DNA of 33,404 nucleotides from a virus, in IMG/VR virus record IMGVR_UViG_3300036393_000010, positions 1 through 33,404 of that record. One strand, written 5' to 3'. Both the position numbers and the translations under genes were made by a program. This document shows positions 1 through 33,404 of the stretch, piece after piece. Every line of letters starts with the position of its first letter. Positions within the stretch are counted from its first letter, which is position 1. The notes beneath the pieces were generated by a model, which was not told where the DNA came from, ran no database searches, and saw only the letters and a list, made by a program, of their open reading frames with translations.

Positions 1-55
1 TGGCGGAGACGGAGCCCGTCACAAGACAGCCCTGTGAGGCGCAGAAATCAGCCAT
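1..55 (-). CDS. 5' end of a small left-operon gene, cut by the window edge
   Basis: An ATG at 55 (minus) opens a frame of 18 codons (starting MADFCASQGC) with no stop before the window edge. The start overlaps the stop of the upstream 42-codon frame by 8 bases (ATGGCTGA). The same 8-base overlap type joins 1507/1514, 7556/7563 and 7872/7879 in this operon, which is the main reason to believe it. Too little is visible for a function. Confidence 0.4.
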   Translation of the reverse strand, partial: MADFCASQGCLVTGSVSA

Positions 56-176
56 TCTTGCGCCCGTGATCGACAGCGATACCCCCGTCGATACCCCCAC
101 GCGCTTTCGGTGCATTGAAGGGGAAATGTGCGGCCGGCACCGCGAATCGGCGCAGATCGAAAGAAACCGCGTTCAC
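48..176 (-). CDS. Small ORF, 42 codons, unknown function
   Basis: A GTG-initiated frame (GTG at 176-174, TGA at 50-48) encodes a 42-residue basic peptide beginning MNAVSFDLRRFAVP. Its start overlaps the stop of the 23-codon frame upstream as GTGA, and its own stop overlaps the next start. It fits the translational-coupling pattern of the operon, but no family is recognised and no domain is visible. A competing frame on the same strand (237 to 19) is rejected because it breaks the overlap chain and is arginine-rich like an out-of-frame translation. Confidence 0.35.
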   Translation of the reverse strand: MNAVSFDLRRFAVPAAHFPFNAPKARGGIDGGIAVDHGRKNG

Positions 177-244
177 TGCCCATCGCCCGCCTCCCCGGTC
201 TTGAGGGCGGCGCGAATTGCGTCCAGGTTCGCCTCACGCTTCAT
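173..244 (-). CDS. Very small ORF, 23 codons, downstream of the radical SAM gene
   Basis: ATG at 244-242 overlaps the TGA of the radical SAM gene (243-241) as ATGA. The frame encodes 23 residues (starting MKREANLDAIRAALK, an amphipathic helical composition) and stops at 173. It may be a real micro-gene or simply a coupling frame handing ribosomes to the next start (GTG at 176). Support is only its position in the overlap chain. Confidence 0.35.
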   Translation of the reverse strand: MKREANLDAIRAALKTGEAGDGQ

Positions 245-1152
245 CGGATTGGCTCCGGGGTGAGAGCGGGGCGGGCCGGGCGCTTGATAGAGGCGTCGTA
301 CTCGGCGAACGGCACGCGCTTCCAGATTTTCGGTTGAGCGTTAACCCAGCGCTTCACCTGCCCTAGCTTGCGCGCAGTCCAGTCGTATCGAACCCACGGG
401 TCCTTGGTGAGCGCATTCAGCTTCATGATCGGCTGGCAATATGGCTCGCCGCCCCATTCAATCACTTCGCGGATGCGGCCCATGCAAGCGTCGAACGGCT
501 CATTGCCAATCAGGACATAGACCTGAATCTTGCGAGGGCCGATGCCACGCTGGCGGAGCATCTGGCAGACACGATAGACATCATCGCGCTCGCCGCTATC
601 ATCATAGGCGAAGCGCCAGACGCCGCGATTGATCGGCCGCCACCGCTCTAAAACGTCCTCGTCGAAGGTTTTTGGCTCGAACCCGCTGTTGGCGTCGAGC
701 AGCGGCACGCCATGACCGATGTAGCGATCGACGATATATTGCTGATAATCGGCGGGAAGCGCGGACAGATTGTTGTCGCTCAGGACCGGACGAACGGCGA
801 ACTCAGGGAGCAGCGTGAAGGCCTTTCCTTCCATCGCTGGGACGATGCAGAAATAGCAACCGACCGGGCAGCCCCGGCTTGCCGTCGTCGCCATCGGATT
901 GTGACGCACGATCGCATCGGGGAGATCGCCGCCGACCTCCGCCACCTCGGCGAGATATTCTTTGCGGGTGAACAGGGCTGGGCCGCCCGCGCGTACATGA
1001 TAGCCTGCCGCGCGAAACCACGCCGCGCGCTGCCATGCCTCGTCGAGCCTCCATGTGAACGCGATCGACAGATAAGCGGTGCGCGTTTCCTCGTCAGTCC
1101 ACTCGGCGAGACCGTCAACCCAGGCGCCCTTGGTCCAGTGCGAATTCGTCAC
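241..1152 (-). CDS. Radical SAM protein of phage type
   Basis: A 303-residue protein with the signature C-x3-C-x2-C (SRGCPVGCYFC), which in radical SAM enzymes binds the [4Fe-4S] cluster that cleaves S-adenosylmethionine. The motif lies about 90 residues in, followed by an alternating beta/alpha pattern (segments such as RKIQVYVLIGN) compatible with the SAM barrel. The start is GTG at 1152, which overlaps the previous stop as GTGA. A longer frame to 1284 has an arginine/proline-rich unlikely N-terminus. The substrate is unknown; the family recurs in phage accessory regions, and a role in modifying nucleic acid or a nucleotide precursor is only inference. Fe-S chemistry confidence is high, specific function low. 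Confidence 0.8.
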   Translation of the reverse strand: MTNSHWTKGAWVDGLAEWTDEETRTAYLSIAFTWRLDEAWQRAAWFRAAGYHVRAGGPALFTRKEYLAEVAEVGGDLPDAIVRHNPMATTASRGCPVGCYFCIVPAMEGKAFTLLPEFAVRPVLSDNNLSALPADYQQYIVDRYIGHGVPLLDANSGFEPKTFDEDVLERWRPINRGVWRFAYDDSGERDDVYRVCQMLRQRGIGPRKIQVYVLIGNEPFDACMGRIREVIEWGGEPYCQPIMKLNALTKDPWVRYDWTARKLGQVKRWVNAQPKIWKRVPFAEYDASIKRPARPALTPEPIR

Positions 1153-1514
1153 CGCTTTTCCCCCAACGCCTCTTCCAGCACGTTCACCCGGTCGCGGGAC
1201 TGGCGGAGTTCGGCGAGGAGGGCGGGGGCTGCGTTGTGAAGGAGGACGATGCCAGCGGCGTTGCGACGGCTCACCTCGTCCCAAGCGTAATAAAAACCCT
1301 CTTCGTCGGGACCGTCCTCGTGCACCTCACCGGCATCGCTGTTCAGCGCATCGAACAGCCGCTTTCCGTTCGGCGCAAGGATTACCGCCGTGTCGTAGCC
1401 TGTTCGGCACATAGGGCCGTCACCGTAGTCTCCTTCCGACTTTTCGCGGTCATCCTCCCAAGGCCCCGGCGTCATCTTCCCCAGCGCCGCCTCCAGCGCG
1501 TCCAGATCAACCAT
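1149..1514 (-). CDS. Phage protein with TPGPW motif (Ead/Ea22-like)
   Basis: 121 residues beginning MVDLDALEAALGKMTPGPWE. The N-terminal helix followed by TPGPW is typical of a loose group of phage accessory proteins (Ead/Ea22-like) of unknown biochemical role. The middle holds an NAAGIVLLHNAAPALLAELR helix and the C-terminus is a charged, probably coiled helix. The ATG at 1514 overlaps the upstream stop by 8 bases (ATGGTTGA) and replaces a longer frame starting at 1562 that would overlap too far. Its stop forms the GTGA overlap with the radical SAM gene, so the two are probably translationally coupled. Confidence 0.6.
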   Translation of the reverse strand: MVDLDALEAALGKMTPGPWEDDREKSEGDYGDGPMCRTGYDTAVILAPNGKRLFDALNSDAGEVHEDGPDEEGFYYAWDEVSRRNAAGIVLLHNAAPALLAELRQSRDRVNVLEEALGEKR

Positions 1515-1986
1515 GGTCGGTGTCCTTGAGGGTGGCGGTGGCGAACTGGGCAAGTACTCCAAGAGCGGCGGAGGATGATAGTGCGACTTCGATCAGCCTG
1601 TTGATGCGGCCGGGGAGGTCAGGCCACGATCCGTCGTCATTCGCCTGTCCGACGCACATTGCGCGTGCCAGGTCAGATATCAGATTGCCGATATACGCCA
1701 GCTCATGTCGCATCGCGTCGTTCTGATCGAGCGCGATGCGGAGCACGTCCTCCACCCCTTCCGGCTGCGAGAGGGCGGCGAGGCGGTCATCATGAAGTTC
1801 GGCAACCACGTCCTGGCCGAGCCGGTAACTGCGTCGGCCGGCCTCAGAGGCGTGAGGCGGGCAATCGGCGCCGTTGTATCCCGAAATGAACGCGCGACGC
1901 TGAGGCTCCGTCCCGGCGACGGCGAGCACGGTGCGAACCCACAGATCGTGCTGGCGTTCGGTCAATGCCGGCGCTGCCGCGTTCAT
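1507..1986 (-). CDS. Hypothetical phage protein, 159 residues
   Basis: No family recognised. The protein starts MNAAAPALTERQHDLWVRTV one base after the stop of the Lar/MazG-like gene. It is largely helical and acidic, with a central segment (DQNDAMRHELAYIGNLISDLARAM) that would form a long amphipathic helix. There is no signal peptide or membrane segment. Its position in the left operon suggests an early accessory role; nothing more specific is supported. Confidence 0.65.
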   Translation of the reverse strand: MNAAAPALTERQHDLWVRTVLAVAGTEPQRRAFISGYNGADCPPHASEAGRRSYRLGQDVVAELHDDRLAALSQPEGVEDVLRIALDQNDAMRHELAYIGNLISDLARAMCVGQANDDGSWPDLPGRINRLIEVALSSSAALGVLAQFATATLKDTDHG

Positions 1987-1987
1987 T

Positions 1988-2587
1988 TCAGTGCCCCCGC
2001 GGGCTTGGGAGCGCCTGCGGCAACGGTGAGCTGCCGATGGTCGCCGCCTTCAGCGCCTGCTTGCCACGGATCTTCTCGATCACGTCCGGCGCGCTGATCC
2101 GCGCTAGCTCGCGCTCACCTGCGGCGTGCATGTCAAGGCCGTGGGCGAGACAGTAGGCGGCGAAAGTCACCATCGAGCCGCCGGCTTCCTGATCGGGCTC
2201 GCCGGCTGGGCGGCCCCAGACGTAGGTCACCAGCTTCGCGACGCGGTCGGGATCGTATCCGCCCGCCTGCAGCAGCTCCAGGACCTCCTCGAGAAGGCGG
2301 TCGCCGCGTTCAACGCGATCGTCGGCGATGGCGGCGCCGAAGCATTCGACCAGCCACGGCCGGACGCGCTGCTGAAAATCGGCACCAGCATCTGCGGCGC
2401 GGCCGTTCCAGAGTTCGCTGGCCTTTTCTTTGGCCGCGTCGACGGCGACACCATCTCCGAGAACGACGAACGGTCCGCAAGCGCCGCAGATGCTGCAGAA
2501 CACGCGAACGATGCCGAAATCCTCGTCATCAACCTCGTGGCATGGCGTGCCGCCGCAGTGGCCGCACCCCTTCAGGGGCAATGTCAT
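1988..2587 (-). CDS. Lar-like zinc ribbon fused to a MazG-like domain
   Basis: 199 residues in two parts. Residues about 5-65 have the Lar/restriction-alleviation layout: CGHCGG, then CSIC about 20 residues on, then an A...W-N-x-R ending (ASELWNGRA). Lar of the Rac prophage modulates type I restriction. Residues about 85-185 resemble the MazG-like NTP pyrophosphohydrolases of alphaproteobacterial phages: an acidic helix (RGDRLLEEVLELLQA), a YVWGRPAGE turn and a second helix before IRGKQA. Acidic residues of this type bind Mg2+ in MazG enzymes. The fusion would combine a nucleic-acid- or protein-binding ribbon with nucleotide-pool control. The stop is 1 base from the next start; the start overlaps the membrane-protein stop as ATGA. 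Confidence 0.7.
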   Translation of the reverse strand: MTLPLKGCGHCGGTPCHEVDDEDFGIVRVFCSICGACGPFVVLGDGVAVDAAKEKASELWNGRAADAGADFQQRVRPWLVECFGAAIADDRVERGDRLLEEVLELLQAGGYDPDRVAKLVTYVWGRPAGEPDQEAGGSMVTFAAYCLAHGLDMHAAGERELARISAPDVIEKIRGKQALKAATIGSSPLPQALPSPRGH

Positions 2588-2802
2588 GTCATCCTCCAGA
2601 GCAGGATTGCGTTGCCGATCAGGAAGCAGGCGCTTCCGATCACGAACAGGCGAGCGAAGAACAGTTCGAGCCGCGACATGCCCAGCTCGGGCGGGGGCGG
2701 CGGATCGAAGATGCCGCGGCTGATCGAGATGAGGAGGAAGATCAGGGCGGGGACTGCCCAGACGGCGATGATCAGGACGCCGAGCCTGCCCATGCCGGTC
2801 AC
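2584..2802 (-). CDS. Small two-helix membrane protein
   Basis: 72 residues with two clear hydrophobic stretches: residues about 7-28 (LGVLIIAVWAVPALIFLLIS) and about 48-68 (LFFARLFVIGSACFLIGNA). They are separated by a proline-rich hydrophilic loop (DPPPPPE). The ATG at 2802 overlaps the AlpA stop as ATGA, and its stop overlaps the next start in the same way. It is too short for a transporter. A small inner-membrane accessory protein (exclusion- or holin-like) is possible, but there is no lysis gene nearby. Confidence 0.65.
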   Translation of the reverse strand: MTGMGRLGVLIIAVWAVPALIFLLISISRGIFDPPPPPELGMSRLELFFARLFVIGSACFLIGNAILLWRMT

Positions 2803-3002
2803 GCCGCTTCCTTCCAGTCGGTGGGGGCGGCTTTCCAGCGGGCGATGTCGCTCTCGTACCAGGCGATGCTGTTCTCTCCGATCCTGACGCTCTTGGGGAA
2901 CGTCCCCTTCTTCATGCGGCGGCGGATCGTCGCTTCGCTGAGCGGCACCTGGTCCAGGACCTGCGGCAGCCGCACCAGACGATCATGGGTCCGGTCGGTC
3001 AT
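2799..3002 (-). CDS. AlpA-family helix-turn-helix regulator
   Basis: 67 residues starting MTDRTHDRLVRLPQVLDQVP. The layout is the AlpA/excisionase winged-HTH: LRLPQVL-x-VPLSEATIRRRMKKGTFPKSVRIGENSIAW-x-ESDIARW. The recognition helix is SEATIRRRMKKG and the wing is FPKSVRIGENSIAW. AlpA proteins activate or repress prophage genes and related excisionases assist excision. The ATG at 3002 gives an ATGA overlap with the upstream gene; a frame from 3086 adds an arginine-rich, implausible N-terminus. The target is unknown. Confidence 0.85.
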   Translation of the reverse strand: MTDRTHDRLVRLPQVLDQVPLSEATIRRRMKKGTFPKSVRIGENSIAWYESDIARWKAAPTDWKEAA

Positions 3003-3502
3003 TGGTCTTTCCTCGCTTCGATGAAGGCTTGCTGATGTTCGGGGAGGGCACGGCCGCCGCCGTCGTCGGGCAAGTCGCAGCGCCATGGCTGCTCGCGCAT
3101 CACGACGCGGTCGAGGCGTGTCTCCAGGCCCTTGGCCCGCGCTGCGCGCTCGGGGGTCATCCAGATCCCGCCGAAGCAGTGTTCAGGGCTGAAACCCGTG
3201 CCGGCGATCCCCTCGAGGATGAAGATCAGGTCCGCATGGGTGCGGATGTGGCGCAGGTGGATGAAGCGGGAGTAGCGGCCGGAATAGTCCGCGCGGAGCC
3301 AGCAAAACCATTCATCGTCATGGCCGACCGGCGAGATCTCGATGCCAAGGTCTTCAAAGCAGATCGCGCCCCGCCCGCCGTCGACGACTTCGCCCATCCA
3401 CAGCACCCAGTGCTTGGCGGGCTGGCGGTCGAGCTGGTGCCAGCGGAAGCCAATCTCCTTCAGCCAATCCTCGGTGATCGGCGCGAGCGTGTCCAAGGCC
3501 AT
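2999..3502 (-). CDS. Conserved phage hypothetical, 167 residues
   Basis: Starts MALDTLAPITEDWLKEIGFRW with TGATG coupling to the upstream stop; GTG codons at 3505 and 3511 are alternative starts. The protein is rich in aromatic residues and mixed alpha/beta: a 'FRWHQ...KHWVLWMG' beta segment, then 'HLRHIRTHADLIFILEGIAG', which reads as a strand-helix pair found in uncharacterised phage proteins of this length. There is no catalytic motif or membrane segment. Function unknown. Confidence 0.6.
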   Translation of the reverse strand: MALDTLAPITEDWLKEIGFRWHQLDRQPAKHWVLWMGEVVDGGRGAICFEDLGIEISPVGHDDEWFCWLRADYSGRYSRFIHLRHIRTHADLIFILEGIAGTGFSPEHCFGGIWMTPERAARAKGLETRLDRVVMREQPWRCDLPDDGGGRALPEHQQAFIEARKDQ

Positions 3503-3771
3503 CACTCGCACTCCCAGAAGTAGCGGACCGGGAAGGCGTCCTCATCGCGGGCGCGGTGGAAATCCTTCCCAACATGGCAGCGGCGACCGAGCGCATCGAC
3601 GCAGATGGCGGGAACCTCCTGTCCGACCGATCCGATACAGCCCGTCAGCCGATGGTTTGCGCGGTTGACCCAGTCGTTGAAGTCGCGGAACTCGCCGGCC
3701 CAGATCGGCTTCAGGTCGCAGGGCGTCGCGGCGCGGGGCCAGCCCGTGGGCGGCTGGAGGCGGTCGGTCAT
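3502..3771 (-). CDS. Small conserved phage protein, 89 residues
   Basis: Begins MTDRLQPPTGWPRAATPCDL. The segments FRDFNDWVNRANHRLTG and CVDALGRRCHVGKDFHRARD resemble a small uncharacterised protein recurring in alphaproteobacterial phages. Cysteines at about 19, 45, 57 and 65 are not spaced like a standard zinc ribbon. The ATG at 3771 overlaps the upstream stop as ATGA. A longer frame up to 4167 is an artefact overlapping the neighbour completely. Confidence 0.6.
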   Translation of the reverse strand: MTDRLQPPTGWPRAATPCDLKPIWAGEFRDFNDWVNRANHRLTGCIGSVGQEVPAICVDALGRRCHVGKDFHRARDEDAFPVRYFWECE

Positions 3772-4082
3772 GCCGGCCTCCTGAAGTCCGGACACAAGGC
3801 CTCGACGTCGCCGTAGCGGTAGTCGGCCCACGGATCCTGCGGCCGGCGCTTGATGACGATGTAGCCGGTCTCGGTCTGCTCGGCGTCGCCATCCTCGCCG
3901 TCGCGGAGCACAATGTAGCTCGGCGTTTCGAGGCCGGTTTCCTCCATTTCGGCGAGCATCGCTTCGAAGCGCCGACGCCAGGCGATGGGCATTGCCTGAA
4001 TGGCGAGCTTGGGCAGCACGAGATACGGCGTGCGTGCCAATCGGCCGTCGAAGGGACAGTCTCCGGTGAAGGGATTCTTCAT
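3768..4082 (-). CDS. Conserved phage hypothetical, 104 residues
   Basis: Starts MKNPFTGDCPFDGRLARTPY at the ATG that overlaps the DUF1643 stop (ATGA). Internal helix AWRRRFEAMLAEMEETGLE, then a beta-rich acidic C-terminal half (YIVLRDGEDGD...TGYIVIKRRPQDPWADYRYGD). No known domain is recognised. It is linked by overlaps to both neighbours. Confidence 0.6.
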   Translation of the reverse strand: MKNPFTGDCPFDGRLARTPYLVLPKLAIQAMPIAWRRRFEAMLAEMEETGLETPSYIVLRDGEDGDAEQTETGYIVIKRRPQDPWADYRYGDVEALCPDFRRPA

Positions 4083-4615
4083 TGCGGGATGCTCCATGGA
4101 ACGGGCCGGCGGCTGTTGGGGATTGCGAACTTGCCCCGGGCGAGGGGGTGCAGGGGCCAGCCGTCATCGGTAGCGCCGAACGCCAGCACCGGCCGGACGC
4201 CGCCTTTGGTGAAGAAATAGAGTGCGCGCTCGACGGCGCCGCGGGCGCGGCGCGCCGGCTCCGGGCCGAAACCGACGATCAGCATTTCCGAGCGGAGCTG
4301 GGCGACGTCGATCGCGAGGTGATTGGCGTACATGCGCGGCCGGGTGGCTTCTCCCGCCGCGATCATTTTCCAGAGATCGCCCGGGTAGGGCGTCCGCAGC
4401 GGCCAGACGTTGACGACGGTGAAGCCGCCGCAGCCGAGCTCGCGCGAGAACCGCGCCATGCGACGGCAGGTCGGATCGTCGGCCTGATCGTCAGCCGTCG
4501 ACGGGTTGCAAAGCAGCCATGCCGCCATCGGGAGCTGTTCGTCCCACTGCCGGCTGAGAGTGTAGCGGCAACTGTCTTCGACGACGGCCGTGCGGCGAAT
4601 GAACAGGTCGCTCAT
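4079..4615 (-). CDS. DUF1643 family protein
   Basis: 178 residues with the DUF1643 hallmarks: CNPSTADDQADDPTCRRM early, then GFTVVNVWPLRTPYPGDLW. Family members are about this length and occur in phages and scattered bacteria. The biochemical function is not established; a nucleotide- or nucleic-acid-related role has been suggested only by context. It starts MSDLFIRRTAVVED at the ATG overlapping the phosphoesterase stop (ATGA). The assignment is by motif recognition. Confidence 0.85.
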   Translation of the reverse strand: MSDLFIRRTAVVEDSCRYTLSRQWDEQLPMAAWLLCNPSTADDQADDPTCRRMARFSRELGCGGFTVVNVWPLRTPYPGDLWKMIAAGEATRPRMYANHLAIDVAQLRSEMLIVGFGPEPARRARGAVERALYFFTKGGVRPVLAFGATDDGWPLHPLARGKFAIPNSRRPVPWSIPQ

Positions 4616-5331
4616 GCCGCTGGCCTCCCGATCGCATCGAGAATGCGGACAGGACCGCCTGGCCGGGCGTCATCGAAGACGCCGATCGCGAGGCGGCCGG
4701 TGTACCAGGCGAAGCTGTCGAGATTGGTCCGGTGCGCCTTCAGCAGCGGGTGGGACGCGGACTGGTGGTGGCCGTGGACGATATGCTTGCCACTGAGGTG
4801 TCCGACGTCCGGGTGCGTTTCGGCCTGTTCGTGATCGACATCGCCGGGATAGAGCATCCACTGCAGCGTCTCGCGACGGGTCTTCGTCACCGGCTGATCG
4901 AACGGCACGCCGGCATGGACATAGATGCGATGCGCGTCTTCGTGGGTGATCGGGAGTTCCGCGAGCCAGCGCAGATGCTCCCCCGGGATCCTGATCGGGT
5001 GCAGCTTGTCGCCGCTCGAATAGCCGTAGGATGACAGCGTGGCGCCGCCGCCGTTGCCGATCCACCAGTTGAAGATGCCCGGATTGCCCAGGCATTCGAG
5101 CATCATCGATTCGTGGTTCCCCTGCAGCACGATCCAGCGCCAGCGGGGGCGCTGCGGACCGGCCATGAGAAGGTCGATGATGCTGCGCGCCTGCGGCCCG
5201 CGGTCAACGAAATCCCCGAGGCAGATCAGGGTGCCACCTTCCGGGCTGTCGCGCTCGACGAGGTCGATCGCGCGGCAGAGGAGATCGAAGCGGCCGTGCA
5301 GATCGGCGATGGCGAAAGTGAGGCCGGTCAC
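4612..5331 (-). CDS. Calcineurin-like metallophosphoesterase (lambda phosphatase type)
   Basis: 239 residues. Metal-binding motifs are in order: D10-x-H12-G (IADLHGRF), G39-D-F-V-D-R-G45, G71-N-H-E74, then a histidine in VHAG and the HGHH motif near residue 190. This is the two-metal site of PPP-type phosphatases, as in phage lambda protein phosphatase and diadenosine tetraphosphatase. Substrate may be a phosphoprotein or a dinucleotide alarmone such as Ap4A; the sequence does not decide. The GTG at 5331 overlaps the upstream stop as GTGA and places the first motif at the usual distance from the N-terminus. The longer frame to 5406 is rejected. Confidence 0.85.
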   Translation of the reverse strand: MTGLTFAIADLHGRFDLLCRAIDLVERDSPEGGTLICLGDFVDRGPQARSIIDLLMAGPQRPRWRWIVLQGNHESMMLECLGNPGIFNWWIGNGGGATLSSYGYSSGDKLHPIRIPGEHLRWLAELPITHEDAHRIYVHAGVPFDQPVTKTRRETLQWMLYPGDVDHEQAETHPDVGHLSGKHIVHGHHQSASHPLLKAHRTNLDSFAWYTGRLAIGVFDDARPGGPVRILDAIGRPAA

Positions 5332-5744
5332 CCCCGCGCCCCCAAAGCATTCGCGCGCGGCAGCAGAACATTGATGACATGGCAGAAGGGCGCGTTTTCC
5401 GTGCACCAGCAGGAGAGATCGTGACCGCGCAGGCGGGGCAGCTCTTCGAGCAGGCGACGCCGCCAGCGGATCAGCGCGTCAATCTCTGCATCCGAAAAGC
5501 CCAGATAGTGGAGCCGGATCGGCCCCAACTTGCCGTCGAACCACTGCTCATAGAGCCGGACCGAACGGGCGATGCCAAAGCGGCGCCAGTCGAATGGGTT
5601 GCCGCGCACCGTCGGACGGCCGCAATAGATGACCCCCGGCGGCGCGCGATAGCCCTTCTTGCGAGAACGGCGGACATAGCGAGGCATGGTCGCCTCGCGT
5701 GCCCCTGATCGCGGCGTAGCCGCGATCTCGACTGCGCCGATCAT
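5328..5744 (-). CDS. DUF4326 protein
   Basis: The core carries the DUF4326 signatures: VIYCGRPTVRGNPF near the N-terminus and LRGHDLSCWCTENAPFCHVIN near the C-terminus, the latter with C-x-C and a later C-H. These proteins are common in phages and their reaction is unknown. Two starts are credible. ATG at 5744 gives the ATGA overlap used throughout the operon (138 residues). ATG at 5687 has a GAGG 8 bases upstream and yields the usual short N-terminus (119 residues, MPRYVRRSRKKGYR). The first 19 residues of the longer form look non-conserved. Confidence 0.8.
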   Translation of the reverse strand: MIGAVEIAATPRSGAREATMPRYVRRSRKKGYRAPPGVIYCGRPTVRGNPFDWRRFGIARSVRLYEQWFDGKLGPIRLHYLGFSDAEIDALIRWRRRLLEELPRLRGHDLSCWCTENAPFCHVINVLLPRANALGARG

Positions 5745-6562
5745 GCCGCGATCTCCGCTGCGGGCACAGGGGCCTCGGACAGGAGGGACAGGAGCTTTTC
5801 GGCCTGATCCTTATATGCCGCCGCTGCCGCCGCCGCCGCCTCCGCCGCCCACCGCGCCGCTGCCGCCGCCGCCGCCTCCGCCGCCCACCGCGCCGCTGCC
5901 GCCGCCGCCGCCTCCGCCGCCCACCGCGCCGCCGCTGCCGCCGCCGCCGCCTCCGCCGCCCACCGCGCCGCCGCCGCCGCCGCCGCCGCCTCCGCCGCCG
6001 CCGCCGCCGCCTCCGCCGCCCACCGCGCCGCTGCCGCCGCCGCCGCCGCCGCCTCCGCCGCCCACCGCGCCGCTGCCGCCGCCTCCGCCGCCGCCTGGTA
6101 GGCCTGATCAGCGCGCGCCTGGGTGATGCGCTTGCCGGCGGCCTTGTCGCGCAGGACCGCGAGGGCATCCGCGCAGCCCTTGCGGACCGCATCGTTGCCG
6201 TGGCGTTCGAGCGTCGTCTCAATCAGCCAGGCGAGGAACTTCCAACCGACCAGCGACAGATCTGCGCCGACAGGGATCGCCTCGAGGAAGCGCCGAGGAA
6301 ACAGCTTCGCGTCGGCCAGCGGCATCCCCTCGAACAGCCTGTCTTCGAGCCGCGCGAGCATGACGGGGATGCCGAGCGTGGCCTGGTAATCCAAGTGGCT
6401 GGAACCGTGGATTGTGCAGCCGACCGCGCACCCGCGCCCGCCTTCCCAATAGAAGCCTTTGGCGATCTCGTCGGCCTTCTCGTGCGCGGCGACGCGGGCG
6501 AGATATTCGGCCTTGATGGCCGGATCATTGTGGAAGGCGCGAAGCTTCGAAGTCTTGGTCAT
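5741..6562 (-). CDS. Conserved phage protein with expanded Ala-rich RWAAE repeat tail
   Basis: 273 residues. The N-terminal 150 form a recognisable phage-encoded domain of unknown function: FHNDPAIKAEYLARVAAHEKAD, GCAVGCTIHGSSH (Cys/His cluster), LGIPVMLARLEDRLFEG, GADLSLVGWKFLAWLI. From about residue 156 to 250 it becomes nearly pure alanine, broken by six RWAAE units. This pattern would make a long continuous helix with Arg/Trp/Glu stripes. It ends with YKDQAEKLLSLLSEAPVP. The start ATG 6562 has AAAGGA upstream. Repeat length probably varies between relatives. Confidence 0.75.
   Translation of the reverse strand: MTKTSKLRAFHNDPAIKAEYLARVAAHEKADEIAKGFYWEGGRGCAVGCTIHGSSHLDYQATLGIPVMLARLEDRLFEGMPLADAKLFPRRFLEAIPVGADLSLVGWKFLAWLIETTLERHGNDAVRKGCADALAVLRDKAAGKRITQARADQAYQAAAEAAAAARWAAEAAAAAAAAARWAAEAAAAAAEAAAAAAAARWAAEAAAAAAAARWAAEAAAAAAARWAAEAAAAAAARWAAEAAAAAAAAYKDQAEKLLSLLSEAPVPAAEIAA
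5816..6097 (-). repeat. GCC/GGC low-complexity tandem tract inside the Ala-repeat gene
   Basis: About 280 bases of almost uninterrupted GCC triplets (plus-strand view), punctuated by CACCGC segments that encode the Arg-Trp of each RWAAE unit on the minus strand. Unit lengths are unequal (about 11-20 residues), so the tract grows and shrinks by whole triplets. Other frames read poly-Pro (plus strand) or poly-Gly, and these are artefacts of the tract. Confidence 0.85.
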
Positions 6563-6573
6563 CAGAAATCCTT

Positions 6574-7563
6574 TCAGCTTTGATGTGAACAGCCGCCGAG
6601 CGGAGAGGTCGGCATTCCGTTGTGCTCGACGCCGTCGAGCAGCCGGCCGGCGGCCTTCTTGCCGACGCGCGACATCAATTCTTCGTTGACCCCGTACTGG
6701 CCGACGCTGGGCTCCCAGCGCCCATCCCGGCGAACATTAACCAGGCGCCGCTCTGTCCCGAGCGGCGAAGGTCGATACTCGCCCCACTGCTTGAAGAAGT
6801 AGGCGATGCCGCGCCGCGCACAGAAATCGCGCGTGGCACGATGCCAGTCGGGATGCGTCGGCCGGGCGCGCGGGCCGCTCTCGCCGCCGCTGATGATCTG
6901 ATTGACGAACTCCCAACCGCTCCAATCGACGGGACCGAGAGCGGGCTCGTAGGAAACGAATTTCACCGCGGCCGGCGTGGCCCGGAAATCCTCGCGGCGC
7001 TCGTCGGCGCGCCGCTGATCTTCGACCGAGACGCCGAGCCATACGTTGCGAATTGGAGGGGTGACGAAATCGAGACCGCTATCGCAGGCCCAGCTCGCGA
7101 TGCGCTCCGGAAGCTGGGAGCAATATGCCCGCATCCGATCGGCGCGCTTCGTCAGAAGCTGGAACGTGTGTTGCGGGCAGAGCGCCATCATCGCGAACAC
7201 CCGGTCGAGCATCTCATCGGTGACGAAGTCCGCGAACAGGTCAGTCATCGAACAGACGAAGATCATCCTCGGCCGCCGCCAAGTCAGCGGCTTTGCGAGC
7301 ACCTTCTCATCGAGGAAGATTTCGACGTCCTTGCGGTGGCCCGGCTTGTAGGGGAGCCTCGTGCCGGTGAAAATCGAGCGACCGGCAAGGTTGTGCTTCT
7401 CGGCGTAGCAATTCACGCAACCCGGGGACTTGTGCTCGCAATGCCAGCCGATGCGCTCTTCGCCCAAGTCACCGGGATCAGCGTCGGGTAGCGCAACGAA
7501 GCGCCGCGCCCTGATCGGATTGAGCGTCTCATTGGTCCATTCGATCTTCGTGCCGTCAGCCAT
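6574..7563 (-). CDS. DUF5131 (phage Gp37/Gp68) family protein
   Basis: 329 residues starting MADGTKIEWTNETLNPI. Motif CEHKSPGCVNCYAEKHNL gives C-x6-C-x2-C-Y-A, the signature of the Gp37/Gp68 family, whose cysteines suggest an iron-sulfur site of radical-SAM-like type. Other family blocks follow: FVCSMTDLFADFV, HTFQLLTKRADRM, NVWLGVSVEDQRRADER, WEFVNQIISGGESGP, FFKQWGEY. The ATG at 7563 overlaps the MarR stop by 8 bases (ATGGCTGA). The function is undetermined; members are frequent in actinobacterial and alphaproteobacterial phages. It is the second likely Fe-S/radical enzyme in the operon. Confidence 0.9.
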   Translation of the reverse strand: MADGTKIEWTNETLNPIRARRFVALPDADPGDLGEERIGWHCEHKSPGCVNCYAEKHNLAGRSIFTGTRLPYKPGHRKDVEIFLDEKVLAKPLTWRRPRMIFVCSMTDLFADFVTDEMLDRVFAMMALCPQHTFQLLTKRADRMRAYCSQLPERIASWACDSGLDFVTPPIRNVWLGVSVEDQRRADERREDFRATPAAVKFVSYEPALGPVDWSGWEFVNQIISGGESGPRARPTHPDWHRATRDFCARRGIAYFFKQWGEYRPSPLGTERRLVNVRRDGRWEPSVGQYGVNEELMSRVGKKAAGRLLDGVEHNGMPTSPLGGCSHQS

Positions 7564-7879
7564 GGACCCGCTCCAGAAAGTCACGGCCGGCATCGGTGAG
7601 AGCGATGAAGACGTTGCGACGGTCCTGCCGGTCCGGCATGCGGCGCAGGAAACCGATCGAGCCGAGCGAGTTCAGGATCCGGGTGATGACCGGCTTGCCG
7701 ACGCCGAGAAGCTCGGCAAGGCCGCGCACAGTGTGCGGTCCCTCGGTCCAGGCCACGACCATCATCGCCGCCATCTGCCGGTTCGTCAGGTCCGGATGGC
7801 CGGAGCGGACATAGAGCAGCAGCTCGCGCATACGATTGATGTTGCGAAGGCTCGTGAGGTTCGGATCGCGATCAGCCAC
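7556..7879 (-). CDS. MarR-type winged-helix regulator
   Basis: 107 residues. The core HTH (TVRGLAELLGVGKPVITRILNSLGSIGFLRRMPDRQDRRNVFIALTDAG) has the MarR recognition helix and the D-R-x-D-R-R wing. It lacks much of the flanking dimerisation helices of full-length MarR (about 140 residues) but retains N- and C-terminal helices. It starts with GTG at 7879, overlapping the upstream stop by 8 bases (GTGGCTGA). It lies between two other small regulators and probably controls phage or host genes; no operator is obvious beside it. Confidence 0.85.
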   Translation of the reverse strand: MADRDPNLTSLRNINRMRELLLYVRSGHPDLTNRQMAAMMVVAWTEGPHTVRGLAELLGVGKPVITRILNSLGSIGFLRRMPDRQDRRNVFIALTDAGRDFLERVHG

Positions 7880-8072
7880 GCGGCGCCTCCCAGTGTTGGT
7901 CCTGAAGGATCAGCTCAGCCGCGTCGGCGTGGCCGCGGCGGGCGAGCATCGAGACAATGCTCGCCTCGAGGTTGTCGACGAGGCGCCCGGCCATCTCGAT
8001 CATGTCATGATCGCCCGGCCGTACCGGCACGCCGGCGCTGACCATGAAGCGGAGGGTCCGATCTGTGCTCAT
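7872..8072 (-). CDS. Small hypothetical protein, 66 residues
   Basis: Begins MSTDRTLRFMVSAGVPVRPG, followed by a helical region (MIEMAGRLVDNLEASIVSMLARRGHADAAELILQ) that would suit a small helical bundle or dimer. The ATG overlaps the LexA-like stop (ATGA). No family recognised. Confidence 0.6.
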   Translation of the reverse strand: MSTDRTLRFMVSAGVPVRPGDHDMIEMAGRLVDNLEASIVSMLARRGHADAAELILQDQHWEAPRG

Positions 8073-8353
8073 GCCGCGAGCCTTTCGGCGCGGGCGCGCC
8101 GTGCGAGCTCCGCGTTCAGGAGACGCGTCGGAACGCCGCGCAGGTCGACCGCGCCGATGATCCGCAATCCGCGGTGGGTGGCGCGGCGGCGCTCTAGGAC
8201 GCGCTGGTTGACGAGGTTGCCGATGATGCGATGGGCGTTCGTCTTCGACCTGATGCCGAGATGCGTCGCGATCTCCTGCAGTGTCGGGGCGATCCCGTCC
8301 CCTTCGAGCTTGGACCGGATAAAATCGAGCGCCCGGATTTCCTGCTCGGTCAT
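8069..8353 (-). CDS. Orphan LexA-type DNA-binding domain protein
   Basis: 94 residues. Residues 1-66 match the LexA N-terminal winged helix: EIRALDFIRSKLEGDGIAPTLQEIATHLGIRSKTNAHRIIGNLVNQRVLERR, with the LexA-like recognition helix SKTNAHRIIGNL, then the wing ending RGLRII. The C-terminal S24 peptidase/dimerisation domain of LexA is absent, replaced by about 28 basic residues. It would bind DNA but could not self-cleave after DNA damage. It could occupy host SOS operators or a phage site (inference). It is joined to both neighbours by ATGA overlaps. Confidence 0.85.
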   Translation of the reverse strand: MTEQEIRALDFIRSKLEGDGIAPTLQEIATHLGIRSKTNAHRIIGNLVNQRVLERRRATHRGLRIIGAVDLRGVPTRLLNAELARRARAERLAA

Positions 8354-8931
8354 TCGTCGATCGCCCGCCGGCCTTCGTCGCGTGCGCGCGTCAGGTCGGC
8401 CATTTCGCCAGGAGTTCCGCCCCGGTCCGGATGGGCTTTCTTCGACATCTCGCGATAGGCAGCGTCGATGGCGGCTCGGGTGACCGGACCGGCCGGGAGC
8501 ATCAACACTTCGCGCCAGGCCTTGCGATCTGGCGGAGCGGGTAGGGCCACGAAGCCCTTGAACGTCTGCCGCACGATGTGCAGCCCACCGTGCCGCATCT
8601 CGGTGCGGCGGGCCTCAAGGATATGGTGGATGGCCTGAAGGTTGTCTTCCGGCTTCGGATAGCGGTCCACGGCGATGCACCTCTGCCCACCGTCCCATGT
8701 GAACCATGCGGCCACGCCCGGATCCTTCGGCGCCTCGAGTGCGAGGCCGCCAACATTCGAAGAGAGCACGATATCGGTGACCGCCTTGCCGCTGTCGCTC
8801 CCGAAGAGCTGGAGGGACTTGCGGACGTTGTTCAGCGCGGAAGACAACGTCGAGCGAAACTGCGATGAAACGCGCCGCTCGGTCCTCGGTAAGCCATCTG
8901 GCCACTGCAATGGGAATGGCGCGATCGTCAT
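8350..8931 (-). CDS. J-domain (DnaJ-like) phage protein
   Basis: 193 residues from MTIAPFPLQWPDGLPRTE. The last about 50 residues are a compact J domain: TRAAIDAAYREMSKKAHPDRGG with the invariant HPD, then helix IV. The upstream part (GLALEAPKDPGVAAWFTWDGGQ, CIAVDRYPKPEDNLQAI) is a conserved phage module seen with such J domains. J domains stimulate Hsp70/DnaK ATPase, so the protein may recruit host DnaK to a phage process. The ATG at 8931 is chosen because the frame to 8973 runs toward a hairpin and has no better ribosome site. Confidence 0.85.
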   Translation of the reverse strand: MTIAPFPLQWPDGLPRTERRVSSQFRSTLSSALNNVRKSLQLFGSDSGKAVTDIVLSSNVGGLALEAPKDPGVAAWFTWDGGQRCIAVDRYPKPEDNLQAIHHILEARRTEMRHGGLHIVRQTFKGFVALPAPPDRKAWREVLMLPAGPVTRAAIDAAYREMSKKAHPDRGGTPGEMADLTRARDEGRRAIDE

Positions 8932-8958
8932 ACGTCGATCTCCATGCTGAATGAGAAA

Positions 8959-8996
8959 CCCCGGCCGCCCCAAAGGGGGGCAAAGGGCGGCCGGGG
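8959..8996 (-). terminator. Perfect 12-bp GC hairpin in the 111-base intergenic gap
   Basis: CCCCGGCCGCCC at 8959-8970 is exactly complementary to GGGCGGCCGGGG at 8985-8996, with a 14-base loop. It falls in the only non-coding gap (8932-9042) inside the left operon. On the minus strand it is followed by TTTCTCATT, a weak U-tract, so it could act as a partial terminator or an mRNA-stability or processing element dividing the operon. It reads as a hairpin on both strands. Confidence 0.6.
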
Positions 8997-9042
8997 CGCG
9001 CCGGCCCGGGGGGAGGAGCCGACGCTGGGGGAGAGTGAGGTC

Positions 9043-9288
9043 TCAGACACGGACGGGCTGCCTCGCGCTGACGGTGAACAGGCCTGCGCCGATCATCGCT
9101 GTCGACGTCAGGGGAAGCGCCGTGGCGCAGAAACCGCATTCGGCGGTCGTCGAGCCAATGTACCAATGCGACCGGCCACAGCCCGGGCAGTGGTTCACCT
9201 CGTTCTCGCGGTAGACCATGTGCCAGGCGCGCCGCTCCAGACGTTCGGCGAAGAGGTTTCCGGCGTCCGCCAGGACTGACTTCGCCAT
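9043..9288 (-). CDS. Small zinc-ribbon protein, 81 residues
   Basis: MAKSVLADAGNLFAERLERR, then NHCPGCGRSHW and AECGFCATALPL. The two C-x2-C knuckles 15 residues apart form a typical zinc ribbon. The start is ATG at 9288, coupled as TGATG to the preceding membrane-peptide stop. A long frame up to 9735 that contains this gene is artefactual. Function unknown; likely nucleic-acid or protein binding. Confidence 0.65.
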   Translation of the reverse strand: MAKSVLADAGNLFAERLERRAWHMVYRENEVNHCPGCGRSHWYIGSTTAECGFCATALPLTSTAMIGAGLFTVSARQPVRV

Positions 9289-9452
9289 CACGATACCGCC
9301 GCAATCAGCCACAGGCCGGCGATCAGGGCGACCGCGATCCTGCTGCACCAGAGGTTGAACCGACGCTCGGCGCGAACCGCGCGGCGGGCCCGGGCAAACT
9401 GCGTCCCGTCCGCTGGCAAGTGCCCGCGGCAGCATTGGGAGCCGCACATCAT
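9288..9452 (-). CDS. Small single-pass membrane peptide, 54 residues
   Basis: MMCGSQCCRGHLPADGTQFA, then a basic stretch (RARRAVRAERRFN) and a hydrophobic helix (WCSRIAVALIAGLWLIAAVS) at the C-terminus. The ATG at 9452 overlaps the upstream stop as ATGA, and its stop overlaps the next start. The Cys-rich tip plus C-tail anchor suggests a cytoplasmic N-terminus. Function unknown. Confidence 0.55.
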   Translation of the reverse strand: MMCGSQCCRGHLPADGTQFARARRAVRAERRFNLWCSRIAVALIAGLWLIAAVS

Positions 9453-9775
9453 GCCGGCACTCCTTCCGAGAAATGGAGGCTGCGAAGGCGCAGCGCGTTG
9501 AACTTCCGCAACACCTCGCTGTCGCCGAACGTGCCGGCCAGCATCCGGTCGAGACGTTCGTATTCCCGCTCTTCGGCCGGGTTGAGCGGCGCCGCGTCGG
9601 CCAACTCGTTGATGGGCACGGAGCGCTGGGCACCGCTTCCCACGAGGCGGACGTCCTGCGTCCGACGCCGGCGACCGTCGATCGTCGCCATGTGCGGCTG
9701 GCCGAACTGCACGACCTCGTGCGCCGTCGCCGCACCGTCGCCGTGCTCGATCCAGAGGTGGGCGCCGATCGTCAC
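9449..9775 (-). CDS. Hypothetical protein, 108 residues
   Basis: GTG start at 9775 overlaps the upstream stop (GTGA). The protein begins MTIGAHLWIEHGDGAATAHE. A basic central part (DGRRRRTQDVRLVGSG) is followed by an acidic helix (LNPAEEREYERLDRMLAG). No known domain. Its stop forms ATGA with the membrane peptide start. Confidence 0.55.
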   Translation of the reverse strand: MTIGAHLWIEHGDGAATAHEVVQFGQPHMATIDGRRRRTQDVRLVGSGAQRSVPINELADAAPLNPAEEREYERLDRMLAGTFGDSEVLRKFNALRLRSLHFSEGVPA

Positions 9776-9969
9776 GACGGTTTCCCTTCGGTCACCGTCA
9801 ACGTGAAGCGCGTCCCGTCGATCTTGACGCCGAGATAGTGGAGGGGCGGCACTTGCTCGAATTCAAGGACCTCGACGTCGCGGTCCTCCAGATCGGGGTG
9901 ATCACCGAGGAAGAGGTTCAGCGTGGCGCGGATCAGGTCCGTCACGTCGAAGATGTCCGGTGCGCTCAC
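9772..9969 (-). CDS. Small acidic hypothetical protein, 65 residues
   Basis: GTG at 9969 overlaps the upstream stop as GTGA. The N-terminus is helical (DIFDVTDLIRATLNLFLGD) and the C-terminal half beta-rich (VEVLEFEQVPPLHYLGVKID, FTLTVTEG). Strongly acidic. No family recognised. Confidence 0.55.
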   Translation of the reverse strand: MSAPDIFDVTDLIRATLNLFLGDHPDLEDRDVEVLEFEQVPPLHYLGVKIDGTRFTLTVTEGKPS

Positions 9970-10286
9970 GCCGCCATCCTTTCCGGCGGCAGAGCGCCCG
10001 GCCCCGGGCCGGGGCGCGGATCGTAGAGGCAGCGATTGGTGTTGCTCGTGCCGAACGGGTCGGCCGGGTCAAACTCCCACGCGCGGCCGTTGTACGAGAT
10101 GTAGGCAGTCTTCCGGCCCGCGCCGTCGAAGATTTCGCAGAGCGGTGTTTCGCTCGCCCCGAGATCCAGCGCCGTGATCGCGCGGCGATAGGCGCGGCTC
10201 ACTTCTTCGAACGTGGTGAAGGGGAACTGCCGCCCCTCGATGATCACGTGATCGAAGCGCCGGTGACCAATTTCCAGATCCATCAT
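9966..10286 (-). CDS. First gene of the left operon, hypothetical, 106 residues
   Basis: Starts MMDLEIGHRRFDHVIIEG with GGGAGGG about 10 bases upstream, the best ribosome site of the operon. A beta-alpha pattern (QFPFTTFEEVSRAYRRAIT, then ETPLCEIFDGAGRKTAYISY) is followed by a Gly/Pro-rich tail. Transcription should begin about 37 bases upstream at the repressor-controlled promoter, making this the first product expressed on induction. No family recognised. Confidence 0.6.
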   Translation of the reverse strand: MMDLEIGHRRFDHVIIEGRQFPFTTFEEVSRAYRRAITALDLGASETPLCEIFDGAGRKTAYISYNGRAWEFDPADPFGTSNTNRCLYDPRPGPGPGALPPERMAA

Positions 10287-10329
10287 GTGGGTCCCTCCCT
10301 TTGCACCGCTTGTCAGCGGGCGTCAGGGA

Positions 10330-10358
10330 GTAACACCACAATGGTGTCACCAAGTCAA
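10330..10358 (-). promoter_or_regulatory. Left early promoter
   Basis: On the minus strand TTGACT (10358-10353) is followed after exactly 17 bases by TGTTAC (10335-10330). The -35 is near consensus and the -10 is weak. Operator B touches the -35 and operator A covers the -10, so repressor binding would block RNA polymerase. The predicted start near 10323 gives a leader of about 37 bases. Confidence 0.6.
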
Positions 10359-10372
10359 CACCATTCCGGTGT
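10333..10372. promoter_or_regulatory. Repressor operators A and B (ACACC-N5-GGTGT)
   Basis: Operator A (10333-10347) is ACACCacaatGGTGT and operator B (10358-10372) is ACACCattccGGTGT. Both have perfect 5-base arms around a 5-base spacer, with centres 25 bp apart. The same palindrome recurs at 11483-11531 beside the repressor start. They are most simply sites for the repressor encoded at 10790-11446 and/or the Cro-like protein. Confidence 0.8.
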
Positions 10373-10374
10373 TT

Positions 10375-10779
10375 TTATTCGTCGGGGTAGATTTCGTCAG
10401 GCCAGAAGCCGGTGTCGTCGTCCTTCCCGGGGACCGATTCGGGAGGCGGCTCGGGGGGCAAGACAGGATGCTCGCCGTCGAAAGCTGCCCGGATCACCGC
10501 GCCGTAGCTTGCCACCCGTTGGAAGATGGCCCGCACCTCGCGGCCTTCGCCGATCAATTTCCCGATCCACCCGCAGCGCTCGGCAGACAGATACCCGATC
10601 TGGACGTTGCGAGAGCTGAACACGGCGACGGCGCGCGGATCGACGGGGTTCTTCGGCTCAGGGATCAGCTCGACGGGTTCACCAGGGACGCACAGTGCGA
10701 TCTCAAATCGGCGACCCGGGCCACGCTTGTTCGGATGATCGGCGCCGACGACGGCCAGGCTCAGCGAAGCGAGCGGCAT
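10375..10779 (-). CDS. HIRAN-domain-like protein
   Basis: 134 residues from MPLASLSLAVVGADHPNK. The segment RRFEIALCVPGEPVELIPEPKNPVDPRAVAVFSSRNVQIGYLSAERCGWIGKLI follows the HIRAN pattern: two strands, the N-P-x-D-x-x-A-V-x-V box, then a G-Y-L-x motif. HIRAN domains bind 3' DNA ends or damaged DNA, often next to helicases. A proline/acidic tail (PPEPPPESVPGKDDD) follows. It lies 10 bases downstream of the repressor and is probably co-expressed with it in the lysogen. ATG 10806 is an alternative start overlapping the repressor. Confidence 0.7.
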   Translation of the reverse strand: MPLASLSLAVVGADHPNKRGPGRRFEIALCVPGEPVELIPEPKNPVDPRAVAVFSSRNVQIGYLSAERCGWIGKLIGEGREVRAIFQRVASYGAVIRAAFDGEHPVLPPEPPPESVPGKDDDTGFWPDEIYPDE

Positions 10780-10789
10780 TTCGCAGTCG

Positions 10790-11446
10790 CTAGATCTCGC
10801 GGGCATACCATATGACGCGGCCCTCAATCCTCAGGTCGTCGGCATCCACCTCATAGTCGTCAACGCGAGGATTGTCGGAAATGATGAGCATCCGTCCGCT
10901 GCCGACCGCGCGAAGCCGCTTGATGCCGTGGGCGCCGAGATGGTTGATCCAGTAGACGCCATGAATGCGCGAATAGGCCCGCTCGGTCGTGTCGACCATG
11001 ACGCGGTCGCCGGGGAACAGCGTCGGCTCCATGCTGTCGCCGATGCCCTTCACCAGGCGCAGCCGGCTGGGAACGGATCGCGTGATCGACCGAAGGAACG
11101 CCAGATCGAACTGGATCGGCTCCCCCTCGACCATGTCCTCAATGAGCGTCCCCGGGCCCATTGAAAGAGAAAGGTCCAGGACGATCAGCTCCACGGTCTC
11201 GCCGACATCCGCCGATCGGGTCGGAAGGATGTCCGGAAGCTGAGCGGGAGGGGTCGTTGCGATGATGTCGGCGAGTTCGACGCCCAGAGCCCGGGCGGCC
11301 CTCTCGATCCAATCCTGGGCGAGCCGGCGCTGTCCCTTCTCGAGGCGCTCGACCTGCTGAGGGCTGGTGCCCATGCGCTCGGCGAGCTGCGGTCGAGACC
11401 AGCCGCGAGCCTTGCGCAGCGCCTCGATATTGTTGCCCGTGGCCAT
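10790..11446 (-). CDS. XRE/S24-type phage repressor
   Basis: 218 residues starting MATGNNIEALRKARGWSRPQ. Residues 7-57 are an XRE HTH (SRPQLAERMGTSPQQVERLEKGQR). After a linker, residues 85-218 form a LexA/CI-like S24 domain: GIGDSMEPTLFPGD with Ser138, and GAHGIKRLRAVG with Lys176, the catalytic dyad of self-cleaving repressors. No clear Ala-Gly cleavage bond was identified, so RecA-stimulated self-cleavage is possible but unproven. The ATG has AGGA upstream; the longer frame to 11836 runs through the operator region and is rejected. It maintains lysogeny, presumably through the four flanking palindromes. Confidence 0.9.
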   Translation of the reverse strand: MATGNNIEALRKARGWSRPQLAERMGTSPQQVERLEKGQRRLAQDWIERAARALGVELADIIATTPPAQLPDILPTRSADVGETVELIVLDLSLSMGPGTLIEDMVEGEPIQFDLAFLRSITRSVPSRLRLVKGIGDSMEPTLFPGDRVMVDTTERAYSRIHGVYWINHLGAHGIKRLRAVGSGRMLIISDNPRVDDYEVDADDLRIEGRVIWYAREI

Positions 11447-11482
11447 GATTTGTCCTGCCCTATCGGCAGTGTCGTCGCCCAC

Positions 11483-11531
11483 CCTCCAAAATGGTGTTGA
11501 CATTTGGCTTCGAGTAACACCAAAACGGTGT
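11483..11531. promoter_or_regulatory. Right early promoter with operators C and D
   Basis: Operator D (11517-11531) is ACACCaaaacGGTGT with perfect arms. Operator C (11483-11497) is CCTCCaaaatGGTGT, one perfect and one degenerate arm. A plus-strand -35 TTGACA (11497-11502) begins on the last base of C, the same junction (GGTGTTGAC) seen at the left promoter. A 17-base spacer puts the -10 inside D, although that hexamer (CCAAAA) is poor. The region also holds the repressor's own promoter on the minus strand, so autoregulation is likely. The gap 11447-11548 contains nothing else. Confidence 0.75.
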
Positions 11532-11548
11532 CGTTCGGAGGTCATTGA

Positions 11549-11860
11549 ATGCCCAGACTTAAGGAATGGCTGGAGTCGAAAGGGCGGACCCACGTCGACT
11601 TCGCCACGGAGATCAACCGCACGACTGAGGCCGTGCGCCGGTATTGCAACGGCGACCGCATCCCCGATCGCGAAACCATGCCGCTGATCGTCGATGCCAC
11701 CGGCGGCGAGGTCACCGCCAACGACTTCTTCGGCATCTCGGCGTCGACCGCGCCGAAGGTCTGCCCGACCTGCGACCCGTCGTCCGAAGATCCACTGGTG
11801 CGCAACTGCGTCGCCAGCAATTGCGGTCTCGCGCACCGCGAGCGGAAGGCGGCGGCATGA
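11549..11860 (+). CDS. Cro-like HTH regulator with C-terminal cysteine cluster
   Basis: 103 residues. The N-terminal 60 are a Cro/YdaS-type HTH: LKEWLESKGRTHVDFATEINRTTEAVRRYCNGDRIPDRETM, then IVDATGGEVTANDFF, typical of Cro-like proteins specifying a default regulator. The C-terminus adds CPTCDPSSEDPLVRNCVASNC (four cysteines) that may bind zinc. GGAGGT lies 7 bases before the ATG. As the first gene of the right operon, opposite the repressor, it is the likely antirepressor/Cro partner acting on the same palindromes. Confidence 0.8.
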   Translation: MPRLKEWLESKGRTHVDFATEINRTTEAVRRYCNGDRIPDRETMPLIVDATGGEVTANDFFGISASTAPKVCPTCDPSSEDPLVRNCVASNCGLAHRERKAAA

Positions 11861-11967
11861 TCGGCGGGCTTTCGATTTCGCTCCATGCCAGCCGGCCTAT
11901 CCGCCGGCCGGCGCACGGTCACCGGGAAACGGCACGGCGTTTTCCCCTCACGAGGAACGCAGGGTGA
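11857..11967 (+). CDS. Small basic ORF, 36 codons
   Basis: ATG at 11857 overlaps the Cro-like stop (ATGA) and the frame ends with a GTGA overlap into the next gene. It encodes MIGGLSISLHASRPIRRPAH followed by more arginines. It may be a real micro-protein or a coupling frame. Support is only the overlap pattern. Confidence 0.35.
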   Translation: MIGGLSISLHASRPIRRPAHGHRETARRFPLTRNAG

Positions 11968-12440
11968 ACGGCGCCCTGCCCCCCGAAGAGCGCCTGCTCG
12001 CGCTCGCCACCAAGCGTGCGATTGAAGCGGCCGGCCATCTCGCCGTCTGCGCGCCGGCCACCGGCCTTTCGGACAGCCACCTCTCGCGCTGCAGCAGCAT
12101 CGATTCGCGCGACAGCATCACGATCCGGGACGCCCGGACGATCGACGCCCTCGGCACCGGCGTCGCCGGGCACCCGTTCATCCTGCAGGAATATGCCCGG
12201 CAGATCGGCTTCGTCGCGATCCAGCGCCCGACCGGGCCACAGGATCCGGACGGCATCATGCAGTCGATGATGGAGCTGACCAGCGAACTCGGCGACGTCG
12301 CCGCCAGCATCAGCGCCGGCCTGCGCGACCGCAAGATCAACGCCGCCGAAGCGCGGCATGCACTCGACCAGCTCTTCGAGTTGGACCGGGCCAGCGCGAC
12401 GCTGCGGCACAAGCTCGAGGAATTGGCGAAGGAGGCCTGA
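11964..12440 (+). CDS. CII-like phage regulator
   Basis: 158 residues from a GTG start (GTGA overlap). Residues about 8-75 resemble the phage regulatory CII (CP76) family of alphaproteobacterial phages: LALATKRAIEAAGHLAVCAPATGLSDSHLSRCSS, then IRDARTIDALG and HPFILQEYARQIG, an HTH in which SDSHLSRCSS is the recognition helix. The C-terminal half is helical (MQSMMELTSELGDVAASISAGL, HALDQLFELDRASATLRHKLEE), suited to oligomerisation. Position just after Cro matches cII of lambdoid phages. The family call is by pattern only. Confidence 0.6.
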   Translation: MNGALPPEERLLALATKRAIEAAGHLAVCAPATGLSDSHLSRCSSIDSRDSITIRDARTIDALGTGVAGHPFILQEYARQIGFVAIQRPTGPQDPDGIMQSMMELTSELGDVAASISAGLRDRKINAAEARHALDQLFELDRASATLRHKLEELAKEA

Positions 12441-12441
12441 C

Positions 12442-12627
12442 ATGACGACGACGGTGAAGCTCATCACGCACGACTGGCCGGTCGAAGTTACGACCACCGA
12501 CAAATACGGCGACCAACCGGCGACGGTCACCACGTCGCGCGTCGAGCCCCACAGCGAAACCGATTTCCACATCACCGACACGCGCTCGCTGCAGTTCGCC
12601 GAACTGCCCCGCGACGCGGCCGGCTGA
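12442..12627 (+). CDS. Small beta-rich hypothetical protein, 61 residues
   Basis: MTTTVKLITHDWPVEVTTTD starts one base after the CII-like stop with GGAGG about 8 bases upstream. The composition is threonine/valine-rich and beta-like (TVTTSRVEPHSETDFHITDT). Similar small proteins sit at this place in related phages; function unknown. The following 55 bases (12628-12682) hold only a ribosome-binding site (GGAG) for the next gene. Confidence 0.6.
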   Translation: MTTTVKLITHDWPVEVTTTDKYGDQPATVTTSRVEPHSETDFHITDTRSLQFAELPRDAAG

Positions 12628-12682
12628 CGACACTGAACAGGAACTGAGGCCGGCGCGGGCGCGCCGGGAGCGGAGAAGCAGA

Positions 12683-13081
12683 GTGACCGACAAGGACCCG
12701 GGCGCCGGGGCCGCGATGGCGGCTTCGGCGGATGAAAAGCCGCGCGCGGATGGCGGGCAGGACGAACTGATCCGGATGGCCGTCGAAGACGTGCCATTCG
12801 GATCGCCGGTCCGCGAGATGGGCGACGGCTGCGGTATCTCGCTTCTCCTCACGGACATGATCGGGGTGGCGCGCCGCCGCCGAGGCGACGACGGCCGCGG
12901 CTATTCGACCGGCGAGGACGTCTTCATCCGTCGCGATGGGGGCGTCCTGGCCCGCATCGCGGAAGACGTCGATATCACCGTCCGTGGCGTCATCTGTCGT
13001 CTGCGCGCCGGCGATCAGCCCTATCTCCATCTCGCCGGCGGCAAGATCGTCGGCTACCAGGGCGACGGGGTGGCCTCGTGA
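12683..13081 (+). CDS. Hypothetical protein, 132 residues
   Basis: GTG start with GGAGAAG upstream. An acidic N-terminal tail (MTDKDPGAGAAMAASADEKP) is followed by a compact beta-rich domain: DGCGISLLLTDMIGVARRRRGDDG, GEDVFIRRDGGVLARIAEDVDITVRGVICRLR, then YLHLAGGKIVGYQGDG. No family recognised. It ends with GTGA coupling to the helicase-methyltransferase, so the two products are probably made together. Confidence 0.6.
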   Translation: MTDKDPGAGAAMAASADEKPRADGGQDELIRMAVEDVPFGSPVREMGDGCGISLLLTDMIGVARRRRGDDGRGYSTGEDVFIRRDGGVLARIAEDVDITVRGVICRLRAGDQPYLHLAGGKIVGYQGDGVAS

Positions 13082-15720
13082 GCGGCGAGGGCATCCTCCC
13101 CAACGACGGCCGGCCCGTATTCCTCGGGCTCGACCTCGCCAGCGGGCCGGACATGTGCGTCGAATGGCCGCTGCCGCGGCGCGACGGTTATCGCGACTTC
13201 CTCGAAGCGAAGATCGCGACGCCGCCAAGCGTCGGCCTGCCGTGCGAAATCGAAGACACCCGCGCCTTCCTGTCCGACGGCCGACCGGCCAAGGACCATG
13301 TCCGCCATATCGTCCGCTGGGCGGTGCGCGGTGGCCGGCGCGGCATCTTCGCGAACTTCGGCCTGCACAAGACAATGATGCAGCTCGAAATCGGCCGGCT
13401 GATCACGTCGAAGGCCGATTGCCGGGGGCTGATCGTGCTCCCGCTCGGCGTCCGCCGCGAATTCCTCATCGATGCCCGGCTGCTCGATGTTCCGGTGTCC
13501 TTCGTCCAGTCCGACGACGAGGTCCGCTCGGCGACGCCGCCACCCGACATGCCGGCGCCGCTCTACCTCACCAACTATGAGAGCGTCCGCGAAGGCAAGA
13601 TCGATGTCTCGCGGTTCGGCTGGGCCAGCCTGGACGAGGCGAGCATCCTCCGCTCGTTCGGATCGAAGACCTATCAGGAGTTCCTGCCGCTCTTCGATCT
13701 GGTGCCGTACCGCCACGTCGCGACCGCCACGCCGTCCCCGAATCGGTACAAGGAGCTGATCCACTATGCCGGCTTCCTCGGCATCATGGACACCGGCCAG
13801 GCACTGACCCGCTTCTTCCAGCGCAACAGCGAGCGGGCGAACGACCTCACCCTCTATCCCCACAAGGAAGCCGAGTTCTGGCTCTGGCTCAATTCGTGGG
13901 GCGTCTTCCTGCAGCGCCCATCCGACCTCGGGTTCTCCGACGAAGGATACGACCTGCCGCCGATCACGGTCCGGTACCACAGCGTCACGACCGATTTGGC
14001 GTCCGGCGCCGGCGAGGAGAGCAACGGGCAGGGCAGGCTCATGCGGGACGCCGCACTGGGCGTCATCGATGCCGCCCGGGAGAAGCGGGCGACGCTCCCG
14101 GCGCGGATCGAGAAGGTGGATGAGATCGTCGCCGCGGCGCCCGGCGAGCATTTCATCATCTGGCACGACCTCGAGGATGAGCGTCGGGCGATCGAGGAAA
14201 CGCTGCCCGACGCGAAGGCGGTCTTCGGAGCGCAGGACCTGGACGCGCGCGAAGAGATCATCGCCGATTTCGCCGAAGGCCGGCTGCCGCTGCTCGCCGC
14301 CAAGCCGGTCATGCTGGGGAGCGGAACGAACCTCCAGCGCCACTGCCACCGCGCGATCTTCGCCGGCGTCGGCTTCAAGTTCAACGACCTCATCCAGGCG
14401 ATCCACCGGCTGCACCGTTTCCAGCAGCAGCGCCCGGTCGAGATCGACATCATCCATGCCGAAACCGAGGGCGAGGTCCTGCGCACGCTTCAGGAGAAGT
14501 GGGCTCGGCACGACGAACTCACCGCCCGGATGTCCAAGATCATCCGGGAGTTCGGCCTCAACCACGAGGCGGCGGCCGAAACGCTGCGCCGGTCGATCGG
14601 CGTCGAGCGCCGGAGCATGGCCGGGACCAACTGGACGATGGTCCATAACGACTGCGTCGATGAGTTGCGGCGCCTGCCGGACAGCTCCGTCGACCAGATC
14701 ATCACCTCGATCCCCTTCGGCAATCACTACGAATATTGCGAGAGCTACAACGACTTCGGCCACACCGACGATCACGAGCACTTCTTCCGGCAGATGGACT
14801 TCCTGACGCCGGAGCTGCTGCGGATCCTGAAGCCCGGTCGGGTCGCCTGCATCCACGTCAAGGACCGCATCCAGTTCGCCAGCGTCACCGGAATGACGCG
14901 GCCGACGGTCGAGCCCTTCCACGCCGACACGATCGCGCATTTCCGCCGCCATGGCTTCGGCTATATGGGCCTGCGCTTCATCGCCACCGACGTCGTTCGC
15001 GAGAACAACCAGACCTATCGGCTCACCTACAAGGAGCTGAAGAAGGACAGCACGAAGATGGGGTCCGGCTCGCCGGAATTCCTCCTGCTGTTCTTCAAGC
15101 TGCCGACCGACCGCAGCAACGGTTATGCCGATGAGCCGGTCACCAAGGATCCCAGCCTCTACAGCCTCGCGCGCTGGCAGATCGACGCCGACGCGCTGTG
15201 GCGCTCGAGCGGCAACCGCCCGGTCACGGCCGCCGAGCTCGCCTTGATGCCGCCGGACGCGCTTGCCCGGGCTTTCCCCGCGTGGTCGGTGCAGGACGTC
15301 TACGATCACGACGATCATGTCGCGGTCGGCGAGGGGCTGGAGGAGCGCCGGGCACTGCCGCGCACCTTCTCCGTCCTGAAGCCAGGCACCTGCCGCGACG
15401 ACGTCTGGACCGACGTCGCCCGGATGCAGACCCTCAATGGCGAACAGACCCGCCGCGGCCTCGAAAACCACATCTGCCCGCTCCAGTTCGACATCGTCGA
15501 CCGCGCGGTCCGACTCTATTCCAACCCCGGCGACCTGATCCTTGACCCGTTCGCCGGGCTCGGCACGGTTCCGATGCGCGCCGTACTGGCCGGGCGCCGC
15601 GGATATGGGGTGGAGCTGAACCCCGACTATTTCCGCGACGCACTTCACTATTGTTCCGAAGCCGAGCGCCAGCGCGCGACGCCCAGCCTGTTCGACCTTC
15701 TCGACGCGGAGGCGGCATGA
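13078..15720 (+). CDS. Helicase / beta-class DNA amino-methyltransferase fusion
   Basis: 880 residues. The N-terminal half is an SF2 (SNF2-like) helicase: motif I as AxxGxHKT (FGLHKT, K98), motif II LDEAS (185-189), motif III TATPSPN (216-222), motif V MLGSGTNLQ (412-420), motif VI QAIHRLHRFQQ (440-450). Residues 515-870 are an N6-A or N4-C methyltransferase: NDCVDEL, motif IV TSIPFGNHYEY (543-553), and motif I near the C-terminus as DPFAGLGT (823-830). The order IV-then-I defines the beta class. Such fusions are widespread in phages; SIPF replaces the commoner PPY, and His replaces the second Gly of Walker A. Start GTG overlaps the previous stop. It likely methylates phage DNA while translocating. 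Confidence 0.9.
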   Translation: MSGEGILPNDGRPVFLGLDLASGPDMCVEWPLPRRDGYRDFLEAKIATPPSVGLPCEIEDTRAFLSDGRPAKDHVRHIVRWAVRGGRRGIFANFGLHKTMMQLEIGRLITSKADCRGLIVLPLGVRREFLIDARLLDVPVSFVQSDDEVRSATPPPDMPAPLYLTNYESVREGKIDVSRFGWASLDEASILRSFGSKTYQEFLPLFDLVPYRHVATATPSPNRYKELIHYAGFLGIMDTGQALTRFFQRNSERANDLTLYPHKEAEFWLWLNSWGVFLQRPSDLGFSDEGYDLPPITVRYHSVTTDLASGAGEESNGQGRLMRDAALGVIDAAREKRATLPARIEKVDEIVAAAPGEHFIIWHDLEDERRAIEETLPDAKAVFGAQDLDAREEIIADFAEGRLPLLAAKPVMLGSGTNLQRHCHRAIFAGVGFKFNDLIQAIHRLHRFQQQRPVEIDIIHAETEGEVLRTLQEKWARHDELTARMSKIIREFGLNHEAAAETLRRSIGVERRSMAGTNWTMVHNDCVDELRRLPDSSVDQIITSIPFGNHYEYCESYNDFGHTDDHEHFFRQMDFLTPELLRILKPGRVACIHVKDRIQFASVTGMTRPTVEPFHADTIAHFRRHGFGYMGLRFIATDVVRENNQTYRLTYKELKKDSTKMGSGSPEFLLLFFKLPTDRSNGYADEPVTKDPSLYSLARWQIDADALWRSSGNRPVTAAELALMPPDALARAFPAWSVQDVYDHDDHVAVGEGLEERRALPRTFSVLKPGTCRDDVWTDVARMQTLNGEQTRRGLENHICPLQFDIVDRAVRLYSNPGDLILDPFAGLGTVPMRAVLAGRRGYGVELNPDYFRDALHYCSEAERQRATPSLFDLLDAEAA

Positions 15721-16034
15721 TGGGCGAGCAATTCAACGCCTTGGGGCGGTGCTCCCTCCAACGTGGCGAACATCCGTCTCGCCGGCGTTTGGGAGGCGGC
15801 TCCAGCGCAGAGGACGTCGCGGCCGATCTCGGTCCCACGCTCCGGACCATCCTGCTCACCGCTCCGGATGGTGACTTCCCCCGGACCGGCTTCCTCAAGC
15901 GCGCGCGGATCTTCGACAGCGTGGTGCGCCGCGGCTACATCGAGCCCGCCGGCTATCACCGCGATGGACAGTGGCAATATAGGCTGACGCGCTTCGGTCG
16001 CTCGGTCCGCGACGCGGCGGGGGCCGCGGCATGA
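15717..16034 (+). CDS. Winged-helix-like small protein, 105 residues
   Basis: Starts MMGEQFNALGRCSLQRGEHP with an ATGA overlap to the methyltransferase stop. The C-terminal two thirds read as a winged helix: TLRTILLTAPDGDFPRTGFLKRARIFDSVVRRGYIEP, then HRDGQWQYRLTRFG as the wing. It may be a DNA-binding partner of the preceding enzyme or a regulator. No precise family. Confidence 0.55.
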   Translation: MMGEQFNALGRCSLQRGEHPSRRRLGGGSSAEDVAADLGPTLRTILLTAPDGDFPRTGFLKRARIFDSVVRRGYIEPAGYHRDGQWQYRLTRFGRSVRDAAGAAA

Positions 16035-16441
16035 GCCTGGTGCATCCCGAGATGGAGGCGCTGGTCTCCGAGGTGAACACGCTGATCGCGACGTCGCCGA
16101 TGAGCGCCGCGACCTTCGGCCATCTCGCACTCGGCGACTACCGTCTGGTGACCGAACTTCGCCGCGGCCGGCGGCTGAAGCCGCAGACGGTTGAACGGGT
16201 GCGCGCCGCACTGGAGAAGTGGCTCCGGATCTATGCTGAGCGGGCGCGGCACCGCGCAGACCCGGCGTTCAAGGCCGCCGTGGACGAGGCTGTCGCGCGC
16301 AAGGTGCGTCCGCGACCCGGCCCGCCGCGCATCCACCCGATCGCCAGCAACGAGAACGTCGTGCCGCCGTGGTGGCATCCGGATGCAGCGCCGGAAGGAT
16401 CGCGGCGGCTGGCCGAAGCGATGCGGAGGGCAGCGGCATGA
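16031..16441 (+). CDS. Small HTH-like protein, 136 residues
   Basis: ATGA overlap with the preceding gene. Residues about 20-60 (MSAATFGHLALGDYRLVTEL, RRLKPQTVERVRAALEKWL) have HTH spacing: one helix, a turn at LGDYR, then a basic recognition helix. The remainder is basic and proline-rich (RKVRPRPGPPRIHP). Probably DNA-binding; role unknown. Confidence 0.5.
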   Translation: MSLVHPEMEALVSEVNTLIATSPMSAATFGHLALGDYRLVTELRRGRRLKPQTVERVRAALEKWLRIYAERARHRADPAFKAAVDEAVARKVRPRPGPPRIHPIASNENVVPPWWHPDAAPEGSRRLAEAMRRAAA

Positions 16442-16665
16442 AAGTCCGCGGCCCCATCGCAACGGTCACCCGTTTCCTCAGGCTGAGGCGTCTGCGGCGG
16501 CCATCCCGGCCGGAGCGCGTCGCCGCCCTCACGATCGAACATGACGAAGCGCTGCACAGGCGGCGCTGCGCGCGTGCCGAACGTCAAGCCCGCGCCCGGA
16601 AGGGCGCCGACACAAAATTCAACCAGAGAATGGAGGGACTGAAGCGATGGCAGAGGGAACGGTAG
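16438..16665 (+). CDS. Small arginine-rich protein, 75 residues
   Basis: [20 protein letters not shown] begins at an ATGA overlap. About a quarter of residues are arginine, forming a long basic helix ([20 protein letters not shown]). Its end overlaps the GapR-like gene by 19 bases. It could bind nucleic acid; the composition also resembles a shadow frame, so confidence is moderate. Confidence 0.45.
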
Positions 16666-17048
16666 CGGCCGACGAGCTTCGGCTCCTGATCGAGCGCATC
16701 GAACGCCTCGAGGAGGAGAAGAAGGCGATCGGTGACGATGTCAAAGACGTCTACGCCGAGGGCAAGGCACGCGGTTACGACACCAAGACGATGCGCGTCA
16801 TCATCCGGCTCCGGAAAATGGAGAAGCACGCCCGCGAAGAAGCCGAGGCGATGCTCGAAACCTACAAAGAAGCGCTCGGCATGTCGTCGTTTGAGTCGAC
16901 GCCGCTCGGGCGGACCGCCGCCACCGGCGAAGACCTTTCGGTCGAGCAACTGGCGGAAAAGCTCCAGGAGATGGGCGCCACCGTCTCCATTCAGGGCAGC
17001 CAGCGCATCCTCTCAATGCCGATCGGCGAGAAGAGGAAAGCGGCATGA
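16647..17048 (+). CDS. GapR-like (DUF2312) nucleoid-associated protein
   Basis: 133 residues. Residues 9-80 match DUF2312/Gap[68 protein letters not shown]. GapR of Caulobacter forms a clamp on overtwisted AT-rich DNA and aids topoisomerases and replication. Here about 50 extra residues follow ([25 protein letters not shown]...), longer than the usual about 90-residue protein. It sits in the replication/modification operon, consistent with a phage-borne chromosome-structuring factor. GGAGGGACTGAAGCG precedes the ATG. Confidence 0.85.
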
Positions 17049-17356
17049 CCGAGCGCGCACCTCGCCACATTGTCGACGATCTCGGCCGGAAGCTGCTCGC
17101 AGATGTCACCGACGCAGCGGAGCGCACTGCGTCGCTCGTCGTACATCCGAGCGACCGCGCCCTTGTCTGTTTCCTCGCCTTCGGCGGCGTTCTCGGCATG
17201 TGCCTGCGCTATTCCGAGCATGGCTGGGGACAGGGGCTTGCGCCCGAGGCATTGACCGATCTGCTCTGGCAAGAACGAATTCGGCCGATTGTGCTTGGGG
17301 TCATCGACGGCGCTGATCTGGATGCGATCGTAGGCGGAATGCGGGGTGTCGCCTGA
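17045..17356 (+). CDS. Hypothetical protein, 103 residues
   Basis: [20 protein letters not shown] starts at an ATGA overlap with the GapR-like gene. A mildly hydrophobic centre ([20 protein letters not shown]) could be a buried helix or weak membrane segment. The C-terminal end is [20 protein letters not shown]. It is coupled as TGATG to the cytosine methyltransferase. No family recognised. Confidence 0.55.
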
Positions 17357-19989
17357 TGGCGATGATCACTTCGGGCGGCTGCGCCGAGCGCGTCATCCGC
17401 CACGCCCATCTGTTTTGCGGACTTGGGGCAGGGGCCAAGGGCTTCAACATGGCGAAGGCTCGGGTTGGCAACGTGGTCGCCCGCTTCGTTTGCAACGGCG
17501 GGATCGACGTCGATCCCGGCGCGATTCGCAATTTCGAGCGGCTGACCGGCGTTCCGGGCACCGTCATGGACCTGTTCAGCCGCGACCAATACGTGGCGTT
17601 CCACGGCAACGAGCCTCCGGCCGGCTGGGTCGAAGCGACGCCCGCCGATGTGCGGCGCGCCCTGAGCGGCCCGAATGGCGAGCGCCCCGACGTCGTGTTC
17701 CTGTCGGCGCCGTGCAAAGGTTTCTCCGGCCTCCTCTCATCGAAGCAGTCGCTCACCGACAAGTATCAGGCACTCAATGCGCTGACGCTGCGCGGCGTCT
17801 GGCTGGTCTGCGAAGCGTTCAAGGACGGGCCGATCCCGGTCATCCTGTTCGAGAACGTTCCCCGGATCATGACGCGTGGGCGGTCGTTGCTCGACCAGAT
17901 CAGCGCCATCCTGCGGTCCTACACCTACAATGTCGCCGAGACCGTGCATGACTGCGGCGAGCTGGGCGGGCTGGCGCAGAGCCGCAAGCGGTTCCTGCTC
18001 ATCGCTCGCCAGCGCGAGATCATCCCCAATTTCATCTACGAACCGGAGAAGAAGCGGCTCCGCGGTGTCGGCGAGGTCATCGGCAAACTACCGCTGCCTG
18101 GCGACCCGATCGCCGGCGTGATGCACCGCGTCCCCATGCTCCAATGGAAGACGTGGCTGCGGCTGGCGCTCGTGCCGGCCGGCCGTGACTGGCGCGCCCT
18201 GAATGAGCTCGCCGTCGTCGACGGTGTGCTGCGCGATTACGGCATCATCCCGGATGCTCCGATGCGCAATAGCGACCTGGGCGTTCTCGGCTGGGGCGAT
18301 ACCGCGCCGGTCATCACTGGCGCCATGCGCTCGCCGATGCAGGGCAAGTTTTCGGTCGCCGACCCTCGTCCGACCCAGTCGAACATCACCTATCAGCAGT
18401 ATGGGGTTCGCCATTGGAGTTCCTCCTCGATCGCGGTCTCCGGACAGGCGACGCCCGGTGGCGGACCCTATGCCGTCGCTGATCCGCGTCCGAACGGGAT
18501 GATGTCCGGAGGGCTGGGCGTTTTGCCGTTCAGTGCCACGGCTGGCACGGTGGGAGGCGAGACGCTACCCACGAACGGCCGCTATTCCATCGCCGATCCC
18601 CGCCCGGTGCGTTCGCTCGCGCTCGGTCACGAATATCTCGGCGTGAACGGCTGGGAAACGGCGATCGGGGCCATCTCCTCCCGAGGCGGCGCGACGAATG
18701 GTGCCTATTCGATTGCCGATCCTCGTCCGGGCTATGGTCCGGCAACGCACCGATATGTTCTCGGCGTGCTCGACTGGCAGGAAGCGGCCGGCGTGCTGGG
18801 CGCGAGCCCGAAGCCGACATCCGGTCCGAATGCAATCGCGGACCCGCGCGTCGACGGCCACCCGAAGAGCGTTATGCTCGGCGTGCGGCCGTGGACCGCC
18901 ACAGCGGCTTGCGTGAAGGGGGACGTTTCGGTCGGTACCGGCCCCTATGCGATCGCCGACGTGCGGATGGGCGACCGACCCCGGTTCAACAACACCTTCC
19001 GGATCGTGAGGATCGACCAGCCATCAACCGCCGTCGCCGGTCCGGGCGGGCCGGCCGGTGGCGCTTGCCTGGCCGACCCGCGGATGGCCGACCGTGATTA
19101 CGAGACGACGAAGTACAAGATCACGCCCTGGAACGGCGCGAGCCGGGCTGTGATCGGAGCCTCAACCACGGGCGACGGTGCATTCGCGCTCGCCGATCCT
19201 CGGGGCGGCCCGGATGCAAAGCGGCTGCACGGAAAACATCGGGTCGAATGCTGGGTTGGTCCGGCGGCACGTGCCGTCATCGCCGGCAGAGAGAACGGGG
19301 CCAGCGCGATTGCGGACCCGCGCTGCAACTGGGGCAATCGCCACGAAAATGTGTTGCGGGTCACGCCCGGCGACGCGCCTGCCGGTGCGATCACCAGCGG
19401 CGGCCATAGCGTCACCGGCGGACAACCTTGCGTCGCGGATGGGCGGCGAGAGCATTTCGACGGTGGCGGACATTATGGCGTGCTCGCGTGGAAACAGCCC
19501 GCCAGCACCGTGTCCGCGTCAGGGAGCCATGACAACGGGCGCAACTCAGTCGCCGATCCTCGCGGCCCGATCCTGGACCCGAGCGAACCCATTCTCCTGC
19601 CCAAGCCCGACGATCGGCTGGTATGTCGGATCGTCTCGCTCGACGAATGCTGGCATCGGCCCTTTACCACGCTCGAACTCGCAGCACTGCAGTCTATCGT
19701 CGATCCGGAAGAAGCTTTCTATCTGGGCGAAGATGGTGCGTGGCGCGCGCGCCTTCCCTTCGACCTCGACAGCAAGAGCGATGCCGAAAAGCGCGAATGG
19801 ATCGGCAACGCCGTACCTAGTGAGAGCGCGGCGGAAATCGGCGGCGTCATCGGCGAGGCGATCCTGCTCGCAGAGATGGGCGAGACCTTCACGCTGTCCG
19901 AGCGGACGATCTGGGTTTCCCCGACGCGCATCGCGCTCGCCGTCGACAGTCGACAACTCGCAAGCGACATGGACGCAGGGCTGGCATGA
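17356..19989 (+). CDS. Cytosine-C5 DNA methyltransferase with repeat-expanded recognition region
   Basis: 877 residues, about twice a typical C5 enzyme. The catalytic N-lobe has motif I HLFCGLGAGAKGF (18-30), motif IV SAPCKGFSG with nucleophile Cys120, motif VI ENVP (166-169) and motif VIII QSRKRF (208-213). The C-terminal lobe has a motif IX-like segment ending TTLELAALQSIVD, and motif X GNAVPSESAAEIGG (about 816-829). Between them, residues about 308-738 consist of about eleven similar units ending in ADPR. That is where C5 enzymes place the target recognition domain. The enzyme would methylate cytosine in phage DNA against restriction. Neighbouring genes overlap by a few bases (TGATG before, ATGA after). 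Confidence 0.92.
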   Translation: MAMITSGGCAERVIRHAHLFCGLGAGAKGFNMAKARVGNVVARFVCNGGIDVDPGAIRNFERLTGVPGTVMDLFSRDQYVAFHGNEPPAGWVEATPADVRRALSGPNGERPDVVFLSAPCKGFSGLLSSKQSLTDKYQALNALTLRGVWLVCEAFKDGPIPVILFENVPRIMTRGRSLLDQISAILRSYTYNVAETVHDCGELGGLAQSRKRFLLIARQREIIPNFIYEPEKKRLRGVGEVIGKLPLPGDPIAGVMHRVPMLQWKTWLRLALVPAGRDWRALNELAVVDGVLRDYGIIPDAPMRNSDLGVLGWGDTAPVITGAMRSPMQGKFSVADPRPTQSNITYQQYGVRHWSSSSIAVSGQATPGGGPYAVADPRPNGMMSGGLGVLPFSATAGTVGGETLPTNGRYSIADPRPVRSLALGHEYLGVNGWETAIGAISSRGGATNGAYSIADPRPGYGPATHRYVLGVLDWQEAAGVLGASPKPTSGPNAIADPRVDGHPKSVMLGVRPWTATAACVKGDVSVGTGPYAIADVRMGDRPRFNNTFRIVRIDQPSTAVAGPGGPAGGACLADPRMADRDYETTKYKITPWNGASRAVIGASTTGDGAFALADPRGGPDAKRLHGKHRVECWVGPAARAVIAGRENGASAIADPRCNWGNRHENVLRVTPGDAPAGAITSGGHSVTGGQPCVADGRREHFDGGGHYGVLAWKQPASTVSASGSHDNGRNSVADPRGPILDPSEPILLPKPDDRLVCRIVSLDECWHRPFTTLELAALQSIVDPEEAFYLGEDGAWRARLPFDLDSKSDAEKREWIGNAVPSESAAEIGGVIGEAILLAEMGETFTLSERTIWVSPTRIALAVDSRQLASDMDAGLA
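18277..19567 (+). repeat. About eleven diverged coding repeats (LGVLxW...G.x.IADPR)
   Basis: Each unit is about 33-48 residues and follows one template: a hydrophobic strand with Trp (for example LGVLGWGDTAPVITG), a short Gly/Ser loop, then G-x-x-[SA]-[VIL]-A-D-P-R. Endings in order include KFSVADPRP, PYAVADPRP, RYSIADPRP, AYSIADPRP, PNAIADPRV, PYAIADVRM, GACLADPRM, AFALADPRG, ASAIADPRC, QPCVADGRR and RNSVADPRG. Copies differ strongly in sequence, so this is an old expansion within the gene rather than recent slippage. Confidence 0.88.
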
Positions 19990-20789
19990 TCGTCGCGACC
20001 TGCCAGCGCTGGCGCGACCGGCGCGAATATCGAGTGCCGCTCTCCCGGATCGACCCGGCCATCCTGTCCGTCGACGTGGTCGACGAAGCCAGGTGCGCGA
20101 AGCCGTTCGTGATCCGCCACCACTATTCGGGCACCTTTCCGGCCGCCCGGCTGTGCGTCGGTCTCTACCGGCACCGCGAGCTTGTCGGCATTGCCGTATT
20201 CTCCGAGGGCATGCAGCCGCGTGCGGTGCCGAAATGGACGGGTGGCATGACCGGCTGCGAACTTGGCCGATTCGTGTTGCTCGACGATGTCCCCGGCAAT
20301 GCCGAGAGCTGGTTCCTCGCCCGGGCATTCAGGGCGTTGCGCCGTGAGAAGCCGGCCGTCGAGGCGGTGTTGTCCTATTCGGATCCGGAGCCGCGCTTCG
20401 ACCCGGCCGGCCGGCTCACCAAGCCCGGACACGTCGGTACCATCTATCAGGCGATGTCCGCCCTCTATCGCGGCCGGGCCAGTCCGCGCACCGACTATGT
20501 GACGCCGTTCGGCGAGCACATCTCACGCCGCGCCCTGTCCAAGATCATGCTCGGCGAACGGGGCGAAGGATATGCGGTGGATCAGCTTCATCGCCTCGGC
20601 GCGCCGCGCCGCGAATTCGGGGAAGGCGGCCGTGCCTGGGTCTCCCGGCTCATCGATGATGAGCGCTGGTTGCGGACCTCGCGCCATCCCGGGAACCACA
20701 CCTACGTCTTCCCGCTGAGCGCCCGCGCCCGCGCGGCCGGCCGGCGGCTTTCGACCCTTCCTTATCCCAAGCTGGCGAGGTGCGCATGA
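19986..20789 (+). CDS. Mom-family DNA-modification acyltransferase
   Basis: 267 residues with the conserved blocks of the Mom family: FVIRHHYSGTFPAARLCVGLY (HHYSG 45-49), ELGRFVLLDDVPGNAESWFLARA (92-113), SYSDP (130-134), GHVGTIYQA (148-156), then RALSKIMLGERGEGYA. Mom of phage Mu is a GNAT-fold protein that converts adenine in DNA to N6-methylcarbamoyl-adenine, blocking many restriction enzymes. The ATG overlaps the C5-methyltransferase stop (ATGA), so cytosine methylation and adenine modification are probably co-expressed. It is slightly longer than Mu Mom (about 240 residues). Exact modification here is unproven. Confidence 0.8.
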   Translation: MIVATCQRWRDRREYRVPLSRIDPAILSVDVVDEARCAKPFVIRHHYSGTFPAARLCVGLYRHRELVGIAVFSEGMQPRAVPKWTGGMTGCELGRFVLLDDVPGNAESWFLARAFRALRREKPAVEAVLSYSDPEPRFDPAGRLTKPGHVGTIYQAMSALYRGRASPRTDYVTPFGEHISRRALSKIMLGERGEGYAVDQLHRLGAPRREFGEGGRAWVSRLIDDERWLRTSRHPGNHTYVFPLSARARAAGRRLSTLPYPKLARCA

Positions 20790-21358
20790 AGGTACGCGGT
20801 TGCAATTATCGGGAGAGCCGCAAGGGTCGATCATTCACCACCCGGCCGGGCATCGGCGGGGCGACCTGCACAGCGCACCTGCAGTGCAGCCGGTGTCCGG
20901 CAAAGCTGTCCCAGAACATCCGGTGCGACGCCACTCCGCGCCAGATCGACGCAAAATTCCAGCACGTCGGCTGGCGGCTGGACCCGCATGTCTGCCCCAA
21001 CTGCCTCAGGAAACCGAAGGAGACCAATATGTCGTCACGACCATCGCCCGCCGCCATGAAAGCGCAGGGCAAGATGTTCCAGCTTCTCACCCTCCACTTC
21101 GACGTGGATAAGGGGACCTTCGAGGCCGGCTGGGACGATCAGCGCATCGCGCGCGAGACCGACCTCTCGAAAGACATCGTCACCGATTATCGGCGGACCT
21201 GCTTCGGAGAAATCAAGGAACCGGCCGAGCTCGCGGCGCTGCGCACGGACATCAACGCGATCGAGGCGCTGCAGTCCGAAGCGAATGCCGGCGTGGCTCA
21301 GGCGGTCGCTGAACTGCGGTCCAAGCTCGCGAGCGTCGCACAGAAGTTCTCCGCCTGA
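20786..21358 (+). CDS. Zinc-ribbon plus helical DNA-binding-like protein, 190 residues
   Basis: MKVRGCNYRESRKGRSFTTR starts at ATGA overlap. Cysteines in CTAHLQCSRCPAKLSQNIRC and VCPNC suggest a zinc-binding N-terminal part (residues about 25-75). The second part (FQLLTLHFDVDKGTFEAGWD, RIARETDLSKDIVTDYRRTC) looks like an HTH with SKDIVTDYRR as recognition helix, followed by a coiled helix (IEALQSEANAGVAQAVAELR). It might be one gene or two; an internal ATG (21030) could start the second half. Confidence 0.6.
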   Translation: MKVRGCNYRESRKGRSFTTRPGIGGATCTAHLQCSRCPAKLSQNIRCDATPRQIDAKFQHVGWRLDPHVCPNCLRKPKETNMSSRPSPAAMKAQGKMFQLLTLHFDVDKGTFEAGWDDQRIARETDLSKDIVTDYRRTCFGEIKEPAELAALRTDINAIEALQSEANAGVAQAVAELRSKLASVAQKFSA

Positions 21359-21705
21359 TGGAGAACGTGCGGCCCAGCGACGGCAAGCGCTCTAAGGTGC
21401 CTGCCATCGACCTGAACACCAGAGGGTATCGGGCAGGCGAGCGCGTGCTCTTCAGGGGCCTGTTCGGCTTCGGCATCGCCGAAATCGGCGCCGTGCACGG
21501 AAACACTGTCCATCTCGCCAGCCAGGCGGTGCCGGTGAACGAGGTGTCCGGCCGCGTGCCGGCCGGAATGACTGTAGCGGCCGAAGCCGAGCTGTTGGCG
21601 AGGCTTAAGGCCGCAGACGACGCCTGCGCCGCCGCCGAAGTGGCGGCACGGCGTTCGCGCGACAGTCAGCACGGCTGGCTCCTTCGGGAGGCGGGCATCC
21701 GGTGA
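21358..21705 (+). CDS. Hypothetical protein, 115 residues
   Basis: TGATG coupling to the previous gene. The N-terminal half is beta-rich (GYRAGERVLFRGLFGFGIAE, IGAVHGNTVHLASQAVPVNE), like a small SH3-type barrel. The C-terminal half is an Ala-rich helix (ELLARLKAADDACAAAEVAA). Family unknown. It ends with GTGA coupling to the PP-loop gene. Confidence 0.55.
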   Translation: MENVRPSDGKRSKVPAIDLNTRGYRAGERVLFRGLFGFGIAEIGAVHGNTVHLASQAVPVNEVSGRVPAGMTVAAEAELLARLKAADDACAAAEVAARRSRDSQHGWLLREAGIR

Positions 21706-22622
21706 CCGAATCGAGCATGAACCCCTATCGTATCGACGGCCCGGCACTGATCAGCTTCAGTGGCGGCCGGACATCCGCGTTCATGCTCTATCAAATCCTC
21801 GAAGCCTATGACGGTCGGCTCCCCGACGACGTGCATGTTTGCTTCGCCAACACCGGCAAGGAGCGCGAGGAGACGCTTCGGTTCGTACACGAGTGCAGTG
21901 CGAGGTGGGGTGTGCTGGTTCGGTGGATCGAATGGCGTGATCGTCGGCGCCGCACGCCGGTGGAAGCCCGCTTCGAAGAGGTCGGCTTCAATAGCGCGTC
22001 CCGGAAGGGCGAGCCGTTCAAGTCTCTCGTCCAGAGTAAGAAGCGTGTGCCGAATGCGGTCGAGCGCTGGTGCACCGAACATCTCAAGGTTCAGGTGTGC
22101 TCCGATTTCATGGAGGCGCAGGGATATAGTCGGTGGACAAATGTTGTTGGCCTTCGCTCTGACGAGATGCGGCGGGTTGCCAAGAAGGTAATCCAAAATG
22201 AGGAAGCGAAACTTCGTTGGGTGACGCTCATGCCTTTGGTGAAGGCGCGCGTCGTCAAGCGGGATGTTAGGAAGTTCTGGTTCGGCAAGGATGGTATCGA
22301 CGTTTCGACCCCAGCCCATCTGCTGCCGCAGGGATTTGATCTTGGGCTTGAGGAGCACGAGGGCAATTGCACGATGTGCTTCGAAAAGGGTTGGGCGATA
22401 GCAGTCCATGAGGCGCGGCGTGATCCGGCAAATGCCGAAGATTGGGCATTGATGGAGGAACTCGGCGGCGGCCGATTTACGACCGAGTGGAGCATCCGCG
22501 ACGCTATCAGGGCCGCCGCGTCAAGCCCGTTTCTTCCGCTTGGCGATCAGTTTCGCGACTACGATGCGGAGTGCGGCGTTGGCGGCGTCGATGCGTCGAT
22601 CCGTTGCGGGCGCTCCGCATGA
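21702..22622 (+). CDS. PP-loop (PAPS-reductase-like) protein
   Basis: 306 residues. The PP-loop SFSGGRTSAFMLY (18-30) binds ATP/adenylylated substrates in PAPS reductases, DndC and tRNA thiolases. Further conserved pieces are FANTGKEREETLRFV, RWCTEHLKVQ and GNCTMCFEKG, whose cysteines could bind a metal or thiol intermediate. Phage members are annotated as PAPS-reductase-like with unknown substrate; a DNA or RNA sulfur/nucleotide reaction is inference. GTG 21702 overlaps the previous stop; ATG 21717 is an alternative. From about 21880 to 22500 the base composition is visibly less GC-rich than its neighbours, suggesting separate acquisition. Confidence 0.8.
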   Translation: MTESSMNPYRIDGPALISFSGGRTSAFMLYQILEAYDGRLPDDVHVCFANTGKEREETLRFVHECSARWGVLVRWIEWRDRRRRTPVEARFEEVGFNSASRKGEPFKSLVQSKKRVPNAVERWCTEHLKVQVCSDFMEAQGYSRWTNVVGLRSDEMRRVAKKVIQNEEAKLRWVTLMPLVKARVVKRDVRKFWFGKDGIDVSTPAHLLPQGFDLGLEEHEGNCTMCFEKGWAIAVHEARRDPANAEDWALMEELGGGRFTTEWSIRDAIRAAASSPFLPLGDQFRDYDAECGVGGVDASIRCGRSA

Positions 22623-23590
22623 ACGCCAACCTCCTCGCCCGCCTGATTGCAGCCGGCACGCCGGCCGAGCTTGTCGCCGAAGTCGCGCTCGAACTGGGGA
22701 AGGCCGCGGCATCCGAAGATGCGCTCGCCCGGCGCAGGGCTGCCGACGCTCAGAGGCAACTGAAGAAGCGCCACCGCGAAGCCGAGGAGCGAATGTCACG
22801 TGATGTCACGTGCGGTAGCGTGACGGCGCGTGACACCGCGGACGCGATCCCCCCCAATAAGAAAGCCCCCCACACCCCCAAAGAATTAACCCCCCCTACC
22901 CCCATCGGTGGAGCTGACGCTCCACCGATGCCCCCAGCGGGGGCCGGCCGGAAATCCAGGGTTCCGAGGAAGCGGAAGGCGGCGCTGCGGAAGCCGGGCA
23001 GCCGACTGTCCGAGGATTGGCAGCCCGCCGCCGTCGAAACCCTGCCGCTCGAAATCCAGGCGATCGTCGCCCAATGGCCGAAGGGTGCCTACGAGGTCAC
23101 CGGGATGCAGTTCCGCAACCACTGGCTCGCCGAAGGGCGCGCCGTCGGCGCCAAGCGGGACTGGGATCGGACATGGCACAACTGGCTGATCCGGGAGAGC
23201 GCCGCAATCCTTCGCAACGCCAAGGCCGGCATGCGGTACGACCGCGCCGCGGCGAAGGCTCCGGCCGGCTCGGCTCAGGAGACCGCCCTGTCACGGGAGG
23301 TCGACGGTATGCGGGCCGGCGAAACCGCTGAAGCGCTGGCGATCCGGGAGCGCATCCGGGCCGATGCCGGCGTTCGGACCTATGACGGCTGGATCAGGCC
23401 GTGTGCGATCTCGATCGATGGCGACGAGGTGCGGATCACCAGTTCATCGTCGTTCATGTCGGACTGGCTGAAGGAGAATTTCGGGCCCGCATTTTGCGGC
23501 GTTGCCGGCACGGTGCTCGGCCGGCCGGCCCGCGTTTTCTTCGAGGTCGTGAAGCCGCCCGACCACAGGGCCCAAAACGTCGCCGCATAG
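22619..23590 (+). CDS. Phage replication initiator-like protein (DnaA-N-like C-terminus)
   Basis: 323 residues starting MNANLLARLIAAGTPAELVA at ATGA overlap. The N-terminal helical part ends in a charged stretch (RQLKKRHREAEERMSRDV). A long Pro/Thr/Lys linker (about residues 75-120) follows, then a block typical of phage replication proteins: LSEDWQP, QFRNHWLAEGRAVGAKRDWD and RTWHNWLIRE. Near the end, YDGWIRPCAISIDGDEVRIT and SDWLKENFG resemble the DnaA N-terminal fold that recruits helicase. It probably initiates phage replication at iterons in its own gene. Confidence 0.7.
   Translation: MNANLLARLIAAGTPAELVAEVALELGKAAASEDALARRRAADAQRQLKKRHREAEERMSRDVTCGSVTARDTADAIPPNKKAPHTPKELTPPTPIGGADAPPMPPAGAGRKSRVPRKRKAALRKPGSRLSEDWQPAAVETLPLEIQAIVAQWPKGAYEVTGMQFRNHWLAEGRAVGAKRDWDRTWHNWLIRESAAILRNAKAGMRYDRAAAKAPAGSAQETALSREVDGMRAGETAEALAIRERIRADAGVRTYDGWIRPCAISIDGDEVRITSSSSFMSDWLKENFGPAFCGVAGTVLGRPARVFFEVVKPPDHRAQNVAA
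22794..22930. other. Candidate replication origin inside the initiator gene
   Basis: Four copies of a TGTCACG element form a dyad: direct copies at 22794 and 22804, inverted copies CGTGACG at 22819 and CGTGACA at 22829. Both pairs are centred at 22814.5, with 10-bp spacing within each arm. Five C-runs of 5-7 bases follow (22849-22903; G-quadruplex-capable on the other strand), with an AT-rich AAGAATTAA between them. A perfect 12-bp hairpin comes last (CATCGGTGGAGC at 22903-22914, complement at 22919-22930). This resembles the lambda O arrangement of iterons within the initiator gene. Confidence 0.55.
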
Positions 23591-23657
23591 CGTTCGACGG
23601 AATTACGGCCGGATTCGGCCGCTGGTAGGGTCGGACAGGGCGTTTGGAGTGGCGGTG

Positions 23658-24695
23658 GTGACGGACAAGGTCGAGGCGAAGAAGAAGCCTGCCGGCTGGT
23701 ACAGCAAGGAACAACGCGCGGCGCGTGCCGCGGCGCGGCAGACACGCCAGGCCGAGCGATCGGCGGACAGGGCGGCCAAGGGGGCCGCGGCTGAGCGGGC
23801 CGGCCGTTCACTCGCCCCGCTGAAGGCCTATGCGCGGGCCAGGCTGGCGCAACTGCCGCCGCGCGAACCGACGAAGCGCGGTCCGGACTATTTCCGGAAG
23901 CTGGCGCGCCACGAGGCCGAGCGCGTGCGCGGCATCCTCGAGGATGACAAGCAGAGCGCGGAGCAGCGTGTCGCCGGACCCGGCCGGCGCAAGCACCGCG
24001 TCATCGTCCCGACGAAGGAGCGGCTCGCCAAAGGCGACATGGTCGAATGGGTCAACCCGGCGGAGATCGACAGCTCGGAGCAGCCGATCGGATACACGCG
24101 GCGGTTCAAGGCGTCACACCTGGACCGGCTGTTTCAGCGCGGCCGGCTGTCATGGTGCCAGTGGTACGCCGGCGACTGGTACCGGAACAAGCATTCCGAA
24201 TGCAGCTTCGCGCTGTCGGTGGTCGGTGGATATGGCGTTCGCACCAGCGCTGGCGAGCCCAGCTACGGCCTCCCCCGTACTGAGGCCCAGCTCCGCGCAA
24301 GAATGTTGTTCATGGAGGCGCGCATAGCGTTCGGGCTCGACATGGTCGGTTTCATGGATCGCCTGCTCTTGCACGACGACATGCCGCGCTATGCCGGCCG
24401 TGCGGCTATGCGTAACGTCGATCAGATCAGGCTCGCGCTCGATCGGCTGGGCCGCTGGCTCGCTCTGCCCGTGGAGCTGCCGAATGCGCCGGAGATCAAG
24501 CGCGAGGCGCGCCCGGAACCTGTGCCGGCTAGGCGTGCGGACAAAGCGAGTTCGGCTCCCGCGATCGAGAGCGCCTTTCTCGACGAAAACGGGAACATGC
24601 TGCCGCTCGCCGATGTCGCCGAAATCATCAAGAGCCGGCTCGCCACTCCAATTGACGAAGCGGAAAATTCATGCGACAAAAACGTCAGCGTGTAG
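23658..24695 (+). CDS. DUF6456-like phage protein, about 345 residues
   Basis: The N-terminal 100 residues are Lys/Arg/Ala-rich (KKKPAGWYSKEQRAARAAAR) and probably disordered or DNA-binding. The central part (EQPIGYTRRFKASHLDRLFQ, RGRLSWCQWYAGDWYRN) followed by ARIAFGLDMVGFMDRLLL and RLALDRLGRWLAL resembles DUF6456 proteins of alphaproteobacterial phages. Several GTG starts are in frame (23649, 23655, 23658); GGAG at 23646 best fits the last two. As the final gene of the right early operon it could be a late-gene regulator, by position only. 23591-23648 shows nothing notable. Confidence 0.6.
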   Translation: MTDKVEAKKKPAGWYSKEQRAARAAARQTRQAERSADRAAKGAAAERAGRSLAPLKAYARARLAQLPPREPTKRGPDYFRKLARHEAERVRGILEDDKQSAEQRVAGPGRRKHRVIVPTKERLAKGDMVEWVNPAEIDSSEQPIGYTRRFKASHLDRLFQRGRLSWCQWYAGDWYRNKHSECSFALSVVGGYGVRTSAGEPSYGLPRTEAQLRARMLFMEARIAFGLDMVGFMDRLLLHDDMPRYAGRAAMRNVDQIRLALDRLGRWLALPVELPNAPEIKREARPEPVPARRADKASSAPAIESAFLDENGNMLPLADVAEIIKSRLATPIDEAENSCDKNVSV

Positions 24696-24735
24696 AAGTG
24701 CGTCAGCGCTCCACGTGAAACACAAAACGGATTGA

Positions 24736-25074
24736 TCAGGCTCTCGCGGCAACCACCCGCGTGATTTCCTGCGCATAGCGGTTGCGCCTCTCCCACGATG
24801 TGCTGCGATTGTAAGCGACCTGGAGCCCGATGAGCAGGTCGGCATCGACGCCGGTAAGGGCTTCCAGCTTGTAGGCGAGATCGTCGCTCACCGCGTGATC
24901 GCCCGCCAGAGCGCGGGTCAACGAAGCACGGTCCATGCCGATCAGCCTCGCCGTCCTCGCCGTGTTGAGGCCGAGCGGATTGAGCACGTTGTTCTTGATC
25001 CACGTGCCCGGATGCTGGGCGTCTCCGGGACGCACCGCCATCTCGGCTGGGTCGGTGATCTTGTAATCGCTCAT
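24736..25074 (-). CDS. higA: HigA-type antitoxin
   Basis: 112 residues starting MSDYKITDPAEMAVRPGDAQ. HigA features: HPGTWIKNNVLNPLGLNTARTARLIGMDRASLTRALAGDHAVSDDLAYKLEALTGV, an XRE HTH with RASLTRALAGD as recognition helix. The protein neutralises HigB and represses the operon. GAGGAGG precedes the ATG; the longer frame to 25122 is rejected because it crosses the operator at 25096. Toxin-first order is characteristic of higBA. A stop-to-stop gap of 40 bases (24696-24735) to the convergent DUF6456-like gene shows no clear terminator. Confidence 0.88.
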   Translation of the reverse strand: MSDYKITDPAEMAVRPGDAQHPGTWIKNNVLNPLGLNTARTARLIGMDRASLTRALAGDHAVSDDLAYKLEALTGVDADLLIGLQVAYNRSTSWERRNRYAQEITRVVAARA

Positions 25075-25095
25075 GGGCGCCTCCTCACAAGGATA

Positions 25096-25114
25096 TGTAG
25101 GGCAATGCCCTACA
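25096..25114. promoter_or_regulatory. Third HigA operator, between toxin and antitoxin
   Basis: TGTAGGGcaatgCCCTACA is a perfect 7-base inverted repeat with a 5-base spacer, the same as the two sites upstream of higB. It lies between the higB stop and the higA start, overlapping the approach to the higA ribosome site. It could tune an internal higA promoter or block read-through. Confidence 0.75.
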
Positions 25115-25118
25115 CCCT

Positions 25119-25418
25119 TCAATGATAATCCTCATAGTCGAGAAGGTGGACCTGTTGTTCCTCCTGCTTCACATGGAAGGTGAGGCGGTAGTTCGGCGTT
25201 ACGGTGAGCGCCCATTTCCCCGGATGGCCGGGCTTGAGTTCGTGCGCCTTCCAACCCGGAACGTCCCGGAGTTGGAGAGGAGAGGTCATCACGCGGATGG
25301 CTGCGATCATGTCGGAAATCTTGCGGACTTCGATGGCGCTGAGGCCTTTCACCTTCGTCAAGGTCGGGTCTTCCACCAGCGCTTTGACCCGCTTGTCACG
25401 AACTGAAATGATCTCCAT
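25119..25418 (-). CDS. higB: HigB/RelE-type toxin
   Basis: 99 residues. The pattern is RelE-superfamily HigB: a helix (ALVEDPTLTKVKGLSAIEVR), then IRVMTSPLQLRDVPGWKAHELKPGHPGKWALTVTPNYRLTFHV and VHLLDYEDYH. The basic/aromatic C-terminal strand (YRLTF, DYEDYH) is where HigB family residues cleave mRNA on the ribosome. AAGGAG is 7 bases before the ATG. It is on the strand opposite to both flanking operons, so it is an autonomous cassette. Confidence 0.85.
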   Translation of the reverse strand: MEIISVRDKRVKALVEDPTLTKVKGLSAIEVRKISDMIAAIRVMTSPLQLRDVPGWKAHELKPGHPGKWALTVTPNYRLTFHVKQEEQQVHLLDYEDYH

Positions 25419-25433
25419 GTCTCGTCTCCTTTG

Positions 25434-25497
25434 TGTAGGGTGACACCCTACACTTTATAGGAGAGATTGCAAGGGAAATGTAGGGTAGCACCCTACA
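25434..25497. promoter_or_regulatory. higBA promoter with two HigA operators
   Basis: O2 (25434-25452) is TGTAGGGtgacaCCCTACA and O1 (25479-25497) is TGTAGGGtagcaCCCTACA, both perfect 7-base arms, centres 45 bp apart. A TATAAA (-10, minus strand, 25459-25454) lies between them and the -35 position falls in O1, so HigA bound at both sites would close the promoter. O1 also ends only 9 bases before the HNH gene start on the other strand. Confidence 0.8.
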
Positions 25498-25506
25498 CTT
25501 TTGCAC

Positions 25507-25920
25507 ATGCACCAGACTAGGCCGGCCCACGACAGTTGGTACAAGACCGTCAGGTGGCAGCGGCTGCGATGGTCGATCCTGAAGCGGGACGGGTTCACCT
25601 GCCAGATGTGCGGCCGGGTCAACGGGAAGACGTCGGAACTGGTCGCCGATCATCGGACCCCTCATCGTGGTGATGAGGCGCTGTTCTGGGACGAGAACAA
25701 TCTCTGGACGCTGTGCAAATCCCCCTGCCACGACAAACATAAGCAGCGGCAGGAGCGCGGCGGCGCTCGCATCCAGAAGATCGGCCTGGACGGCTGGCCA
25801 ATCGAGGAAGAGGTGCCGGCCCAGCCCGCAGAGCCTAGCTCCGGAAAGGCGAAATCAGGGCCTTCCCGAAGGCGTCAGGCCGGGGGGGAGGGCCTGAACT
25901 CAAAGGCGTTTCGCCTCTAG
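25507..25920 (+). CDS. HNH endonuclease of the packaging module
   Basis: 137 residues. The motif is WYKTVRWQRLRWSILKRDGFTCQMCGR (C-x2-C), then VADHRTPHRGD and NLWTLCKSPCHDKHKQR, the HNH/beta-beta-alpha-metal fold with catalytic His in DH. Such nucleases placed just before the terminase cooperate in cutting concatemers in HK97-like phages. The ATG at 25507 (MHQTRPAHDSW) has no visible ribosome-binding site; a TTG at 25501 is the only nearby alternative. The C-terminal 40 residues are basic and low in structure. Confidence 0.88.
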   Translation: MHQTRPAHDSWYKTVRWQRLRWSILKRDGFTCQMCGRVNGKTSELVADHRTPHRGDEALFWDENNLWTLCKSPCHDKHKQRQERGGARIQKIGLDGWPIEEEVPAQPAEPSSGKAKSGPSRRRQAGGEGLNSKAFRL

Positions 25921-25976
25921 AGCGGCGCTGTCCAAAATCTTTCGCAAAGCCAGATTGATTATCGGAGTTGTCCAAT

Positions 25977-26369
25977 ATGGCCGCACGGGGAGCGAGGCCC
26001 AAGCCAGCTCACCTGCGGCTGGTCGACGGCACGCACAGAGCATCGAGGCACGGCGGAGCCGAGAAGGCGAAAAAGAAGGTCGAGGCGGCCGTCCAGAAGT
26101 TCGGCAAACTCGATCGTCCCAAGCATCTGAGAGGCGAAGCGCTCGCCGCCTGGAAGCGGTACATCGAGCCGGCTGGCTGGCTCGACGCTTCCCGTGAACC
26201 GGCTGCCATCGCCTTCTGCGAACTCTGGTCCGAATTTCGCTTCTGTCCGAGCCGGTTCCCGTCGTCGAAGCACGGGCAGCTCCGCGCGTACATGAGCGAA
26301 CTCGGCCTCACCGACGAACGCAATCGTGGCGGCGAAGACGAAGAAGAAAAAGACGAGTTTTTCGGCTGA
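25977..26369 (+). CDS. Terminase small subunit (P27-like)
   Basis: 130 residues starting MAARGARPKPAHLRLVDGTH, the typical opening of P27-type small terminases (R-x-P-K-P-x-x-L-x-L-x-x-G), followed by helices (LRGEALAAWKRYIEPAGWLD, AIAFCELWSEF) and a charged acidic tail (GGEDEEEKDEFFG). It recognises the packaging site and hands DNA to the large subunit. The stop overlaps the large-subunit start by 44 bases. The leader (25921-25976) shows no obvious promoter. Confidence 0.8.
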   Translation: MAARGARPKPAHLRLVDGTHRASRHGGAEKAKKKVEAAVQKFGKLDRPKHLRGEALAAWKRYIEPAGWLDASREPAAIAFCELWSEFRFCPSRFPSSKHGQLRAYMSELGLTDERNRGGEDEEEKDEFFG

Positions 26370-28176
26370 TCGCGCCACCGCGTATGCGGAGAGGGTGCTG
26401 GCCGGAGACATCGTCGCAGGGCCGCACGTGCGCAACGCATGCCGGCGTCATCTCGACGATCGGAAAAAGGGTCACCAGCGCGGCCTCAGCTTCGACGAAG
26501 AGGCCGCCGCGCGCGCCATTCGGTTCTTTGAAACGAAGCTCCGGCTCAGCGAAGGGCAGTTCGAGGGGCGGGCTTTCAAGTCGGAGCCACCGCAGGATTT
26601 CATCATCGGCTCGCTGTTCGGATGGAAGCGGGCGGACGGCACCCGTCGATTTCGTCGGGCCTATGTCGAGCAGGGAAAGGGCAACGGAAAATCCCCGCTG
26701 GCCGGCGGGATCGGGCTGTACGGACTGACGGCGGACGGCGAGGCCGGCGCCGAAATCTATTCAGGCGGCGCGACCAAGGATCAGGCGGCGATCCTCTTCC
26801 GCGACGCGGTCAAAATGGTGCGACAGTCGCCGGAGCTTCGAACCAGGCTGAAGATGAGCGGCGGCGAGGGCCGCGAATTCAACATCGCCTATCTGAGGAA
26901 CGCCTCCTTCTTCCGGCCGGTCTCGCGCGAGACGAAAAAGACGGGTTCGGGCCCGCGGCCCCATTTCGCTCTCGTCGACGAGCTGCACGAGCATGCCGAT
27001 GGCGGCATCATCGAAACTCTGGAGCGTGGTTTCAAATTCCGGCGCCAGCCACTGCTCTTTATCATCACGAACAGCGGATCGAACCGGAATTCGGCATGCT
27101 GGGTCGAGCACGAACATGCCATCCGCGTCGCGGCCGGCAACATCGATGCAAAGGATGATGACGCATTCTACGTCGGCGATGTCATCGACGACACGACGTT
27201 CGCCTATGTCTGCGCGCTGGATCCTCAGGACGATCCGCTCAATGATCCCGGCTGCCGGATAAAGGCGAATCCGCTCCTCGGCGTCACGATCACGGACGAG
27301 TATCTCGACGGCGTCGTCGCTCAGGCGAAGGCGATGCCGAGCAAGCTCAACGGTATTCTGAGGCTCCACTTCTGCGTCTGGACCGATGCCGAGAAGGCAT
27401 GGATGACGCGGGCGATCCTGGAGCCGGTGCTCGCCGACTTCGATGAAACCAAGCATCACGGCAAGACGGCGTTCGTCGGGCTCGACCTTTCGCAGAATAA
27501 GGACATCACGGCGAAAGCCGTGGTCGTTCAGACCGGTTTCGTCGAAGAAGGCGAGCACGCCGGGAAGCCAATGTTTGATGCGTGGGTTGAAGCCTGGACG
27601 CCCGGTGACACCCTCGAGGCCCGCGCTCTCGCCGACAAGGCGCCCTATGTTGAGTGGGTTCAGGCCAATCACCTGAACGCCCCCAAGGGCAAGAGCATCA
27701 GCTACCGCCATGTCGCTCAGTCGGTGGCGGAAGACGTCCACGACTTCGACATCGCGCTGCTCGCATATGATCGGTACGCCTTCCGCACCGGCTTCGAGCC
27801 GGAATGCAACGATCTCGGCCTGAGCGTCGAATTTGTGGAGCATCCTCAGGGCGGCACCAAGAAGGGGAAGCCCAGCGAGGGCATGAAACAGGCGGCCAAG
27901 GCTGCCGGTCGTGAGCCCGAGGGGCTCTGGATGCCGATGAGCGTCCGCCAATTCGAGGAGCTGGTCCTGGAGGGCCGGATCCGGATCAAGCGCAACCCCG
28001 TCGTCATCTCCGCCATCATGTCGGCCGTCACCGATGAGGATCGGTGGGGGAATTACTGGCTCGCGAAGGAGCGGGCAGTGAACAAGATCGACTGCGCGAT
28101 CGCGCTTTGCATGGCGGTCGGCGCGGCCGTCAACGGCGCTCCGGCGCAGCCCGAATATCAGATCATGTTCGTATAG
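26326..28176 (+). CDS. Terminase large subunit
   Basis: 616 residues. Terminase_1 (HK97-like) organisation. The ATPase has Walker A YVEQGKGNGKSPLAGG (K122), Walker B FALVDELHEH (D218-E219) and a coupling motif in LLFIITNSGSNRNS. The nuclease domain begins at FVGLDLSQNKDITA (about 383-396) with its first metal-binding Asp and has further acidic residues near the C-terminus (NKIDCAIAL). It translocates DNA into the prohead and cuts it. GTG start within the small-subunit tail, so expression is coupled. Confidence 0.95.
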   Translation: MAAKTKKKKTSFSADRATAYAERVLAGDIVAGPHVRNACRRHLDDRKKGHQRGLSFDEEAAARAIRFFETKLRLSEGQFEGRAFKSEPPQDFIIGSLFGWKRADGTRRFRRAYVEQGKGNGKSPLAGGIGLYGLTADGEAGAEIYSGGATKDQAAILFRDAVKMVRQSPELRTRLKMSGGEGREFNIAYLRNASFFRPVSRETKKTGSGPRPHFALVDELHEHADGGIIETLERGFKFRRQPLLFIITNSGSNRNSACWVEHEHAIRVAAGNIDAKDDDAFYVGDVIDDTTFAYVCALDPQDDPLNDPGCRIKANPLLGVTITDEYLDGVVAQAKAMPSKLNGILRLHFCVWTDAEKAWMTRAILEPVLADFDETKHHGKTAFVGLDLSQNKDITAKAVVVQTGFVEEGEHAGKPMFDAWVEAWTPGDTLEARALADKAPYVEWVQANHLNAPKGKSISYRHVAQSVAEDVHDFDIALLAYDRYAFRTGFEPECNDLGLSVEFVEHPQGGTKKGKPSEGMKQAAKAAGREPEGLWMPMSVRQFEELVLEGRIRIKRNPVVISAIMSAVTDEDRWGNYWLAKERAVNKIDCAIALCMAVGAAVNGAPAQPEYQIMFV

Positions 28177-28185
28177 GAGGCGCCC

Positions 28186-28815
28186 ATGGACCGCCTAGGT
28201 CGCGCGTATTCGTTCATCGAAATCAAAGCGGTGGACGAGGATAAGCGCATCCTCGAGGGCGTCGCCACGACGCCGACGCCGGACCGAATGCAGGACATCG
28301 TCAATCCGCTCGGCGCCCAGTTCACCCTCCCGATTCCGTTCCTGTGGCAGCATCGCCACGACGAACCGATCGGTCACGTCATCGACGCCGACGTCAAGAA
28401 GACCGGCATCCGCTTCAAGGCCCAGATTGAACAGACCGGCGAGCCGGGCAGGCTGAAGGAGCGCCTGGACGAGGCTTGGCAGTCCCTCAAGCTGAAGCTT
28501 GTGCGCGCGACCTCGATCGGCTTCGCGCCGCTCAAATGGTCGTTCCTCGAGAATGGCGGCGGCATCGAATATGAGGAGTGGGACTGGCTGGAACTGTCCG
28601 CCGTCACCATCCCCGCGCAACCTGAGGCCGTGATCACGGCCGTCAAGCAGTTCGACCGCATCTATCGGGAGGCCGCTGGCGTCCCGGAATTCGAAATTCC
28701 CGTCGCACCAAAGGATCGCGCCGCGTCCGGCGCATACGCTCCGGTGGTGAAGATGGGTGTGACCGCCCGCGACGGGGCTCCCTTCATCCTGAAGAAAATT
28801 CACCCTCCAGTCTAA
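28186..28815 (+). CDS. HK97-family prohead protease
   Basis: 209 residues. FLWQHRHDEPIGHV provides the catalytic-type histidine (H56/H58) and LVRATSIGFAP the nucleophile Ser110, the U35 herpesvirus-like serine protease pattern. It cleaves the capsid's N-terminal delta domain during head maturation. AGGAGG precedes the ATG. It lies directly before the capsid gene with 12 bases between. Confidence 0.92.
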   Translation: MDRLGRAYSFIEIKAVDEDKRILEGVATTPTPDRMQDIVNPLGAQFTLPIPFLWQHRHDEPIGHVIDADVKKTGIRFKAQIEQTGEPGRLKERLDEAWQSLKLKLVRATSIGFAPLKWSFLENGGGIEYEEWDWLELSAVTIPAQPEAVITAVKQFDRIYREAAGVPEFEIPVAPKDRAASGAYAPVVKMGVTARDGAPFILKKIHPPV

Positions 28816-28827
28816 GGACACCCGAAA

Positions 28828-30231
28828 ATGAACATCGCAGAGATGATCGCCTCGTGCGAGGCAAAGCGTGCGGCCAATGCCGCGCGCATGGCCGAGCTCA
28901 TGAGGCTCTCCGGCGAGAAGGGCGAAACGCTCGACGCCGCGCAGCAGCAGGAGTTCGACGAACTGCAGGACGAGAACGTGGGCCTCGAAGCCCAGCTCAA
29001 GCGTCTGCGGATCGTCGAAGCCAACGAGAAGGCCACCGCTGCTCCCGTCAACAAGGACGTAGTGACCAGCCCGGAAGCCGCCGCGGCGGCACGCTCCGGC
29101 ACTGATCGCATCGCCGTCAAGTCTCCGGCGAAGCTGGCGCCCGGCGTGCCGCTCGCGCGGCTCGCCAAGGTCAAGGCCATTGCCCGTCTGGACAACGAGC
29201 CGGTGCTTCAGGTCGCCGAGCGCATGTACGGCGGGGACAGCCAGGTTGTGGCGGTGCTGAAGGCGAACGTCGCCCCGGGCTCCACCGCGAGCGGCAACTG
29301 GGCCGCGAATCTCGTCGGTGACGAGACCGGTACGTTCGCGGACTTTGCCGAGTTCCTCCGCCCGTCGACCATCCTCGGTCAGTTCGGATCGGATGGACGG
29401 CCGTCGCTGCGGCAGGTGCCGTTCCGCGAGCCGCTGATCACCCAGACCGCCGGCGGTTCGGCCTCGTGGGTCGGCGAGGCAAAGCCGAAGCCGCTTACGA
29501 GCCTCGGCTTCAGCCGCACCACGCTTGAGCCGCTGAAGGTCGCGACGATCTGCGTGCTCACCGAGGAGAACATCCGCAGTTCGGCACCATCGTCGGAGAT
29601 GATCGTGCGCGATGCCATCCGCGACGCGGTGGCCGAGCGCATCGACATCGACTTCATCGACCCGGCCAACAACGGCTCGGCGAACGTGAAGCCGGCGTCG
29701 ATCACCAACGGCGCGGATTCGATCGCTGCGTCCGGTACCGGCGACGCGGACGATGTACGGCTGGACATCCGTTCGTTGCTTCAGAAGTATCTGAACGCGA
29801 ACAATCCGCCGCGCACCGGCGTGCTGGTCATGCCAACCGGCACGGCCCTCGCTCTGTCTCTGATGACGAATGCGCTGGGACAGGCCGAGTTCCCGAACAT
29901 CACCATGACGGGCGGCGTGCTGCTCGGCATCCCGGTGATCACCTCGGATTATGTCACGGCCGGCTATGTCGTCATGGTCAATGCCCAGGACATCTTCGAG
30001 GCGGACGAGGGCGGTATCGCCGTCGACATGAGCCGCGAGGCCTCGCTCGAGATGAAGGACTCCGGGTTTACCCAGGATGCCACCACGAGCACCGGCGTCG
30101 CAATGGTCAGCCTGTGGCAGTCGAACCTGGTCGGTCTGCGCGCCGAGCGCACGATCAACTGGGCCCGTCGCCGCTCGACGGCGGTCGCCTACCTCACCGG
30201 CGTCGCATGGGGCGGCGCGGTCAACACCTAG
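28828..30231 (+). CDS. Major capsid protein, HK97 fold
   Basis: 467 residues. Residues 1-75 are a coiled-coil delta/scaffold region (MNIAEMIASCEAKRAANAAR, EFDELQDENVGLEAQLKRLR) likely removed by the protease. The remaining about 390 residues are an HK97-type capsid: FLRPSTILGQFG, SASWVGEAKPKPLTSLGFSR, LTEENIRSSAPSSEMIVRDA, TGVLVMPTGTALALSLMTNA, GGVLLGIPVITSDYV, MVSLWQSNLVGLRAER. The order protease-capsid is standard. A strong terminator follows 7 bases after the stop. Confidence 0.93.
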   Translation: MNIAEMIASCEAKRAANAARMAELMRLSGEKGETLDAAQQQEFDELQDENVGLEAQLKRLRIVEANEKATAAPVNKDVVTSPEAAAAARSGTDRIAVKSPAKLAPGVPLARLAKVKAIARLDNEPVLQVAERMYGGDSQVVAVLKANVAPGSTASGNWAANLVGDETGTFADFAEFLRPSTILGQFGSDGRPSLRQVPFREPLITQTAGGSASWVGEAKPKPLTSLGFSRTTLEPLKVATICVLTEENIRSSAPSSEMIVRDAIRDAVAERIDIDFIDPANNGSANVKPASITNGADSIAASGTGDADDVRLDIRSLLQKYLNANNPPRTGVLVMPTGTALALSLMTNALGQAEFPNITMTGGVLLGIPVITSDYVTAGYVVMVNAQDIFEADEGGIAVDMSREASLEMKDSGFTQDATTSTGVAMVSLWQSNLVGLRAERTINWARRRSTAVAYLTGVAWGGAVNT

Positions 30232-30237
30232 AACTGA

Positions 30238-30261
30238 GGGGGCGGGCTTCGGCTCGCCCCT
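30238..30261 (+). terminator. UUCG intrinsic terminator after the capsid gene
   Basis: GGGGCGGGC (30239-30247), TTCG loop, GCTCGCCCC (30252-30260): a nine-pair stem with one G-U and a UUCG tetraloop, then TTTCTCTATTT. It starts 7 bases after the capsid stop, so it should set capsid mRNA apart from the genes beyond (partial read-through is needed for portal expression unless a promoter exists between 30262 and 30286). Confidence 0.85.
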
Positions 30262-30285
30262 TTCTCTATTTGCGGGAGCACGCCC

Positions 30286-30645
30286 ATGCCCAAGGTCGAC
30301 ATGATCGCCACGAAGGACTTCTCCTATTCAACGCGTCGGCTGAAGGCGGGCGACACATTCGAAGCGCGGAATGAAGCGGACGCCAGGATCCTGCGCGCGA
30401 TCAAGAAGGCGCGTCCTTCGCGGGTTCCGGGCGATGCGCCGCCGCCCCCCGACGCCCTCCGCGACAGGCTGACGCAGCTCGACCATGATCGCGTTGGCGC
30501 GCCGGGCGGAAGCAAGAGCGGCGGTGGTGGCAGTGAAATCGCCGCGCTCCGTGCCGAGTATAAGACGCTTGTGGGCAAGGCGCCGTTCAACGGCTGGAAC
30601 GCCGATACGCTGCGCGAGAAGATCGCGGCGGCGAAGCAAAAGTGA
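30286..30645 (+). CDS. Small protein between capsid and glycosyltransferase, 119 residues
   Basis: MPKVDMIATKDFSYSTRRLK starts after GGGAGC. The N-terminal part (AGDTFEARNEADARILRAIKKA) is a conserved small phage fold next to capsid genes. A flexible Gly/Pro linker (GAPGGSKSGGGGSE) follows. The C-terminus (LRAEYKTLVGKAPFNGWNADTLREKI) resembles a Rho-N/SAP-like helical motif. A head-associated role is inferred from position. Confidence 0.6.
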   Translation: MPKVDMIATKDFSYSTRRLKAGDTFEARNEADARILRAIKKARPSRVPGDAPPPPDALRDRLTQLDHDRVGAPGGSKSGGGGSEIAALRAEYKTLVGKAPFNGWNADTLREKIAAAKQK

Positions 30646-30661
30646 TCTATCCCGCGGCCAG

Positions 30662-31585
30662 GTGATCACTGCGGTGTTCACCGTCCTGACATGGTTCTGG
30701 CGCCAGCCCGGCGCCCGGAACCAATACGAGCCGCACCATATTCTGATCTGGGCGGACATGGTCCGCCGCCATCTGTCGATGCCGCACCGGATCGCCTGCG
30801 TCACATCCGAAGCGCTCGATCTGCCAAGCCATATGGATATCATCGTGCCGCCGCGCGATTTCGAAGACGTCCGAATTCCGACATGGGGTGAGGACAAGCC
30901 GCAATGCCTGCGGCGTCTGTCGATGTTCGCGCCTCATGCCGGTGCAGTTTTCGGCGATCGGTTCGTCTGCATGGACCTTGACGTGGTCATCGCGGACAGC
31001 CTCGATCCGTTGTTCGAGACAGAAGCCGATTTCAAGATCTGCGCCGGGACCGCGCCGAGCCGGCCGTATAATGGCTCGATGATGCTCTTGAGGGCCGGCG
31101 CGCGCGCCAAGGCCTACAGCGAATTCACGCCCGAACGTGCCGCAGCCGCGGGGCGTCGCTTTCTCGGCTCCGACCAAGCTTGGATCGGCGAAACGCTGCC
31201 TGGGGAGGCCACATGGGGCGAACAGGACGGGGTTTGTTTCCATACGGTCCCGCGATCCGGCCATATCCGACGCCGGCTCATGTTCTTCGCCGGCCAGTCG
31301 AAGCCTTGGATGATGCGCACGGATCCGTGGATTGCCGACCATTATCGGCGTGATCCGCAGGGCCGATGCCTCCTGCTCGGATATTCGCCGTCCCTCTGGA
31401 CCGATGTGGAGCAGGCGATCGAGGGACTGCCGTTTCAAGGCGTGATCGCCTCTCCGGAAGCGGCTTCTCACTGGCCCGGTCGCATCATTGCGGTCGCGCA
31501 GGATGACGATCACGCCGAGAACCTCGCCGAAATGCACGGCTTCGGCGAGGTGGTCTGGTGTGGCCGAACGAGGGAGGCGGCATGA
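30662..31585 (+). CDS. Putative GT-A glycosyltransferase
   Basis: 307 residues. ILIWADMVRRHLSMPHRIACVTS, then WGEDKPQCLRRLSMFAPHAG, and the nucleotide-sugar/metal motif D-L-D in FVCMDLDVVIADSLDPLF (105-107), followed by YNGSMMLLRAGARAKAYSEF and FLGSDQAWIGETL. This matches a phage-associated GT8-like group with a conserved DxD. The acceptor is unknown: capsid, tail or cell-surface glycan are options. GTG at 30662 is preferred (16 bases after the prior stop); GTG 30674 is alternative. It sits between capsid and portal, an unusual place. Confidence 0.72.
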   Translation: MITAVFTVLTWFWRQPGARNQYEPHHILIWADMVRRHLSMPHRIACVTSEALDLPSHMDIIVPPRDFEDVRIPTWGEDKPQCLRRLSMFAPHAGAVFGDRFVCMDLDVVIADSLDPLFETEADFKICAGTAPSRPYNGSMMLLRAGARAKAYSEFTPERAAAAGRRFLGSDQAWIGETLPGEATWGEQDGVCFHTVPRSGHIRRRLMFFAGQSKPWMMRTDPWIADHYRRDPQGRCLLLGYSPSLWTDVEQAIEGLPFQGVIASPEAASHWPGRIIAVAQDDDHAENLAEMHGFGEVVWCGRTREAA

Positions 31586-32964
31586 AGATTTTCGGCCTCA
31601 CCCTCGCGCGTTCGCGACCGGCTGCAGACGAGAAGGCGCTCACAAGTCTCCCCGGTGGCCGTGGCGGCTGGTTCCGCATCCTCGAAAGCTTCACCGGTGC
31701 TTGGCAGCGCAACGTCACCGTCGATCGCAACGCTGTTCTGGCATTTCATGCCGTCTTCGCCTGCCAGACCCTGATCGCCAGCGACATCGCGAAGCTTCGG
31801 ATCAAGCTCGTGTCGAAGGGTGCGAGCGGTATCTGGACGGAGACGCAGAGCGCGGCATTCTCGCCGGTGCTGCGCAAGCCGAACCATTTTCAGACGCGCA
31901 TCCAGTTCATCGAGAATTGGGTGTTGTCGAAGCTCCAGTCGGGCAACACCTACGTCCTGAAGCAGCGCGACGGCCGCGGCGTCGTCACTCGGCACTACGT
32001 TCTCGATCCGAACCTCGTGCTGCCGCTGATCAGCGACAGCGGGGACATCTATTACCAGCTTTCTGCCGACAAGGTTTCGGGCATTCATGAAACGGTGACG
32101 GTGCCGGCGAGCGAGATCATCCACGATCGGTTCAATTGCCTCTTCCACCCGCTTGTCGGCATCTCGCCGATCTATGCGAACGGTCTCGCGGCGACCCAAG
32201 GCATCGCCATTCAGAACGCATCGGCGAGCTTCTTCAAGAACAACTGTCAGCCGGGCGGCCTCCTAGTCGCGCCCGGCAAGATCGATGAGGCAAATGCCGC
32301 TCGCCTGAAGGCGCAGTGGGAAGAGAAGTTTACCGGCGACAATGCGGGCAGGATCGCCGTGCTCGGCGATGGGCTGAAGTTCGAGAGCCTCGCGGTGAAG
32401 GCGGTTGACGCTCAGCTCATCGAGCAGCTCAAATGGAATGCCGAAGTAGTCTGCAGCACCTATCACGTGCCGCCGTACAAGATCGGCATCGGGCAGATGC
32501 CCACGCACAATAATGTTCAGGCGCTCAACGTCGAATATTACACCCAGTGCCTGCAAATCCTCATCGAGGCGATCGAGCTGCTGCTCGATGAAGGCCTTGG
32601 CATCGGTGAGGGTGTGAAGAGCGTCGGCGGCGTCGAATATGGCGTCGAGCTGGATACCGAGAACCTTCTGCGCATGGACAGCGCGACCCAGATGGATGTC
32701 CTCGAAAAGGGCCGCAACTATCTGACGCCCGACGAGGGGCGCGCTAAGCTCGGCCTCGAACCGACCGAAGGGGGCAACGTCGTCTATCGCCAGCAACAGG
32801 ATTACAGCCTCGCCGCGCTGGCAAAGCGGGATGCGAAAGACGATCCGTTTGCAAAGGCTGAAACCCGGCCTGGCGCCCCCTCCGACGCCGACGCGGCCAA
32901 TGACAACGCCATCGAAGCTGAGGCGGCCAAGGCGCTCCTCGCCGTACACAAGGGGTTCGGCTGA
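31582..32964 (+). CDS. Portal protein, HK97 family
   Basis: 460 residues from MKIFGLTLARSRPAADEKAL (ATGA overlap with the glycosyltransferase). Portal signatures: VLAFHAVFACQTLIASDIAKLRIKL, PNHFQTRIQFIENWVLSKLQSGNTYVLKQRD, EIIHDRFNCLFHPLVGISPIYANGLA, SFFKNNCQPGGLLVAPGKID, VVCSTYHVPPYKIGIGQMPTHNNVQALNVEYYTQ, YLTPDEGRAKLGLEPTEGGN. It forms the dodecameric vertex through which DNA enters. Normally it lies between terminase and protease; here it is downstream of the capsid gene. Confidence 0.93.
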   Translation: MKIFGLTLARSRPAADEKALTSLPGGRGGWFRILESFTGAWQRNVTVDRNAVLAFHAVFACQTLIASDIAKLRIKLVSKGASGIWTETQSAAFSPVLRKPNHFQTRIQFIENWVLSKLQSGNTYVLKQRDGRGVVTRHYVLDPNLVLPLISDSGDIYYQLSADKVSGIHETVTVPASEIIHDRFNCLFHPLVGISPIYANGLAATQGIAIQNASASFFKNNCQPGGLLVAPGKIDEANAARLKAQWEEKFTGDNAGRIAVLGDGLKFESLAVKAVDAQLIEQLKWNAEVVCSTYHVPPYKIGIGQMPTHNNVQALNVEYYTQCLQILIEAIELLLDEGLGIGEGVKSVGGVEYGVELDTENLLRMDSATQMDVLEKGRNYLTPDEGRAKLGLEPTEGGNVVYRQQQDYSLAALAKRDAKDDPFAKAETRPGAPSDADAANDNAIEAEAAKALLAVHKGFG

Positions 32965-33404
32965 TGTTCGACGGAAAGGCGTTCGGCGAGGAGATCGTGG
33001 CGTCGGTCAAGGCTTACGTTGAGCGGCAATTGAGCCCAATTCTTGCGGAGAATGCTGCTCTTAAGGAGCGCGTCTCCGCGCTCGAGGCGCTGCCGACGCC
33101 TCAGGAGGGCCGGAGCGTGGAGCTTGCGGACGTCGAGCCGATGATCCGCGATGCGGTCACCGCGGCCGTCGCGGCGCTGCCGACGCCTCAGGACGGCCGG
33201 AGCGTGGAGCTTGCGGACGTCGAGCCGATGGTCCGCGATGCGGTCACCGCGGCCGTCGCGGCGCTGCCGACGCCTCAGGACGGCCGGAGCGTGGAGCTTG
33301 CGGACGTCGAGCCGATGGTCCGCGATGCGGTCACCGCGGCCGTCGCGGCGCTGCCGACGCCTCAGGACGGCCGGAGCGTGGAGCTTGCGGACGTCGAGCC
33401 GATG
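32964..33404 (+). CDS. Partial gene with tandem GRSVELADVEP repeats
   Basis: 147 codons to the window edge with no stop; TGATG coupling to portal. The N-terminus is a helix (GEEIVASVKAYVERQLSPIL) with a coiled-coil segment (ENAALKERVSALE). From residue 43 the protein is built of a 29-residue unit: ALPTPQDGRSVELADVEPMVRDAVTAAVA. Such repeats resemble flexible stalks of phage fibre- or collagen-like proteins, but no collagen Gly-X-Y is present. Function unknown; structural accessory is likely by position. Confidence 0.75.
   Translation, partial: MFDGKAFGEEIVASVKAYVERQLSPILAENAALKERVSALEALPTPQEGRSVELADVEPMIRDAVTAAVAALPTPQDGRSVELADVEPMVRDAVTAAVAALPTPQDGRSVELADVEPMVRDAVTAAVAALPTPQDGRSVELADVEPM
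33090..33404 (+). repeat. 87-bp tandem repeats, three complete and one partial copy
   Basis: Copies start at 33090, 33177, 33264 and 33351 (partial, 54 bases). Copies 2-4 are identical over the visible part; copy 1 differs at a few bases, including GAG/GAC (Glu to Asp) and ATC/GTC (Ile to Val). Near-identity at DNA level points to recent recombination or slippage and a likely variable-length region continuing past the window. Confidence 0.92.

Follow-up and report, generated by a model that had tools for sequence, protein, structure and literature searches.

The palindrome ACACC-N5-GGTGT of this virus is predicted, with high confidence, to be the operator of the CI-like repressor encoded beside it, placed at both early promoters in an immunity switch that resembles those of lambda and N15 and has its own specificity. 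The type of switch is familiar; what sets this variant apart is a separate specificity class and a leader feature at the left promoter. The window, 33,404 bp long, comprises an entire IMG/VR virus record. It is a temperate tailed phage, encoding terminase, portal, capsid protease, head proteins, a helicase, DNA methyltransferases, a Mom-like protein and CI-, Cro- and CII-like proteins. The repressor relatives with named hosts are found mostly in sphingomonads (Sphingomonas, Novosphingobium). The literature search identified no paper on the immunity region of this phage group, and nothing specific on sphingomonad phage immunity or on the ACACC-N5-GGTGT palindrome.

Layout of the switch region

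The window was compared with its relatives in a family of 30 distinct phages and prophages (window included), collected by repressor searches and an operator-pair scan and sharing the CI recognition helix xQQ[VI]ERLE. The members are related and were chosen by repressor or operator similarity, so the counts given below are not independent events. The features of the switch region are the following:

9966-10286, minus strand: first gene of the left operon, 106 aa, no family match in profile searches
10295-10330, minus strand: predicted PL leader hairpin, in which the Shine-Dalgarno of the first left gene, AGGGAG, is paired to CTCCCT (MFE -22.6, z -4.3)
10330-10335, minus strand: likely PL -10 TGTTAC, 17-bp spacer (direct reading; TGTT kept after OL1)
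10333-10347, no strand: OL1, perfect predicted operator located in the spacer/-10 region of PL; distance to OL2 23-26 bp in 28 members
10353-10358, minus strand: PL -35 TTGACT (direct reading)
10358-10372, no strand: OL2, perfect predicted operator abutting the PL -35, pair kept in 28 members
10375-10806, minus strand: HIRAN-domain protein between cI and PL (PF08797 1.3e-8, phrog_27141 5e-38)
10790-11446, minus strand: CI-like repressor, N-terminal Cro/CI HTH and C-terminal S24 (LexA-like) domain (phrog_4 2.5e-37, PF00717 2.2e-11, HTH_31 1.7e-12)
11457-11471, no strand: place of OR3 in the relatives, decayed in the window, where it reads CACTGCCGATAGGGC on the minus strand
11483-11497, no strand: OR2, abutting the PR -35, repressor-proximal arm degenerate (never GGTGT, 30/30 members)
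11497-11502, plus strand: PR -35 TTGACA, 18-bp spacer to the family -10 (TTGAC in 30/30 members)
11517-11531, no strand: OR1, perfect predicted operator whose core is the PR -10 position (window CAAAAC, 11521-11526), 34 bp from OR2 in 30/30
11549-11860, plus strand: Cro-like HTH protein, first gene of the right operon, with a GGAGGT Shine-Dalgarno (HTH_3 5e-5, phrog_2967)
11967-12440, plus strand: CII-like activator, frame start approximate (phrog_101 3e-16, PF06892 8e-11)

The operators flank the CI-like S24 repressor and cover two divergent TTGAC(A/T) promoters. A search of both strands of the whole record gave perfect copies at 10333, 10358 and 11517, the coordinates given in the preliminary description, and nowhere else; the chance expectation is 0.00 (sd 0; 100 dinucleotide shuffles of the record). 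The genome-wide scan which that description had proposed as a check thus returned the three switch sites and no scattered copies. The fourth site, at 11483, carries two mismatches in one arm, which reads CCTCC. At two mismatches the record contains 12 matches against 7.8 by chance, so this site is significant only through its conservation and its position, which is exactly that of the conserved family operator. Its degeneracy had been described correctly, but it is not a mere worn copy, since the repressor-proximal arm of OR2 is never an intact GGTGT in the 30 members (GGAGT in 10, GGCGT in 7, GGAGG in 5, and others). Degeneracy of this arm is thus conserved in the family, which suggests that weakness is built into OR2; OR1 keeps GGTG in 29 of 30. 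A terminator-like match at 10357-10373 (plus strand) was discarded, being the operator palindrome itself.

OR1 and OR2 lie exactly 34 bp apart in all 30 members, and OR3 was identified 26 bp beyond OR2, just before cI, in 28, the exceptions being the window and L166. With three putative right operators the family fits the plan of lambda and N15, and the window is an exception in that feature. The left pair is separated by 23-26 bp, with 24 or 25 in 25 of 28 members. Four relatives present an extra palindrome, GCACC-N5-GGTG(T/C), located 107-109 bp before the OL pair and near the end of the HIRAN gene (L004:4807, L136:4632, L137:2916, L138:3988); it is absent from the window.

At both PL and PR the junction GGTGTTGAC is shared by an operator and a -35, which bears out the earlier statement that an operator abuts a TTGAC(A/T) element at each promoter. 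A sigma-70 consensus scan of the switch region gave no consensus promoter, so the -10 assignments are based on family conservation. The core of OR1 supplies a PR -10 (CATAAT, CATATT, CATATC or CATTAT) at 18 bp from TTGAC in 29 of 30 members. The further statement that a second operator falls on the -10 is thus correct for PR in the family, but not in full for the window: its own PR hexamer, CAAAAC, is a poor -10, and OL1 covers just the first three bases of the likely PL -10. The window PR may be weak or altered, since CAAAAC is the sole exception among the 30 members at this position. With the outlier hexamer and the lost OR3, the right side of the window looks changed relative to its relatives, and the switch of this phage may have been altered or have decayed in part.

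The start-to-start distances of 25 bp on the left and 34 bp on the right agree with the spacings first reported, which had been proposed to set different repression strengths for the two operons. The difference is consistent across the family (34 bp on the right, 23-26 bp on the left), yet selection for such tuning is considered unlikely: on the right, OR2 and OR1 contain the -35 and -10 elements, which fix the distance at 34 bp, and on the left the distance drifts, as it would if a workable promoter spacer were all that it has to preserve. Promoter geometry explains the left/right difference at least as well as tuning.

A Cro-like orthologue is found at the same place in nearly all members, and the HIRAN-domain gene is kept directly before PL in most relatives. 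Variable genes stand between cI and the HIRAN-domain gene in many of them (L004, L080, L164 and others), a cargo slot whose position matches that of the rexAB genes of lambda; in L164 one cargo gene between cI and PL encodes an ATPase matching the candidate defence family PDC-M28C. In CI, Ser138 and Lys176 (the S24 catalytic Ser/Lys) are invariant, and no Ala-Gly or Cys-Gly cleavage site was seen in the linker, which has MG at 96-97. An (A/G)TG directly after OR2 (window 11482-11446, minus strand) is in frame with cI in most members and possibly marks the transcription start of cI or a leaderless start; from such a leaderless start the OR1 centre would lie near -42, as for the activating site of lambda PRM. 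As the leaderless start of cI this (A/G)TG, present in 26/30 members, was rejected, being ATA or ATT in four members and having an in-frame stop in L173. Further along the record are two large early proteins (13078-15720 and 17356-19989, both plus strand), one matching DNA helicase and N6/N4 methyltransferase families and the other C-5 cytosine methyltransferase; after them, 19986-20789 encodes a Mom-like DNA modification protein and 21702-22622 a protein resembling phosphoadenosine phosphosulfate reductase.

Operator letters and recognition helices

Where a related repressor has another recognition helix, ACACC sites are absent and repeats of its own stand in the same layout. Three further classes were identified: TGCCC-N5-GGGCA (L005, L009 and L187), paired with CI proteins carrying TTLNMLGKLERG/TTINNLGKLERG helices; GTGCG-N5-CGCAC (L006 and L010); and a GTGCA type (L183). 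Their right sites are spaced by 32-35 and 26-27 bp, and their layouts score 27-29 of 30 against shuffled maxima of 22-24. The degenerate proximal arm of OR2 is also found in the TGCCC class (3/3) but not in the GTGCG class. By these comparisons the operator letters are shown to evolve with the recognition helices, while the putative three-site layout is kept across immunity classes. The more distant S24 repressors (L188-L213) gave no three-site layout, which limits this chassis to the present clade.

The association was also read in reverse, scanning viral sequences with the 14-base pattern ACACC-N5-GGTGTTGAC alone. This returned 120 loci, mostly chance matches. Of these, 14 show the helix or another site no more than 60 bp away; the second site lies at +23 to +25 in all but one. 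The same recognition helix is encoded by 10 of these 14 loci and by none of the other 106.

It is very improbable that the main protein binding these sites is the Cro-like one or a host regulator and that CI has other targets. Cro has an HTH and is located at the switch, and in phiKO2 the two proteins differ in site preference (PMC4997575). Against this, the operator sequence follows the recognition helix of CI across the classes, and the OL-pair pattern occurs in just 3 of 398 sampled genomes of one sphingomonad's family (a reversed-pattern control gave no matches), which argues against a host regulon. In CI and in Cro alike, helix position 34 is Arg in the ACACC class and Lys in two TGCCC phages, those in which Cro was examined. 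The agreement within each class points indirectly to shared sites for CI and Cro. Conservation, covariation with the recognition helix and absence elsewhere in the record thus agree in supporting the original proposal that the sites are early-promoter operators of the phage repressor.

A predicted hairpin in the PL leader

The RNA that follows OL1 is predicted to form a hairpin in nearly every member, its 3' arm holding the Shine-Dalgarno of the first left gene. Among 25 distinct PL leaders, three of which belong to two other immunity classes (three classes in all), 21 have this element fully paired, where shuffles predict 7.0. Its mean unpaired probability in read-through RNA is 0.05, compared with 0.63 in cro leaders and 0.38 in other genes of the same loci; in the window the value for the read-through transcript is 0.00 in silico. 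Masking of the first left gene's Shine-Dalgarno is therefore a predicted and conserved property. The leaders of L055 and L006 have near-identical predicted hairpins despite their different operator class, which suggests recombination between immunity regions.

The 5' arm of the hairpin ends about at the expected PL start, often before an A located 6-8 nt after the -10. Since PL has the same leftward orientation as cI and the accessory genes, a role as silencer of cI read-through is proposed: translation of the left operon would be blocked in long transcripts from cI, and RNA initiated at PL would be more open. This role is advanced tentatively, at less than even probability. An ordinary mRNA-stabilising 5' stem, or a nut-like antitermination element, without any silencing of read-through, has a considerable probability, though also below even. 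The hairpin stands right at the 5' end of the PL transcript, the position of nutL in lambda, and transcripts from the predicted PL start free the Shine-Dalgarno only partly (mean unpaired 0.36, in silico). In the other direction, the pairing partner is the Shine-Dalgarno in 21 of the 25 leaders, no constant loop or box was seen in these hairpins, and the cro leader has no such structure.

The proposed read-through silencer would have a parallel in gene e of T4, where long transcripts from upstream have their Shine-Dalgarno sequestered in an RNA helix and those from the nearby promoter lack the 5' arm (PMC3014915). The likeness would lie in the predicted, conserved hiding of this element in the long transcript and in the 5' arm lying near the predicted PL start; here, in contrast, the hairpin is a prediction and stands at a lysogeny-switch promoter.

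Proposed switch and its relation to known systems

From the anatomy of the region and its conservation, dimers of CI would bind the 15-bp operators and keep both early operons off in the lysogen: at PR and PL alike, the first site (OR1 or OL1) would close the -10/spacer region and the second (OR2 or OL2) the -35 element. OR2 is probably intrinsically weak, because one of its arms is always degenerate. In the relatives, filling of OR2 and OR3 at high CI would probably limit cI's own promoter, since OR3 adjoins cI, and Cro would compete for the sites of CI. With the 5' arm of the PL hairpin at or before the predicted start, leftward read-through from cI may be translationally silent and PL RNA more open.

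The immB regions of N15 and phiKO2 contain three right operators between repressor and cro and two left ones, each of 16 bp (PMC4997575), and the window's family has the same plan of three plus two. Differences are the operator itself (TA-N10-TA in those phages, ACACC-N5-GGTGT in the window), the repressor, which in N15 and phiKO2 lacks the S24 catalytic Ser/Lys (PMC4997575) whereas the CI of the window has S138 and K176, and the position of their left operators before the replication gene repA. The CII-like activator downstream of cro is a feature of lambda which N15 lacks and the window has.

Lambda, 434 and 933W share with the window a CI with HTH and S24 domains, a divergent Cro, a CII-like protein and OR/OL sites over divergent early promoters. 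They differ in the right side, where OR1 and OR2 are here 34 bp apart and lie on the -10 and the -35 of PR, respectively; in the left side, with two OL sites here; and in OR3, missing in the window. The HTH of 434 repressor is among the closest solved ones, aligning with that of the window CI (PDB 1per, E 5e-4); its helix reads QQSIEQLENG against PQQVERLEKG in the window, and its operator also begins with ACA. The operators of 434 are of the ACAA type and 14 bp long. Arms and length thus differ, the overall similarity is low at this E-value, and the window sites, being ACACC-N5-GGTGT and not ACAA-type, do not show the specificity of 434 repressor. In lambdoid phages the intrinsic affinity of OR2 is weaker than that of OR1 (PMC3317979), in line with the weakness predicted here from the degenerate OR2 arm.

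Taken together, an unchanging chassis, made up of three right sites (spacings of about 34 and 26 bp), a left pair and a PL leader that hides the Shine-Dalgarno, would accept swapped operator, CI and Cro specificities, and PL, starting inside an inhibitory hairpin, would add a second, RNA-level lock on lysogeny; this combined model is offered as a possibility, somewhat doubtful as a whole. The ACACC, TGCCC, GTGCG and GTGCA classes constitute a natural series of repressor-operator pairs on one chassis, useful for deriving recognition rules and as a source of orthogonal repressors for alphaproteobacteria. If confirmed, the hairpin would show how a prophage whose cI transcript faces its own left early operon avoids translating that operon.
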